DNA of 64,000 bases from contig DYLS01000008.1 of NCBI GenBank assembly GCA_020721965.1, positions 1 through 64,000 on the forward strand. The letters are read 5' to 3'. Source of the stretch: Blastopirellula marina (lineage in GTDB: Bacteria; Planctomycetota; Planctomycetia; Pirellulales; Thermoguttaceae). The translations under genes were made by a program, and so were the position numbers. Below, in pieces: positions 1-64,000 of this stretch (position 1 is its first letter; every line of letters begins with the position of its first letter). The notes beneath the pieces were generated by a model. The model saw only the letters and a list, made by a program, of their open reading frames with translations, did no database searches and was not told the origin of the DNA.

Positions 1-1
1 G

Positions 2-259
2 TTTGCCGAGCGCTGGCGTCCCCGCTTGCCCCAGGGGGTAGAGCTGATTGCCGCCACCGTGAACGGCTACGAGGCATTCTCTGGCTGGGACCTGGCGCGG
101 GGCGGGCCGAAACCGACTCGATTCGCAGTGCCGGCAGGCAGTGTGTACTTTTTAGAATCTCACAATGGGCAACTGTTCAACGGTTCGCTGGCCGAGTCCG
201 ATGAAGATCGTCGGCTGGGTTACGGCTGCGTTTTGCAAGGAGTCTGGAACTATGCCTAG
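2..259 (+). CDS. cmr3: Type III-B RAMP protein Cmr3, C-terminal fragment (truncated by window edge)
   Basis: Frame open from base 2; ends GYEAFSGWDLARGGPKPTRFAVPAGSVYFLE...LGYGCVLQGVWNYA, typical Cmr3 C-terminus; stop overlaps cmr4 start (ATGCCTAG). Confidence 0.8.
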   Translation, partial: FAERWRPRLPQGVELIAATVNGYEAFSGWDLARGGPKPTRFAVPAGSVYFLESHNGQLFNGSLAESDEDRRLGYGCVLQGVWNYA

Positions 260-1232
260 TCTTTCACACAATGGTCGCAGCACGGCTGTACTGTTTCTGC
301 ACGCACAGACGACCCTGCATCCTGGAACGGGGACGGCCCTGGGCGTGGTCGATCTTCCGGTCCAGCGTGAGCGGCACACCCAGTGGCCCACCATTGCCGG
401 ATCGGCCTTGAAAGGCATTCTCCGCGATGTCTGCCGGGAGAAGGCAAAGGCGGATCGTCCTCCCGAGGTCTCCCTCTCTCCGCGCCGCTGGGCCAACGAG
501 CAGCATCACAAGCTGGTCACGGCGTTCGGCCCCGGCCTCCCGAAGGAAAGCTCGGAACATGCGGGTGCAGTCGCGGTGACCGATGCCCGCATTCTGGCCT
601 TTCCCGTGCGTTCGCTGCGTGGGGTGTTCGCGTGGGCAACCTGCCCGGCGGTCCTCGAAAGGCTCCAGCGCGATTTGACCATGGCGGGGCTGATCGACCC
701 CGGCAAGCTCCCCGTCCCAACGGTTGCGGACAATCAGATTGCCTGTGCGGCCGACTCGCCTCTGCTGGTAGGCCCCCGCCGCGACCAGGCCGTGCTGGAA
801 GAGTTCGAGTTCACGAAAATCCAGGCGGATTGCGGTCCCCTGGCCGATTGGATCGCGGGGCACGCCGTGGCCGATGAGGGTACCCGGCAGCGGCTCCGCT
901 CGCACCTGGCCGTCCTTTCGGACAACGATTTCTCTTACTTCGTCCGCCATGCGACCGAAGTGGCTGCCCGCATCGCTCTGGACTACGAGCACAAGACGGT
1001 CAAGGAAGGGGCACTCTTCTACCAGGAATTTCTCCCCGCCGAGACCATCTTCTACACATTGGTGCTGGCCAGCGCAAGCCGCAAGCCGAACGCGAACGAT
1101 TCGGCCGCCGAGATCTTGCAATACGTCCAGCGGTGCGTCGAAGAAACCGGCGTCATGCAAATTGGTGGCGACGAAACGACTGGCAAAGGGTTTTGCACCG
1201 CCCGTTGGCTCCCACAAAGGCAGGAGGGATGA
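252..1232 (+). CDS. cmr4: Type III-B RAMP protein Cmr4 (backbone, Cas7 group)
   Basis: LFLHAQTTLHPGTGTALGVVDLPVQRERHTQWPTIAGSALKGILRD and C-terminal QIGGDETTGKGFC are Cmr4 signatures; start ATG at 252. Confidence 0.93.
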   Translation: MPSLSHNGRSTAVLFLHAQTTLHPGTGTALGVVDLPVQRERHTQWPTIAGSALKGILRDVCREKAKADRPPEVSLSPRRWANEQHHKLVTAFGPGLPKESSEHAGAVAVTDARILAFPVRSLRGVFAWATCPAVLERLQRDLTMAGLIDPGKLPVPTVADNQIACAADSPLLVGPRRDQAVLEEFEFTKIQADCGPLADWIAGHAVADEGTRQRLRSHLAVLSDNDFSYFVRHATEVAARIALDYEHKTVKEGALFYQEFLPAETIFYTLVLASASRKPNANDSAAEILQYVQRCVEETGVMQIGGDETTGKGFCTARWLPQRQEG

Positions 1233-1235
1233 CCG

Positions 1236-1637
1236 ATGACTCAAACTGCTGCACAGGGAAAGGCGACCATCGATCAGCAGCGTGCCAAGCACGCTTGGAA
1301 CGCCGCGCAACAGCTCAGGCTTGGTTCGGACGAGGCCGATGATTATGCTCGCGAGGCCAAGAAATTGCCCGTCCGCATGATCACCTCCGGGCTCGGTCAC
1401 GCCCTGGCTTTTCTCAACGCGAAAAAAGCCAAAAAAAGAGGGTTAGAGGGGCTGATCAAGGACCTGGACGATTGGGCCAGCCGGCGACTGAGAGTCCAGC
1501 AAAGTCTTCTCGAGGCCATCATGCAAGGTGACAGCGATTTCCTTCGCCGGGCCACCGACGAAATGTTGGCGTACCTCGCGTGGCTGAATCGCTTCACTGA
1601 GGGCAGAGGGCTGCCGAAGAAAGGGGAGCAAGACTGA
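1236..1637 (+). CDS. cmr5: Type III-B small subunit Cmr5 (Cas11 group)
   Basis: 133 aa helical protein between Cmr4 and Cmr6; DQQRAKHAWNAAQQL...KKLPVRMITSGLGHALAFLNAKK matches Cmr5. Confidence 0.9.
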   Translation: MTQTAAQGKATIDQQRAKHAWNAAQQLRLGSDEADDYAREAKKLPVRMITSGLGHALAFLNAKKAKKRGLEGLIKDLDDWASRRLRVQQSLLEAIMQGDSDFLRRATDEMLAYLAWLNRFTEGRGLPKKGEQD

Positions 1638-4021
1638 TGGCAACCAGTTCCATTCCGCTGCCGAAAAACGTCGTTGCCGTGATCGAAGAGGTACACCTGA
1701 GCGAGCGGCACCCGGGACTTCAGCTCGACAAATACCTGACCCCGGCGGGGACCCAAGAGCTTCAAAAAGAGGCCCTCAAATCGGTACTTGAGACGGCGTG
1801 CGATCGGGCCTGGCTCCAGTCCGCTCGCCAGCGAAGGGAACAAATGCTCCAGCGGCTCGGCGCTGTCCAGTTCCGCGCCACGACGGCTGGGCCTCTGACA
1901 CTCCATTTGGCGCGTGCCTCGGTCCTGGAAAATGCCGGTATCTGCCTGCACGCGATCTACGGGTTCGTGTACTTCCCGGGGACGGGCCTCAAAGGCATGG
2001 CCCGCGCCTATGCCGAAACCGTCTGGTTGCCCATGCAACCCAACCAAACCCAGGCGCGGCGGCAGATCGAAGATGTCTTCGGCTGGGCCGTAAACCCTGA
2101 ACGCCAGCGGCAAGTGCGTGATCAGCAGCATCCCGCCGCACCGCGCCGCGAGGATGAAGAGGATTCCCGATCGGCCGAGATTCGCGCCGCGGCGGGCAAC
2201 ATCGTCTTTCACGACGCCTGGCCGGTGGATTGGCCTAAGCTCCGGCTTGATATCGTCAACAATCACCACACAGAGTACTACCGCGATGAGCGGGTCCCGC
2301 CGGGGGACTGGGAAGACCCGGAGATGGTGTACTTTCTGGCCATTGGGCCGGGCGAAACGTTCGACTTCGCCCTCTCCAAACGCCGCTCGGATACACCCGA
2401 CCCATTGCTCCAACTGGCCAGGCAGTGGCTGATTGGCGCGCTGACCCGCGAGGGCCTGGGGGCCAAGACCGCGGCTGGCTACGGGGCCTTTGTGGTGGAT
2501 TTCCAAGCGGCGATCCCTACCCCGCAGCCGCCCGTCCGCGCGGTCTTCGAGACCACGCTGGAGCTGGTCACCCCCGCCTTTCTGGCCGGACCGCATCAAC
2601 AAAAAGAGGATTGCGACCTACGCCCCGCGACGCTCCGCGGGCTTTTGCGGTGGTGGTGGCGGACGATGCACGCGGGCTACGTCGATGTGCCTACCTTGCA
2701 CAGGCTCGAGGCCGCCGTCTGGGGCGATACGAATACCGGCGGCCCAGTACGGATTACCGTGAGCCGTCGAGACCCCGTGCCCGTCGAGCGATTCGAGTAC
2801 AAGCGGGATAGCGGGGGAGGAAAAAGCCAACTCCAGCCCGACCGCAAGGCCCTCATCGACCTTGGAATCATTCCTCTTACCCAGGGCTTCACGACACAAT
2901 GGCTTTTTTACGCCGCGTATGGAATGGACGAAATCAGCCACGGCCAGCGCCGGAGTCGATACTGGGTGCGTCCACCCGCCGAATGGACCGTCCGCATGGT
3001 TGCCGGACCAGGCAAGTTTACGTCTAATGGCCATGCTGCGGTAAGTCTTCCCACGCAGGCGATTCTCCAGCAGGCCCAGGCGGCGCTGTGGCTTCTTTGC
3101 CAGTACGGGGGCGTTGGTTCACGTTGCCGTAAGGGCTTCGGCTCACTGAAGGATGTGAACATCGATGGGATCAGCTCGCTAGAGGATGTGGAGCGTGTGG
3201 CCACGCAATTCCGTTCCCAATGCGAACTTGTCAAATCCGACAGAGGAAAACTCGATGTGCGGTCACCAAGTCTGGCCGCGTGCATCGTCGGGACTGAATT
3301 TCCGCTGCCTTGGAAAAATCCGTACCGCGCCCTGGACGAGGTCGCGCAGGCCTACGAAGCCGCTGCACTCGCTCCACCCAACACCGGCCACGGCAAACAC
3401 TGCGAGGCCAAATTGGGTTTAGGATTGCCTCGGCAGATCCACGGCCCGCGCCCTCGGCCTTTGGCACACCAGCGGGATCACAAGCCCCCTGTGCGTCTGA
3501 AAGCTCGGGGCCCAGATGGCAAGTACCTGGAGCGGCATGCATCGCCGCTCTTCTTCCATTTCGCGACGCGGCAGGACGGAACGCTGTCGCTTCGCGTCAT
3601 CGGATTCCCCTCGGCGGTGCTGGGCGGACTGGCAACCAACCGGCAGTTCCTGGAAAAGAAATTTCTCCCCTATTTTGAGAGCACGCTCAAGCAGCGTGCG
3701 GAGAAGGGACCTCGCGACACCCAGCCGCGGCCGGGTTCGCTCCCCAGCCGTCCCAGCCCGGAGTGTGCCTCCAGTGCTCTACCGAAAGCCAACGACCGTG
3801 TCCCGGCCGTTTTGCTGGAGGAAAAGACCAAGAAAGGGGGCTGGAAAGCGAGACTCGCCCAAGGGAATGCCACGCCGGGGGCGATCTCCAACACCGCCGA
3901 CGTTCCCGCCAGCGCCGCGCCTGGGCAGGAGGTCACGCTGATCATCCATTCCATCAACGCCGCTCCTGACGGCTCGATCCGGGCTATCCAGTTCCGCTGG
4001 CCCACGGATAAGCAAGGCTGA
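1637..4021 (+). CDS. Cmr6-Cmr1 fusion protein (794 aa) with additional C-terminal domain
   Basis: N-half: GTGLKGMARAYAE, NIVFHDAWP, YFLAIGPGETFDFAL, GLGAKTAAGYGAF (Cmr6). From ~2543: FETTLELVTPAFLAG..CDLRPATLRGLLRWWWRTMHAG (Cmr1). One uninterrupted ORF, start overlaps cmr5 stop (TGATG). Confidence 0.88.
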   Translation: MATSSIPLPKNVVAVIEEVHLSERHPGLQLDKYLTPAGTQELQKEALKSVLETACDRAWLQSARQRREQMLQRLGAVQFRATTAGPLTLHLARASVLENAGICLHAIYGFVYFPGTGLKGMARAYAETVWLPMQPNQTQARRQIEDVFGWAVNPERQRQVRDQQHPAAPRREDEEDSRSAEIRAAAGNIVFHDAWPVDWPKLRLDIVNNHHTEYYRDERVPPGDWEDPEMVYFLAIGPGETFDFALSKRRSDTPDPLLQLARQWLIGALTREGLGAKTAAGYGAFVVDFQAAIPTPQPPVRAVFETTLELVTPAFLAGPHQQKEDCDLRPATLRGLLRWWWRTMHAGYVDVPTLHRLEAAVWGDTNTGGPVRITVSRRDPVPVERFEYKRDSGGGKSQLQPDRKALIDLGIIPLTQGFTTQWLFYAAYGMDEISHGQRRSRYWVRPPAEWTVRMVAGPGKFTSNGHAAVSLPTQAILQQAQAALWLLCQYGGVGSRCRKGFGSLKDVNIDGISSLEDVERVATQFRSQCELVKSDRGKLDVRSPSLAACIVGTEFPLPWKNPYRALDEVAQAYEAAALAPPNTGHGKHCEAKLGLGLPRQIHGPRPRPLAHQRDHKPPVRLKARGPDGKYLERHASPLFFHFATRQDGTLSLRVIGFPSAVLGGLATNRQFLEKKFLPYFESTLKQRAEKGPRDTQPRPGSLPSRPSPECASSALPKANDRVPAVLLEEKTKKGGWKARLAQGNATPGAISNTADVPASAAPGQEVTLIIHSINAAPDGSIRAIQFRWPTDKQG

Positions 4022-4060
4022 TCGGGCGACTGCGGATGTACCCTTGCTCCGACCTGATCT

Positions 4061-5029
4061 TCAGGCCAGCAGCGTCACTTGCCAGCAGCCGGCCCCGGCC
4101 ACGCGGTGTTCGCCAATCCCCAGGCGGCCACCCCAGACCATCCACGGTATCAAGCAGAGTGGCACCAGCCGAAGACCGCTCCCCCGGTCACGCCCACCAG
4201 GTCGTAGCTCTGATGGCGTCGGTTGCTGCGGTATCGCTGGTGGAAGGGTTGCCAGAAGGCCACATGGGTGGGGATGGTTTCGGCGAGCGCCTTCAGGGCC
4301 GCGAAATCGACCTGCTCGTCCCAACCGCCACCGAATGCGGCAAACGCTCGCCCCACGGTTCTCAAACTCCCGCGCAGCAGTTGCCCGAATGTAGGCCCTC
4401 GCCTTGTCGCTCTCGGCACGCGTTTCTTTCAAAAAAAGCGGAGTCGTAAGATCCACTCGCACGGCGGGGACGCGCCCCGGGCAGCTCCGCGGGGATGGGG
4501 GCAGGTCCCAAGGCTCGACCTCCTGCCTTGCCCCCGGGGCATCCGCATCGGTCCCATGCGGGGAAAGCCGAAATGCAATCCGATCCGAGCCTAGCGCCAG
4601 CGGGCACTGGGGGGCGGCGAGAATCTCAGCAATGGCCTCGGACGCTGCCGCAGCCTGTTGTCCCAGGAACGTCCAGCACAAAATCAAGCGGTCGCCGGGA
4701 TGAGCGTATTGCGGCGCGGAAAAGGGGGGGCGGATGGTGATCGCGCGCTGGCCGTCGCTCAGCCCGTAGGGGCCGGATTCCTTCGCTCCCAATTCCGTCT
4801 CGAAGGCGCTGCCGTAGGGGCAGTTCGCTGCGTGTGGGTAGCCGCGGCAGGTCTGGTACTGGCTATCGCGTTGGGCAGGCGGCCAGCGGCAGACGGCCTC
4901 CTTCACCGCCCACGCCAGCGTCCCACAGATGGCCGGTCCCAGCCAGGTAAGAAGCCGCCCTCGCTGGTCCGTTTCATATTCCACAAGCGGGTTGCCACCA
5001 CCAAGGCCATGTCCAACCCACTCCCCCAT
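4061..5029 (-). pseudogene. cas6: Cas6-family CRISPR endoribonuclease with two compensating frameshifts
   Basis: Frame A gives the N-terminal part with TTPLFLK and the C-terminal LGIGEHRVAGAGCWQV; the middle (FGQLLRGSLRTVGRAFAAFGGGWDEQVDF...DLVGVTGGAVFGW) is only in ORF 4150..4419. Confidence 0.75.
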
Positions 5030-5419
5030 TCAGGCCAAACGCGTCAAAACGCCCAGCTCCCACGGCACTTCCACCATCTGCCCGGCATCGAGTACCGCCC
5101 CCTCGGGCAACCGCTCTCCGAGTCGCACCACCACCGCCCGGTCGCGCGGCTGCATTTCCACTCGCACACGACGGACAGGCACCTCCATCCCCAAGAGCTT
5201 GCCGAGCAACTCTGCCGTGGCCCGATGCCCCACCGCCGAGATAAAACCATGCCCGAGCAGCTCGACGGCCTCATCCACGGAAATGGGGCCTTCGAATCTC
5301 CAGTCGCCGTAGTCCGTGAGGATGGGTGCATTGAGGAGATAGACCTTGCCATCCGTGCCGCTGCCATCCGCAATGGCCCGCGACTTCTTTTCGTCCGGTT
5401 TGGGATATTGGTTTTTCAT
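5030..5419 (-). CDS. crn2: DUF1874 family protein, Crn2/AcrIII-1-type cyclic tetra-adenylate ring nuclease
   Basis: YLLNAPILTDYGDWRFEGPISVDEAVELLGHGFISAVGHRATAELLGKLLGMEVPVRRVRVEMQPRDRAVVVRLGERLPEGAVLDAGQM matches DUF1874 including the GH(R/E)xTA region; ATG at 5419 preferred over TTG at 5443. Confidence 0.88.
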   Translation of the reverse strand: MKNQYPKPDEKKSRAIADGSGTDGKVYLLNAPILTDYGDWRFEGPISVDEAVELLGHGFISAVGHRATAELLGKLLGMEVPVRRVRVEMQPRDRAVVVRLGERLPEGAVLDAGQMVEVPWELGVLTRLA

Positions 5420-5498
5420 GCGAGAAGGAAGAACTCGCCACAAACCAATCCGGCGCTAGCCGGACCTTTTATTCCGTGGACCAGGCCTTGAATAAAAT

Positions 5499-6665
5499 CT
5501 AGTGGCGAGATTGGAACCATTTGGGATCGTCTAACCACTCGATCAAGCCTGCTACGGCGGCCTTCCGCTCGCCCGCCGTGCGAGCGGTCGTCTCCACCCT
5601 GAACTTCACGCAGTAGCTTCCATCCGAGAAGATCCCTTCAATCCCCTCGGAGCTGAGGCGGAAACGCTTCTTTTGGGACAGGTCAGGATTGAAGTAGTAT
5701 GTCTTGCACTGGACCACGAACGGCGCCTCGTCCGTGACACGCTGCAGAAAACGCCCGACCTCTGGATGTTCTCCCGGCCAGCCCGCCTTTTCGCAGTGAG
5801 GAGGCCGCTTCGATGGTGCGGGTGCGCGTGGCGGCACAATGGAGTCCGCCTGACTCTGAAAACGGTCCTTGAACGTCTCATAAAAAATCTGGCCGACTGG
5901 CGTCAGAGCCAGATACTTCTTCCCATCGATGGTCTCCTGCTCCACAAGACTGTCGTAGCGATCGTCCCATTCCTCCGCGTACGTCTCCGCCAGGACAAAG
6001 CCTTGAGGGTTCGAGGCCAGGTCGCGAAGGATTCCGCTGGCTTGCATCCATAATTCGAAATTCAATGCCACTGGCAACGGCGGAAAGGCGATCACCTCGT
6101 CGAACAGCTCATGCTTATAATAGACGGTCACCCCCAGGGCTTGACCCAGGACCACGGCGACGGCGATCTGGGCCTTGTACCCGCCCGTCGCGTTGATGGC
6201 ACAGGCCTGCGGCGAGCGTTCTCGCACCACCTTGGCCATTTCCCGAACGAGGTTCCTCAGACCTTGATTCCGGAACCTCTTGGGGTCCTTATCCTGGAGA
6301 TCGGCGACCTCCACCAGCTCCACCGGGTTGTGGCCACGCGCGGAATAATAGGCCTTCACAATCGAGGCGATGCGCCGTCCTTCCTCCGTCTGCGAGTGGA
6401 GGAAAAACAACCCGGTTTCCGGCTCCACATATCCCTTCTCGATCATGCCGGCGATGGAGTTGATCTCCGCCCCGCACAATCGTTCCGAAGGGTTCAAGCG
6501 GCCCAACAGCTTGGCGATTTGGAGACCATTGCCCGACCGGTAGGCCTCGGCAAGTTCGCGTAGCTCCCCCGAGAGAGAACCACTTTGGAGTTCCGCCGTG
6601 AGTCTCTCCAGATTTGGACGGAAAAGGCTTGTGCCCACGGTGCAGATCAGAATCTGATGGCCCAT
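5499..6665 (-). CDS. CARF-domain CRISPR ancillary protein (APE2256/TIGR02619-like) with wHTH and C-terminal putative effector domain
   Basis: MGHQILICTVGTSLFRPN N-terminus, INATGGYKAQIAVAVVLGQALG (CARF motif), FELWMQASGI; adjacent to cas6/crn2. Start moved to ATG 6665. Confidence 0.85.
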   Translation of the reverse strand: MGHQILICTVGTSLFRPNLERLTAELQSGSLSGELRELAEAYRSGNGLQIAKLLGRLNPSERLCGAEINSIAGMIEKGYVEPETGLFFLHSQTEEGRRIASIVKAYYSARGHNPVELVEVADLQDKDPKRFRNQGLRNLVREMAKVVRERSPQACAINATGGYKAQIAVAVVLGQALGVTVYYKHELFDEVIAFPPLPVALNFELWMQASGILRDLASNPQGFVLAETYAEEWDDRYDSLVEQETIDGKKYLALTPVGQIFYETFKDRFQSQADSIVPPRAPAPSKRPPHCEKAGWPGEHPEVGRFLQRVTDEAPFVVQCKTYYFNPDLSQKKRFRLSSEGIEGIFSDGSYCVKFRVETTARTAGERKAAVAGLIEWLDDPKWFQSRH

Positions 6666-6901
6666 CTCGACTCCCCTTGGCACGATGCTCGCGATGCCTT
6701 TCGGATACGTTACCGGCCGCCGTGGTCCTGCCGCCGTGAACCGACTGCCATCTTTTTTATCAAGCCCGAGGCCCGCTTTCAATGCCCTTGCTCATGGCGC
6801 GCCTTCTGGACATGTTGCTCACGGACCGCTGAAGTCTGAAAGATCCGCTCCGCTGACGCCACCACCAGCTTACGCTGGTGGCTCGGGATTACTGTTTCCA
6901 A

Positions 6902-7013
6902 TTCCACCACCAGCTTACGCTGGTGGGTCGTGTTCGCGATTCGGGTGCGACCCCGGCAGTAGCGCTGAAAGACGCGCCAGCGCACGAGCCTCGGGCGTCA
7001 GCCCGAGGTGGAA
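6902..7013. repeat. REPIN-like composite palindromic element (hairpin A + hairpin B), long-linker copy
   Basis: TTCCACC-ACCAGC TTAC GCTGGTGG ... CCTCGGGC GTCA GCCCGAGGTGGAA; single hairpin-A copies flank at 6862-6881 and 7063-7082. Confidence 0.85.
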
Positions 7014-7200
7014 ACAGCGTCAACGTGACCTGATTTCCGAAATCGCCGCTCCGCTAACGCCACCACCAGCTTACGCTGGTGGCTCGTGGTTTCGACGGCA
7101 GGTTTTCGAAGGCGTCATAACGAGCCTCGGCATTCGCCCCAGGTTCCCCAGACGATCGACTGGTCGGGCCATGCGTGCGAAGCCTCAAACCTTGCTGCAC

Positions 7201-7260
7201 TGAGCAACCCTCGTTGTTTCGCAAATCTTTGCCGTTATGGCTCGGCCGTGAACGGTTACC
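7201..7260 (+). repeat. Second interspersed structured repeat family, copy 1
   Basis: TGAGCAACCCTCGTTGTTTCGCAAATCTTTGCCGTTATGGCTCGGCCGTGAACGGTTACC; similar to 8806, 32655 (reverse), 48317. Confidence 0.75.
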
Positions 7261-7287
7261 GATTTTCGCAACTGTTCCCGTATCGTT

Positions 7288-8685
7288 TTACCTCAGTTGC
7301 TGGAGGAGGCTTATCGCCGCTGCGGTCATTCCTTGTCCCGCCTCGGGTTGAAACGGCGGGTAATCCAGAATCTTGGGGACCGTCAGCGCGGCATACTCGC
7401 CCGCCTGGTAAGCCTTTGGGTCGGGAAGATAACCAACAAACCCATCCGAATAACCCACCACAAGGGTGTGCGCGAAGTCGGAATCACGGCGTATCGTCAG
7501 CCCATAGCAGGTGTAAAGCTCCGCGGGGTGGAACACCAGGGCGACATCGCCTAAACGGAGCGCACTGAGCGTAATCGGCAATGCCTCCTGGGGCCAATCC
7601 CGATCCGCATTTCCGCGATACCAGTCTTCAGCGAATCCCGCGTCAACCCATTGGCCGGACTTGCATTGGTCGGGCGACTCCCGGTAGGTCTTTAACCAAT
7701 TCTGAAACAAAGCCATGTCGTAAGGCAAACGGAAATCGGTACGCACCGTGCGAAGCGGCAGGTATTGGACCGGGACCGCGCTGGCGATTGCCTTTTTCAA
7801 GGCTGGATAGATGGCGATCACGGTCTGTTGGATTTCTCCCCGCCAGTCGGATCCGTCGCCTGGATTGACGTCGCCGCAATGCCCCTGGAGAAAGGCCGGA
7901 TCGAGCCCCTCTTCTTCACGCAAGCGAGCCGCGACTTCCCCTGGCCAATCCGGCCCTGCCAGCTCGTCGGCATAGCACACGGCATGGGCCGAAAAGTGGT
8001 ACCAGCAAAGTGTTCGCTTGCCTTTTCGCGGAAAGAGCAAGACATGAATGGTGCGGTCCAGCCAGCGGTCGCCGTCCGTGGCCGCGGCATCAAATTGATC
8101 TTCCGTCTTGAAATTCTTGGTGGTGCGATTATGGCTGCCGCCCACGGCGATACTGGTTCCCAGAAGAAGTTCCGCTGGCGCGAGGTCTTCGACGGCACGC
8201 CGGGCAGCCTCCGCCGTCCGTTCTTCCACAGTGCGCATGAAATCTTCTGGCGGTGTCCCCCATTGCCTGGTAAAGCAGAAATTGGGCATGGAATGCGTAT
8301 GGGTAGCCGCCACGCGAATGTGATCCACGGGAACACCCGTCACCTCAGAAATTCTCTTTCGCACACGGTCGGCGAACGCCTCCGAAACGGCTGCCACCTC
8401 GACCGAGCAAACGAGGGCCTGGGCCTCTGCACTACGCAGTGCCAGGGCGCGAACGGAGGTCGGTTGACGAATCCCCCGGACGCGCCGTTCCTGGCCTGGG
8501 GGGCGGTGGAAGCCGCCAAGTTCCGTCCCCAAAGGAGGCGTGATATCGGCGACACCCTCGCCCGCCTGCAATGACGCATCTGCCTCACCGCGCGACGACT
8601 GCGGCAACGCCAAAGTGCAGGCGGAGACGCCACCGATTGCCAGAAACCGACGGCGCGAAATTGCCCAAGGAATATCTCTCGACAT
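7288..8685 (-). CDS. Neutral/alkaline ceramidase-like protein, Tat signal
   Basis: SRRRFLAIGGVSACTLALP signal; VADITPPLGTELGGF, HIRVAATHTHSMPN. Confidence 0.8.
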   Translation of the reverse strand: MSRDIPWAISRRRFLAIGGVSACTLALPQSSRGEADASLQAGEGVADITPPLGTELGGFHRPPGQERRVRGIRQPTSVRALALRSAEAQALVCSVEVAAVSEAFADRVRKRISEVTGVPVDHIRVAATHTHSMPNFCFTRQWGTPPEDFMRTVEERTAEAARRAVEDLAPAELLLGTSIAVGGSHNRTTKNFKTEDQFDAAATDGDRWLDRTIHVLLFPRKGKRTLCWYHFSAHAVCYADELAGPDWPGEVAARLREEEGLDPAFLQGHCGDVNPGDGSDWRGEIQQTVIAIYPALKKAIASAVPVQYLPLRTVRTDFRLPYDMALFQNWLKTYRESPDQCKSGQWVDAGFAEDWYRGNADRDWPQEALPITLSALRLGDVALVFHPAELYTCYGLTIRRDSDFAHTLVVGYSDGFVGYLPDPKAYQAGEYAALTVPKILDYPPFQPEAGQGMTAAAISLLQQLR

Positions 8686-8805
8686 GGTCTTGCCTCCTCC
8701 AGCAAACGGAAGGTCTTGCCGCTGATATTGCCGTTGATATTGCCGCCTCTACGCACGCGCCCCCAATTTAGCTACCATGCCGGACCGATGCAACGGAAAG
8801 TGAAG

Positions 8806-8875
8806 GGACCTCTGAACAACCCTCGTTGTTTCACAAATCTTGTAGCTTAGCTATAGCTCAGCCGTGAACGGTTAC
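8806..8875 (+). repeat. Second interspersed structured repeat family, copy 2
   Basis: GGACCTCTGAACAACCCTCGTTGTTTCACAAATCTTGTAGCTTAGCTATAGCTCAGCCGTGAACGGTTAC. Confidence 0.75.
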
Positions 8876-9166
8876 TCTGGTTACTCTAATTTTTTGCGAT
8901 TGGGCTTTACGGGCGTGAATCTTGCTGATGGTTGAATTATGATGGGGCAAGGGGGGATGATGGTAGCGTCTGGCATTGCCTACGCTGTTCCCGCCGCGAA
9001 GCCATCAAACTGCGACGCAGCGCATCGAGGATCGCACCAGGCCAAAGGGAGTGCCGTCGTGGTTGATCCAGCCTATATTCCATCCGCGAAAGATCGGGGC
9101 TGACCTCGGACGGCGGCGTCCGAGCGAGGCTTCGGAGTCTCAATTTGATGCAGAGGAGGTACGACC

Positions 9167-9934
9167 ATGCGAAGAGCCATGTGGATTGCGGCCTCGGCGC
9201 TGATCATCTTGGCGATGACCGCCGATGCCGCGTGGGCCGGCCGATTGGGCCTGTTCAAGAGGCGGGCCTGCCGTCGTGTGTCGCCCGCCGTGCTAGCCTT
9301 GCAGGCGGAGCGGGAAAAGGCCGAGCAAGCCAAGCAGGAGGCGGAAGAGGCCCAGGCCGCCGCGGAGGCAGCCCAAGCCCAGGCCGAGGCTGTCAAGGCC
9401 GCTGTGGAACAGGCCCTGAACTCCGTCAAGGAGGAGGCCGCCAAGGCGTTGGCCCAGATTCGCGCCGAGACGGAAGCCGCGCTTAAGGCCAAGGAGGAAG
9501 TGGCCCAGGCGTCTGCCCAGGCCAAGGCCGATGTTGCTGCGGCAGCCCAAGCCAAGGAGGAGGCCGCCAAGGTCAAAGCCGAGGCCGAGGCCCTGATGGC
9601 CCAGGCCAAGGCCGAGATGGAAAAGGTCCAGGCCGCCAAAGCCCAAGCCGAACAAGCGGCCGCGGCCGTCAAGGCCGAGCAGGAAAAGCTGACCGCCGCG
9701 CAAGCCGAGCTACAGAAGCAGCAGCAGGCGGTCAACGAGGCCAAGGCACAAGTGGAGGCCATGAAGGCGGAGCTGGAAAAGGCGAAGGCGGAGGCCGCCA
9801 AGCCTGACGCATCGGCGGGAGGGGAGGCCGCCCCTGCCCCACCAGAAACCCCCGGGTCAGCCGACGCGAACGCTAACCGTGAAAATGCCCCGGGCGCCGA
9901 GGCCGCTCCCGCGGGGGCTTCGGCGCAGCAATAG
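9167..9934 (+). CDS. Secreted Ala/Lys/Glu/Gln-rich coiled-coil protein
   Basis: Signal peptide MRRAMWIAASALIILAMTADAAWA then ~190 aa of AKEEAAKVKAEAEALMAQAKAEMEK-type heptads. Confidence 0.7.
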   Translation: MRRAMWIAASALIILAMTADAAWAGRLGLFKRRACRRVSPAVLALQAEREKAEQAKQEAEEAQAAAEAAQAQAEAVKAAVEQALNSVKEEAAKALAQIRAETEAALKAKEEVAQASAQAKADVAAAAQAKEEAAKVKAEAEALMAQAKAEMEKVQAAKAQAEQAAAAVKAEQEKLTAAQAELQKQQQAVNEAKAQVEAMKAELEKAKAEAAKPDASAGGEAAPAPPETPGSADANANRENAPGAEAAPAGASAQQ

Positions 9935-10290
9935 GCCGCACCGGTCCCGGCCACCGATCCGTGAGCCTTTCCCATCCTGACGGCCCACGGAATCGCCGGT
10001 TGACGAGCGGCGATTTCGCGGATTTGGCCGAGGTCTTCCCGATGGAAACCTCGGCCTTTTTTTGCGCCCGTCGGCACACAGGCGGCAAGAGAAGGGGCAT
10101 CCCCCGCCCCAGGATACGCGGTGACCGCCAAAACTTCGCGAAGATTCGGCCATTGATTCGGGCGAGGACGGCAACTACTCTGGAAAATGGGCATCGTTCT
10201 CTGTCTCTCTTTGAATGCCGCGGAATCGGCGACCTTCACGCAGCGTTGATTCCTATAGCCACAAGCCATGTATTTTTGAGAAGGTGTTGG

Positions 10291-11163
10291 ATGTCTCTAT
10301 CCCGCGTCGCCTGTTGGATGTGCATACTGGTGTGGATCAACTTGTGCGGGCCATACGCGCCCTTCTGCCGGGGAGCCGAGGACTTTCCTACGACGGTCCT
10401 TTGGGCCACGGTGAAGGTAGTCAACCCCGGATCGACCGCCACGGCCGTGCTGATCCGTTCTCCGCAGGGCAAACTCGTCTTGTTGTCGGCGAACCATGTT
10501 TTCGAGTCCATGAGAGGGGACGAATGCACGGTGATTTTGCACCGCCGCGACGAGAAGGGCAGCCTCCAGATGAATCCGAAGCCGCTCACGATTCGGCGCG
10601 AAGGCAAGCCGGAGTGGCAAAAGCACCCCGCCGTGGACCTGGCGGTCATGCCCGTGCCCTTTTCGGAGGAGGATAACCTGGCGATTCTGCCGTGGGAATC
10701 GCTGGCCACGGTCGAGGACCTGGAGCGGCTGTCGCTTCAGCCCGGCGAGTTGGTTCGCGCTATCGGCTTTCCGCACGGCAACGCATTCAAGGGAAGCCCA
10801 CTGGAGTTCGGCGTGGTGCGATTGGGCTGCCTTGCCAACTACCCCATTCTGCCGATCGAGTCTGATCGCCCCTGGCTGATCGACTTGAACACTTTCGAGG
10901 GCGACAGCGGAGGGCCGGTTTACGTTTGGGATCCGCACCATGACCAAGACGGAAATCCAGGCCCGTCCAAGAACGGTTCGATCGTGGGGATCATCGTCGC
11001 GCAGCACTTCCTCGACGAGGAGTACAAGTTGATCTATTCCAGCGGCAAGACCAGGTTGCGGCTGGGCATGGCAATCGTGCTGTCTGCGCCGCTGGCGCGG
11101 GAAGCCGTGGAGCGGTCGATCCAGGCCGCGCCTACGACTTCCGAGGAACCGGCCACGCAATGA
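10291..11163 (+). CDS. Trypsin-like serine peptidase
   Basis: STATAVLIRSPQGKLVLLSANHVF, HPAVDLAVMPVPF, TFEGDSGGPVYVWD: plausible His/Asp/Ser triad; signal peptide from ATG 10291. Confidence 0.75.
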   Translation: MSLSRVACWMCILVWINLCGPYAPFCRGAEDFPTTVLWATVKVVNPGSTATAVLIRSPQGKLVLLSANHVFESMRGDECTVILHRRDEKGSLQMNPKPLTIRREGKPEWQKHPAVDLAVMPVPFSEEDNLAILPWESLATVEDLERLSLQPGELVRAIGFPHGNAFKGSPLEFGVVRLGCLANYPILPIESDRPWLIDLNTFEGDSGGPVYVWDPHHDQDGNPGPSKNGSIVGIIVAQHFLDEEYKLIYSSGKTRLRLGMAIVLSAPLAREAVERSIQAAPTTSEEPATQ

Positions 11164-11278
11164 CCCCAGCCGCGTCGCTGCGCCGAATGGCGTATTCCAG
11201 GCGTTGTACAGCGGCTCAGCAGGTGCACAGCGGCCAGCAGAAATGGGCGGGCGTGGGATCGGTTCGCAGGCCTTCGCG

Positions 11279-12115
11279 TCAGGATCGCAATTGCCAGGCG
11301 ATCACGAGGGGGGAGAGGACAAACACGTAGGCCGCGAACCAGCCCAGCCTCCCCTTTTGCAGCCAGGAAACGAGCCAGCAGAGGGAGGCCCAACTGACCA
11401 CGCAGGCCAAGCCCGCTCCCAGCACCAGCGGGGCGGCATCGAGGGAGTGGGTGGTTTTCTGTGCCGCGTCGAGGGCCTCCAGCAGACCGGCGCCGGCCAT
11501 GGCAGGCAGGGCCAGCAAGAAGGAAAACGCGGCCGCCTCTTCTCGTTTCAATCCGCAAAACAAGCCCGCGGCGATCGTCGAGCCGCTCCGCGACAGCCCC
11601 GGCAGGATGGCAAAGGCCTGAAAGACGCCGATGCCCAAGGCCTGGGGGTAAGTCAATTGGTTGCCCGAACCCGTGCCGCGCCCGTGTCGCGATTCCCTCC
11701 AGCGCGCCGCGATCAATAGCCCTCCCGTGACGGCGAACATGACTCCCGCCAATAGGGCGTTCTCCAATGGATCCCAACGGAAGCGGCCTGTAAACCACTT
11801 ATCCAAGAACCCCTTGTAAGCCACACCCACCACTCCCGCCGGGATGCTACCGACCAGGATCAGGCCGATCAGCCGACGATCGCTACCGAACATGCGCACG
11901 ATGCGGCTCCAGTAGAAGACCACGATCGCCAGCAGCGACCCCATGTGCAGGGCGATATTGACGGTCAGCTTTTCATCCACAGGATGGCCGTATTGATCGA
12001 ACAGCGAGGCCAGAACGATCACATGCCCGGAGGAGCTGATGGGCAGGACCTCGGTCACGCCTTGCACTACCGCCAGGACGGCAATTTCGAGATATTCCCA
12101 CACGTTGAATGGCAT
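11279..12115 (-). CDS. uppP: Undecaprenyl-diphosphatase (BacA/UppP)
   Basis: AVVQGVTEVLPISSSGHVIVLA and LPGLSRSGSTIAAGL motifs. Confidence 0.93.
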   Translation of the reverse strand: MPFNVWEYLEIAVLAVVQGVTEVLPISSSGHVIVLASLFDQYGHPVDEKLTVNIALHMGSLLAIVVFYWSRIVRMFGSDRRLIGLILVGSIPAGVVGVAYKGFLDKWFTGRFRWDPLENALLAGVMFAVTGGLLIAARWRESRHGRGTGSGNQLTYPQALGIGVFQAFAILPGLSRSGSTIAAGLFCGLKREEAAAFSFLLALPAMAGAGLLEALDAAQKTTHSLDAAPLVLGAGLACVVSWASLCWLVSWLQKGRLGWFAAYVFVLSPLVIAWQLRS

Positions 12116-12310
12116 CGCGAGCCTCGCAGTCGATCCTATAGGATGTATGCCCCGGGCTTCATCGGTCAAATCTCCCAATTGTAGCTCATGGCAGCACGGG
12201 GAGGAGTGATCGCCCCCTTTCCCAGCCGGATCGGTACAATTCCCCGGAAGGCAGCGACGGTCTGTGGTGGCAGCCTAGCGGCGGGCAAGGCCGGTCCTGC
12301 CGGGGCTGGC

Positions 12311-12382
12311 CCACCTCGGGCTTACGCCCGAGGCTCGTATCCCGCTGCAGACGCCCCACGAGCCACCAGCGTAAGCTGGTGG
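12311..12382. repeat. REPIN-like composite element, inverted orientation
   Basis: CCACCTCGGGCTTACGCCCGAGGCTC ... GAGCCACCAGCGTAAGCTGGTGG. Confidence 0.85.
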
Positions 12383-12410
12383 TAAAGCCTTTCCTTGGGA
12401 GCATAATCGA

Positions 12411-13136
12411 ATGTGTGGGCGATTTACGTTGAGAACAAATCCCAAGACTGTGGCCGACCATTTCGGACTGCCCGAGCTGCCATTGCTGGAACCGCGATAC
12501 AACATTGCCCCACGGCAGCCGGTGGATATCATCCGCGAGGTCTCGTCCCCGGCCAGTGCAGGAAAAGACTTGGCTGCGTCGCACGTTGGCCTCGCGCTCG
12601 AATGCAGCCGCGTGCAATGGGGATTGGTCCCACCATGGGCGAAGGACGCTGGGCAAGCGGGTTGGATCAACGTCCGCTCGGAGACGGCCGCGGCGCGGCC
12701 TGCCTTTCGCTCCGCCCTGCGCTACCGCCGATGCCTGGTCCCCGCGGACGGCTTTTACGAGTGGAAAAAACGCGACGGCTGCAAGCAGCCCTACTTCATC
12801 CACTTTCGCGATGATCGGCTGTTCGCCTTCGCCGGGCTATGGGAATATCGCGAGGCGGACGATGGTTCGGTACTCGAATCGTGCGTCATCATGACGACGG
12901 CCCCCAATTCCCTGATGCTGGAGATGCACGACCGCATGCCGGTGATCCTCCCGCCCTCGCACTACACGGAGTGGCTGAACCCCGATCTCCAAGACCCTGC
13001 TCCGCTGCAATCGCTATTGTGCCCCTACCCCGCAGACGAGATGGAGGCTTTTCCCGTGGGCAATTACGTCAATGCGACGGTCCACGAAGGCCCCCGCTGT
13101 CTCCAGCGTGACGAAGGCCCCGGCTCGCTGTTCTAA
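12411..13136 (+). CDS. SOS response-associated peptidase (SRAP/YedK/HMCES family)
   Basis: MCGRFTLRT, RYNIAPRQPV, INVRSETAAARPAFR, RRCLVPADGFYEWK. Confidence 0.93.
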   Translation: MCGRFTLRTNPKTVADHFGLPELPLLEPRYNIAPRQPVDIIREVSSPASAGKDLAASHVGLALECSRVQWGLVPPWAKDAGQAGWINVRSETAAARPAFRSALRYRRCLVPADGFYEWKKRDGCKQPYFIHFRDDRLFAFAGLWEYREADDGSVLESCVIMTTAPNSLMLEMHDRMPVILPPSHYTEWLNPDLQDPAPLQSLLCPYPADEMEAFPVGNYVNATVHEGPRCLQRDEGPGSLF

Positions 13137-13630
13137 ACGCGTCCGCGGTCGCTGGGACGGTTCGCTTGCCGGGACGGTCGCCTCTCTGGGTGGCCTGCAT
13201 TTCCGCCTGGAGTGGACTCGGCATCGAAGCCGCATAGGATGCGTGACGAGCACGGTCCTTTGCAGTCAGGCGGCGCTGGCGAAGCACGCTACGCTGACCG
13301 GATACTCGCGGAGCACGCTACGGTTGCCGTCTCCACTATCTGGACGCTGCGCATGTTCTCAACGTCCGAGGGGGCATCGCCGGACGAGAGGGGCCTGCGA
13401 ATCATTTGCGAAAAACGGGTAGGCAAGGGATGAGGCTTCTCGCAAGGAATCCGGCCTCCGGCAGGGGCACGAGGTTGCCCACCCCTACACCGGACCTTCG
13501 GCGGACGTAGAATGAAACATTCGATGGGGGTGCGGCTTCACGGTCGAAGCCACCGACGCAGGGATTTGCTAGATCCGCGCCGCAACGCCTCCTGGGAGTC
13601 CTACGCTTTCGTCACGAGGTCGGTTGCGTC

Positions 13631-15187
13631 ATGCGAAGTTGCGGCGTGCTATTGCATCCCACATCGCTACCCTCTCCGTACGGGATCGGCGACTTGGGCC
13701 GATCCGCTTATCGCTTCGTCGATTGGTTGGTGGAGGCGGGGCAGGGCTACTGGCAGATTCTGCCCCTCGGCCCGGTGGACGAGCATGGCTCGCCCTACAA
13801 GTCGGCCTCGGCGTTTGCTGGCAACGAGCTATTGATTTCGCCGGACGTGCTGGTGGAGTGGGAGTTGGTGGGACGAGGGGACGTGGAGGACCTTTGCCCG
13901 CCCGATTTTCCCGCCGATTGCCACGTCGATTTTCCTGCCGTGCGTCGCCGCAAGACGGCCCTCCTAGACCGGGCGTTCTCCGTCTTCCTTCAGCGAAAGG
14001 ACCCGGAGCTGCGAGCGGACTTCCAGACCTTCTGTCAGGCCAAGGCACGCTGGCTCTATCCCTTCGCGTGGTATAGCGCCCTCAGCGAGCTGCATGGCGG
14101 ATTGCCCTGGAATCGGTGGGACCGCAAATACGCCGCTGTCAATCTGGAGACCGCCTTCAGCTCGTACGAAGCAAGTCTAGGGCAAGTTCCCAAGGACATC
14201 CGCTCGGCCTTCGAAAGGCATTGCTTTCGGCAGTTTCTCTTTTTCCGACAGTGGGGCGGATTGCATCGCTACGCGAGGGAGCAGGGCGTTTCCATCTTTG
14301 GGGACATCCCGATCTACGTGGCCTACGAGAGTGCCGACGTCTGGGCCTATCCGCGATACTTCCTGCTCGACGAAAACGGCTCGCCGTTGGAGGTCGCCGG
14401 TGTCCCGCCCGACTATTTCAACGCCACGGGCCAACTGTGGGGCAACCTGGTCTATCGTTGGGATGCCTTGCGGGAAGATGGCTATCGCTGGTGGATCGAG
14501 CGATTGCGGGCGGTTTTCGATCTGGTCGATTTGGCGCGGATCGATCACTTTCGTGGTTTGGAGGCCTTCTGGTCGGTCCCGGCCTGGCATGCCACGGCCG
14601 AGCATGGGCGGTGGATTCCCGGCCCGGGCGAGGAGCTTCTCCAACGCTTGCTGGCAGAGTGGGCTGGCCCCTGGAACGTCCGCGGCGACGGCCGCCGGAG
14701 CCTGCCGATCGTGGCCGAAGACCTGGGCCACATCACGCCGCCGGTGATCGCGTTGCGGAAGCAGTTCGGCCTTCCGGGCATGGCGGTTTTGCAATTCGCC
14801 TTTGGCACTTCCCAAGTCGATGCCTTTTTGCCCGATCGCGTGGACGCCGATACCGTGATGTACAGCGGCACGCACGACAACGATACCAGCCGCGGTTGGT
14901 TCATCCGCGAGGTGCTCCCCCGCCGCGAGCTTATGGATCGGTTGAGTCGCTATTGCCGACCGTCGCCGGAGACCATCCATTGGAGCATGATCGAGCTGGC
15001 CTTTCGTTCCCGATCAGAGATCGCCATCGTGCCGCTCCAGGACGTGCTGGGACTGGATTCCGACGCCCGGATGAACACCCCCGGCACACCGCACAATAAC
15101 TGGCGCTGGCGATTCGACGATGCGGCGTTGACCGATGATCTGGCCGAGCGTTTGCGGCGGGTGTCCGCCGAGGCCGTCGTCGTGTGA
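13631..15187 (+). CDS. malQ: 4-alpha-glucanotransferase
   Basis: GVLLHPTSLPSPYGIGDLG, FGDIPIYVAYESADVW, IVAEDLGHITPPV, TPGTPHNNWRWR. Confidence 0.95.
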   Translation: MRSCGVLLHPTSLPSPYGIGDLGRSAYRFVDWLVEAGQGYWQILPLGPVDEHGSPYKSASAFAGNELLISPDVLVEWELVGRGDVEDLCPPDFPADCHVDFPAVRRRKTALLDRAFSVFLQRKDPELRADFQTFCQAKARWLYPFAWYSALSELHGGLPWNRWDRKYAAVNLETAFSSYEASLGQVPKDIRSAFERHCFRQFLFFRQWGGLHRYAREQGVSIFGDIPIYVAYESADVWAYPRYFLLDENGSPLEVAGVPPDYFNATGQLWGNLVYRWDALREDGYRWWIERLRAVFDLVDLARIDHFRGLEAFWSVPAWHATAEHGRWIPGPGEELLQRLLAEWAGPWNVRGDGRRSLPIVAEDLGHITPPVIALRKQFGLPGMAVLQFAFGTSQVDAFLPDRVDADTVMYSGTHDNDTSRGWFIREVLPRRELMDRLSRYCRPSPETIHWSMIELAFRSRSEIAIVPLQDVLGLDSDARMNTPGTPHNNWRWRFDDAALTDDLAERLRRVSAEAVVV

Positions 15188-15200
15188 GCCGCGGTACGCC

Positions 15201-15321
15201 CTTGCAGCGAGTCTCGGGCGAGGAAGTGTCCACCATACCTGTCGCGGCGGTCGAGGCCATAAAATCGGCCGTCGATCCTTACAGCGTTTCTCCGGCGAGG
15301 AAGTGTCCACTAGGCCTGTCG
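15201..15321. repeat. Pair of imperfect 44-bp direct repeats, 77-bp spacing
   Basis: CTTGCAGCGAGTCTCGGGCGAGGAAGTGTCCACCATACCTGTCG (15201) and CTTACAGCGTTTCTCCGGCGAGGAAGTGTCCACTAGGCCTGTCG (15278). Confidence 0.85.
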
Positions 15322-15354
15322 AGCAGGGAGAGGGATGATTCCATGGGTCCAGGC

Positions 15355-16506
15355 TCAGCCGTCTCGGGACGACCGCGATTCCCGACGGGCGGCGCCGTCC
15401 GAAAACCCCACCTCCGTTTCCGATCCCCCCAAGGCCCGGGCGATGGTCTCGGTGCAAACAGGCGAGATGACCCCGCCCTCGAAGATGATGCCACGGATCA
15501 GCTTCGCGGGCGTGACGTCGAAGGCTGGGTTGTACACGTCCACCCCGTCGGGCGAGGTGGGACGGCCGAATCCGTGGGTCACTTCGCGGGGATCGCGTTG
15601 TTCGATGGGGATTTTCGTGCCGTCGGCCAGGCTCAAATCGAAGGTGGTACGGGGGGCGGCCACATAAAATGGCACACCGTGGTAGGCCGCCAAGATGGCC
15701 AGGCCGTAGGTGCCAATCTTGTTGGCTGTGTCGCCGTTGGCCGCGATGCGGTCCGCGCCCACGATCACGGCCTGCACGCGGCCTTCGCGGAGGACTTGAG
15801 CGGCCATGTTGTCGCACAGCAGCGTGACTGGCACACCATTGGCCTGCAACTCCCATGCGGTCAGCCGGGCGCCCTGCAAGAGCGGTCGGGTCTCGTCGGC
15901 ATACACGTGGACGCGCTTGCCCGCCTCCACGGCCGCATAGATCGCCGCCAAGGCGGTCCCGTATTCCGAGGTCGCCAACCCGCCTGCATTGCAATGCGTT
16001 AAAACGCCGTCGCCGTCCTGGAGCAGCCCGGCACCATGCCGCCCGATGGCCCGGCACAAGCGGCGGTCTTCATCGTGGATGGCCTGGGCCTCCGCCAAGA
16101 GCGCCGACGCGATGGCAGGAACCGAAGTGCTCGCCGCCAGACGGTGCGCCAGCTTCTGCATCCGATCCAAGGCCCAAAACAGATTCACGGCCGTGGGGCG
16201 CGATCCGGCCAAGTAGTCCCGTACGCCATCCACTTCTCGGACGAACTTCGCCGCATCGTTGCACCCGGCAAGCTTGCGGACACCCAGGTACAAGCCATAG
16301 GCAGCGGCGATCCCAATGGCCGGCGCCCCGCGGACCCGCAACTGGTGAATCGCTTCCCAAACCACGGCGGCATCGCGGCATTCCAAATAGCGGACTTCGC
16401 GGGGGAGCAGGGTCTGATCCAATAGGCGCAGAAAGCCGTCCTCCCCGTCCACCCATTCCAACGACAAAACCATCCGCGATGCCACGCCGGGACTCCTATC
16501 GTTCAT
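15355..16506 (-). CDS. mtnA: S-methyl-5-thioribose-1-phosphate isomerase
   Basis: IHQLRVRGAPAIGIAAAYG, LTHCNAGGLAT, GADRIAANGDTANKIGTY. Confidence 0.95.
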   Translation of the reverse strand: MNDRSPGVASRMVLSLEWVDGEDGFLRLLDQTLLPREVRYLECRDAAVVWEAIHQLRVRGAPAIGIAAAYGLYLGVRKLAGCNDAAKFVREVDGVRDYLAGSRPTAVNLFWALDRMQKLAHRLAASTSVPAIASALLAEAQAIHDEDRRLCRAIGRHGAGLLQDGDGVLTHCNAGGLATSEYGTALAAIYAAVEAGKRVHVYADETRPLLQGARLTAWELQANGVPVTLLCDNMAAQVLREGRVQAVIVGADRIAANGDTANKIGTYGLAILAAYHGVPFYVAAPRTTFDLSLADGTKIPIEQRDPREVTHGFGRPTSPDGVDVYNPAFDVTPAKLIRGIIFEGGVISPVCTETIARALGGSETEVGFSDGAARRESRSSRDG

Positions 16507-16614
16507 CCGGTTCCAGGAGGCGGGACGGCCCGATCCTCCGCACGCAATCTCCAGTGCAGGCTGGTCTTCGCCGCTTCCCCAACCAGGAGGCCATCACTTG
16601 CAGGCGGTAACCGA

Positions 16615-17136
16615 TCACGAGCCGAACTCGGCTGCGACCTGACGCTGCAAGGCCTCGTCTTTTCGAGCGATCTTTTCGTTCAGACGGCGGCGGAAGGCGA
16701 TCAGCCTGTCCCGCAGGTCGGGATCCGACAGGGCCAGGATCTGGACGGCTAACAGTCCCGCGTTCCGAGCCCCCCCCATGCCCACGGCGACCGTGGCGAC
16801 CGGGATGTCGCCCGGCATCTGCGCCATGGAAAGCAGCGAATCCAGCCCGCCGGCGAGGGCGGTGGGCACAGGCAGCCCGATCACGGGGAGGACGGTGTGT
16901 GCCGCGACAACGCCGGCCAGGTGGGCCGCTCCGCCAGCCGCCGCGATGATGACCCGAATCCCCCGCTCCGAGGCCTCCGCCGCGTACCGGCTGACGACCT
17001 CCGGCGTCCGATGGGCGCTCATCACCCGAACCTCGAACGGCACGTCGAACTCCGCCAGGGCCTCCGCGGCGGGCTTGACTTTGTCCCAGTCGTTGTCGCT
17101 CCCCATCAAGATCGCGACCTTGGCTTCCCCACTCAT
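16615..17136 (-). CDS. purE: N5-carboxyaminoimidazole ribonucleotide mutase
   Basis: VAILMGSDNDWDKVKPA, VRVMSAHRTPE, IIAAAGGAAHLAGVVAAHT; ATG 17136. Confidence 0.95.
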   Translation of the reverse strand: MSGEAKVAILMGSDNDWDKVKPAAEALAEFDVPFEVRVMSAHRTPEVVSRYAAEASERGIRVIIAAAGGAAHLAGVVAAHTVLPVIGLPVPTALAGGLDSLLSMAQMPGDIPVATVAVGMGGARNAGLLAVQILALSDPDLRDRLIAFRRRLNEKIARKDEALQRQVAAEFGS

Positions 17137-17390
17137 GCGATACTCCAACCGAAATGACCAAACGAGCCAAACCCCAAGCGATGCCCCCCAATCACGCGCC
17201 GCATCACATGCCGAAAGCAGGTTCGCGGAGATGGAGCGGGCTTTACCGTACAGCGTTCCGCGGGCCAACATCTGGCAAGGCACGGATGTCTCGTGAGCCG
17301 CGGCGTCGATGATCTGTGAGCCACGACGTCAAGCTTCCCATTTTACCGGCCGGGGCGACCGTCGGGCAGGACCTCGCAGCGAGGCATCTT

Positions 17391-17466
17391 CACCACCAGC
17401 TTACGCTGGTGGCTCCTAGCGCGACTCCAGCGCAATACGAGCCTCGGGCGTAAGCCCGAGGTGGAG
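17391..17466. repeat. REPIN-like composite element; extra single hairpin A at 17549-17568
   Basis: CACCACCAGCTTACGCTGGTGGCTCCTAGCGCGACTCCAGCGCAATACGAGCCTCGGGCGTAAGCCCGAGGTGGA. Confidence 0.85.
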
Positions 17467-17743
17467 GCATCACCAAAACGCACGGATCGCACAAAACGCA
17501 CGCACCGAACACGCGCACCGCTTCGCAGCATCACCACCGCCAGTTCCACCACCAGCTTACGCTGGTGGCTCACCGATGCACGCTTTTTCCAGTGCCAATT
17601 GCACGACCAGCTTACAGGGAGGGATCGGGATTTACGATCAGCGCATGGTACCGCATGGTACAGATCCGCGCCTGCCCCCCATGCATTGCAAGCCCAGGCC
17701 GGTAAAATGAATAGACTTGCTCGGCCGATGCAAGGGGGGATTC

Positions 17744-18592
17744 ATGGCGAAACAATGGGAGTGCGTGGCCATCGTGGGAGTCGGCCTGATTGGCGCCTCG
17801 ATCGGGCAGGGGCTTCTACGGCGCGGTCTGGCCAAGCGTATCGTCGGTATTGCGCGGCGGCAGACCACGCTCCGCGCGGCACGGCGGGTGGAGGCCGTCA
17901 CCAACACCACCATTGATCCCCTCAAGGGTGTGGCCGATGCGGAACTGGTCGTTGTTTGCACACCGCCCGACACCGTCGTCGATCTCGTGCGGCGAACGGT
18001 CGAACACTGCCCCGAACGGACGCTGTTCACGGACGCGGCCAGCGTCAAGGGCAAGATCGCGGCAGCTCTGGATGGCCCCCTCCCCCGCGGTTGCCGTTAT
18101 CTCGGGTCGCATCCCCTGGCGGGAAGCGAGAAGACCGGCCCCAGTTACGCCGACGGCAATTTGTTCGAAGGGCGAGTGACAGTCCTAACCCCGACCTCCA
18201 ACACGAATGCCGACGATTTCGACGCCCTGGAGGCGTTTTGGTCTTCGCTGGGGTCCGTGGTCGTCCAGATGTCGCCCGACGAACACGATCGCGCCGTGGC
18301 CGAAACCAGCCACTTTCCCCATCTGGCCGCCGCGGTTCTGGCGGGAATGCTGCCGGAACCGTACTTTCGTCTGGCGGGATCGGGCTTCTTGGATACCACG
18401 CGGATCGCGGCGGGCGACGTAGAGATGTGGACGCAAATCTGTATGCAAAATCGACGCCATCTCCTGGAGACCTGCCGGAAGTTCGGGGAACGGCTCCGCG
18501 GCCTGGCGGCGGCCCTGGAAAAAGGCGATGCCTCGGGCATCCATCAAATCTTGAGCTTGGGAAAAAAGAATCGCGATGCTTTGGGAAGTTGA
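17744..18592 (+). CDS. tyrA: Prephenate dehydrogenase family protein
   Basis: [17 protein letters not shown] Rossmann motif, [32 protein letters not shown]. Confidence 0.9.
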
Positions 18593-21488
18593 CATTTACC
18601 CCGCCGAAGGCCAAGCCGATCTCGCCGCCGATCAAATCTGGAACGATGCCCACGACCTGGGGATCATCGGCCCCTGGCGCCTGGCAGCGGCTCGCGGCTA
18701 CTTGATTCAGGGCGACCTTGCGGCGGAACAGGTGGAGCGTCTGGCGGTGGAGCTGTTGGCGGACCCCGTGGTGGAGCGTTTCACGGCGGCGGTGGTGGGC
18801 GATCCCCGCTTGCTCGTTCCCCCGCAAGAGGCCATGACGCCCATCTACGTCCTGCCCAAGCCCGGCGTCATGGACCCGGTCGCGCTCAGCACGCAAGCGG
18901 CCATCCGCGATTTCGGGCAGCAGGCCGAGGCCGTCCGCACGTTCCGCAAGTACTGGGTGGCTGGCCTGGGCGCCGAGGAGCTGGCCAAGCTCTGCGCCAA
19001 AATCCTGGCGAACGACGCCATCGAGCAAGTCGTGCATGGTGGCCTCCCCTTCCAGCGGATCGAACAGGGCGAACCTTACCGCTTTCGGCGCGTCACCGTG
19101 CCCCTGCGCGCGATGGATGACGACGCCCTGATGCGGCTGAGTCGCCAAGGCCAGCTCTTCCTGTCCCTCCCCGAGATGCAAACCATTCGGGACTATTTTC
19201 GCGGATTGGGACGCGATCCCACCGACGTAGAGCTGGAGACGCTGGCCCAAACCTGGAGCGAGCATTGCAGCCATAAGACCTTGGCCGGGCGCATCGACTA
19301 CCGCGACGAAACGCGCCACATCCGCTTCCAAAATATGCTCAAGGAGACGATTTTCGCCGCGACCTTGGAGCTGCGCCGGAGATGGGGCGACGCGGATTGG
19401 TGCGTCAGCGTCTTCGAGGACAATGCCGGGGTCGTCCGTTTCGACGAAAACTACAACGTCGCCTTCAAAGTCGAGACCCACAACCACCCCTCGGCGCTGG
19501 AGCCGTACGGCGGCGCCAACACCGGCATCGGCGGCGTGATTCGCGACCCGATGGGGACGGGCCTGGGCGCCAAGCCAATCTGCAACACGGACGTCTTTTG
19601 CTTTGCCCCCCCCGACATCCCCCTCGACGAGGTCCCAGAGGGCGTGCTGCATCCACGCCGGGTCATGAAGGGCGTGGTGGCAGGTGTGCGGGACTACGGC
19701 AACCGGATGGGCATCCCCACCGTCAACGGCGCCGTGTATTTCGATCGGCGCTACCTTGGCAACCCGCTGGTTTACTGCGGGAACGTGGGACTGCTGCCCT
19801 GCGACAAATCGCGGAAGGAAGCCCGGCCCGGCGATCTGATCGTGGCCTTGGGCGGGCGTACCGGCCGCGATGGCATCCACGGCGCCACCTTCAGTTCCGC
19901 AGAATTGACCAGCGATAGCGAGTCTCTGTCCGGCGGCGCCGTCCAGATCGGCAACGCGATTACCGAAAAGATGCTGCTCGATGTCTTGCTGCAAGCCCGC
20001 GATCGTGGCCTGTATCACGCCGTGACCGACTGCGGGGCGGGCGGCTTTTCTTCCGCGGTGGGCGAAATGGGCGCCGAGATCGGCGCCGAAGTCGAACTGG
20101 ATCGCGTGCCCCTCAAGTACGCGGGCCTGTCCTACTGCGAGATCTGGATTTCCGAGGCCCAAGAGCGCATGGTCCTGGCCGTGCCCGAGGAACACTGGCC
20201 CGACCTGCACGCCCTGTGCGAAGCCGAAGGCGTCGAGGCCACCGTCATCGGACGCTTCGTGCCGACGGGGCGGCTGGTGCTGCACTACCAAGGCCAGGAG
20301 GTGGCGAATCTGGACATGGGCTTCCTGCACGACGGGCGACCGCCGGTGGTCCGCCAGGCCAGCTACACCCCGCCGCCGGAGACTCCGCTGCCTCTGGGAG
20401 GTGCCTCCACCGGCCAAGCCGACCTCACCGCCGATCTGTACGCCGTCCTGGGATCGCCCAACGTGTGCAGCAAGCACTGGATCATCCGCCAGTACGACCA
20501 CGAGGTGCAGGGCGGCAGCGTAATCAAGCCCCTGGTGGGTATCCGCGACGACGGCCCCTCCGACGCGGCGGTCCTGCGGCCGGTCCTGGATTCATATCGC
20601 GGCATCGTCCTGGCGTGCGGCATGAATCCCCGCTACGGCGACCTGGACACCTATTGGATGGCGGCGGCGGCGATCGACGAAGCGGTCCGCAACTGCGTGG
20701 CCGTGGGCGTCGATCCCCGGCGGATCGCCATCCTGGACAACTTCTGCTGGGGCAACATCGACCGGCCCGAGACGCTCGGCTCGCTGGTCCGCGCGGCATT
20801 GGCCTGCCGCGATGTGGCCTTATCCCTGGAGACCCCGTTCGTCAGCGGGAAGGATAGCCTGAACAACGAATTCCGCACCGCTGGCGGCGAATTCATCGCC
20901 ATCCCACCATCCCTGCTGATTTCGGCCCTGGGGCAGATCGACGACGTGCGGCTTTGCGTGACGATGGACTGGAAGCAGCCCGGCAATCCCATTTACCTGG
21001 TGGGCGCAACCGCCGAGGAACTGGGGGGATCGCATTGGAACTTGGTCCGCGGCTTGAGCGGCGGCAAGGTCCCCCGGCACAACGCCGAGGCCGCGCGGCG
21101 CACCTTTACGGCTTTGCACCGCGCGATCGCGGCCGGTTGCGTGGCCGCCTGCCACGACCTGAGCGAGGGAGGGCTGGCCGCGGCCGCCGCCGAAATGGCC
21201 TTCGCGGGAGGGTTCGGGGCCAGCTTGAATCTGGATGCCGTGCCAACCCCGAACCCCGACCTGCCCATCGTCGCCCGCCTCTTCAGCGAGTCGAACAGCC
21301 GCTTTCTCTGTGAAGTGCGGCGCGACCGGGCAGCCGATTTCGAACGCCTGCTGCACGAAATCCCCGTGGCACGTTTGGGTCAGGTCAACGACACATCCAC
21401 GCTGGCCTTCATCAGCGCCCAGCGAGAGGTCGTCCGGGCGGCCATCCAGGATTTGAAGGAGGCCTGGCAGCGCCCCCTGGCCTGGTGA
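18576..21488 (+). CDS. purL: Phosphoribosylformylglycinamidine synthase PurL with N-terminal PurS-like domain
   Basis: N-terminal ~80 aa PurS-like; [51 protein letters not shown]. Confidence 0.94.
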
Positions 21489-21568
21489 CGGCGCCGCCAC
21501 TCAAGCGGTGTCCACAGCCGGTCTTCCGCCACCCGGTTTGAGATAATCGAAGCTACGAGATCCAGCCC

Positions 21569-22393
21569 ATGGCAAGTCCCCGAGTTTTCATCCTGCGTGC
21601 GCCCGGCACCAATTGCGACGTAGAAACGGCCTATGCCTTCGAACGGGCGGGGGCGCGAGCCGATCGCGTCCACGTCCGCCGCCTGTTGGAATCGCCGTCC
21701 CTGCTGCGGGAATACCAGATCCTGTGCGTTCCCGGCGGTTTCAGCTATGGCGACGACATCGCGGCGGGGAGAATCCTGGCCTTGCAACTCCGCCAACACC
21801 TCCAGCCCGTGCTCGAAGAGTTTCACGCCGGTGACAAACTGCTCCTGGGTATCTGCAACGGCTTTCAGGTTCTCTTGAAGGCCGGGCTGCTGCTCCCCCC
21901 CGACGAAGACGGAGTGGTACCGGCCACGCTGACTTGGAACGATTCGGGCCGCTACGAAGACCGTTGGATACACTTGCAGACGACGATCGAGCAGCGGCCG
22001 ATCTCATGCCCCTTTCTGGTGGGCATCGAGCGTCTGGAGCTGCCGATCGCACATGCCGAGGGCAAATTCGTGCCGCGAAACGGCGAGACCTTGGCGCGGC
22101 TCGAGGCGGCCGGGCATTTGGTCCTTCGGTACGCGCTACCGGTCGGCACCGACTGCCCGCAGCCTGAACCCGCCACGCACTCGGACGGGCGGCTACCCTT
22201 CCCTTTCAACCCCAACGGATCGGCGGCGAACGTGGCCGGGGTGTGCGACGCCTCGGGCCGAGCGCTCGGCCTCATGCCGCACCCCGAACGGTTCATCGAC
22301 ACGGTGCAATACCCCCGATGGCCCCGCGGCTGGACGCCCGATCCGCCCAGCGGGCTGACGCTCTTCCGCAACGCCGTGCGATACTTCGCCTGA
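21569..22393 (+). CDS. purQ: Phosphoribosylformylglycinamidine synthase, glutamine amidotransferase subunit
   Basis: PRVFILRAPGTNCDVETAYAFE, CVPGGFSYGDDIAAGRI, LGICNGFQVL, GLMPHPERF. Confidence 0.94.
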   Translation: MASPRVFILRAPGTNCDVETAYAFERAGARADRVHVRRLLESPSLLREYQILCVPGGFSYGDDIAAGRILALQLRQHLQPVLEEFHAGDKLLLGICNGFQVLLKAGLLLPPDEDGVVPATLTWNDSGRYEDRWIHLQTTIEQRPISCPFLVGIERLELPIAHAEGKFVPRNGETLARLEAAGHLVLRYALPVGTDCPQPEPATHSDGRLPFPFNPNGSAANVAGVCDASGRALGLMPHPERFIDTVQYPRWPRGWTPDPPSGLTLFRNAVRYFA

Positions 22394-22662
22394 CCTCCCC
22401 CGCGCGAACCCAAAGGCGTCGGGGCGACGGCGAAAACGCTGGCAGTTCACCAGCCAGCGGACGCGACTCAAAAGCAGGAGCACCCCGCGGGCAACAACGA
22501 TTCACAACGAACCAAGTCGTCATAGCGACCCGACAGGTCATCGCGATCCGGCACGTCAAAGCTAGTCAACGCGCCACAGCGGGCCGATAGGCCGAACAGA
22601 GCCGAGACGCGAAACGGAACCAACACGCAAAACGAAGCCGACATGCCATAGGGATCCAAATT

Positions 22663-23058
22663 ATGACCACAGCACCGCACCAGGACGCAACCACGACGCT
22701 AGCGGAGCTTCGCCGCCTGGTTGAGGAATTCGTTTCGGCCCGGGATTGGCACCACTTCCACACACCCAAGAATCTAGCTATGGCCCTGGCGATCGAGGCC
22801 GCCGAACTGATGGAGCACTTTCAATGGCTCACTCCCGAGCAGTCGCGACAGGTGGCGGAGGATCCCACACGCCGCGACGCCGTGGCCGAGGAATTGGCGG
22901 ACGTGCTCTGCTACGGCATCGCGATGGCCAACGAGTTGGGGATCGACATCGCCGCGGCGGTCTTCGCGAAGATGCGCAAGAACGCGGCGAAATACCCGAC
23001 CGAAAAATACCGCGGCTACTTCGGCCCGGACGACCCCGCCCTCCCCGCCAAGGCGTAG
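22663..23058 (+). CDS. MazG-like nucleotide pyrophosphohydrolase
   Basis: HTPKNLAMALAIEAAELMEHFQWL...EELADVLCYGIAMANELGID: ExxE/ExxD motif. Confidence 0.9.
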   Translation: MTTAPHQDATTTLAELRRLVEEFVSARDWHHFHTPKNLAMALAIEAAELMEHFQWLTPEQSRQVAEDPTRRDAVAEELADVLCYGIAMANELGIDIAAAVFAKMRKNAAKYPTEKYRGYFGPDDPALPAKA

Positions 23059-23221
23059 CGGCCGCGCCCACCGGCCGCCGCGTATCCGCTGCGGGCCGCC
23101 GTCCCAGACCGCGAGCACTGCGCCCTACGCCCTACGCCGCCGCCACCGCTCCGGGTATAATGAGAATTTCTATCAAGTTGAGAAACGTTGTTGTGATTCA
23201 GCGACAAGGAGCCATACCAGC

Positions 23222-23884
23222 ATGAGTTCTCCGTCGGATCCCAAGGTCTTTTGGCACGAGCACGCCGTCAGCCGCGAGGAGCGGGAGCAGCTTCACGGGC
23301 ACAAGGGTTGTGTCCTTTGGTTTACGGGTCTGAGCGCTTGCGGCAAGAGCACCGTGGCCAACCTGGTCGATCACCGGCTGCACGCCTTAGGGTGCCATAG
23401 TTTCGTACTGGACGGCGACAACATTCGCCACGGCCTGAACGCCTCGCCCCCCATGCTCAAGGAGCGGCACGGCGAAGAATTTGCCAAGCGGTTCGGCCTG
23501 GGGTTCTCGGCCCAGGATCGCGAGGAGAACATCCGTCGCATCGGGGCGGTGGCCAAGCTCTTCGCGGAGGCGGGCGTGATCGCGATCACGGCCTTCATCA
23601 GCCCGTACCGGATCGACCGCGACCGCGTGCGAGCCTCGATGCGATCCGGCGACTTCATCGAGATCTATATGAACGCCCCCCTGGAAGTGTGCGAGGCACG
23701 CGACCCCAAGGGCCTCTACAAGAAGGCCCGGGCTGGCGAGTTGAAGGGCTTCACCGGGATCGACGATCCTTACGAACCGCCGCTATCCCCGGAGTTGACG
23801 CTGGATGCCGGTAATCGCTCGCCCGAGGAATTGGCCGACGAGGTCGTGGCCTACCTCCGCAAGCAGGGCATCATTTCCTGCTAG
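23222..23884 (+). CDS. cysC: Adenylyl-sulfate kinase
   Basis: GCVLWFTGLSACGKSTVANLVD, LDGDNIRHGLN, FSAQDREENIRRIGAVAKLFAEAG. Confidence 0.95.
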   Translation: MSSPSDPKVFWHEHAVSREEREQLHGHKGCVLWFTGLSACGKSTVANLVDHRLHALGCHSFVLDGDNIRHGLNASPPMLKERHGEEFAKRFGLGFSAQDREENIRRIGAVAKLFAEAGVIAITAFISPYRIDRDRVRASMRSGDFIEIYMNAPLEVCEARDPKGLYKKARAGELKGFTGIDDPYEPPLSPELTLDAGNRSPEELADEVVAYLRKQGIISC

Positions 23885-24055
23885 CGCGAGCGAGCCGCTT
23901 AGCGGCGGCCCCCGGCCCAGTACGCCCCCCGAGCCCGTGTCCGGCCATCGCCACGTTGCAATGGCGTTTGAAGCGGGCGCCCGGGCATGTGCATCGGCAG
24001 GGGCGACGCCCTTGCCCCTAGCAAACGCTGATCAGGCGTGCCATTCGAGCTGGGA

Positions 24056-25270
24056 TCACTCGGTTGGGCGGCAATACGACAGCGCCATCAGACAGTAGGC
24101 CGTCACCAAATTGGGGTCGCCTTCCATCCAGCGGTCGGCCTCGTTGACCCAAGAGCCGTCGGCCCGCTGACGTTTGCGGAGGGCCTCGAACAATTCGGCC
24201 CGCCAGTCGTGCGACCGCCCCGCTGCGTCCACAAACGCCGGCTCGCCCAACACGTGCATCGTCTTGGCGAACGTGTGGTAGTAATAGTACAGTCCCTGCT
24301 GGCCCAGTCCGGGATTGGATTCCAGATCGTAGTGTTTGGCGATCCATTCCTTGGCGGCCTTCACGCGGGGATCGTCGGCAGTCAGCCCGGCATAGATCAT
24401 GCTCTTCAGTCCGGCGTAGGTCATGGAGGCATAGCTGCGGAGTCCCCCGGTCGGGGTCTGGCCGGCCATGCTCTCCCCGTCCGCCGCGGGAGTGTAGTAG
24501 AAGCCGCCGTCGGGATTTTTGGCGGCAAAGGGCGTGGTGTTGTGCTCGGTCTCCAAGTTTTGGCAGCGTGAGACGAAGACCAGGGCCTTTTGAATGGCGG
24601 GGTCGTCCGGCCCTCGGCCGATGCTCCGCAGGGCCTCCACGAGGAAAGCGGTGTTGGAGAGGTCGGGTCTGCGATGCCGCCCGTAGCCCGCCCCACCATA
24701 GGCCGTGTCGGCCAGCGTCTGGTCCTCCGATTCGTCCCACTGGATGCCTTTGACGAATCGCTCCGCCTTTTCGATGACTTGGCGGTAACGTTCCCCATCC
24801 GCCCGATGCAGGCACATCATGGCGATCGAGGTCTCGTAGTTCTTGTAATACGTGCCGGGGAAATAGATTCCGCCGTCGGGCTGGACGTGTTTTTCGAGGA
24901 ACGCCAAACCGGCACGAACGGCGGGATCGTCCGGCGTCTTGCCGTTTTGCAGCAGCGCCGCTACCGCCAGCGCCGTGACGCCGATCCCCATCTCGCCGCT
25001 GAACGAGCCATCGTCGGCCTGGCCTCGCTCCAACAAATAGCTTATGCCGCGATCCACGACCTGCCGATGTGCCGCAGGGTCGGGACCCCAGCGGGTCGTC
25101 ACGCCGTCCGGCTCCGCAGAACCAGCGATCCGGCAAACCACGAACAGGCACGTCGCCGCCAGGGCTGCGGCCGCAACACGCAAACGCCTGGATGGCACGA
25201 AAAACGAAGCGTATATCCCGCCGTCGGACATGCTTCCTTCTCCCGCGATTTCACCTGCTGAAAGGAACAC
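24056..25270 (-). CDS. Prenyltransferase/squalene oxidase-repeat (terpene cyclase-like) secreted protein
   Basis: Repeated QxDGS/G motifs (ADDGSFSGEMGIGVTALAVAALL, PDGGIYFPG, RADGSWVNE). Confidence 0.75.
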   Translation of the reverse strand: MFLSAGEIAGEGSMSDGGIYASFFVPSRRLRVAAAALAATCLFVVCRIAGSAEPDGVTTRWGPDPAAHRQVVDRGISYLLERGQADDGSFSGEMGIGVTALAVAALLQNGKTPDDPAVRAGLAFLEKHVQPDGGIYFPGTYYKNYETSIAMMCLHRADGERYRQVIEKAERFVKGIQWDESEDQTLADTAYGGAGYGRHRRPDLSNTAFLVEALRSIGRGPDDPAIQKALVFVSRCQNLETEHNTTPFAAKNPDGGFYYTPAADGESMAGQTPTGGLRSYASMTYAGLKSMIYAGLTADDPRVKAAKEWIAKHYDLESNPGLGQQGLYYYYHTFAKTMHVLGEPAFVDAAGRSHDWRAELFEALRKRQRADGSWVNEADRWMEGDPNLVTAYCLMALSYCRPTE

Positions 25271-25704
25271 GTTTTACAACTTACAATTCCCGGATACGAC
25301 CTTCGCACCCATGCCCCGTGGGAATCGCCAGGTTTAAGCCGGACCGGACCCGAACTTGACGGGAATGGTCACCCAACCACAAGAGGCAACCGGGCCCGTG
25401 GGGGAGGTGCGTCCCGCACCGCCTTGCCGGAGTGCAAGTCTCATTCCGATCCGCCTGGGCGACGGGTAATTTCGCATTCACCGCGGACCCGTGCCCCAAA
25501 AGGCCGTGCCCCGATCGCCTGTCGCCCCAGACAAAGCGAACACGCCCCGGCACCCACCAAGGGTCGCCGGTCCCTGATGTCACATTTGTGCGCCTCGTGT
25601 TGAATTATACGACACGGCGGACCCGACGCATCGTGGGCGTATTGGTACACGCTTTTTGCACTGCCCATTCCACCACCAGCTTACGCTGGTGGCTCGCCCA
25701 GCAT

Positions 25705-25783
25705 TTCCACCGCCAGCTTACGCTGGTGGCTCGTGGCGAGACTCCTGCGCAACATGAGCCTCGGGCGTCAGCCCGAGGTGGAA
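25705..25783. repeat. REPIN-like composite element; single hairpin A at 25673-25692
   Basis: TTCCACCGCCAGCTTACGCTGGTGGCTCGTGGCGAGACTCCTGCGCAACATGAGCCTCGGGCGTCAGCCCGAGGTGGAA: terminal inverted repeats TTCCACC/GGTGGAA. Confidence 0.9.
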
Positions 25784-25900
25784 TCGCCACCGCGCCGCCC
25801 AAATCGCTCACAACCCACGCATTGAACGTGCGCACCGTTTCACAGCATCGCCACCGCCATTACCACCGCCAGCTTACGCTGGTGGCTCACCCAGCAACCC

Positions 25901-25973
25901 CACCACCAGCTTACGCTGGTGGCTCGTGGCGCGACTCCTGCGCAACATGAGCCTCGGGCGTCAGCCCGAGGTG
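25901..25973. repeat. REPIN-like composite element; single hairpin A immediately before (about 25864-25885)
   Basis: CACCACCAGCTTACGCTGGTGGCTCGTGGCGCGACTCCTGCGCAACATGAGCCTCGGGCGTCAGCCCGAGGTG. Confidence 0.9.
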
Positions 25974-26254
25974 CATACCCCGCCGAACACCGAAACGCAA
26001 AGATCGCCATGTCGGAAGTGGTTGCCACATCGAAACGGGGTGGAGGCAATCGCAGGACCGCGCCGTTCAAACCGCTGGCACGGCAGTCTATACTCAAGAG
26101 AAGGGCGGATTACGGCGACCCCAATGGTCCCCACAGAATCCATGCGCGCAGGATGAAGCCGCGGCGCGGCCACGGCGGTTCGTTGCGGGGCGGATTCGGC
26201 CTGGGCGGCACCCAGACCGCCATCATCGTGTTCGGAAGACGAGCAGAGGCTGGA

Positions 26255-27808
26255 ATGATCAACGAGAAACACGCCATTCCGGCGATCGGGATCGACCTCG
26301 GGACGACTTATTCCGTGATCGCCTGGATCGACGCCCAGGGGAGGCCGGAGACAATCCCCAACGCAGAGGGTGAACGGCTGACGCCGAGCGTGGTATATTT
26401 CGACGGTGAGGAGGCGGTGGTAGGCCGGGAAGCCGTCAAGGCATTCTCCTTGGACCCCAACCAGGCGGCGGAATGCTCCAAGCGCGATGTCGGCTCCCGC
26501 ATTTATCACAAGACGCTTCAAGGGAAACACTATCCGCCGGAGGTGATTGAAGCCTTCATCCTCAACAAGCTTCGCCGCGATGCCATCTCGCACCTGGGCG
26601 ACTTCTCCCGCGTGGTCATCACGGTACCCGCCTATTTCGACGAGGTGCGACGGAAGGCCACGCAGGACGCGGGCTACATGGCGGGCCTGGAAGTCATCGA
26701 CATCATCAACGAGCCGGTGGCGGCGGCATTGGCGTCGGCCCACGAGTCCGGTTATTTGGACCGCCCAGGCCCCCAGAATCGCCCCCAACGCATCCTGGTC
26801 TATGACCTGGGCGGTGGGACATTCGACGTGACGGTGATGGAGGTCCGCGGCCGGGAATACATCACGCTGGCCATCGACGGGGACGTGCGGCTGGGCGGCT
26901 GGGACTGGGATCAGCGCCTGGTGGATCTGGCGGCCGAGGTCTTCATCCGGCAGCATGGTATCGATCCTCGTGAGGATTCCCGCGGCTGGGGTAAACTGTG
27001 GCGGGAGTGCGAAGAGGCCAAGCGGAGCCTTTCGGCACGGCAGCGCGTGCTGGTGCCCTTCGAGTACCGCGGCCAGTCGGCTGAGATCGAGCTGACCCGC
27101 CCCTCCTTCGAAGAGGCCACCCAGGACCTGCTGGATCGAACCCGTTTTACCACCGTGCAGGCCGTCAAAGCCGCTGGCTTGCACTGGCAAGAGATCGACC
27201 ACGTCCTGTTGGTGGGCGGGTCGAGTCGCATGCCGATGGTCCGTACCATGTTGCAGGAGGTGTCGGGCAAGGAACCAGAGGCCGTGGTAGCCACCGACGA
27301 GGCGGTAGCTTGGGGCGCCGCCTTGCACGCCAAGCGACGCATCGACAAAGCCCGGGGAAATCCCACCAGCTTTCGCGTGCACAACGTCAACTCGCACAGC
27401 TTGGGTGTCGTTGGCCGGGACCCCCTGACCAACCGCCGCCGGGTAGGTGTGGTCATTCCCCGGAATACCCGGCTCCCCGTCTCCGCGAAACGGCGATTCC
27501 GCACCTCCCAGGCCGGACAACGGTCGATCCTCGTCGAGATCGTGGAAGGCGAGAGCGTCTTTCCCGAGGACTGCTCCGCGATCGGCAAGGTTACCGCGAC
27601 CAACTTGCCCCCCCATTTGCCCGCCAAGTCCCTGGTGGAGGTGGTGTTTCATTATCAAGCCAACGGGCGACTCCACGTCAAGGTTGCCGTCCCGGACACG
27701 ACGGCCGAGGTCACCGGCGAGTTCAGCCGCGAAACCGGCTTGCCCAAGGAACATTTGGATGGGTGGCGAAAATATATCAGCGGCAAAGACCCGAAGGACT
27801 ATCGCTAA
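26255..27808 (+). CDS. Hsp70/DnaK-like chaperone, short form (517 aa)
   Basis: AIGIDLGTTYSVIAWID, VVITVPAYFDEVRRKATQDAG, LVYDLGGGTFDVTVMEV, HVLLVGGSSRMPMV. Confidence 0.93.
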   Translation: MINEKHAIPAIGIDLGTTYSVIAWIDAQGRPETIPNAEGERLTPSVVYFDGEEAVVGREAVKAFSLDPNQAAECSKRDVGSRIYHKTLQGKHYPPEVIEAFILNKLRRDAISHLGDFSRVVITVPAYFDEVRRKATQDAGYMAGLEVIDIINEPVAAALASAHESGYLDRPGPQNRPQRILVYDLGGGTFDVTVMEVRGREYITLAIDGDVRLGGWDWDQRLVDLAAEVFIRQHGIDPREDSRGWGKLWRECEEAKRSLSARQRVLVPFEYRGQSAEIELTRPSFEEATQDLLDRTRFTTVQAVKAAGLHWQEIDHVLLVGGSSRMPMVRTMLQEVSGKEPEAVVATDEAVAWGAALHAKRRIDKARGNPTSFRVHNVNSHSLGVVGRDPLTNRRRVGVVIPRNTRLPVSAKRRFRTSQAGQRSILVEIVEGESVFPEDCSAIGKVTATNLPPHLPAKSLVEVVFHYQANGRLHVKVAVPDTTAEVTGEFSRETGLPKEHLDGWRKYISGKDPKDYR

Positions 27809-27964
27809 GCCGGGAGCCGTGGAGATCCGCCATCATCGGCAGCACCGCGACGAACAGTCGGCGACGGCGGCGGCCAGGCCCTTTGGCGGTTTCCCGGCCA
27901 CGTGCCACCCGCGCAGGCTGCCGATGGTTTGTTCCCACCCCTGACCGATGAGCCCGAATGACTC

Positions 27965-28456
27965 GTGATCCGCATCCTGGTCCTGCTTTTGATCGTCCCC
28001 TTTGTGGAGCTGGTCTTGCTCCTGTGGCTGGCGGATCACGCCGGTTGGCTGACGACGCTGGGAATCATCGTGGGAACCGCGATCCTGGGGATGTTCGAGA
28101 TCCGCCGTGGGGGAATTCGTTGCTGGCGGCGTATCGAAGATTCCATCGATCGCGGCGAATTACCGACGGAACCGCTGCTCGATGGGCTGCTGATCTTGAT
28201 TAGCGGCGTGCTGCTTATGACGCCCGGCTTGATTACCGACGCGATCGGATTCGTGCTTTTGTTCCCCCCCACCCGGGCCTGGATTCGAGCTGGTCTCCGG
28301 CGCCGGCTGGCGCGGCGCCTGCACGTCTCGATCGAGGGAATGTCCGACTCGGCTAGCAGCTCCACCGCCTGCGACGACTGGCCTGGCGCGGCCCCGGAGC
28401 CGCGGCTGGGTGCCCAAGACGACGTGATCGACGTAGAATTCAGAGACGCAGAGTGA
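27965..28456 (+). CDS. fxsA: FxsA family membrane protein
   Basis: PFVELVLLLWLADHAGWLTTLGIIVGTAILGMFEIRRGG, DGLLILISGVLLMTPGLITDAIGFVLLFPPTR. Confidence 0.88.
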   Translation: MIRILVLLLIVPFVELVLLLWLADHAGWLTTLGIIVGTAILGMFEIRRGGIRCWRRIEDSIDRGELPTEPLLDGLLILISGVLLMTPGLITDAIGFVLLFPPTRAWIRAGLRRRLARRLHVSIEGMSDSASSSTACDDWPGAAPEPRLGAQDDVIDVEFRDAE

Positions 28457-28698
28457 CGGCGTTGCCAAGGCGTGTGGGGCGCAAGCCGCCAAGCACGCAT
28501 CGCGCTGCCCGGCAACCGCTTTGTGTCACAATCAGCGCGGCACGGCACGCCGGCCTGCCGCCGAAAACGTCCGAAAACGTCACACGTGCGTCTCATGGGT
28601 AAGGTACCCGAATCGGCAAGGTGCCCGAATTTGCAGGGCTTATTCGTAGGGCGTAACCATTTCGCAAGAACTCCCGGCCTTCGATCCGCGAGGATATC

Positions 28699-29841
28699 AT
28701 GGCATCTCATATTGTGCACGAAACCCCCTTTGCCCCGTATCGGCAACTGTCAGCGGAAGAGCTGACCCACCGCATCCGGCAGATAAAAGACCAACTGGGA
28801 GAGCGGCTGCTGATACTGGGCCATCACTACCAGCGTGACGAGGTAGTGGAATTGGCCGATTTGCGGGGCGACAGCTACCGTCTGAGCGCCTTGGCCGCCG
28901 CCAACGAGACGTGTCGCGCGATCGTCTTTTGCGGCGTCCACTTCATGGCAGAGACGGCCGACATCCTAGCCAACCGGCCGGAGCGTTTGGCCCGGCGAGA
29001 TGGCCAGCGGATTCCCGTCGTCTTGCCCGATCTCTCCGCCGGCTGCTCCATGGCCGACATGGCGGAGATCGCCCAGGTGGAGGACTGCTGGTATCAGCTC
29101 TCGGAAGTGGCGGGGGAGGACACGATTGTGCCCGTCACGTATGTCAACTCCTCCGCGGCGATCAAGGGCTTTTGCGGGCGTCATGGGGGCATCGTCTGCA
29201 CCTCGGCCAATGCCGATGCGGCATTGCGCTGGGCCTTGGCACGCGGCCAAAAGGTCCTCTTCTTTCCCGACCAACACCTGGGGCGGAACACGGCGTTGAA
29301 GCTGGGCATCCCCTTGGAGCGGATGCAGGTCTGGGACCCGCACGCCCCCGAATGGGGTGGCAGCGACCCGGACGCCCTCCAACGCGCCACGATCGTCCTT
29401 TGGAAAGGTCATTGCAGCGTGCATCAGATGTTCCTGCCGGAACACGTGGACTACTTTCGGCGGGAATACCCCGGCATCAAGATCCTCGTGCACCCCGAGT
29501 GCATGATGGAGGTGGTGGCCCAGGCTGACGAAATCGGCTCGACCGGCCGCATCATCCGCCTGGTGAACGAGGCCCCGCCTGGGACCCACTGGGCCATTGG
29601 CACCGAACTGCACCTGGTCCATCGCCTCAAGCAAGAACACCCCGAGCAGGAAATCTATTTCCTATCGCCGGTGGTGTGCATGTGCTCCACGATGTACCGC
29701 ATCGATCTGCCCCATTTGTGCTGGGCGTTAGAGAACCTGGCGGAGGGCACCCCGGTGAACGTCATCCGCGTGGACGACCCCACCGCGGCCGATGCATTGG
29801 TGGCCCTGGAGCGGATGTTGGAATTGTCGGGCGGAGGATGA
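28699..29841 (+). CDS. nadA: Quinolinate synthase
   Basis: LILGHHYQRDEVVELADLRGDSYRLS, VTYVNSSAAIKGFCG, VLFFPDQHLGRNTA, VHPECMMEVV. Confidence 0.95.
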   Translation: MASHIVHETPFAPYRQLSAEELTHRIRQIKDQLGERLLILGHHYQRDEVVELADLRGDSYRLSALAAANETCRAIVFCGVHFMAETADILANRPERLARRDGQRIPVVLPDLSAGCSMADMAEIAQVEDCWYQLSEVAGEDTIVPVTYVNSSAAIKGFCGRHGGIVCTSANADAALRWALARGQKVLFFPDQHLGRNTALKLGIPLERMQVWDPHAPEWGGSDPDALQRATIVLWKGHCSVHQMFLPEHVDYFRREYPGIKILVHPECMMEVVAQADEIGSTGRIIRLVNEAPPGTHWAIGTELHLVHRLKQEHPEQEIYFLSPVVCMCSTMYRIDLPHLCWALENLAEGTPVNVIRVDDPTAADALVALERMLELSGGG

Positions 29842-29895
29842 TCGTCCCGCCGAGAAGAAGGGGCTTTTGCGCGGGGGAGTACCCACGCCCCGGAG

Positions 29896-30306
29896 TTATG
29901 GCCGGGGCCGCAAATGCCCCACGCCGGACTCAAAAAACCGCCTTCGCCGGGATTCTTCCGCCGTACCGTCTTCCTCGCTCTGGGCCTGCAAGTCCCTCAA
30001 ATTGGCCTGGCAGAAACGGCAACCCACCTCCCGCACATGGATTTCCATGTACCGTCGGGCCGCCGCGTCGAGCGTGCCCAACAGGTAGGCCGCCCACTCC
30101 CGCCGGTCGGGGCAGCTTGCGCGACGGCGACGCCAGATCTCGCTCAGGGTGTGCACGCCCGAATCCCGCCTCGCATTGACGGCCGACAGCCGCTCCAGCA
30201 AGGCAGGATCGCGACGAAGCTGCTTTTCGATCTCGGCCATCTCTTCGGCCGGCAACGCCTCGTCGAGATAGGCTTCCAGGTCGTGTTGCCGCAGGGTTCG
30301 TTTCAT
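29896..30306 (-). CDS. Putative anti-sigma factor-like protein downstream of ECF sigma gene
   Basis: LEAYLDEALPAEEMAEIEKQLRRDPAL...EVGCRFCQANL; starts 37 bp after the sigma gene. Confidence 0.5.
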   Translation of the reverse strand: MKRTLRQHDLEAYLDEALPAEEMAEIEKQLRRDPALLERLSAVNARRDSGVHTLSEIWRRRRASCPDRREWAAYLLGTLDAAARRYMEIHVREVGCRFCQANLRDLQAQSEEDGTAEESRRRRFFESGVGHLRPRP

Positions 30307-30342
30307 GGGCGATCCAGCAGGCACCATCGGTCGCGGCTGCGG

Positions 30343-30987
30343 TCAATCCGCCGCGTGCAGTTCAGGGAACAGCTCTTCCGGTAAACTTTGCTGGCGGATC
30401 GCCGCCCGCAGCTTACTCAAAAAGTCGAATTTCCAATTGGCCACTTTTTGTTCGTCCACGCCGAGCAGTTGGGCCACTTCTTTATTGGCCCGACCGCGGA
30501 GGAAAAGCAATTCCAAGCACGCCGCCCGAAGCCACTCGCCGCTTTGTTTGAGCCGGTCCATTTGCTCGCGGATGGCCGCGGCCAGGGCCTCTTCCTCGAT
30601 GCCGCGGCGTTCGCGACTCCCCATCACGGTGCTCGGGCCGCGCGCCATTCCCGGCGGCTCCCACGGCGAACTATGCGATCCCAAACCGGAGAGCGGCACC
30701 GCAGGACGGCGGCCGACCCGGCGGAGGTGGTCCGTCAATTTGTGGGAGGCGATCGAAAACAGCCAGCTCTCCAGCGACCGCTGGCCATCGTAGTTCGGCA
30801 GGCTATTCAGGAAGCCCAGGAAGGTCTCCTGGACGAGGTCCTCCGCCGTCATGCGGTCCCCGGCCCGCAATTCGACAAAGGCCAAGAGCCGCCCCTCGTA
30901 GCGGCGGATCAGCTCGGACCAGGCATCGGCATCGCCCTGGCGAATACGGCGGATGAGCAGCGGTTCATCCCGCCCGGCCACAGTCAT
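30343..30987 (-). CDS. RNA polymerase ECF-type sigma factor
   Basis: LIRRIRQGDADAWSELIRRYEGRLLAFV, TAEDLVQETFLGFLNSLPNYDGQRSLESWLFSIASHKLTDHLRR. Confidence 0.9.
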   Translation of the reverse strand: MTVAGRDEPLLIRRIRQGDADAWSELIRRYEGRLLAFVELRAGDRMTAEDLVQETFLGFLNSLPNYDGQRSLESWLFSIASHKLTDHLRRVGRRPAVPLSGLGSHSSPWEPPGMARGPSTVMGSRERRGIEEEALAAAIREQMDRLKQSGEWLRAACLELLFLRGRANKEVAQLLGVDEQKVANWKFDFLSKLRAAIRQQSLPEELFPELHAAD

Positions 30988-31128
30988 GCGGCGTCCCCTC
31001 GATTCCAGCAGGATTGGCCCGTGACCGAACAAGCTTCCCCGGTGCAAAAACGCAGGGAAGCGACATTACGCACTACATTCCATTGTGCCCCAAGCCGATT
31101 CGGGATTCCACAACCCACGCCGGTAGGG

Positions 31129-31206
31129 TTCCACCACCAGCTTACGCTGGTGGCTCGTGGCGCGACTTGAGCGCAACATGAGCCTCGGGCGTCAGCCCGA
31201 GGTGGA
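31129..31206. repeat. REPIN-like composite element
   Basis: TTCCACCACCAGCTTACGCTGGTGGCTCGTGGCGCGACTTGAGCGCAACATGAGCCTCGGGCGTCAGCCCGAGGTGGA. Confidence 0.9.
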
Positions 31207-31219
31207 GACGCCGCGGTCG

Positions 31220-32086
31220 CTACGGATAAACGACGACGGGCACGCCGACGGTCTCGCGGACGGCGGCCGCCCAAGCTTCGAGTTCTTCCAAAGTCAATGG
31301 CTGGACGAAATCCTCGGCGGGCTTCCGCGCCACGGTGTAGAGCTGCACGCGCCGCAGGCTCCCACCCGCTTGAACGACCTCGCGCAACCGCTGGCAGTAG
31401 GCCACCCTCTCCGCCTGGCCGGGCGGCTCCTCTCCCCATCGCATGAGCAGGGTCTGGATCACGATGGGCCAGGCCTTTGCCGCCTGGGTGATGTTTTCCA
31501 GAATCTGCGAAAAAGAGATCGAGGTTCGAGCGATGCGGCGGAAATAGTCCTCCGTTCCCGCATCCAGTTTGGCCCAAATCTCGCCATGATTGGCGTTGAG
31601 CAATTCCAGCCCTTCGCGGACCGCCGGCCGGTGAAACATCGAGGCATTGGTGATCAGCACGAGTTTGACCTCCGGCGGGGCCAACTCGCGACGGAGGGTT
31701 GCCGCCTTCGCCACGACTTCCGTGAAATTGCGGTAGGTCGTCGGCTCTCCGTCCCCGCTGAAAGCGATGTCGCAAAAGCGCCGGAAGGCCGGGGGCGTAT
31801 CTTGAAAAGCCGGGTGGGAAAAGATCTCGCCCGCGGCAATCCACGAAATCGCTTCGCGCAGCTCCTCCTCCAGATGCCGCAGGTCCGGGAATTCGCGCTC
31901 GCCCAATTCGCGGCGGTCCACCTGGCAATACACACAGTCGAAATTGCAAATCTTATCGAGGTTCAGATTGATTCCCAGCGAGACCCCGCCCGCACGCCGA
32001 CTGACTACCGGATACACGTACTTCCACTCGCCGAAGCGGCGGGGGTGGTGGCGAAAGACCAGCGAGGTCGGGGATGGTTCGTTCAT
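31220..32086 (-). CDS. Radical SAM protein
   Basis: GVSLGINLNLDKICNFDCVYCQVDR: CxxxCxxC cluster motif; IAFSGDGEPTTYRNF. Confidence 0.88.
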   Translation of the reverse strand: MNEPSPTSLVFRHHPRRFGEWKYVYPVVSRRAGGVSLGINLNLDKICNFDCVYCQVDRRELGEREFPDLRHLEEELREAISWIAAGEIFSHPAFQDTPPAFRRFCDIAFSGDGEPTTYRNFTEVVAKAATLRRELAPPEVKLVLITNASMFHRPAVREGLELLNANHGEIWAKLDAGTEDYFRRIARTSISFSQILENITQAAKAWPIVIQTLLMRWGEEPPGQAERVAYCQRLREVVQAGGSLRRVQLYTVARKPAEDFVQPLTLEELEAWAAAVRETVGVPVVVYP

Positions 32087-32253
32087 CGCAATGGGACGGG
32101 GACGGGAGGGGATGGCACTCCACCCGATTCCACAAAAGGGAGAAGCCTGTCGGGGCGGCTCCTAGGGATCGTGAAAGGACGTCCTCGCGGTGCCCGATGT
32201 TCAGCCGCCGCCACTGCGTCCATCAAGGCTGCGTCGCCGGTCCCTGGCGGCGG

Positions 32254-32529
32254 TCAATCCGCGCGGCGAATGACCGTGAATTCGTCCACGGTAATGCTGG
32301 ACAATTCGCCGTCCGGCAGCTCCAGCAGAATCACGTCGCTATACGTCTTTTCGTCCACCGCGCGGTGGAAATGGAGACCGTGATGGGCTCGCTCCGTCCT
32401 CACCACGGTCCCGGTCGTCGCGGTCTTCCACTTCTGGGAGCCGACCTGGACAAGGTGCTCGACCGTAATCCGGTCACCCACCTTCAGTTCGTCGAACCGT
32501 GTGATCGATTTGGCTTCGCTGCCCACCAT
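32254..32529 (-). CDS. Conserved hypothetical protein
   Basis: 91 aa ORF with normal composition; no family recognised. Confidence 0.45.
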   Translation of the reverse strand: MVGSEAKSITRFDELKVGDRITVEHLVQVGSQKWKTATTGTVVRTERAHHGLHFHRAVDEKTYSDVILLELPDGELSSITVDEFTVIRRAD

Positions 32530-32654
32530 CGCGGAATACTCCTTGCGCCCAGACGCTACTTGGAAGGCCCCTCAAGCGTCTTCATCATGCCATCATTATT
32601 TGTGTTACGCGGCATCGTCCGCAAGACCAGACTCGTGCAGATCTCTTTATTTTC

Positions 32655-32740
32655 GTACCCGTTCACGGCAGAGCTGTAACGGAAAAGATTTGTGAACCAA
32701 CGAGGGTTGTTCACAGGTTCCCCAGGATTGTTCAGAGGTT
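32655..32740 (-). repeat. Second interspersed structured repeat family, copy 3 (reverse orientation)
   Basis: Reverse strand: AACCTCTGAACAATCCTGGGGAACCTGTGAACAACCCTCGTTGGTTCACAAATCTTTTCCGTTACAGCTCTGCCGTGAACGGGTACG. Confidence 0.75.
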
Positions 32741-32774
32741 ATTTGAGTTTGGAACGGAATGTCGTTTCGACGAT

Positions 32775-32880
32775 CGCGGCAGTGTCATTTCGACGAGCGT
32801 CAGCGAGGAGAAATCTTAACCCCTGTCGAAAGGATTCCTCGCTTCGCAAGATTTCTCGCTTCGCTCGAAATGACAGGGGG
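32775..32880. repeat. Common 'CATTTCGAGCGAAGCGAGAAATCTT' interspersed repeat
   Basis: GTCATTTCGACGAGCGTCAGCGAGGAGAAATCTTA...AAGATTTCTCGCTTCGCTCGAAATGACAGG; second copy at 56684-56810. Confidence 0.8.
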
Positions 32881-33285
32881 GCGAGCCCTTTTGCAGTAAC
32901 GAGAGCCGCAGCAGCGAGATCCCCTGCGAAAGGCTACCTTTTTGCCAGCGCGCCCTTGACACAATCGGCGCGAAAGGCCCCTGGAAATACAATACGCCGG
33001 TGCCTCGCGCGTGGTTCGAGCCTCGGGCGTCAGACGGAGGCGGTCGGACCCGCGAGGGATACCGCAATCTGGCACGGATCGCCCCTAGGATTGCAGCGCA
33101 GGGGCCGTCTGATTGCAAGATGTGCCCAGCATATTTTGCCAGGCAATGCGTCCCATCACCACAGAATGCAGAATGTTGAGCGGAGCAAACAATCCTGCCC
33201 TCTAGGACTTGCAGACAATCCGGGGCTGTAGTGCGCGCAACCCATCCTGCGCTGTAGTAGTAGAACACGAGCTTGCAAACAAAGC

Positions 33286-35349
33286 CTAGTGAACGCGGTA
33301 GCCGGGCTTGGCCCCCGCGTCTGGGGCCAAAAGGAACACCTGGCTGTCGCCGGGCCCTGCCGCGAGAATCATCCCCTCGCTCACGCCGAATCGCATTTTG
33401 CGAGGCGCGAGATTGGCGACGCAAATGACGAGGCGCCCGACCAAGGCATCGGGACGATAGGCCTTCTTGATCCCCGCGAAGACCGTCCGCTCTTGATCTC
33501 CGCCCAACGATAGGACCAGCTTCAGCAGCTTATCGGCGCCGGGGACTTCCTCTGCCGCAACGATCCGGGCAACGCGGAGATCGACCTTGGCGAAGTCGTC
33601 GATGGAGATCGTCTCGGGCAGCAGCGGCTCGGCTTGCAGGGGCGCGTTATCGTCGCGAGGTGCCGCGGGGGCGGCTTGCGAGGCCTCGGCTGGGCGGGCG
33701 GACTCCTGCTCCAGGCTTTCCTGCGTCATGGCTTCGATTCCTTCCTTCGGAACTCGTGTCATCAAGTGCGTGTATTTCTCGACCCGGCGTCCCGTCAGGG
33801 GTCGCTGCGACTGGCTCCAGGAGATGATGGGGTCGTTGAGCAGCCTGCCGGTCTGCTCCGCCAGGCGGGGCAACACCGGGGCCAAATAAACCACGATTTG
33901 CCGAAACAGATTCAGGCCAATCGTGCAAGCGTCGCGAAGCTCCTGGCGCCGGGCAGGGTCTTTTTTGAGGTTCCAGGGGGCGGCCTGCTCCACGAACCGG
34001 TTCGCGCGATCTCCAGCCGCCAGAATGATGCGGATGGCCCGACCGTAATCGCACGATTCATACGCCTCGGCGATGGCCTCGCCCTCGGCCGCGGCCTGGG
34101 CAAACAGCCCGCCGTCGTCAGGATAGGTCTCCGAAAGCGTCTGTCCTTCCAGGAATCGCGCAGTGCGACTGGCCAGGTTCACCACGTTGCCCACCAAATC
34201 CGAGTTGATCTTCAACGCGAACTCCTCGAAGTTCAGGTCAAGATCCTCGACCCGCGAGGAGAGCTTCGAGGCATAGAAGTACCGGAGATAGGCCGGGTCC
34301 AAATGCTTGCGGTAGGTCTCGGCTCGAATCAGCGTCCCCTTGGACTTGGACATCTTTTCGCCGTTGACCGTGAGGAAGCCGTGGATATGAACCTTTTTGG
34401 GAAGGTTCACACCGGCGGCCTTGAGCATGGCGGGCCAAAACAGACAGTGAAAATAGGTGATGTCCTTGCCGATGAAATGGTGAATCTCGGTCCGGGAATC
34501 CCTCCACCAATGATCGAGATTCTCCCCGGTCCGCTCGCACCATTGCAGCGTGGAGCCGATATACCCGATGGGCGCGTCGAACCACACGTACCAGTAGTTG
34601 CCGGGGCTGTCGGGGATTTCGAAGCCGAAATAGGGCGTCGGGCGGGAAATGTCCCAGTCCCGCAACGGCTCCTGAAGAAAGTGCCCCTTCAGGTAATTGG
34701 CGATCTCCGGCTGCAAGTGGTCGCCGCTTTGCGTCCACTGCTCCAAAAAATCGTGGAGCTTTTCGATTTGCAGAAACAGGTGCGGGGCCGATCGCAGCTC
34801 GGGCTTGGCGCCCGATATCGTGCTGACCGGGTCGATCAGGTCCGTCGGACTGTACGTGTAACCGCACCGATCGCAGCTATCTCCGTACTGATTGGGCGCG
34901 CGGCAATTGGGGTTTGGGCAAGTTCCTTTGACGAATCGGTCCGCCAGGAATACCCCGGCCAGGGGGTCGTATAGCTGGGTCACCTCCCGCTGGACAACGA
35001 GATCGGCCTCCCGCATGGCCTTCCAGAACAGCGCGCACATGCGGCGATTCTGCTCGCTGTGCGTGCTGCCGTAATTGTCGAAGCGGATGTCGAAACTCGT
35101 AAAATCCCGCACGTGCGCGGCATGCATCATCTCGATGAATTGCTCGGGAGGGACGCCCTCCCGCTGGGCGGAAATCATGATCGCCGTGCCGTGCGTATCG
35201 TCCGCGCACATGTACACGCAGCGGTGGCCGCGAAGGTTCTGAAACCGGACCCAAATATCCGTTTGGATATACTCCACCAGATGGCCGATATGAATCGGGC
35301 CATTGGCGTAGGGCAGGGCACTGGTAACCAGGATGCGTCGTAAAGTCAT
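33286..35349 (-). CDS. metG: Methionyl-tRNA synthetase with C-terminal tRNA-binding domain
   Basis: [65 protein letters not shown]. Confidence 0.97.
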
Positions 35350-35651
35350 GGCGGAGGCGGATCACTGGGGCCTGCCGTGGCGGGTCGCCGAACGCGACGG
35401 TTCGCCCCCCGGCACGCCTTTTCGGGAAAATCGCGTAAACCGCCATTCTAACCCGTCGCGGGTGCCGTCAAAAGGTCGCCCGGCGGACGCAGCCGCTGGA
35501 CCGTTCACAAAAACGTAGGGGACCGATGCATCCGCGCGTCGGGCGTCCGCCGGAGATTGGCGAGCATCGAGTTGCATCCGGGGAGGACGCGGCAGCCCGG
35601 CCGTTCTTTACCCCAAATCATCGATCCCGGGAAACGGCCATTTCGGGGAGA

Positions 35652-37298
35652 TCATCCGGACCTCAAGATGGGCAAGCTGGCAGGGGTCTTCCCATCGCGA
35701 AACGATAACGCGCCGGTGGGGCAAACGGCAACACACTGCTCGGCCAATTTTCCCAGGGCCTCTTCCAGGGAACGCTGGAAGGGGACCCCCACGCGGACAT
35801 CGAAGCCGCGGCCGACAAAGGTCAGCCCGAGGGGAAGCCGGGCGGCCTCGGTCACCGCCACGCACAAGCCGCACACGATGCACTTTCCCGGCTCGTAAAG
35901 CACGTGGGATTCCTTGTACTGGAGCCGCAACACGGCCCGCTCGCCCTTGTAGCGATTGGGGTCGGCGCCGTATCTCTCGGCGTAGCGGCGGAGGCGGCAG
36001 CCCGGCAAGGCCCGGCAATCGCAATGCAGGCATCGACCGGCCTGAACCGATGCGGCATTTACCTCCGCTGTATCCAGGTCGCAGGAGTCCACCGAGGCCC
36101 TCAGCTCCTCGCGTGGGGCATCGAGAGACAGGCTGTGCAGTTCGTCCAACTCCTCGGCCGCAAGTTTGCCGATGCGGACGGAGAAAGGTTCCGGCCAAGG
36201 CTTGGCCTCGCCCTCCTTCAAGAATCGGTCGATGGCAAAGGCCGCCTCCTTGCCGTCCGCGCAACCGCGGACGACCAGGCCGCGGCCGCGGATGGCGTTG
36301 CCCGCCGCAAACACGCCGGGAATCACGGTGCGGAATGTGCCACGCTCGACAGCCACGCCGCGGGGACCGCTCGGCAATCCCAAGGCCTCCCATGTCCGCT
36401 GGTTCTGCTCGCCGATGCAGACCAAGACGGCATCGAATTCGCCGCGCAACGAGTCGACCGCGACCCCGCCCCGGACGTTCGGAGGCTCTAGCCTGGCCCC
36501 ACCGCGGAACTCGATCCCCACGGCCAGGACGGCGGTGATCTCGCGATTGAGGACTTCCGGGGGGAGGATGGCAGGGTTGCCGCTGCTGTTGGGATCGCGG
36601 AGACGACCACCCGGTTGGACCTGGCGATCGAACAACGTCACGGCGTGGCCGCGGCGCCGCAAGTAATAGGCAGCCGAGAGTCCGGTCGGTCCCGCCCCCA
36701 CCACGGCGACGCGCCTGCCCGATGCGGCTTCGCAGGTCGGGACATAAAAATCCTCGCGTGCGAGGTCCCAATCTGCGACGATGCGTTTCAGGTCGCACAC
36801 CGCCACGGCACCGTCGGCGGAGCCGCGGCGGCAGCCTTTTTCGCACGGCTTGGGGCAGACGCGACCCAGCACCGCCGGCAGCGCGATATCCTCCTTGATC
36901 GTCACGATGGCCTCGTCGAATTGCCGCGACTGGATGTGCCGCAGCATATCGGGGATGTTCATGTGGACGGGGCAGGCGAACTGGCAGGGTGCCAGACAGT
37001 CACCGACGTGATCGCTCAACAGCAATTCAAGCGAGGTCCGCCGCATGGCCGCCACGTCGGCCGTCTCGCTTTCCACCTCCATGTCCGGCGCGACGGGCGT
37101 GCCGCAAGAGGGCACGAATCGTTCTCGCCCATTCCGCTCGCGGACTTTCACCAAGCACACCAAACACGAGGTCTGGCACGGCAGGCCGTCCATGTAGCAC
37201 AGCGTGGGGATATCGATACCCAACTTTTGCGCCGCCTTGAGGATGGTCGTCCCGGGTGGGACCTCCACGGATTGCCCATCGATCGTCAGCCGGATCAT
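35652..37298 (-). CDS. FAD-dependent (GltD-like) oxidoreductase with N-terminal [2Fe-2S] domain and C-terminal Fe-S region
   Basis: MIRLTIDGQSVEVPPGTTILKAAQKLGIDIPTLCY (NuoG-type 2Fe-2S), CQFACPVHMNIPDMLRHIQ, VAVVGAGPTGLSAAYYLRRRGHAVTLFD. Confidence 0.88.
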   Translation of the reverse strand: MIRLTIDGQSVEVPPGTTILKAAQKLGIDIPTLCYMDGLPCQTSCLVCLVKVRERNGRERFVPSCGTPVAPDMEVESETADVAAMRRTSLELLLSDHVGDCLAPCQFACPVHMNIPDMLRHIQSRQFDEAIVTIKEDIALPAVLGRVCPKPCEKGCRRGSADGAVAVCDLKRIVADWDLAREDFYVPTCEAASGRRVAVVGAGPTGLSAAYYLRRRGHAVTLFDRQVQPGGRLRDPNSSGNPAILPPEVLNREITAVLAVGIEFRGGARLEPPNVRGGVAVDSLRGEFDAVLVCIGEQNQRTWEALGLPSGPRGVAVERGTFRTVIPGVFAAGNAIRGRGLVVRGCADGKEAAFAIDRFLKEGEAKPWPEPFSVRIGKLAAEELDELHSLSLDAPREELRASVDSCDLDTAEVNAASVQAGRCLHCDCRALPGCRLRRYAERYGADPNRYKGERAVLRLQYKESHVLYEPGKCIVCGLCVAVTEAARLPLGLTFVGRGFDVRVGVPFQRSLEEALGKLAEQCVAVCPTGALSFRDGKTPASLPILRSG

Positions 37299-37399
37299 GA
37301 CCCTTTCTCCCCCAAGCTCGGCCTGGAAAATCCCCTGGCGCCCCTATGCAATTGTCATCGTCAGCCCCGTGCTGGCCGAAAGCGGTTGGCCGCCTTCGG

Positions 37400-39895
37400 C
37401 TACCGGAGAGGCGAGGCCGCGGCCGCTTCACCGGCGCCCAGGCCGCGAGCGACCTTCGCCCGCCGAATCTCGACCCCTCCCGACTCCACGATCACCGCCC
37501 CGGCGGGACAGGCTGCCAGGCACGTATCGCAACGGGTACACAGCTCATCGTGTACCTCATGTTTGCGGTAGGGTGTAAGGGGTATGGCATGGACGGGGCA
37601 CTGCTGCGCGCACAGCGTACAGCCTATGCAGTCGTCGGTGATCCGATAGTGGATCAGGGCGACGCACTTGCCGGCTGGGCATCGGCCCTGCAAATGGGCC
37701 TCGTACTCTTCGCGGAAATAGCGCAGCGTGGTCAGCACGGGATTGGGCGCGGTCTTGCCCAGGCCGCAAATACTGCCAGCACTGACGGCTCGCGAGAGAT
37801 TCTCCAGCGTGGTCAAGTCGTCGGGGCGTCCACGGCCCTCGCAGATGCGGTCCAAGATATCCAACATGCGGCGGGTACCCACGCGGCACAGCGTGCACTT
37901 GCCGCACGATTGATCTTGCGTGAAGCGGAGGAAGTACCGTGCAATATCGACCATGCAATCCGAATCATCCAAGACCACCAGACCGCCAGACCCCATGATC
38001 GCGCCGGTAGCCGTGAGGGCCTCGTAATCGACGGGCGTATCGAAGAGTGAGGCCGGCACGCACCCGCCAGACGGGCCACCGACCTGGACCGCCTTGAGGG
38101 TACGACCGGGCAGGGCGCCGCCGCCGATCTCTTCGATGATTTCGTGGAGGGTCACGCCCATCGGCACCTCGATCAGCCCGCCGCGCTGCACCTTGCCCGC
38201 CAGGGCGAAGACCTTGGTACCTTTGCTGCCGGGGGTGCCCAGGGCCGCGAATCGCTCCGTGCCATGGCGGAGAATCCAGGGGACCAGGGCCAGCGTCTCC
38301 ACGTTATTGACGACGGTGGGCCGCCCGTTCAAGCCCGATTCCACTGGATATGGCGGGCGTAGCCGGGGCATTCCCCGCCGCCCCTCGACGGAGGCCAGGA
38401 GAGCGGTCTCTTCGCCGCACACGAAGGCCCCCGCGCCCTCGCTGACAGAAAAGGTTACGGGATACTCGCCGCCGCTTTTCCCGTCCAAGATGCCCCTCTC
38501 CTGGCAGCGCCGCAAAGCCTCTCGCACGCGCTCGACGGCCAAGGGGTATTCGGCGCGGATGTAGAACACCGCGTGCGTCGCCCCCACGGCCCGCGCGGCA
38601 ATCAGCATCCCCTCGATCACGCGATAGGGGAAGGACTCGAGGATCATGCGGTCCATGAAGGCCCCGGGATCGCCTTCGTCGCCGTTGCAGATCACGTATT
38701 TGATGTCGGAGGCAGCGGCGGCCGCGATGCGCCACTTGCGAGCAGTGGGAAAGCCCGCCCCCCCGCGGCCTCGCAACCCGCTTCGTTCGATCTCCTCGAT
38801 CACGGATTGGGGGCTGAGGTCGCGCCACACGCGGCGGGAGGCATGAAAGCCATCGCGCCGCAGGTATTCGTCCAGGTCCAGGGGATCGGTCTCGCCGCCG
38901 TGCTCGATGGCGATCCGATATTGGCGACCTAGAAAAGCACAGACCGGCGGATCCCGCACGTCGATGCGGTGCCGGTCGACCGCCTCCTCGCTGGCCCCGA
39001 CCAAGGCGTCCAACCAGCGGGCAAGGTGATACCGCAAGCGGCGGATGGGATTCCGTGGGCGAAAGTGCGAATCGAAGATGCCTGCCACGTCCTCGGGACG
39101 CACCTTGGCGTACAGCCGGGGCGTGCCGCGGCGAGGGACGATCTCCACCAACGGTGTCTGATGGCACATGCCCACGCATCCGACCCGCTTGACCACGGCC
39201 GGGGTGCGGTTGCGTACCGTCAACTCTTGGAGCTGTTCATAGACGCGCCGGCTGCCCTGGGCCTGGCAACAAGAGCCTAGCCCCACGCGGATTTCCGCCT
39301 CGGCAGCCTGGGGAGAAATGAAATGCCAATTCCGCGGCACAGCGCCGTTGGACGAGCGATCCAAGAAGTCGGTGAGGATGCGGGGCACCGAATGCGGCGT
39401 CAACCGGCCGTAGGTGGCCTGGTCGATTTGCACCACCGGCGCCAGCGTGCAGCAACCCAGGCACGCCACCGGCTGCACGGTAAATCGCCCCTCGGGATCG
39501 GTGTCTTGCCCAGGCGGAATCCTCAGGTGCCGGACCAAGGCGTCCATGATCAGATCGGCACCCTTCACGTGGCAGGCCGTTCCACGACAGACGTGGATCA
39601 TGTGCTCGCCGACCGGGCGATGCCGGAATTGCGTGTAGAAGCTGGCCACGCCCGTCAGTTGCGCGGCCGATATGCCCGTCTTCGAGCAGACATACTCCAG
39701 GGCCTCTTGCGGCAAGTAATGAAATCGCGATTGAATGGCCTGGAGGATGGCGATCGTCGCCTCCGGCCCTCTGCCGTGGCGATCCAGAATCTCGTCGACC
39801 GGTGAAAGATCGATGGAGTGGGTAGGCTGGGATGTGATCACAGGGGTAGTTTCCGCGGTCCCTCCGCCGAGCGATTGGCCACGCGCGGAGTTCAT
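37400..39895 (-). CDS. NuoE-NuoF fusion NADH-binding Fe-S flavoprotein (HydC-HydB-like)
   Basis: NuoE part IHVCRGTACHVKGADLI..CLGCCTLAPVVQID; NuoF part RGRGGAGFPTARKW, CNGDEGDPGAFMDR, GAGAFVCGEETALLASVEGRRGMPR; C-terminal CIGCTLCAQQCPVHAIP..CTRCDTCLAACP. Confidence 0.92.
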   Translation of the reverse strand: MNSARGQSLGGGTAETTPVITSQPTHSIDLSPVDEILDRHGRGPEATIAILQAIQSRFHYLPQEALEYVCSKTGISAAQLTGVASFYTQFRHRPVGEHMIHVCRGTACHVKGADLIMDALVRHLRIPPGQDTDPEGRFTVQPVACLGCCTLAPVVQIDQATYGRLTPHSVPRILTDFLDRSSNGAVPRNWHFISPQAAEAEIRVGLGSCCQAQGSRRVYEQLQELTVRNRTPAVVKRVGCVGMCHQTPLVEIVPRRGTPRLYAKVRPEDVAGIFDSHFRPRNPIRRLRYHLARWLDALVGASEEAVDRHRIDVRDPPVCAFLGRQYRIAIEHGGETDPLDLDEYLRRDGFHASRRVWRDLSPQSVIEEIERSGLRGRGGAGFPTARKWRIAAAAASDIKYVICNGDEGDPGAFMDRMILESFPYRVIEGMLIAARAVGATHAVFYIRAEYPLAVERVREALRRCQERGILDGKSGGEYPVTFSVSEGAGAFVCGEETALLASVEGRRGMPRLRPPYPVESGLNGRPTVVNNVETLALVPWILRHGTERFAALGTPGSKGTKVFALAGKVQRGGLIEVPMGVTLHEIIEEIGGGALPGRTLKAVQVGGPSGGCVPASLFDTPVDYEALTATGAIMGSGGLVVLDDSDCMVDIARYFLRFTQDQSCGKCTLCRVGTRRMLDILDRICEGRGRPDDLTTLENLSRAVSAGSICGLGKTAPNPVLTTLRYFREEYEAHLQGRCPAGKCVALIHYRITDDCIGCTLCAQQCPVHAIPLTPYRKHEVHDELCTRCDTCLAACPAGAVIVESGGVEIRRAKVARGLGAGEAAAASPLR

Positions 39896-41838
39896 TTGCC
39901 GATCCGAATCAGGTTCTCCTTGCCCCGAATCAAGATATAGCCGTCCTGGAAGGCGGGGCTGGTGACGCACTCTTCGCCCAACGGGTTTTCGTGCTCGATA
40001 GCGAAACCATCGTTGGAGATGGTCCCGACGTAGCCCTTGCCCTCGTTGGAAAAGAGATAGATTTTTCCGCCTGCCAACCCCGGCGACGACGCGAACGTAT
40101 CTTCAGGAAACTCGTGTTCCCACAGTTTTCCACCTGTCTCCCAATTGTAGCAAGTCATCATGGCCGAGGCCGAAAGCAGGATCAGGTGTTTTCCCACGGC
40201 CAGGGGGCTGCACGTGTCGGGCAGGCCGTCCTCCAGCTCCCAGGCGAGGTGCGTCTTGGTGACGTCGCCTTCGCCGTCAGTGCGGATGCCGTACATGTAA
40301 TACGAGTACTCGCCCCCCGCCACGACCAGCCCGCCCGTGAAAATGGGCGACGGCCCGCAATCGCCCGTGGTCCCCTCGAATCGCCACCACTCCTGGCCAT
40401 TGGCGGGATTGTACGAGATCACGAAGGGATCGGCGACCGTCACCAACTGCTCGCGTGAGCCGTCGTGGAAGATGAGCGGGGTGGTCCAAGAGTTGGCGGT
40501 TGCCCTGGACACCTCCCAAAGCACTTGGCCCGTTTTGCCGTCGAAGGCGTAAAGCTTCGATAACTCGTCGTCGGCCGTTCCCTGGTCGAATTGCACGATC
40601 AGCCGATCGTGGTAGGTGCAAAGCGAGGCGGCATGGCCGTAGATGTTTTCTGGAATGCCCAGGCTCGTGTGCCACACCAATTTACCCTGAAAGTCCACGG
40701 CCCCCACGTCACCATTGGCGAACATGGCATACACCCGTCGCCCGTCGGTGGCAACGGTCGGTGCGGCCAAGCCTGTGTCCGCCAGGACCTTGGGCGGCTG
40801 AGACGTGCTCTCCGGGGTGCCGGGGATTTCGCATTCCCAAAGCCTTTCGCCCGTAGCGACATCAAAGCAGAACAGCGTGCGGTGATCGTTGTCGGCCCCG
40901 CTCACGAACACCTTGTCCGCCCACACGACAGGCGAATTGTTGCCCGGCAACGGAACGGCTGATTTCCAGGCGATGTTTTCGCCCGTCTCGGCGTTCCACT
41001 GGGTGGGAATGTCATCGTAGGCGGAAATGCCGGAGCCGTTCGGCCCGCGAAAGCGGGGCCAGTATCGGGCGTATTCGTCGGGCGAGGCGCAGTCTTCCGC
41101 GGCTTCCGCGCCGCCGGCCGGGCGTGCCGCCCCCGGTAACGCCGCGGCGATCTCCTGCGAGGCTGGGGCGCCGCCCACCGGCGCTCCCTCCGGCACGGTG
41201 CGTGCGGATGCCGGAGCCGTCTCCGACGCAGCGACCGCGGAACCCGGGCCTTCGGTTGCGGCCAAGGCATCCGCCAAGCGCCGCTGAAGGCCGCGGCCCT
41301 GCCACGACAGCACGATGCCCGAGACGATCAACAACGCCGCCAAACCGCCGACGCCGTATCGGGCGAGAGCGGCGTTTCGCTCGTGCCAATCGTCCAGGAT
41401 GTCCTCCCCGGTGGGATGGGGCAGCGGACGGCGCAGCGAGGAGGCGATTTTGGCCGATACCAGGAACGTCAGCCCGCCACCGATCAAAAGCCACGCCCCC
41501 CACTGGCGAAACCGCCGATCCCGGAAATACTCCTGCCGCAGTTGCAGGTCCAGCTCCCGAACGCGATCCTTGAGCGCCTCATTGCGAGGTTCGGCCGCGG
41601 CCTGCTTTTGCAGAGCAGCAAACTCCGGGTGATCCAAAGGGTCGATCTGGGGACGCATCGCAAAATGGACGAGCAGCACTGTCGCCACCGCGGCGCAAAA
41701 AATGCCCGAGATCAGGGCCGTTCGATAAGCAGCCAGGAAGCCCTCCCGAGGCAAGCCAGCCGCCTCCGTGGGACTCGACGGCACGCTCCCTGCCAACGCC
41801 CCCGCTGCTTCTTTGCTATTCGACTCTGTACCCGTCAT
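39892..41838 (-). CDS. Membrane-anchored PQQ-like beta-propeller protein
   Basis: N-terminal TM segments; YWPRFRGPNGSGISAYDDIPTQWNAETGENIAWKSAVPLPGNNSPVVWADKVFVSG. Confidence 0.88.
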   Translation of the reverse strand: MTGTESNSKEAAGALAGSVPSSPTEAAGLPREGFLAAYRTALISGIFCAAVATVLLVHFAMRPQIDPLDHPEFAALQKQAAAEPRNEALKDRVRELDLQLRQEYFRDRRFRQWGAWLLIGGGLTFLVSAKIASSLRRPLPHPTGEDILDDWHERNAALARYGVGGLAALLIVSGIVLSWQGRGLQRRLADALAATEGPGSAVAASETAPASARTVPEGAPVGGAPASQEIAAALPGAARPAGGAEAAEDCASPDEYARYWPRFRGPNGSGISAYDDIPTQWNAETGENIAWKSAVPLPGNNSPVVWADKVFVSGADNDHRTLFCFDVATGERLWECEIPGTPESTSQPPKVLADTGLAAPTVATDGRRVYAMFANGDVGAVDFQGKLVWHTSLGIPENIYGHAASLCTYHDRLIVQFDQGTADDELSKLYAFDGKTGQVLWEVSRATANSWTTPLIFHDGSREQLVTVADPFVISYNPANGQEWWRFEGTTGDCGPSPIFTGGLVVAGGEYSYYMYGIRTDGEGDVTKTHLAWELEDGLPDTCSPLAVGKHLILLSASAMMTCYNWETGGKLWEHEFPEDTFASSPGLAGGKIYLFSNEGKGYVGTISNDGFAIEHENPLGEECVTSPAFQDGYILIRGKENLIRIGK

Positions 41839-41941
41839 AACTTCGCTCTGATTCTCGTTCTCGTCTTTGCTCGCTTCGCATCGGTCATCTTGGGCGACCG
41901 GGCGGGGAACCCCGCGGTGCCGAACCTGCGGCGAAGGCGAT

Positions 41942-43450
41942 TCACGCGGTTTTGCTCGAAGGCGTCTGGGGCGTGGTCCACGCTACGGCCGTCCCCTGCG
42001 GCATCACAGACTCCACGCTGGTAATCCAACCGCGGCGGACCCGCTCCTCCGGGCAGTACCAAAAACAACGCCCACAGGCCACGCAGCGCCGCGGGTCCGG
42101 GTGATAATCGTCGCGGGGCGTTCGCGTGCAGAGTTGCACCAGCTTCAGCCCGATCACCAGACCGATCCACGCGCCTAACAGTGTGGAACCGAAGCGAAAT
42201 GTGTCCAGGCGTTGGGCCGCCGCCGCGAAGACCTTTTGGGCACTCTCGCCTGTGTTCTCAAAGGCCCGCACAGCATCCAAAGCATATTTATTGTTGGGGT
42301 CGATTTCCCTTTCGTTGGCGATCCAGCCCGCCAGGCGGACCTGGTAGTCCATGCGGGCCAGGGTGGCGTGGCCCATGCGACCGACGATGGCACCCACGAC
42401 GATCCATACCGGCACGGCGGCCAGAAACAGCACCAGTCGCCGCCGGGCCTTGCGCCTTTCACCCGGCGAAAGCGGGGCCGGCGGCGCCACGATGGCCCCA
42501 TACGGGCAAGCGTCCTCGCACAGGCGGCAGCGGATACAATGGGTGGGCGGAATGCGGACGTGCCACCTCGCCAGCTTCGACACCAGCCCCAGAATGGCAC
42601 CGTATGGGCAAAGAAACCGGCAATAAGGCCGACCGATGAAGATGCCGATCACCAGGAGGCAAGCCCCGAAAATCAGCATCGAGGTCGCCCCCGATCGGCG
42701 GAAGAAGGCCACAAAGGGGTCGTACTCGCAAATCACGTAGGCCGTGCCCGTGGCCGCATAAAGTACCGCCAATCCCAGGTAAACCCAGGGTAAAATGCCC
42801 AGGGCGTGCTCCAGCCAGAGGGGAATATGCTGCGGTCGAATGGCCATCAGCTCCTGAATGGCCCCCAGGGGACAAACCGCCGCGCAAAAGGCCCGGCCGA
42901 AGAACAAGGCGAAGATGATGGGGGCTGTGAAAAAGAGAATCACCGTGATCGGCACCGCGCGATGGACATTGCACGCCGCCTCGGCCACATCCTGAATCGC
43001 GCCGATCGGGCAGACGCAGCCCTCGCGCTGAAAGCCGAACCAGAGCAGGCTGAGACCAGCCAGGATCAACAATCCGTTCCGCGAGCGTCGGCTCAACGCC
43101 AAGTAGGTTGCCACCATCAAGGCCGCGAACAGCGCCGCGGTATCGATCAGGTCCCAAAGCGGGCTGTCGGGGGCGGGAGCCGGGGTCTCGGGCATCTTGT
43201 GATAGGTGAAGTCGGGCGGCGGAAAGCGCTCTTCGCCCGAAACCGATCCGCCCGGCAGCAACAGCGCCGCCAGCGCGGGGATGATCACCACGGCCCACAA
43301 CGAGGCACGCGGCCGCTGGATGCGAAAACGTGAGGCATCGCCGCCCGCCTCCCGGCCGCCCCGTTCCGCGGCTCCGCTGGGAAGCGCGCGGAGCGATTCG
43401 CCTTCGGTCGGTCGGCATCTGCTCCATGGCTGGGAATCTAGTAATTGCAT
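41942..43450 (-). CDS. Membrane polyferredoxin (NapH/NosR-like 4Fe-4S protein)
   Basis: Multiple TM helices; CVCPIGAIQD, CAAVCPLGAIQE, CRFLCPYGAILG, CIRCRLCEDACPYGA, CVACGRCFWYCPEE; ATG 43450. Confidence 0.88.
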   Translation of the reverse strand: MQLLDSQPWSRCRPTEGESLRALPSGAAERGGREAGGDASRFRIQRPRASLWAVVIIPALAALLLPGGSVSGEERFPPPDFTYHKMPETPAPAPDSPLWDLIDTAALFAALMVATYLALSRRSRNGLLILAGLSLLWFGFQREGCVCPIGAIQDVAEAACNVHRAVPITVILFFTAPIIFALFFGRAFCAAVCPLGAIQELMAIRPQHIPLWLEHALGILPWVYLGLAVLYAATGTAYVICEYDPFVAFFRRSGATSMLIFGACLLVIGIFIGRPYCRFLCPYGAILGLVSKLARWHVRIPPTHCIRCRLCEDACPYGAIVAPPAPLSPGERRKARRRLVLFLAAVPVWIVVGAIVGRMGHATLARMDYQVRLAGWIANEREIDPNNKYALDAVRAFENTGESAQKVFAAAAQRLDTFRFGSTLLGAWIGLVIGLKLVQLCTRTPRDDYHPDPRRCVACGRCFWYCPEERVRRGWITSVESVMPQGTAVAWTTPQTPSSKTA

Positions 43451-43548
43451 AAGGACCCCGGAATCTTCGTCGGCGTCACCGCCGGGTGTCTCGTCACGGC
43501 CGTCGGCGTCCCTGAAGGTGGGTCGCGCTCGGCTGGGATCGCCGCCGG

Positions 43549-44124
43549 CTATGCCGGCCGGATGCGATGTTTGAACAAATACGGTTGCGAGGCCGGCACG
43601 CGGACGAAGGCCTGGGAGGGGCAAGCGACCGCAATCGAGCACTCGTGGCAATTCAGGCAGCGATCGTGCCGCACCTGAAGATACAGGGAGGCGTTCCCGA
43701 ACGCGGCGCAGCCCACCACGCATTTTCCGCAGGCGATGCACAAGTCCTCGTCGATGGTGTATTCGTAATACGGTTCTTCCACGGCGCGGCGCACGATCGC
43801 CCCGGTGGGACAAAGTTGATTTTCGGCCGCCGTATTCAGGGCTGCCGGTTCCGGGGGAAAGTAGCCGGTGCACAGGTCGCAATACCCGCACATGGGGAAG
43901 CTGTTGACGCACTTGACCGCCGAATCTTGCAGGACGCAGTGCGTGGCGCAATTGCCGCAGGCGATGCACTTGTAGGGATCGATCTGCCAGAGGAGGAGGT
44001 CGCGGCGCCCCTGCTTGCCCAGGAGATACCCCCCCAGCCCTCCGACGCCCAGCAACGCCGCCATCTGCAAACCGTCACGAAGAACATCCCTTCGCGAAAC
44101 ATGCGTGTCCGAGTTTGCCATCAT
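43549..44124 (-). CDS. Tat-exported 4Fe-4S ferredoxin-type protein
   Basis: SRRDVLRDGLQMAALLGVGGLGG Tat-like signal; CIACGNCATHC, CIACGKCVVGC, CLNCHECSIAVACP. Confidence 0.85.
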   Translation of the reverse strand: MMANSDTHVSRRDVLRDGLQMAALLGVGGLGGYLLGKQGRRDLLLWQIDPYKCIACGNCATHCVLQDSAVKCVNSFPMCGYCDLCTGYFPPEPAALNTAAENQLCPTGAIVRRAVEEPYYEYTIDEDLCIACGKCVVGCAAFGNASLYLQVRHDRCLNCHECSIAVACPSQAFVRVPASQPYLFKHRIRPA

Positions 44125-44196
44125 CCACCTCGATGAACCGCCTTGGCGTCATGGCCGCCGGGAAATGTCCCGGTCGCGGGGCCGGGACCGTCCCCT

Positions 44197-44565
44197 TCAG
44201 GTCGCCCCTTGATGTCTGCCGTTCGTATTGGCCCGTGCTGCGCCGACGTGGCCATCGCTTCTAGCGCCGTGCTGCGTATCGCTCCCAGCACCGCCGTTCG
44301 TATCGCCCCCAGCGCCATGGTGGTCGCCGCGCCCTTGTGCCTCGCGATACGATTGAGCAGCGGGGAGCCGGCAAGTCGCACGGATCGCGCAGCGTTGGCA
44401 GACGGGCCGGGGACAAGTCACCCCTGCCCCCCGCCGACCTAGACTCAGGTACGCCCCTCCCCCGACCAGGAGCGAAGCCGCGGTCCATCGCGCGGCGCCG
44501 ACGAGCCACTCGCGCCGCCCCGTGATGCCACTCGATGCGGCCGTTGCCAAGGTTGGTCGTGTCAT
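44197..44565 (-). CDS. Small Tat-signal Cys-rich hypothetical protein
   Basis: GRREWLVGAARWTAASLLVGGGAYLSL then CPRPVCQRCAIRATCRLP; lies between FeS and NHL genes. Confidence 0.5.
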   Translation of the reverse strand: MTRPTLATAASSGITGRREWLVGAARWTAASLLVGGGAYLSLGRRGAGVTCPRPVCQRCAIRATCRLPAAQSYREAQGRGDHHGAGGDTNGGAGSDTQHGARSDGHVGAARANTNGRHQGAT

Positions 44566-44617
44566 CGGCTTCGATCTCCCTTCGGTTTGCTCGCAGGCGC
44601 GGAAGGCTTGCCGCGCT

Positions 44618-45793
44618 TCATGGGGCCGCTTCCTCGGAGGCCGCCCCGCCGGCATCCTCCGCGGTTTCGTTTCGCTCCGATGCCGCTGCGTCGTCGGCAG
44701 TCTTCGGCTCGAACACGAAGACCTTCCGCCGCCCGGAATCCAGCACCACGATCCTGCCCCGCGAATCGGCCGCCAGGTCGGGTACGGGAGTCCGCTCGTC
44801 CTCTCGCGTCTCGGTACTCAGGGAGCCGGTATCGCCGAAGAAGTTCGGCCCGGCCACCCAGCCCCGAAACTCGCCTTGCGGCGAAAAGACCTTGATCCTC
44901 AGCAGGCCTTTTTCCAAGGTCACGGTCGAACCGTCGGGCAGCAAGGCGATGTGAGCGGGGTTGCAGCACCCGCAAAAGCCGTCCTTCCCCAAACCCGCCT
45001 TACCCCAGAAGAACTCCAGGTCGCCCGACGGACGATAATATTCCACACGATGCGCGCCCGGATTGACCACGCGGAGCTGGCCGTCGCTTCCCCACGCGAC
45101 GTCCAGGTAAGGGCTGGGAACGACCAGGCCCAGGATGCCCCGATCGCGGTCGCGCTGCGCCAATTGTCCGATGAACTCGCCTTGAAAATCCACATGATGA
45201 ACCACGCGGTTGCCGGCATCGGCGACGAACACCCCATCCTCCGCAACAGCCAAGGAAGTGATCAGGGCCTTATCGCCGAAGGAGTTCCAGCGGCCGAGCG
45301 GCTTGCCCGACTCGTCCCAAAGGGTTACTTCGCTCCCCGAAGCGCAAAGGATCGTTTTTCGGGGTTCGCCACCGGATCGCGGAATATCTGCGACGGCCAG
45401 GCAGCGGATCGGCCCGGGGATCGCGGTCGTCTGCTCGCGGTCGCCGCGAGGGGAATAGCGTTCCACGCCGCCCTCGCCACCGACCCAGACGGCGTCATCA
45501 CCGCCCACAAACAGGGCGCTGGGCTGCGTCCAACCCACCTCCCATTGCGCAATCAGGCGGTATGCGGCCGCCTCTTCCGGCACGTGCCGGTAGTCGTCCA
45601 GCGAGTAGTCGAAACTCCCGGGAAAGGCGTTTTGCCGCGGGCTGCGCAAGCGGTTGCGGTAAGACAACGCAGCCAAGACGGCAACCGCGATCGCCGCGCT
45701 CACCATGGCCACGATCCACCAGGGCCACGCCCGACCGCAGCGATCGGATGGCCGGGCTAGCACACGGCCGAACAACCTTGAGGCTCGTCGCAT
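44618..45793 (-). CDS. NHL-repeat beta-propeller protein, membrane anchored
   Basis: TM WWIVAMVSAAIAVAVLAAL; SLAVAEDGVFVADAGNRVVHHVDFQGEFIGQ, HIALLPDGSTVTLEKGLLRIKVFSPQGEF. Confidence 0.82.
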   Translation of the reverse strand: MRRASRLFGRVLARPSDRCGRAWPWWIVAMVSAAIAVAVLAALSYRNRLRSPRQNAFPGSFDYSLDDYRHVPEEAAAYRLIAQWEVGWTQPSALFVGGDDAVWVGGEGGVERYSPRGDREQTTAIPGPIRCLAVADIPRSGGEPRKTILCASGSEVTLWDESGKPLGRWNSFGDKALITSLAVAEDGVFVADAGNRVVHHVDFQGEFIGQLAQRDRDRGILGLVVPSPYLDVAWGSDGQLRVVNPGAHRVEYYRPSGDLEFFWGKAGLGKDGFCGCCNPAHIALLPDGSTVTLEKGLLRIKVFSPQGEFRGWVAGPNFFGDTGSLSTETREDERTPVPDLAADSRGRIVVLDSGRRKVFVFEPKTADDAAASERNETAEDAGGAASEEAAP

Positions 45794-45855
45794 GTCGCCG
45801 CCTCGCTTGAAAACGATGCTTCCCCTGTCGCCAATCCCGTCCCCAGCCCGACCCT

Positions 45856-47265
45856 TCAACCGCCGGGCGGCAAGGCCAGGCATACCAACTCCGTCATGCT
45901 CCGCACCAAGAAATAACCCGGCACAAACGCCGGAGGCCCCCAGCAATCGTGGCCTTCCAGCACCCGCGCTTGCCCGATCAGCCGAAACTCGTTCGGATCG
46001 GCGGCCATGGCCGACAACAATCCGTCGTCATCCAGCGCCAACAGCACGCCGTTGATGATCACGTACGGTCCCAGGCCGAAGCGGTGTTGCGACCCGCTGC
46101 TCCAGCGCTGATTGCCCTCCAGATCCAAGCACACCATTTGCTTGTCTTTTTCCCGCACGCCGTAGATGAATCCTTCGTAAAAGATAGGGGTTTGCTGCGT
46201 GGAACCGAATTGGGCGGGGGAAAGCCGAAACAGGATGTCCGGCTCGATCCTCCCATCCCCGCCCTTCAGTTGCATCATCAACGCGCCCGAATCGTAACCC
46301 CCGCAGAAAAAAATGCGTCCGTCGGGGAGCGGCAGGGGAGAGGGCACCGTGGCCAAGCTGATCTTCCACTCCGTCGTGTCCCAGACGATTCGGCCATCCG
46401 CCGCGTCCACCGCCACGACCCCGCCCGAAGCGCAGTAAACGTACAACCGGCGACTCTGGAACTCGACCGGCACCACGGACGAATGGGTCATCTTCCAGTC
46501 GCGGGGATTCGGCGTCCGCCAAAGCACCTTGCCGTCTGCGAGATCGAGCGCGGCGAGCAGGGCCTCGGGGCCGCCTGGCGCCAGGATCAGTCGCTCGCCG
46601 TCCACCAGTGGGCATTGACCGGCGTACCACGGCGGTACCGTGGCACCGAATTCCGCGACCATGTCGATCAGCCACTGCGGCTCGCCGGTCAGACGATCCA
46701 GGCAGGCCACGTGACATTTCGGCCCGATCGTCACGACATATTTGTCGGTCACCGTGGGGATCGTGCGTGACATGCCGTGATTCCGCTTGATGGCATTGGG
46801 ATAGCGGAACTGCCAAATGTCCGCACCGTCGGCCAGCGATAGGCAGCGGACAACGTCCTCCTCTTTCTCACGGTCGTAGTCGATCAAATAAACGCGCCCC
46901 TCCTTGATGGCCGGTGACGCGAAGCCCTCGCCGAGCGCGACGCTCCACCGTTTGACTGGGCCAGCCTCACCCCAGGGTGGATCGAGCGAGAAGTCGCTCG
47001 ACTGAAACATGGCGTCTCCCCTCGGACCACGGAAGCGGGGCCACTCTCCGGGGATGTCGGCCGGCGAACCGCTGCCCGCTGCGAGCGTCCCTTTCAGAGC
47101 CGCCTTGCTGGTGGCCGCCACCGCCGCGCCCACCGGCTTGTCCAACCCCGGTATCCGCTTGAGCAACTGTGGCCGCGGTACAGCCGTCAACCATGCCGCA
47201 AAGGCAACCACGGCGGCAACGGCCGTCACGCTCGGAACCAAAATCGGCATCACACGGTGTGCCAT
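45856..47265 (-). CDS. PQQ-like beta-propeller repeat protein
   Basis: GEWPRFRGPRGDAMFQSSDFSLDPPWGEAGPVKRWSVALGEGFASPAIKEGRVYLIDYDREKEEDVVRCLSLADGADIWQF; ATG 47265. Confidence 0.88.
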   Translation of the reverse strand: MAHRVMPILVPSVTAVAAVVAFAAWLTAVPRPQLLKRIPGLDKPVGAAVAATSKAALKGTLAAGSGSPADIPGEWPRFRGPRGDAMFQSSDFSLDPPWGEAGPVKRWSVALGEGFASPAIKEGRVYLIDYDREKEEDVVRCLSLADGADIWQFRYPNAIKRNHGMSRTIPTVTDKYVVTIGPKCHVACLDRLTGEPQWLIDMVAEFGATVPPWYAGQCPLVDGERLILAPGGPEALLAALDLADGKVLWRTPNPRDWKMTHSSVVPVEFQSRRLYVYCASGGVVAVDAADGRIVWDTTEWKISLATVPSPLPLPDGRIFFCGGYDSGALMMQLKGGDGRIEPDILFRLSPAQFGSTQQTPIFYEGFIYGVREKDKQMVCLDLEGNQRWSSGSQHRFGLGPYVIINGVLLALDDDGLLSAMAADPNEFRLIGQARVLEGHDCWGPPAFVPGYFLVRSMTELVCLALPPGG

Positions 47266-47456
47266 GAGTCGGCCCGTGCCGGGTTGGAGGCGGGAATGCG
47301 CAAGTACTCCACGGATCGCTGCGCCTGACGCCTCATGAACGCGAATATCTCGATCCACGACCGCGCGACATCGCTCCCATACCAATATATCAACCGGTCG
47401 GAAAAGCGGCGATCCAGAGAAGGAAATCGCGGAGCGAACTCTGAGAAGGCCGATAT

Positions 47457-48107
47457 TTAACGCAATTCTCGAATCCGAATATTGCGAAACTCGACCTGCA
47501 TCGGCGGGCCTTGATGAAGCTGAAGGGCGATGATGCCCTCCTTCGCTCCCACCGCGTCTTTCTCCTCGTAATCCACGGTGGTGAAGCCGTTGATCTCCAG
47601 CCGGATATGCGGCCCATCGCAAGTAATCGTGTACTCGTTCCAATCGCCGCTTTTGACGTGTTTGGCGACCTCCTCGGGATTCACATCGGCCAGAATCCCT
47701 CGCCCGCGCTCTTCGTACAAGATGCCCATGTAGCGCTTTTCGGCCATGTCCGCCTGATAGCCTTTGACGATGAAATCATCCATCCGCTCGCTGCGAATTT
47801 GCACGCCCGAGTTGTGATTCCGCAATTTGAACTCCAACTTCAGGACGAAGTTGGCGTACCTCTTGGTGCTGCATAGGAAGGTGTTGTGCTCGGCCTTGGC
47901 CTGGTCGGTGCTGCCAACGATCACGCCGTCCTTGACCGACCAGAAGCGGGAATCGCCCTCCCAGCCACTCAGCGTCTTGCCGTCGAACAGGGGCACGAAG
48001 CCCTCTTCAGTGGGCTTCTCCGCCTGCGCGGCGGAAAGGCCCGTCGCCAGGACCACGGCCGCGGCGGAAATCAGTGAGACATAAATCGGGCGAAGGTGCA
48101 TCGTCAT
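47457..48107 (-). CDS. DUF1080 / 3-keto-disaccharide hydrolase domain protein
   Basis: EGFVPLFDGKTLSGWEGDSRFWSVKDGVIVGS, NHNSGVQIRSE, FRNIRIREL. Confidence 0.9.
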   Translation of the reverse strand: MTMHLRPIYVSLISAAAVVLATGLSAAQAEKPTEEGFVPLFDGKTLSGWEGDSRFWSVKDGVIVGSTDQAKAEHNTFLCSTKRYANFVLKLEFKLRNHNSGVQIRSERMDDFIVKGYQADMAEKRYMGILYEERGRGILADVNPEEVAKHVKSGDWNEYTITCDGPHIRLEINGFTTVDYEEKDAVGAKEGIIALQLHQGPPMQVEFRNIRIRELR

Positions 48108-48316
48108 GCCTGCTCTCCTTGTTGAGGGCTATGCTGAAGAACAAAGAACAACGAGAAACCATGATGCCGGGGCCACGACCGGCTATCTGCTAGGACCGCA
48201 GAAGATCGGCAAGCCAGCAAACCACGATCCACCTGCCAACATACTTCGCCGCCGCCGATTTCTCAAGGAACCTCTGAGCGAGCATCGGGAACGTCTCAAG
48301 GATCCTTCGAAGCGTC

Positions 48317-48376
48317 CGAACAAACCTCGTTGCTTCACACATCCTTTCCGTAATAGCTCAGCCGGAGACGGTTACG
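48317..48376 (+). repeat. Second interspersed structured repeat family, copy 4
   Basis: CCGAACAAACCTCGTTGCTTCACACATCCTTTCCGTAATAGCTCAGCCGGAGACGGTTACG. Confidence 0.7.
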
Positions 48377-48448
48377 CCCTTCGTGACTCGCTATTTGCCC
48401 CAGCGACACGATGCCGGATCACCGTATTGGCACGCTACCGGCCCGGGA

Positions 48449-49852
48449 TTACGGCGTCAGGCGAAGGCAAGCGTAACGAAGCACCATCGGCTCACCCTCG
48501 GTCGGGCCGAGCACGTCCAGCGTCCATGACGGCGAGGCTCCTGCCCGAGGCGTGGCCGTATAAAACGAACTCAGCGGCTTTTGCAACGGCACGCGGACGG
48601 ACGGCCCCGGCTGACCGTCGGGCAAGATCTCGAACAATTGATTTTCGCCCGGCGATGCAGCGTTCAACCCAACCTCCTGGGCATGGCAAAAGACGAACAA
48701 GCGATCGGTCGGTGTGATCCAGAATCGGGCGAACGAGCAGAGCATGCCCGGCTGACCCTCGACCGCCACGAACAGCGTCTTCCGCAGGACGACGGCACCG
48801 TCGCGAATCACCACATAATTCAGGGCATGGGACTGCTTTTCACCCGGGAAAAACTTTTCGCGGAGCCGGGTGTCGATGGCCCGCTCCACCCAGAGGATGT
48901 GGACGTTACCGTGTGGATCGACCCAAAGGTCGAGCGGACGAATCCAACCGCAAGTTTTTTCGCGGGATGCGATCTCCAGCCAAGGCTCGAACTTGCCAGT
49001 GGCAATGTCCTTCGACCAGACGTAGAACAGGCGGCGAAAGCCGTAGTCCCATTCCTGGCCCGTCAATTGTCTCTTGTACTCCCGCCAGGCTGAATTGGGT
49101 TCCACAATATCGCTCACGCCGCAGAAGTGCACTTGCCGATCCTTGAGCGCCACGGTCGGATAGCATACGCGGATGGGTTGAGGTTTTTCGTACTCTGCCC
49201 CGAACGGCCAAATCAATCGCCCCTGCGCCGACCACTTGCCTTGCGCATCCCGAAAACTCCATTCGGCGTGCGTGTATCCAACGTTCTGAAACAGGATCAG
49301 CTCGCGCTGCTGGCCGTCGGCGGCAAAGCTGCGATATGAGTGCTCGGAAAAGGGAGGCTCTCCATCCCACTTCGGAAGAATGGTGTGATACGGCTCATGC
49401 GGGCGAGCAGGGTCGAATTGCAGGATCTCTGGCCGGGAGGGACCGGCCCTGACGTTCGGCTCGCTGACGAGGGTGGGGTTCACCGACATGAAAAGCGGGC
49501 CATCTGGAAACACTGCCAAGGGGCAAGGCTCACGCGTCCGCCCAGCAGGATCGGCTTGCACCTGTACCCAGCCCCCCTCACCTCGTTCGAACAACAACCA
49601 GCGGCAGTTGTTCAAGGGCTGAACATCCGTTAACGTCTCCAGTCCGCTGGCGAAGACGCGATCCCCCAGCCGGACCAAACAGGTCGATCCGCTAGCCCAC
49701 ATCGGCCCGGCCCCGTTGTCGGCGGGAGTAACGCGATAGACTTCTTCTTCCGCAACCACAGCGACCTGCGGCGGAGCCGCGGGCAACGACCCAGATCGTC
49801 CCAAGCTCAAGACGCTCAGCGCCACACCCGTCAGAAACAAAACGCGTTGCAT
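48449..49852 (-). CDS. Secreted hypothetical protein (possible beta-propeller)
   Basis: Signal MQRVLFLTGVALSVLSLGRSGSLPAAPP; ATG 49852. Confidence 0.6.
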   Translation of the reverse strand: MQRVLFLTGVALSVLSLGRSGSLPAAPPQVAVVAEEEVYRVTPADNGAGPMWASGSTCLVRLGDRVFASGLETLTDVQPLNNCRWLLFERGEGGWVQVQADPAGRTREPCPLAVFPDGPLFMSVNPTLVSEPNVRAGPSRPEILQFDPARPHEPYHTILPKWDGEPPFSEHSYRSFAADGQQRELILFQNVGYTHAEWSFRDAQGKWSAQGRLIWPFGAEYEKPQPIRVCYPTVALKDRQVHFCGVSDIVEPNSAWREYKRQLTGQEWDYGFRRLFYVWSKDIATGKFEPWLEIASREKTCGWIRPLDLWVDPHGNVHILWVERAIDTRLREKFFPGEKQSHALNYVVIRDGAVVLRKTLFVAVEGQPGMLCSFARFWITPTDRLFVFCHAQEVGLNAASPGENQLFEILPDGQPGPSVRVPLQKPLSSFYTATPRAGASPSWTLDVLGPTEGEPMVLRYACLRLTP

Positions 49853-50002
49853 CGGTACCCCCCTTCCTTCGTGGCCCGCCAGAGAAGTCATTTTCCTTGG
49901 AAACCTCTGCGGAAACCTCTGCACACTTGGCCGTGGCTTCAGTATACTCGCACGGCCGTTTGTGGCAATCACGATCAAACCCCGAGGAAGACGTAGAATA
50001 GA

Positions 50003-50073
50003 GAATCAGCCAAGCAGGAAATCGGACAATACTAGGGAATCAGGTAATACTAAGGAGTCGGGTAATGGTCATG
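50003..50073. repeat. ~18-bp tandem repeat, about 3-4 units
   Basis: AATCGGACAATACTAGGG / AATCAGGTAATACTAAGG / AGTCGGGTAATGGTCATGG. Confidence 0.7.
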
Positions 50074-50397
50074 GCAGGGAAGAATGGCGAGGCTCAGCGT
50101 GGCCTGCTGCCCGAAAACGGGTCCATGTGTTATGAGAGGATCTGGAGCCTTGGAGCGCGGAAAGGCGACTCGCGAACATGCGACGCAGAAAGCGACACCC
50201 ACCGGAGCAGATTGTCCGCCACACCCATCGCTGCGCGCTGGGCGTGCCACCCGTTTCGCTGAGGCTGCAAAGACTAGCGTTCATTTAGCACCCAGCGCGG
50301 GTGTAAACGCAAAATGGCGGACTCGTCCGCCGCGGTTCTTGCCGCCAAGGTGTGGGGCGGGTTGCGAGGACGATCGGCTCAAGAACTTGCGTCGGGG

Positions 50398-51189
50398 TCA
50401 GAGCTTCAACACATCGCGCATGGAATAGCGGCCGGGGGGTTGATGCGTCAAAAACTTGGCCGCCGCCAAGGCCCCTTTGGCGTAGGCGTCGCGATTGGTG
50501 GCCCGAACGATGATCTCCACCGCCTCCCCCAACATACCGAAGACGATGTCGTGCTCGCCCGGATTGTCGCCCACGCGAACGGCATGGTAGCCGATTTCCA
50601 GGCGTGATCGGGGTCCGGGGCGTCCTTCCCGGCCGTGCCGATGGACGGTCTGCCCCATCTCGCCGCTGATCACGCGCCCGAACTCCAGCGCCGTGCCGCT
50701 GGGAGCATCCTCCTTGTAGCGATGGTGCCGTTCCAGGATTTCCACATCGGCATCGTGGTCTTTGAGCGCTGCTGCGGCTATCTGGGCCAATTTCAGGGCC
50801 AGATTGACGGCCAGGCTCATGTTGGGCGATTGGAGGACGGCGATTTCCCGGGACAACGCTTCGAGACGTTGCTGCTGCTCGGCGGAGATGCCCGTCGTGG
50901 CGAAGACCAGCGGCAAGCGGTTCTCGCGGCACATGGCCAGCACCTGGTCCGTGGCATGAGGGGAGGAGAAGTCGATGGCCACGTCCGCCGGGGTACTGAG
51001 ATCGGGGCGGAGCATGACCCCCAGCGGTCCCACGCCCGCTGCCACCCCAGCATCTTGGCCCACCTGGGGGTGATCGGGGGAGTCCAGGGCGGCCGCCACC
51101 ATCAAGTCGGGGTCGGCCGCGGCCAAGGCGATGATCCGCCGTCCCATGCGACCCGCCGCCCCAATCACCGCAAGGCGCGTTTTTCCCAT
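50398..51189 (-). CDS. dapB: 4-hydroxy-tetrahydrodipicolinate reductase
   Basis: RLAVIGAAGRMGRRII, VAIDFSSPHATDQVLAMC, ILERHHRYKEDAPSGTAL. Confidence 0.96.
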   Translation of the reverse strand: MGKTRLAVIGAAGRMGRRIIALAAADPDLMVAAALDSPDHPQVGQDAGVAAGVGPLGVMLRPDLSTPADVAIDFSSPHATDQVLAMCRENRLPLVFATTGISAEQQQRLEALSREIAVLQSPNMSLAVNLALKLAQIAAAALKDHDADVEILERHHRYKEDAPSGTALEFGRVISGEMGQTVHRHGREGRPGPRSRLEIGYHAVRVGDNPGEHDIVFGMLGEAVEIIVRATNRDAYAKGALAAAKFLTHQPPGRYSMRDVLKL

Positions 51190-51500
51190 GATCCAGACAT
51201 CCTCCCTTCCTGCATCGCTGCCCAAAACCGATCCCGGCTATCTCCGCTCCAGCATACCAATCCAGCGCCGCCGCAATCTACTCCCACGGGCTGTTGATCG
51301 CGGTTGCTAACGTATTCTCCCCTCGGGCCTGGGCTGCGACCTTTCGGGAAGCGTTACGATGGTCTCCACCTCGGGCTGACGACTGAGGGTTCCACCTCGG
51401 GCTTACGCCCGAGGCTCATGGTTCACGCGAGAGACTCACGGCTTACGCATGAGGCTCGGATAACATTCGAGGCTTGGTTCCCCAATGGCGGGCAAGGCTT

Positions 51501-52799
51501 TCAGCCGTACAGTTCGATAGCCCGAATGATCTCGTTCAGGTCGTTGGCGACGGAGACCGCACGGTTGGCGAACGTGGCGCGCCGGACTCCGCGGCTCCCC
51601 AAAACTTTGTCGAACAGGTCCTGGTCCGTGGTGTGGTAGGCGACGGTGGCCGTGGGATCCTTGAGCTGATGGCCGGTCAAGATGCAGACCACGCGTTCCT
51701 CCGGCCCGATGACGCCCTCGGCAACCAATCGTTTCAGCCCGGCGACGCTGGCCGCGCTGGCGGGCTCGCATCCCAATCCGCCGGCGCCGACCTGGGCCTT
51801 GGCATCCAGGATTTCCTGGTCCGTCACCTCGCGGACAACGCCGCGACAGGTGTCCAGGGCGCGCAGGCATTTGGTGAGATTGACGGGCCGATTGATCTCG
51901 ATGGCGCTGGCGATGGTTTCGGCCCGCCGCTGTTGGCGATCCATATCCTCATAATATTGCCGAATCAACAGGGGATCGGGGCGGCCTCCGTTCCAGCGCA
52001 GCCCTTGATGCTCGAACAGGTTGTACAGGGTGTCGGCGCCGGCAGCGTTGATGACCGCCAATCGCGGGGCCCGCGGTATAAGCTCCAACTCCAAAAGCTC
52101 ACGGAAGGCCTTTCCGAAGGCGCTGGAGTTGCCCAAGTTCCCGCCGGGGACGATGATCCAGTCGGGGACTTCCCAGCCCAGGGCCTCCAAGACGCGGAAC
52201 ATGATCGTCTTTTGGCCTTCCAGGCGGAAGGGGTTGACGCTGTTGACCAGGTAGATGCCCAATTGTTGGCTGACTTCCTTGACGCGCCGCATGGCATCGT
52301 CGAAGTCGCCCGCAACCTGCACCGTCAAGGCGCCGTAGTCCAGCGCTTGCGAGAGCTTGCCGTAGGCGATCTTGCCGGAACCGACGAAGATCACCGCCCG
52401 CATCAAACGTGTAACGGCACAGTAGAGGGCCAGCGAAGCGCTGGTATTGCCCGTCGAGGCGCAGGCCGCCTTTTTGGCGCCGGTCAGCCGAGAATGGGTA
52501 AAGGCGGCCGACATCCCGTTATCCTTGAAGCTCCCCGATGGATTCATCCCCTCGTATTGCAAGAACAGGCGGCCGGCATCGAGACCGACGTACCGCGCCA
52601 CCTGGTCCGAGCGTTGCAGCAGGGTCTGGCCCTCGCCAATGGTGACGCAGTCCCCGCGGGGAGCAAAAGGGAGGAGGGCATGGAACCGCCAGACGCCGCT
52701 GAAGGAATGAGGGTCTCCGCGCCGCGACCAGTGCGTCTCGAACTCGCGAAGACTCCGCGGCGGCGCGAGCCGATCCCATTCGTAGGATACCTCCAGCAA
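51501..52799 (-). CDS. thrC: Threonine synthase (start probably further upstream)
   Basis: [61 protein letters not shown]. Confidence 0.93.
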
Positions 52800-53078
52800 C
52801 GCACCACAGCGGGGACAGCCGACATGGATTTCTTCCGCGCCGTAGGTGGCCCCGCAGTCGGGCGAAGTGCAGCGTTGAAACGCGAATTCGTTGGGTCGGA
52901 TGGCGTGCTCCCCTTCTCGGCAAAGGTCCCCCGGTGCGCAATCATACCTCCCGCCGCAACAACCCGGCGGATCGGCTAACTTGCATCATATAGCCCGAAA
53001 GGGCGGACAACGCAAGATGGGCCAGCCAAACCGAGGGATTCTGGACATCCCCTCCGGGATCGCGCGACCGCCACCGCG

Positions 53079-53206
53079 AAGCACCATCCCCCGACAACTC
53101 CGGCACCGTAAAGCACCATCCCCTCAGAACTCCGGCACTGTGACGCGATGCCTCCCGAGGTCTCTGGCACCGCAAAGCACTGCCTACAGAAGTTTCCGCC
53201 CCCAAC
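53079..53206. repeat. Four-unit degenerate 32-bp tandem repeat
   Basis: AAGCACCATCCCCCGACAACTCCGGCACCGTA and AAGCACCATCCCCTCAGAACTCCGGCACTGTG followed by two more divergent 32-bp units. Confidence 0.7.
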
Positions 53207-53628
53207 CGGAGGCCGATCATCGGACATCTTGGGGGATCATGCCGCGTCTGAGACAGATCGGGCCGGGCACATCGCGCACTCGTGGGCAGCGTGCGACATG
53301 GCGGGCCACGCTGCCGCATCGGCGTACACTGCGATATCCTAGCATAGGCCACACCACCGGAAGGCTGGCAGAGGGCCGGTGAATGCGCAAGAAACCCCTT
53401 TTCCCCCTCAACTTGGCGATACCTTTATCCCCAGATTATAACTAATACTTTAAAAAAAGGGCTGGGCCGCTCAGCGCCAGACGGCAGGCGGGGCCTCGTG
53501 CAAAAGGGCCACGGCCGCCAGAAGGTGCGGCGTGGGCCGTCCAAGCTTTCCCAATGCAACGTGCGAACGATTCAACGTTTCATGAGGTAGAACGCGTAGA
53601 GGGCAGTTGTCTTTCAAACTGAAAACAG

Positions 53629-55158
53629 GTGAGATTCGCGTCACTTTGCACCTGTGTTTTTTCGATAACCCACCCTCGGAAATCCATCATCCCCGTGGCA
53701 ACCCTTTTTATCACTATCCTCGTGGTCGCATCGATCGCCCTTCAGGCGATTGCCGCCGGGCTGGCGTGGTACGCCGCGCGGGAATCCCGGATCGGGTGGC
53801 CCTGGCTCTTGGTCTGTGCCGCCTTGGTTCTGATGGGCGTTCGGCGAGGCCTGGCCCTCGGTGAGTGGTGGGTCGCCGGCGTGCAGCCGGTCCCGCTCCC
53901 AGAGATCGTCGCGCTGATAATCTCCCTCCTGACGCTGCTTGGTGTGTGGGGCCTTCGCCCAAGCCTCGCCTCTGCCCACCGCTACTCGACCTTCCTGGCG
54001 ATGGAGGCGCATCGCCTGAACAGCGTTCTCGAAGGGCTGCCCGGCCTGGTCTATCGCTGCCGCAACGACCCTCAGTGGACGATGGAGTACATCAGTCAGG
54101 GTTGCCGATCCTTGACGGGTTACACACCAGAGGACCTGCTGGGCAATCGACGCATCTCCTATGCCGAGCTGATCGAGCCGGAAGATCGGGAGCCGGTGTA
54201 TCGGGCCGTACAAGAGGCGCTGGCGGAACGTCGCCCGTACCGCCTGGTCTATCGCATTCGCGATGCCAACGGTGCCGTCAAATGGGTCTGGGAGCAAGGG
54301 GAGGGCATATTCGATCGCGAAGGTGAACTCCTCTACCTCCACGGCTACATCTCCGACGTCACCGAGTGGCAGAGGATTCAAGAGGAATTGGAACGGGCAA
54401 AGTCTGCCTGGGAACAAGATCGCGAGGTATGGCAGCAGGAGGAACACCGCCTGCTCAACGAGTGGGTACAACGCACCGATCACCTCAGCGAAATCTTGGC
54501 CTACGAGATTCACGATGGCTTCGTCCAACAAGCCTCGGCGGCCCTGATGCACTTGCAGTCTTTGGGATACGTCCAGCGGGAGCGCCCCGACGAAGCCGCA
54601 GCGGTGCTGGATCGGGCGGTCCGCCTGCTTCGCGAGGCGATCGACGAGGCCCGGCGGATGATCGATGGCTTGCGGCCGGTAGCCCTCGATCGGGGCACAC
54701 TCTTCGATGCCCTGCGCGATCTCTGCCGCCAATTGAGTGAACCAAGCGGCATCTCGATCCGCTTCACCTCCGATGCCGAGATGCTCCGTTTGGCCCCGCC
54801 CATCGAAAACAACGTGTACCGCACCGTGCAAGAGGCAGTCCAGAACGCCGTGCACCACAGCGATTCGCGGGAGATCGACGTTCGCGTGACCCACGAGGGA
54901 AACCAGTTGCGGATTCTGGTCCGCGACTGGGGAAAGGGTTTCGATATGTCGCAGGCCCATCCCAGGCACTTCGGCCTGTCCGCTATTCGCGATCGCGCGC
55001 GGATGCTGGGCGGTACCGCATCCATCGTCTCGGCTCCCGGCCAGGGGACCACGGTCTGCGTGACGATTCCGCTAAATACCGGGTCGCCCTCGGCAGGGAG
55101 TTCCCCGAACGTGGCCCCCGCCCCGTTCTCGGAGCCGACCTCCTCGAACCACGGTTGA
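53629..55158 (+). CDS. Membrane PAS-domain histidine kinase, NarL/LiaS (HisKA_3) type; exact start uncertain
   Basis: N-terminal TM segments; PAS domain; YEIHDGFVQQASAALMHLQ; ENNVYRTVQEAVQNAVHHSDSREIDV; FDMSQAHPRHFGLSAIRDRARMLGGTASIVSAPGQGTTV. Confidence 0.9.
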   Translation: MRFASLCTCVFSITHPRKSIIPVATLFITILVVASIALQAIAAGLAWYAARESRIGWPWLLVCAALVLMGVRRGLALGEWWVAGVQPVPLPEIVALIISLLTLLGVWGLRPSLASAHRYSTFLAMEAHRLNSVLEGLPGLVYRCRNDPQWTMEYISQGCRSLTGYTPEDLLGNRRISYAELIEPEDREPVYRAVQEALAERRPYRLVYRIRDANGAVKWVWEQGEGIFDREGELLYLHGYISDVTEWQRIQEELERAKSAWEQDREVWQQEEHRLLNEWVQRTDHLSEILAYEIHDGFVQQASAALMHLQSLGYVQRERPDEAAAVLDRAVRLLREAIDEARRMIDGLRPVALDRGTLFDALRDLCRQLSEPSGISIRFTSDAEMLRLAPPIENNVYRTVQEAVQNAVHHSDSREIDVRVTHEGNQLRILVRDWGKGFDMSQAHPRHFGLSAIRDRARMLGGTASIVSAPGQGTTVCVTIPLNTGSPSAGSSPNVAPAPFSEPTSSNHG

Positions 55159-55659
55159 CGCCCGGCGCCGCCAGCCACCACCAAGCCCGCCGCTAATGGA
55201 GCCACCAGTCGGCAGGCGACGCGGGCAGGCCGATCGTTCGCGAATCCCCTCCATCGCTGAGGCAAGCCTTACGAAGCATCGCAAGCGATTGCAACCATGC
55301 CAAACACTCTCTGCTCCTCGATAGCGCCACGCCATCCCGCAGCATGACCCGCACCCGCGTATCGCGATCCGAGGATCCGCCAATCACGGAGGGAGGGGAA
55401 AAACCACGCCCACCAGCAGGTTCTTCACGACCAGGTTATCTGCGCAAATGTGTCATCTTTTTGCGCAATATTTGCTTGTCCAACAAGATCATCGAAGCAT
55501 AATGGAGCGCAGGGAGTGTGTGTTCCACGTCAAGTGAGACACTACACATAAGCAGTGGTTGGTCATGAGGCCGATTTCCTGACGCATTGAGAATAGCTCA
55601 GGCAGGGCCTGCTTGAGCGAAAAAGTTTCAACTTTTGTCCAACTCTGGAGGTACGCACT

Positions 55660-56502
55660 ATGACTCAGCAAAAGCCATTACTGATGTTGGCCGCGGCGGG
55701 CTTGATCGTATTCGGCTCCGCGGCTCAGGGGGCCATCATCTCGCACCGCTACAGCTTCGACGGGAATGCCAACGACTCTGTCGGCAATGCCGACCTGACG
55801 CTCAATGGCAGTGCTGCGATCAGCGGCAGCGTGCTGGATCTGCCTGGTGGAACCACCCGCACCAACAACGCATCTGCCACCGGGGGATCGCTTACGGAAT
55901 TGGCCAGCACGATCAACAGCAGCAGCGCCATCACCATAGAAGCCTGGTTCAACCAGGACGCCCAAACCGGCTGGGCGAAGATATTCATGGCCGGTAACAG
56001 TACTGGCGAATACGAATACTTGGACATCACGCCGTATCGTGGGAACACGACACAATTGGGAATCACGATCAATGACTCGTCCCATGATGAGGCCGTATTG
56101 GGCAGCCAAACGCTAGGCACCGACACCGAGCACTACGTGGCAGCGATCTGGGATACGACCACGGGCTACATGTCGATCACCGTGGGCCAGGTTGGAGGCA
56201 CGCTGACCACCTACACCGCGACCATGGGTGGGAACACGCTCGCAGACATCCCGATCAATGAGTTCTACCTTGGTTCCGCGGTCGGGTTTGGTGATCCCGA
56301 CTTCAACGGCCAGATCGATGAGTTGCGGATCTGGAAAGGCGTGCTGACGGGTGATGAGATTACGCGCAACTTCGAGGCCGGCCCGAATTCCATCGTTCCG
56401 GAGCCGAGCACGGTGATGGGCATGTCATCCTTGTTGGCCTCGATGGGCATCGGCGCTGCCTGGCGACGCATACGCGTTGCCCGTCGGCGACACAAAGGCT
56501 GA
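55660..56502 (+). CDS. LamG-like PEP-CTERM secreted protein
   Basis: HRYSFDGNANDSVGNADLTLNGSA, GQIDELRIWKGVLTGDEI, C-terminal VPEPSTVMGMSSLLASMGIGAAWRRIRVARRR. Confidence 0.85.
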   Translation: MTQQKPLLMLAAAGLIVFGSAAQGAIISHRYSFDGNANDSVGNADLTLNGSAAISGSVLDLPGGTTRTNNASATGGSLTELASTINSSSAITIEAWFNQDAQTGWAKIFMAGNSTGEYEYLDITPYRGNTTQLGITINDSSHDEAVLGSQTLGTDTEHYVAAIWDTTTGYMSITVGQVGGTLTTYTATMGGNTLADIPINEFYLGSAVGFGDPDFNGQIDELRIWKGVLTGDEITRNFEAGPNSIVPEPSTVMGMSSLLASMGIGAAWRRIRVARRRHKG

Positions 56503-56683
56503 CTAGGCCAACAACACGCGTCGAACCATCGGGCCGCGCCGCATTTGAGCCTACAAGGAAGCAGGGTAAAACTGTTCACGGGGGGCGTGCTTTGTCATGC
56601 CCGCCGGCCCCCCAGGGCAGCGGCCCGACGAGCGTAATTTATAGCCGATCATACGGGCTCTCGTCACCGGCAAACGGGTCGTT

Positions 56684-56810
56684 TTCTTGTCATTTCGAGC
56701 AAAGTGCCTGTCATTTCGAGCGGAGCGAGAAATCTTGCGCAGCGGGAAGTCCTCTCGGCAGAGGCAAGATTTCTCCCCGCTACCGCTCGTCGAGATGACA
56801 ATCGTGACAG
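56684..56810. repeat. Common 'CATTTCGAGCGGAGCGAGAAATCTT' interspersed repeat, second copy
   Basis: CTTGTCATTTCGAGC...GTCATTTCGAGCGGAGCGAGAAATCTTGC...GCAAGATTTCTCCCCGC. Confidence 0.8.
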
Positions 56811-57066
56811 TCGTCGAAATGACGCTGCTGGCGATCGTCGAATTGCCACTCCTGACGCTCGTCGCACTGGCTTGCCCCGGTTTTTTGTACCACGTGTTAT
56901 GCGAGTTCGCTCCGGGTAGCAGGCGATAGATCAAGTGCAGGGGATGGGCTGGGGTTGGGTGGCCGAGGGGTGAGCGTAGCGAAGTCCGAACCCGCACAAC
57001 CGGCGGCAAATTCGGCCGTCGCACCGGATGTGGATTTTGGTCGAGAAGCCCCGCGGGACCAGCCGC

Positions 57067-59996
57067 TTACAGCGGCAGCCAGCCGGAACCGATAACCAGC
57101 GTCGTGTGGACGGGGGGCGACACCTCATCCATATGATCCGCCCCGCCCGTGCTATCGCGGAGCTTGACCGTCTCGAAAAGCTCCACTTGATGCCGCAGCA
57201 CACGCCCCCCCGAGGAGTCCACTCGATACAGCCGAATGATGTCCCCCACCACCTCCGCCAGCTCATCACCAGGGGTGTCCCACAACGCGGCCTTGTCCGA
57301 TCCCGCAGAGGGCACGCCTCCGTCTCCCGCCTGGGCAAAGACCTGATCGAAATAACGCGCCGTGATGCGGTACCTCCCCCCCCAGTCACCTGATCGAACA
57401 TCTCGCTCTTGTTGGACTTGCCGTGGAACTCGTCCTTCAGCGGTGAATCATAGAGAGTTGCCACGTCCGTCCCACCAGAAATGGCATACGCCGTGATAAA
57501 CGCCACGTCCCGAAGCTCCACAGCGAACCCCAGCCCCGAGAATTGCGCCAGCCCGTAGCGCGCCTGAAGCCGATCCTCGCCCTCCGAGCCCCACAGGATG
57601 GCCTGATCGTTCTCTCCCGAGGCGAACACGGCCACCTCCTCCGCCAGCTTCGCCCGATGATAAAGCACGCCGGGCACAATCACCTTCGCGTGATGGTATT
57701 GCGGCTCCGACTTGAACTTGACGACCAACTCCCCGCTAGCGTCCACACGGTGATCGTAAAACTCCACCCGATCCTGGCCGCCTGAAGTGGCGTAAAAATG
57801 AACCTCCTCTACTTCGTGCCAATCCATCGGTGGGGCTGAACCGCCGCTGTCCCAATCACCCACACCGGGATAGAGCCGCACCGTATCGTTCCCCGCCCCG
57901 TCGCGGAGGATGATCGCGTCCCACCCGGTCCCCGCCTCGAAGCGGAACAAGGCGGCTTGGCTGGGACTGGGCAGGGAATAGGCGACTCCGTTGATGGTCA
58001 CCGTGCCACTGGCCCCATTCACCTCCAGCAGGTCCGCCCCCGACGTGCCAAAGCCGATCCAGCCGGAGGGATCTTGCACGAGCAGATTCGCGAGCCGCAG
58101 GTCGAAAGACGTCGCATTGCCACGCAGATCGAGGAAGTACTCCTGACCGCCGACGACCTCCCCATCCAAGCGCGGCGCCGCGGCAGGGAAGGCAAACTCC
58201 GCCAAGGGCACGTCGCTCGGTTCGCCGAGAGGGTTGTGATCGTAAAGCCGGGCAGACAGCTCCGCCCCTCCCACCAGATTCAGGGCCTCCACCGTCAAGA
58301 CACCACTCCGCGTTGGCACCAACCGGAATAGCCGCTCTCCCAATGCCCCCATCGTCAGGTCGGGCAATACCACAAGGTCGGTGTCTCCCAGCTCTTCCAA
58401 CGGCGGAGATGGAGTAACCCGCAGCAAGAAGCCGTCGCGAACCCCTTGGAATGCGTCGGGCGGAACGAGGAATGGCCAATCCGATGAGGCTGTTCCCCCG
58501 ACCACGAGGACCGCACCGGAGCCGCCGTCGATTACAGTTCGGGCGGAGTCGAGATCGCCACCGCCCAAATAGGTCTTCCAGTCGGGCGTACCGTCAGCCC
58601 TGAGCCGGAGGAGGCAACCGTCGGTGGTGCCATTCAGGGTGTCATCGAGGCCGCCGCTGCACCAGTTGGGCGAGTAGGTGGTGCCCGCCAAAAAGACCCC
58701 GTCGTCAGGGCGTACCAACAGTCGGCCGCTCTGTTCGTCGAGGGTGCCGCCCAACAGCGTCGTCCAGGCGACGGAGCTGCCGTCGTCGGCGAGGGAGGTC
58801 ACAAACAGGTCCTTGCCGCCAGCGTAGGTCCCGGTGGTGATGCCGATCGGCCAATCACCGGATTGAGTCTCACCGGCAATCACGATTCGGCCGGAGGGGT
58901 CCGTGGCGACAGACGCGGCGCTATCCTCGCCCGATCCGCCCAGGTAAGTGGACCACCATCTCTGCCCGCTCGCGGACGCCCTCAGGGCATAGCCGTCGAA
59001 GGCCCCGCCGAGATAGTTGGTTTGCACACCGCCGTGGACCCAGCCGGAGGAAGACGTCTTTCCCACGACCACGACGTCGCCATTCGAGGATAAGACCAGG
59101 TCGGTGGCGGTGTCCCATGCGTTGCCGCCCAGATAGCTGGCCCACAATCGCGCCCCGTTGGGGGACAACTTCGCCAGAAAGCCGTCGAATATCCCGCCGT
59201 TATAGCTGGAGTCGAAGCCCAGATAACCCCAACCGGAGGAGCCGGTCGTGCCGGCCACGAAGATATTGCCGCCAGCATCGAGTGTCAGGGCCTCGGCGCC
59301 GTCGTAGGCCGTTCCCCCCAGGTACGTGGACCACACGTGCATTCCCTGCGAGGAGATTTTGGCCACAAAGGCATCGCCGTAACCGCCGTAGGCAGTATCG
59401 TATCCACCAGAGACCCAGCCGGCCGATCGCGTGACCCCGGCCACGAAGACGTTGCCTTGAGCATCGACGGCCAGGCCCCGCGCCCCGTCATCGCCATCCC
59501 CGCCCAGGTAGGTAGACCACACCAAGGCACCGGGAGCCGTGAGTTTGGCGACGAAGGCATCCCCGCTGCCTCCCCACGTGCTGTCGAATCCACCGGCGAT
59601 CCAACCAGCCGAATACGTGGTCCCGGCAACAATCCAATTTCCCTCGGCATCGCGTGCCACGGCCGAGATTTCGTCCCAATCCGTACCGCCCAGCAGACGG
59701 CTCGTGCCAACCGACCCGGCGGCCCCGGGCGAGAAAGTCGTCACGAGCGGCGCCCCTGCCTGCGTGGCGGCTGCCGTGGCTGGCCCGTCCGCGCCGAACG
59801 AACCGACAAAGCCCGTCCCGGACTGCACCGACAAGAGACAACGCGGTTCGAGGTGTTCGCATTGCGGGCGAAGATACGGCCGCCCCGAAGCCTTGCCGAA
59901 ATGCCGCGAGACGCGCCCGTTGCCCGCGTGCATTCGCCGCCGGAACCCCCAGTATCCGAAGCGCGAGCCAAGCGTCCACCATCGCCAAGGTCCCAT
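57067..59996 (-). pseudogene. SBBP (beta-propeller) repeat extracellular protein, frameshifted at a G8 tract near 57376-57383
   Basis: HLEPRCLLS N-terminal motif; repeated 'WSTYLGGxxxDxAxxLxxDxxGNxFVAGxTxSxxW' units; C-terminus continues in ORF 57067..57315. Confidence 0.8.
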
Positions 59997-60020
59997 GAAT
60001 GACACCTCCTGCCCGACTTG

Positions 60021-61548
60021 TCAATCATTAGTTGTGCGTCCCTGGAACTCCAGACTTACGTCCGTGGCCCCGTCGATGATATTGCCGGTCGTCAGTTGTC
60101 GCACGACGAGATTGGCCACAGATCCGGAGCTGTCCCGAAACTCCAGGCACACGCGACCACCGCGGTGCGCGTAGAGCCGATGCGTGAGCGCGGCACGGTC
60201 CGCGATAAATGCCTCGAAGAGCGAGCCTTGCCGGAATACGCGCAGCTTGACCGGACGCTTCGCGTCGATCGGCACCGGCACCGTTTCCAGCACGCGGTCG
60301 ACATCCCACTTGGAGATCGGCCGCAGGTCAACGCAATCAAGCCGCGGACGGAACGAGAGTTGGTAGCCTTGCAGCAGGTCCGGCGTGGCGTTGAAAAGCA
60401 GGTGGAACTCGGCATCCTCAACGTCGAGCGTCACATCGGCTTCCAGGTAGAACTCGTCCGGCCACGGGCCGAGCAGGAGCGTTCCGCCGTTCGGGTTCGA
60501 ACTGCGTGCCGTTGCGCCTCCCGCCAGCTCCCACTGGCTGACCAGGGTCTGTGCGTCGTCTAGGGGGGCGCGGGCTGCGGCCGGTGCCGACGCATTCATC
60601 GCGGCAACGATCTCCTCGGCCGGCCGTTGGGTAATGGAGCCGTCCGCATGGAAAACCCATTGGCGCGGCACGGCGAGCGGGCCGCCGTAACCCCACGTGC
60701 CCAGATCGGTCTCGCCCTGGACGTCCGCGATAAACGGGAAGCTGATCCAGCGTCGGCCGTCCCAGGCCGGCCGCGAACCGGCTGCGGCGAAGCTTGATCC
60801 CAGGTCGCGGACGGGCGGACGCCGCCACGGCCCTTCGAGCGCATCGGCCACGCGGTAACGCGTATGACGCTGGAGATAGATCAGATACCACCGGTTCGCG
60901 TGCTCGATCACCTGAGGGCAGTCGGTGTGTGGCCCGATGTCCGGCGCCCACAAGGGCGGCGCGAGCCGCCAGTTCAGCAAGTCCTCGCTCTTGGCCACTC
61001 CGACGCAGCCGCCGCGTTGGGCGGGCCGATCCGGCTGGCGTGTTCCAAAGAGCATCCACCCATTTCCGCTCGGCCCGGTTGAAGAAGACGAAGGGATCGC
61101 GGAAATCCGCCGTGACATACAGCTTGTCGTCGCCGCTCACCACTGGATTGCCGGCGTGTTGCGTCCACTGTTCCAGATCTGTGCTCGTAGCCAGGCAGAT
61201 GTTCTGGCTCCCCGTGTAGAAGAAGTAGTGCATCCCGCCGTGTTCCACGACGCAGCCGGTCGCGCCGCCAAAAGGCGTTGCCGGACGCCTCTCCCAATGG
61301 ATAAGATCCCGTGTTGTGAAATGGCCGAAGTGCGGCATCCACATACAAAACAAGTGCCAGACGCCGTCCTTGTAGAAGGGAAACGTGTCTCCAAAGGGGC
61401 GCCCCTCGGGCAGAAAGAACGGATTCGGTGCCGCGGGAAACGCGGTCGTGGACGGAGTCGCAGCGGCGGCGAGCGTTGGCAGGCAGGCCATTCCGGCTTG
61501 GCTGACGATGAGGAAGGCCGCGAAATAGATCGGACTCCGGCTTGCCAT
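60021..61548 (-). pseudogene. Secreted GH32-like (levanase/sucrose hydrolase-type) protein interrupted by a frameshift near 61063
   Basis: ORF 60418..61572 gives DTFPFYKDGVWHLFCMWMPHFGHFTTRDLIHWERRP...DFRDPFVFFNRAERKW; ORF 60021..61118 continues WMLFGTRQPDRPAQRGGCVGVAKSEDLLNW...CPQVIEHANRWYLIY. Confidence 0.78.
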
Positions 61549-61726
61549 AAGGGTTCTCCTCAGTGTCGTCACCGAAGATTATATCACGAGCGGGTACCGT
61601 CTGCCGAGCACCGTTCTCAGCAAGTTTTCCTGAAGATTGTCAGGCAATCCATATTTCCTCCCCACACGCAGCCATTCCACCACCGCAATCCGTTTCCTGA
61701 ATTGCCTAGGCAAGCATTATGTTCCA

Positions 61727-62719
61727 CTATGTTCCCGGAATTTCCCCAAGATGCTGGATGGCCTGGAACGCGGGCTTGCGCTTGCCGACCGTCCAGACGC
61801 CGTTGCGATTCTCAAGCTTGACCAGGCCGTAATGTGCCTCACCGCCCTGGGAATACGGCTCGTCGAGCAGTTCGTAAACGAAGTAGGCCTTGACGATACC
61901 GCTCTCGCGCAGCTTCGTGATCTGGTCCGTGAGGTAGTCGGCCTGGGCCTCTCCCGGGTCGTCCATGTCGCCGTTGCGACGGTTCCCTTCTGTAATCCAC
62001 ACCTCCTTGCCCCAGGACCTGAGTTTCTCTAGGACATTCCAAGTGCCGCTGTAGCTTTGCTTGGGTGCGGTGATGTCGCCCATGTCCGAGTACCAGTGCC
62101 AGGCGACGATCTCGAAGGGCACCACGTCGTCGACCAGGCGGTCGATGAAGCCGAAGTGAAGCCACCCGGCGCAGTTGATCATGCGTCTCGCCCCAGGGTC
62201 GCCCTCATGAATGCCTTCGGCCAATCCGCGGAGCATTTCGCACACGGCGACGTACTGGTGGAAGTCGTAGTCGGAGCGGGTCGAGCCGTCGCGATCGCCC
62301 CCGTTGGGCCACTTGGTCATCACGCGGCCATCCAACTCGTTGCTCAACTCGTAGTGGGTGATTCGGCCGCGGTAGCGTGAAGCAACGACCTTGCCGTACT
62401 CGAAGGCCAGGCGGCGAATCTCACGGATGTCGCCGTTGGCAACCGAGACATCGGGAAACAAGACTGGCAGGAGCTGGATGCCCTTCGCTTCGGCGGCGGC
62501 GACAAGTGCGTCGTGCTGGGAGAAGTCATAGCCGGGCCCCCAGTCCGTCCGGTACCAGCGGACGCCGAGTTCGCACAGAAGGTCCATCTGCTGATCGAGC
62601 GGAACGGCGCGGTAGCCTTCCTGCTGATGCGGATGGCCGTTCACGCCCAGGATGAATGGGGTATCCGGGGCGCCGGCGAATAACCAAGTGGTGATGAAGC
62701 ACAGGGCCATGCAATGCAT
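61727..62719 (-). CDS. Glycoside hydrolase-like TIM-barrel protein (clan GH-A, GH39-like)
   Basis: VRWYRTDWGPGYDFSQHDALVAAAEAKGIQLLPVLF, THYELSNELDG, KEVWITEGNRR: putative catalytic E pair. Confidence 0.72.
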   Translation of the reverse strand: MHCMALCFITTWLFAGAPDTPFILGVNGHPHQQEGYRAVPLDQQMDLLCELGVRWYRTDWGPGYDFSQHDALVAAAEAKGIQLLPVLFPDVSVANGDIREIRRLAFEYGKVVASRYRGRITHYELSNELDGRVMTKWPNGGDRDGSTRSDYDFHQYVAVCEMLRGLAEGIHEGDPGARRMINCAGWLHFGFIDRLVDDVVPFEIVAWHWYSDMGDITAPKQSYSGTWNVLEKLRSWGKEVWITEGNRRNGDMDDPGEAQADYLTDQITKLRESGIVKAYFVYELLDEPYSQGGEAHYGLVKLENRNGVWTVGKRKPAFQAIQHLGEIPGT

Positions 62720-62947
62720 TGGACAAAAACTCCAGTTTGGCGCGATCGGTTATGTGTCGTCTGGACTTTTGCAAACTGCTCCCCTCTCCCTCTGGGAGAG
62801 GGCCAGGGGGTGAGGGTTTGGTCAAATCAGACAAACAAGGCAAACCATTTTCGCGCCTAATTGCCCACAGGCTAACCCTCTCCTAGGGGCCTAGAGGGGC
62901 TTGTGCCCCCAATTTGCAAAAGTCCAGTATTAATTGCCCTCACAGGA

Positions 62948-64000
62948 TCAAGGTAGGGTGAATAGTGTCACCGTATCGCCCGACCCGCAGGCAATCGTCG
63001 GCCGAGGTCCACTATCGGCGAGCATCTGGACGGGCTGGGAAAACGTCACCTCGGCAGCATATTTGATTTGCCCACCCCTCGCCATGAACAGCCGGCCGCC
63101 GCCCAGCGCCAAAACTGTCCCGTCCTCGTATTGCACGGCTTGACGGAGCGTCTGGCCCAAATACGTGCGCGCTACCACTTCGCCATTGGAGGCGATGGCC
63201 AGCAGATAGCCGCTATCCAGACAGGCGAGGAGTTCTGCCGAACTGGTACACTTTAGGGCCGATTGCGGTTGCGCTTTCGCCGACGCAGAGTCAAGAGCTT
63301 GCAGACGCCACAGGCCGAGCGGCCGGGCACCACAATCGACCCGCCAACGCTCCACGTTGTTCAAGCCCACACACCGAACTTGGCCCGCAGGACCGTCCAC
63401 GCCAAGCACAAGCGCTTTGTCCTTCCCAAAGAAAAGCGGCATGATCGCGGTCAAGCAGGCGGGGTGAGACCATGAAACAAGGTCGCCCCATCCCAACCGC
63501 CATGGGACACCGGCCGCGCCGGCAGCGCCGCGGTGGTCACAAATCAGGCAACTTCCATGGATCGAGGGGTCCTCGGTACCGAACAGGACCTCTTGCTTGC
63601 CATCGCCGTTAAGGTCGGCGAGGTGGAGCGTCGCGGGCGTTCCCCACTCCGAACCGCGTCGCCAAAGGATCTTGCCCTCGTCGTCAAGGCAATAGAGATG
63701 ATTATCCGTCACGCCAACCAGCACTTCATGGCGTCCGTCTCCGTCCAGGTCGCCGGACTTGAGGGCGCGGACCGTCGACCGCCCATGCGTCCAACTGATG
63801 ATGTAGACTGTCTCGCTGAACGGCAACTGGGTCTGCCACCGGGTCGAACCGTCCGCTCCCACGGCAACGACTTGTCCGCTGTCGTCGCCCAGGAGCGTGA
63901 GGACTTCGCTGCCCTTTTTCAGCGGCGCGATGCGCCGCACCGGAGACGTTCCAGCACGTTTCCAACGAAGCCGGCCCTGGAAGTCGACGGCCGCGACCTG
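62948..64000 (-). CDS. FG-GAP/VCBS or PQQ-like propeller protein, N-terminus beyond window
   Basis: SGDLDGDGRHEVLVGVTDNHLYCLDDEGKILWRR, LADLNGDGKQEVLFGTED; frame remains open to 64000. Confidence 0.75.
   Translation of the reverse strand, partial: QVAAVDFQGRLRWKRAGTSPVRRIAPLKKGSEVLTLLGDDSGQVVAVGADGSTRWQTQLPFSETVYIISWTHGRSTVRALKSGDLDGDGRHEVLVGVTDNHLYCLDDEGKILWRRGSEWGTPATLHLADLNGDGKQEVLFGTEDPSIHGSCLICDHRGAAGAAGVPWRLGWGDLVSWSHPACLTAIMPLFFGKDKALVLGVDGPAGQVRCVGLNNVERWRVDCGARPLGLWRLQALDSASAKAQPQSALKCTSSAELLACLDSGYLLAIASNGEVVARTYLGQTLRQAVQYEDGTVLALGGGRLFMARGGQIKYAAEVTFSQPVQMLADSGPRPTIACGSGDTVTLFTLP

Follow-up and report, generated by a model that had tools for sequence, protein, structure and literature searches.

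A fused Cmr6-Cmr1 protein with an S1/OB-like tail in type III-B CRISPR loci, and a candidate exchangeable half of Cmr1

A single 794-aa open-reading frame in the 64,000-nucleotide stretch of Blastopirellula marina DNA analysed here (contig DYLS01000008.1; hereafter the window) joins Cmr6 and Cmr1 of a type III-B CRISPR system in one polypeptide and closes with a third domain, predicted to be S1/OB-like. The explanation that accounts best for these data, and which we consider likely, is that the protein forms a covalently tethered, tail-bearing head, placed at the 3′ end of the crRNA in a III-B complex that is normal in other respects. A preliminary description made from the sequence alone had reported one frame carrying Cmr6 and then Cmr1, at positions 1637-4021 with a junction near 2540, and both the module order and these positions are borne out (TIGR01898, TIGR01894, PDB phmmer and Foldseek matches); its list of modules was incomplete, as the domain at residues 714-790 had been overlooked. 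The gene is divided as follows.

1637-4021, plus strand: cmr6-cmr1-tail fusion gene, 794 aa (open-reading frame, Pfam/NCBIfam profiles, AlphaFold2 and Foldseek)
1694-2506, plus strand: Cmr6 module, residues about 20-290 (TIGR01898 and PDB Cmr6 matches)
2492-2557, plus strand: linker, residues 286-307
2552-2761, plus strand: Cmr1 proximal segment, residues 306-375, LRPATLRGLLRWWWR ... WGDTNTGGPVRIT, which appears to co-evolve with Cmr6 (r 0.82 against Cmr6 identity)
2762-3706, plus strand: Cmr1 distal segment, residues 376-690, apparently swapped relative to locus L003
3776-4006, plus strand: tail, residues 714-790, predicted five-stranded S1/OB-like barrel with an EEKTKKGGWKA motif

The frame is intact and its ATG overlaps the cmr5 stop codon. 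Profile searches place Cmr6 in the first half, at residues 84-285 (NCBIfam TIGR01898, E 4.7e-32, 111.7 bits, curated cut-off 51.1), and Cmr1 in the second, at residues 308-505 (NCBIfam TIGR01894, E 1.9e-12, 47.7 bits, curated cut-off 28.65), and two stretches of the protein match Pfam RAMPs (E 1e-29). In phmmer searches against the PDB the first part recovered Cmr6 of A. fulgidus and P. furiosus, and the second part Cmr1. An AlphaFold2 model built with 32 homologues (pLDDT 82, pTM 0.79) gave A. fulgidus Cmr1 (9l7c_A, E 7.9e-11; 4l6u) and Cmr6 (9l7c_I, E 3.1e-9) as its top Foldseek matches in the PDB, and the Cmr1 C-terminal domain is present in the modelled Cmr1 part. These searches confirm the protein as Cmr6 followed by Cmr1 (residues 308-505 plus the C-terminal domain), after which comes the predicted S1/OB-like tail.

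Full-length fused homologues, 30-48% identical to the window protein, occur in independent assemblies, including the complete genome CP062796.1 and the chromosome-level OY282352, OY282457 and OY282432, and another is encoded by G167, a genome from the same genus as the window that is assembled in one contig. As the fusion recurs in homologues and both of its halves can be assigned, the preliminary reading of a real Cmr6-Cmr1 polypeptide in a III-B operon stands. There is next to no chance that two adjacent genes were merged here through a stop or frameshift missed in assembly or sequencing: the window's assembly is MAG-like (380 contigs), and intragenic frameshifts are present in some homologous MAG loci (L031 and L032), but 32 full-length open frames were found across independent assemblies, complete genomes among them, with Cmr6 and Cmr1 motifs conserved on both sides of the junction. 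A junction artefact was rejected on these full-length homologues.

In a GTDB scan of one genome per species, 39 of 51 loci carried the fusion, either whole or interrupted by contig ends or frameshifts. Going by MAG titles as given, the fused loci belong to Planctomycetota (with additional loci within the window's class), Acidobacteria, Latescibacteria, Binatia, Nitrospinota, Omnitrophota, Rhodothermales, Alphaproteobacteria, Lentisphaerae, Sericytochromatia, Hydrogenedentes and Bacillota. The fused form is nevertheless a minority among Cmr6 proteins: four of the 21 Planctomycetota genomes with an above-cut-off Cmr6 carry it (G000, which is the window's own, G167, G274 and G061; 392 genomes searched), and in the phylum of L005, an Acidobacteria MAG, three of 24 Cmr6 genomes (297 searched) have an open frame of >700 aa, which we read as fused. 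No copy was found among plasmids, phages or IMG/VR viral contigs, the plasmid matches being confined to Cmr6. The open-access papers searched contained no description of a Cmr6-Cmr1 fusion; the fusion is apparently undescribed, and absence from that literature is no proof of novelty. The 499-position PADLOC Cmr6 profile spans the junction weakly (E 1.1e-5), so such a protein may already be contained in the profile sets of classifiers.

The fusion gene lies among the remaining genes of a III-B system, which in this genome are distributed over the window and contig C87.

74-247, plus strand: C-terminal end of cmr3, a gene split by the contig end (TIGR01888 positions 284-346, E 1.1e-7)
Contig C87 of the window's genome, 15-137, minus strand: N-terminal end of cmr3 (TIGR01888 positions 2-44, E 1.9e-9)
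252-1232, plus strand: cmr4, Cas7 backbone, catalytic motif VVDLPVQR kept (TIGR02580, E 1.2e-74)
1236-1637, plus strand: cmr5, small subunit (PF09701, E 1.1e-23)
4061-5029, minus strand: cas6-like gene, whose homologue at about L003:12502-13473, minus strand, matches PF10040 CRISPR_Cas6 just below cut-off (E 3.2e-4)
5030-5443, minus strand: STIV B116-like/Csx16 protein, likely ring nuclease (PF08960, E 4.3e-23; PADLOC Csx16, E 4.9e-40)
5499-6782, minus strand: CARF7-DUF2103 protein, likely cyclic-oligoadenylate sensor or effector (PADLOC CARF7--CARF_DUF2103, E 6.9e-124; PF09651, E 2.4e-36)

The listed cmr4 frame opens at 165, the likelier start being the ATG at 252. The 3949-base contig C87 encodes an intact cmr2, in which an LHDPP motif and GGDD are both present, and Cmr2 and both ends of Cmr3 were found on C87 and C140, besides the Cmr4, Cmr5, Cmr6 and Cmr1 of the window. 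Because cmr2 sits on a separate contig and cmr3 is broken at a contig end, we infer the contiguity of the operon in this genome from relatives, which show the whole order cmr2-cmr3-cmr4-cmr5-[cmr6-cmr1-tail]. With LIYAGGDDVLA in Cmr2 and LGVVDLPVQR in Cmr4, the locus appears signalling-competent by all motifs checked. Across fused loci GGDD is kept in every complete Cmr2 frame except one, and as both the Cas10 GGDD and the Cmr4 catalytic motif are retained in most of them, they look like complete III-B systems. The genes downstream of the fusion fit crRNA processing (cas6-like), ring-nuclease switch-off (STIV B116-like/Csx16) and an effect triggered by cyclic oligoadenylate (CARF7-DUF2103). 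No match was obtained for the window copy of the cas6-like gene, the middle of which is apparently out of frame relative to the intact L003 homologue. CRISPR arrays adjoin many of the fused relatives; a simple scan of the window found none. Dispersed palindromic repeats (CCACCACCAGCTTACGCTGGTGG and CCTCGGGCNTAAGCCCGAGG) occur at 6859-7095, 12311-12387 and 17388-17581 of the window and are not a CRISPR array.

In T. thermophilus a Cmr1-Cmr6 heterodimer caps the complex at the 3′ end of the crRNA, where it has been proposed to hold the 3′ seed in position (PMC8376896). With the place and role of both subunits taken from the literature, one chain would here make up the entire 3′-end cap, or head, of a type III-B Cmr effector that is complete in its other parts. 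Along the crRNA, Cmr6 would come after the final Cmr4, and Cmr1 would be next, at the 3′ end, with the linker tethering the two such that every Cmr6-containing complex would also hold Cmr1 beside the 3′ seed region. Attached by a flexible linker, the S1/OB-like domain would probably give the head an extra RNA contact at this end. Target binding would then lead to cleavage by Cmr4 and to Cas10 signalling to the CARF effector, with the ring nuclease as off-switch. The canonical III-B Cmr6 and Cmr1 of P. furiosus, T. thermophilus and A. fulgidus (9l7c) are these two Cas7-type subunits too, accompanied by the same genes in the operon and with the same expected place at the crRNA 3′ end; the window protein differs from them in being one polypeptide with a C-terminal S1/OB-like domain, and in that cmr1 follows cmr6 rather than opening the operon.

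The fixed 1:1 stoichiometry of Cmr6 and Cmr1 put forward in the preliminary description is plausible in view of the linkers, none of which, in 32 loci, pairs a start codon with a Shine-Dalgarno-like sequence. That a separate Cmr1 is additionally made by internal initiation or proteolysis, giving a near-canonical complex, we regard as unlikely. Internal translation of small subunits is known from other CRISPR operons, and ATG or GTG codons occur in some of the linkers, which range from 12 to 74 aa among homologues (median 24.5); however, such a codon lacks a Shine-Dalgarno-like sequence in all 32, and none is conserved among them.

The tail is predicted as a five-stranded barrel (pLDDT 90) whose Foldseek neighbours are NusA, eIF2alpha, exosome and other S1-type domains, all of them weak (best E 5.8e-3). 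Pfam returned scattered weak S1/CSD/TRAM matches and no clear family, and a search of the tail sequence against the PDB found no relative. Homologues of the tail end the separate Cmr6 proteins of L040, L042, L043, L046, L090, L095 and L106, and also the III-D TIGR03986 double-RAMP proteins; in L047, L048, L049, L050, L051 and L052 this III-D C-terminus, homologous to the III-B Cmr6 tail, is covered by no Pfam family. Among 392 Planctomycetota genomes the tail occurs in eight, and all assignable matches lie in Cmr6, fusion or TIGR03986-type proteins. This confinement marks it as a module of type III systems, carried by proteins that presumably sit at the crRNA 3′ end, a position which for TIGR03986 is itself deduced. 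Judging from its predicted fold and its place, the tail probably contacts RNA at the 3′ end of the complex, either the 3′ overhang of the crRNA or the target RNA's flank.

The likeness to the III-D proteins extends to two RAMP domains per chain and a tail 37-45% identical to that of the window protein (L047, L050 and L052), yet the RAMP domains and the system are others, and the TIGR03986 proteins are related to Cas7-11, which the window protein is not. A different Cmr6, encoded at L104:140-1564, bears a cold-shock domain (PF00313, E 1.7e-9), and PDB 9arw_H is named ‘CSD domain-containing protein Cmr6’. Here too an OB-type nucleic-acid-binding domain is attached to Cmr6, but it is N-terminal and of another family, which indicates that OB-type domains have been joined to Cmr6 more than once.

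The preliminary description had further proposed that the fusion may be an intermediate on the path to single-chain effectors such as Cas7-11/gRAMP, a step that we judge highly improbable. Cas7-11 and III-D double-Cas7 chains are lower-scoring structural neighbours of the model, and the same tail is carried by III-D TIGR03986 proteins. However, the fusion protein has two RAMP domains and no match at E ≤ 0.1 to the NCBIfam models NF041225 and NF049957 (Cas7-11e and Cas7-11i), which the III-D TIGR03986 proteins do match; the fused loci keep the full III-B gene set, Cas10, Cmr4 and Cmr5 included; and III-E and III-I originate from different III-D variants (PMC12669027). Together these three lines leave a step towards Cas7-11 unsupported. 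No close relative was seen with further fused subunits or with loss of Cas10 or Cmr4. Cas7-11e (III-E) and Cas7-11i (III-I) also fuse neighbouring Cas7-type subunits in a chain, but theirs comprises the whole backbone, three or four Cas7 units, and Cas11, with Cas10 absent or degenerate, whereas here two head subunits only are joined and Cas10 signalling is kept. At most, the fusion is a partial example, arisen independently, of the tendency of Cas7-type subunits to become fused that Cas7-11 also shows.

Comparison of close relatives revealed a pattern in the distal half of Cmr1 that is a more surprising lead than the fusion itself. In L023 and L099, residues 1-397 of the fusion share 95% identity and the remainder 35%; upstream the DNA is 89% identical, and from 82 bases past the stop it returns to 84% identity. 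Identity also drops between the window and L003 at window residue 375 (68% before, 36% after) and between L002 and L006 at the equivalent position (75% before, 51% after); each of these three steps exceeds 2000 permutations, and all fall within the GGxVRxTV motif. A step is also present in L002/L029, slightly later, and the contrast recurs in L003/L116 (71 and 85% ahead of the step, 40 and 38% beyond it); in L006/L029 and L010/L012 there is none. The stretch that appears replaced runs from about codon 375-400 to 55-82 bases beyond the stop, with similar DNA flanking it (L023:6012-7472 against L099; window 2762-4076 against L003). Across 48 proteins, in which pairs are non-independent and five are second copies of the same locus, identity correlates with that of Cmr6 at r 0.82 for Cmr1 residues 304-376, 0.50 for the next segment and 0.26 for the tail; in the 32-sequence set the same three correlations are 0.82, 0.30 and 0.23. 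The two halves give conflicting trees for window+L003 (p-AU 8e-4), for L002+L006+L029 (0.019) and, less clearly, for L023+L099 (0.09), these groups having been named after the pairwise data were seen.

A mere rate effect as the source of the distal divergence was rejected for pairs that step from 95% to 35% with similar DNA downstream, and recombination is the natural reading of such divergence between close relatives. The pattern is visible in the fusion clade, and likewise in one unfused pair, L094 and L096 (L094:14965-16320, minus strand, against L096:1837-2892), where Cmr1 is 94% identical over its first 50 aa and <40% identical over the remainder, as if Cmr1 had been swapped past its first ~50 residues. 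The L094 Cmr1 ends in an MntA-like nucleotidyltransferase and is nearly the chain in PDB 9z7q (E 9.8e-162). Such Cmr1-MntA proteins (PDB 9z7q, 9z7v and 9z7x) resemble the window protein in having an extra C-terminal domain on the Cmr1 of a III-B complex; they differ in that the cargo is a nucleotidyltransferase and Cmr6 is a separate chain. On balance we lean towards a view in which the distal half of Cmr1, from WGDTxxGGxVRxTV, which is conserved, to the stop, forms with its C-terminal cargo (S1-like tail or MntA nucleotidyltransferase) an exchangeable module, passed between related III-B loci by recombination at a recurrent breakpoint whilst Cmr6, the start of Cmr1 and the flanks stay in place.

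How the three-part order arose may be answered in two ways, between which we see an even chance: either cmr1 was inserted between Cmr6 and its pre-existing tail, or Cmr6 and Cmr1 were joined end to end and the tail came later. Insertion is favoured by the tail being the Cmr6 C-terminus in 7 of 21 separate loci and never standing on a separate Cmr1. Later addition is favoured by the lack of a tail in the nearest separate Cmr6 group and in L101, by the apparent exchange of tails between loci, and by separate cmr1 genes that overlap or directly follow cmr6, beginning at or inside its end (L100:8058-10717 and L101:8107-10244). If tails are readily swapped, however, both sets of observations would also fit the opposite option, and given that exchange, insertion of cmr1 before the tail is retained as only one of the two. 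L100 and L101, where cmr1 is a separate gene after cmr6, were rejected as direct precursors: the L101 Cmr1 scores only 28 bits with a profile of fused Cmr1 and has no tail, so a replaced head is as likely there as a precursor.

In quick trees, built without bootstrap, Cmr2 unites 34 of the 36 fused loci in a single group (SH-aLRT 100), and a single fused clade is compatible with Cmr4 (p-AU 0.365) and Cmr6 (p-AU 0.305). Strict monophyly of the fused loci is rejected for Cmr2 (p-AU 1.35e-69) owing to L045, whose Cmr2 falls among separate systems and whose Cmr4 and Cmr6 fall among fused ones, a conflict which points to a probable replacement of cmr2 in this locus. The partner of L035 is the unfused L101. 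One main origin of the fusion with later reshuffling is the simplest reading of these trees, though no proof.

These results add a widespread, apparently undescribed one-chain head to type III-B complexes, and name an S1/OB-like tail as common to III-B and III-D head proteins. They also correct the notion that Cas7-Cas7 fusions always lead towards Cas7-11. The fusion is a natural tethered construct for asking what role Cmr1 plays at the 3′ seed, and naturally occurring pairs of nearly identical loci offer a test of the proposed exchange. If the exchange is true, the head could alter its surface or cargo, for example under anti-CRISPR pressure, with its joint to Cmr6 undisturbed, and the crRNA 3′ end would be a surface under diversifying pressure.
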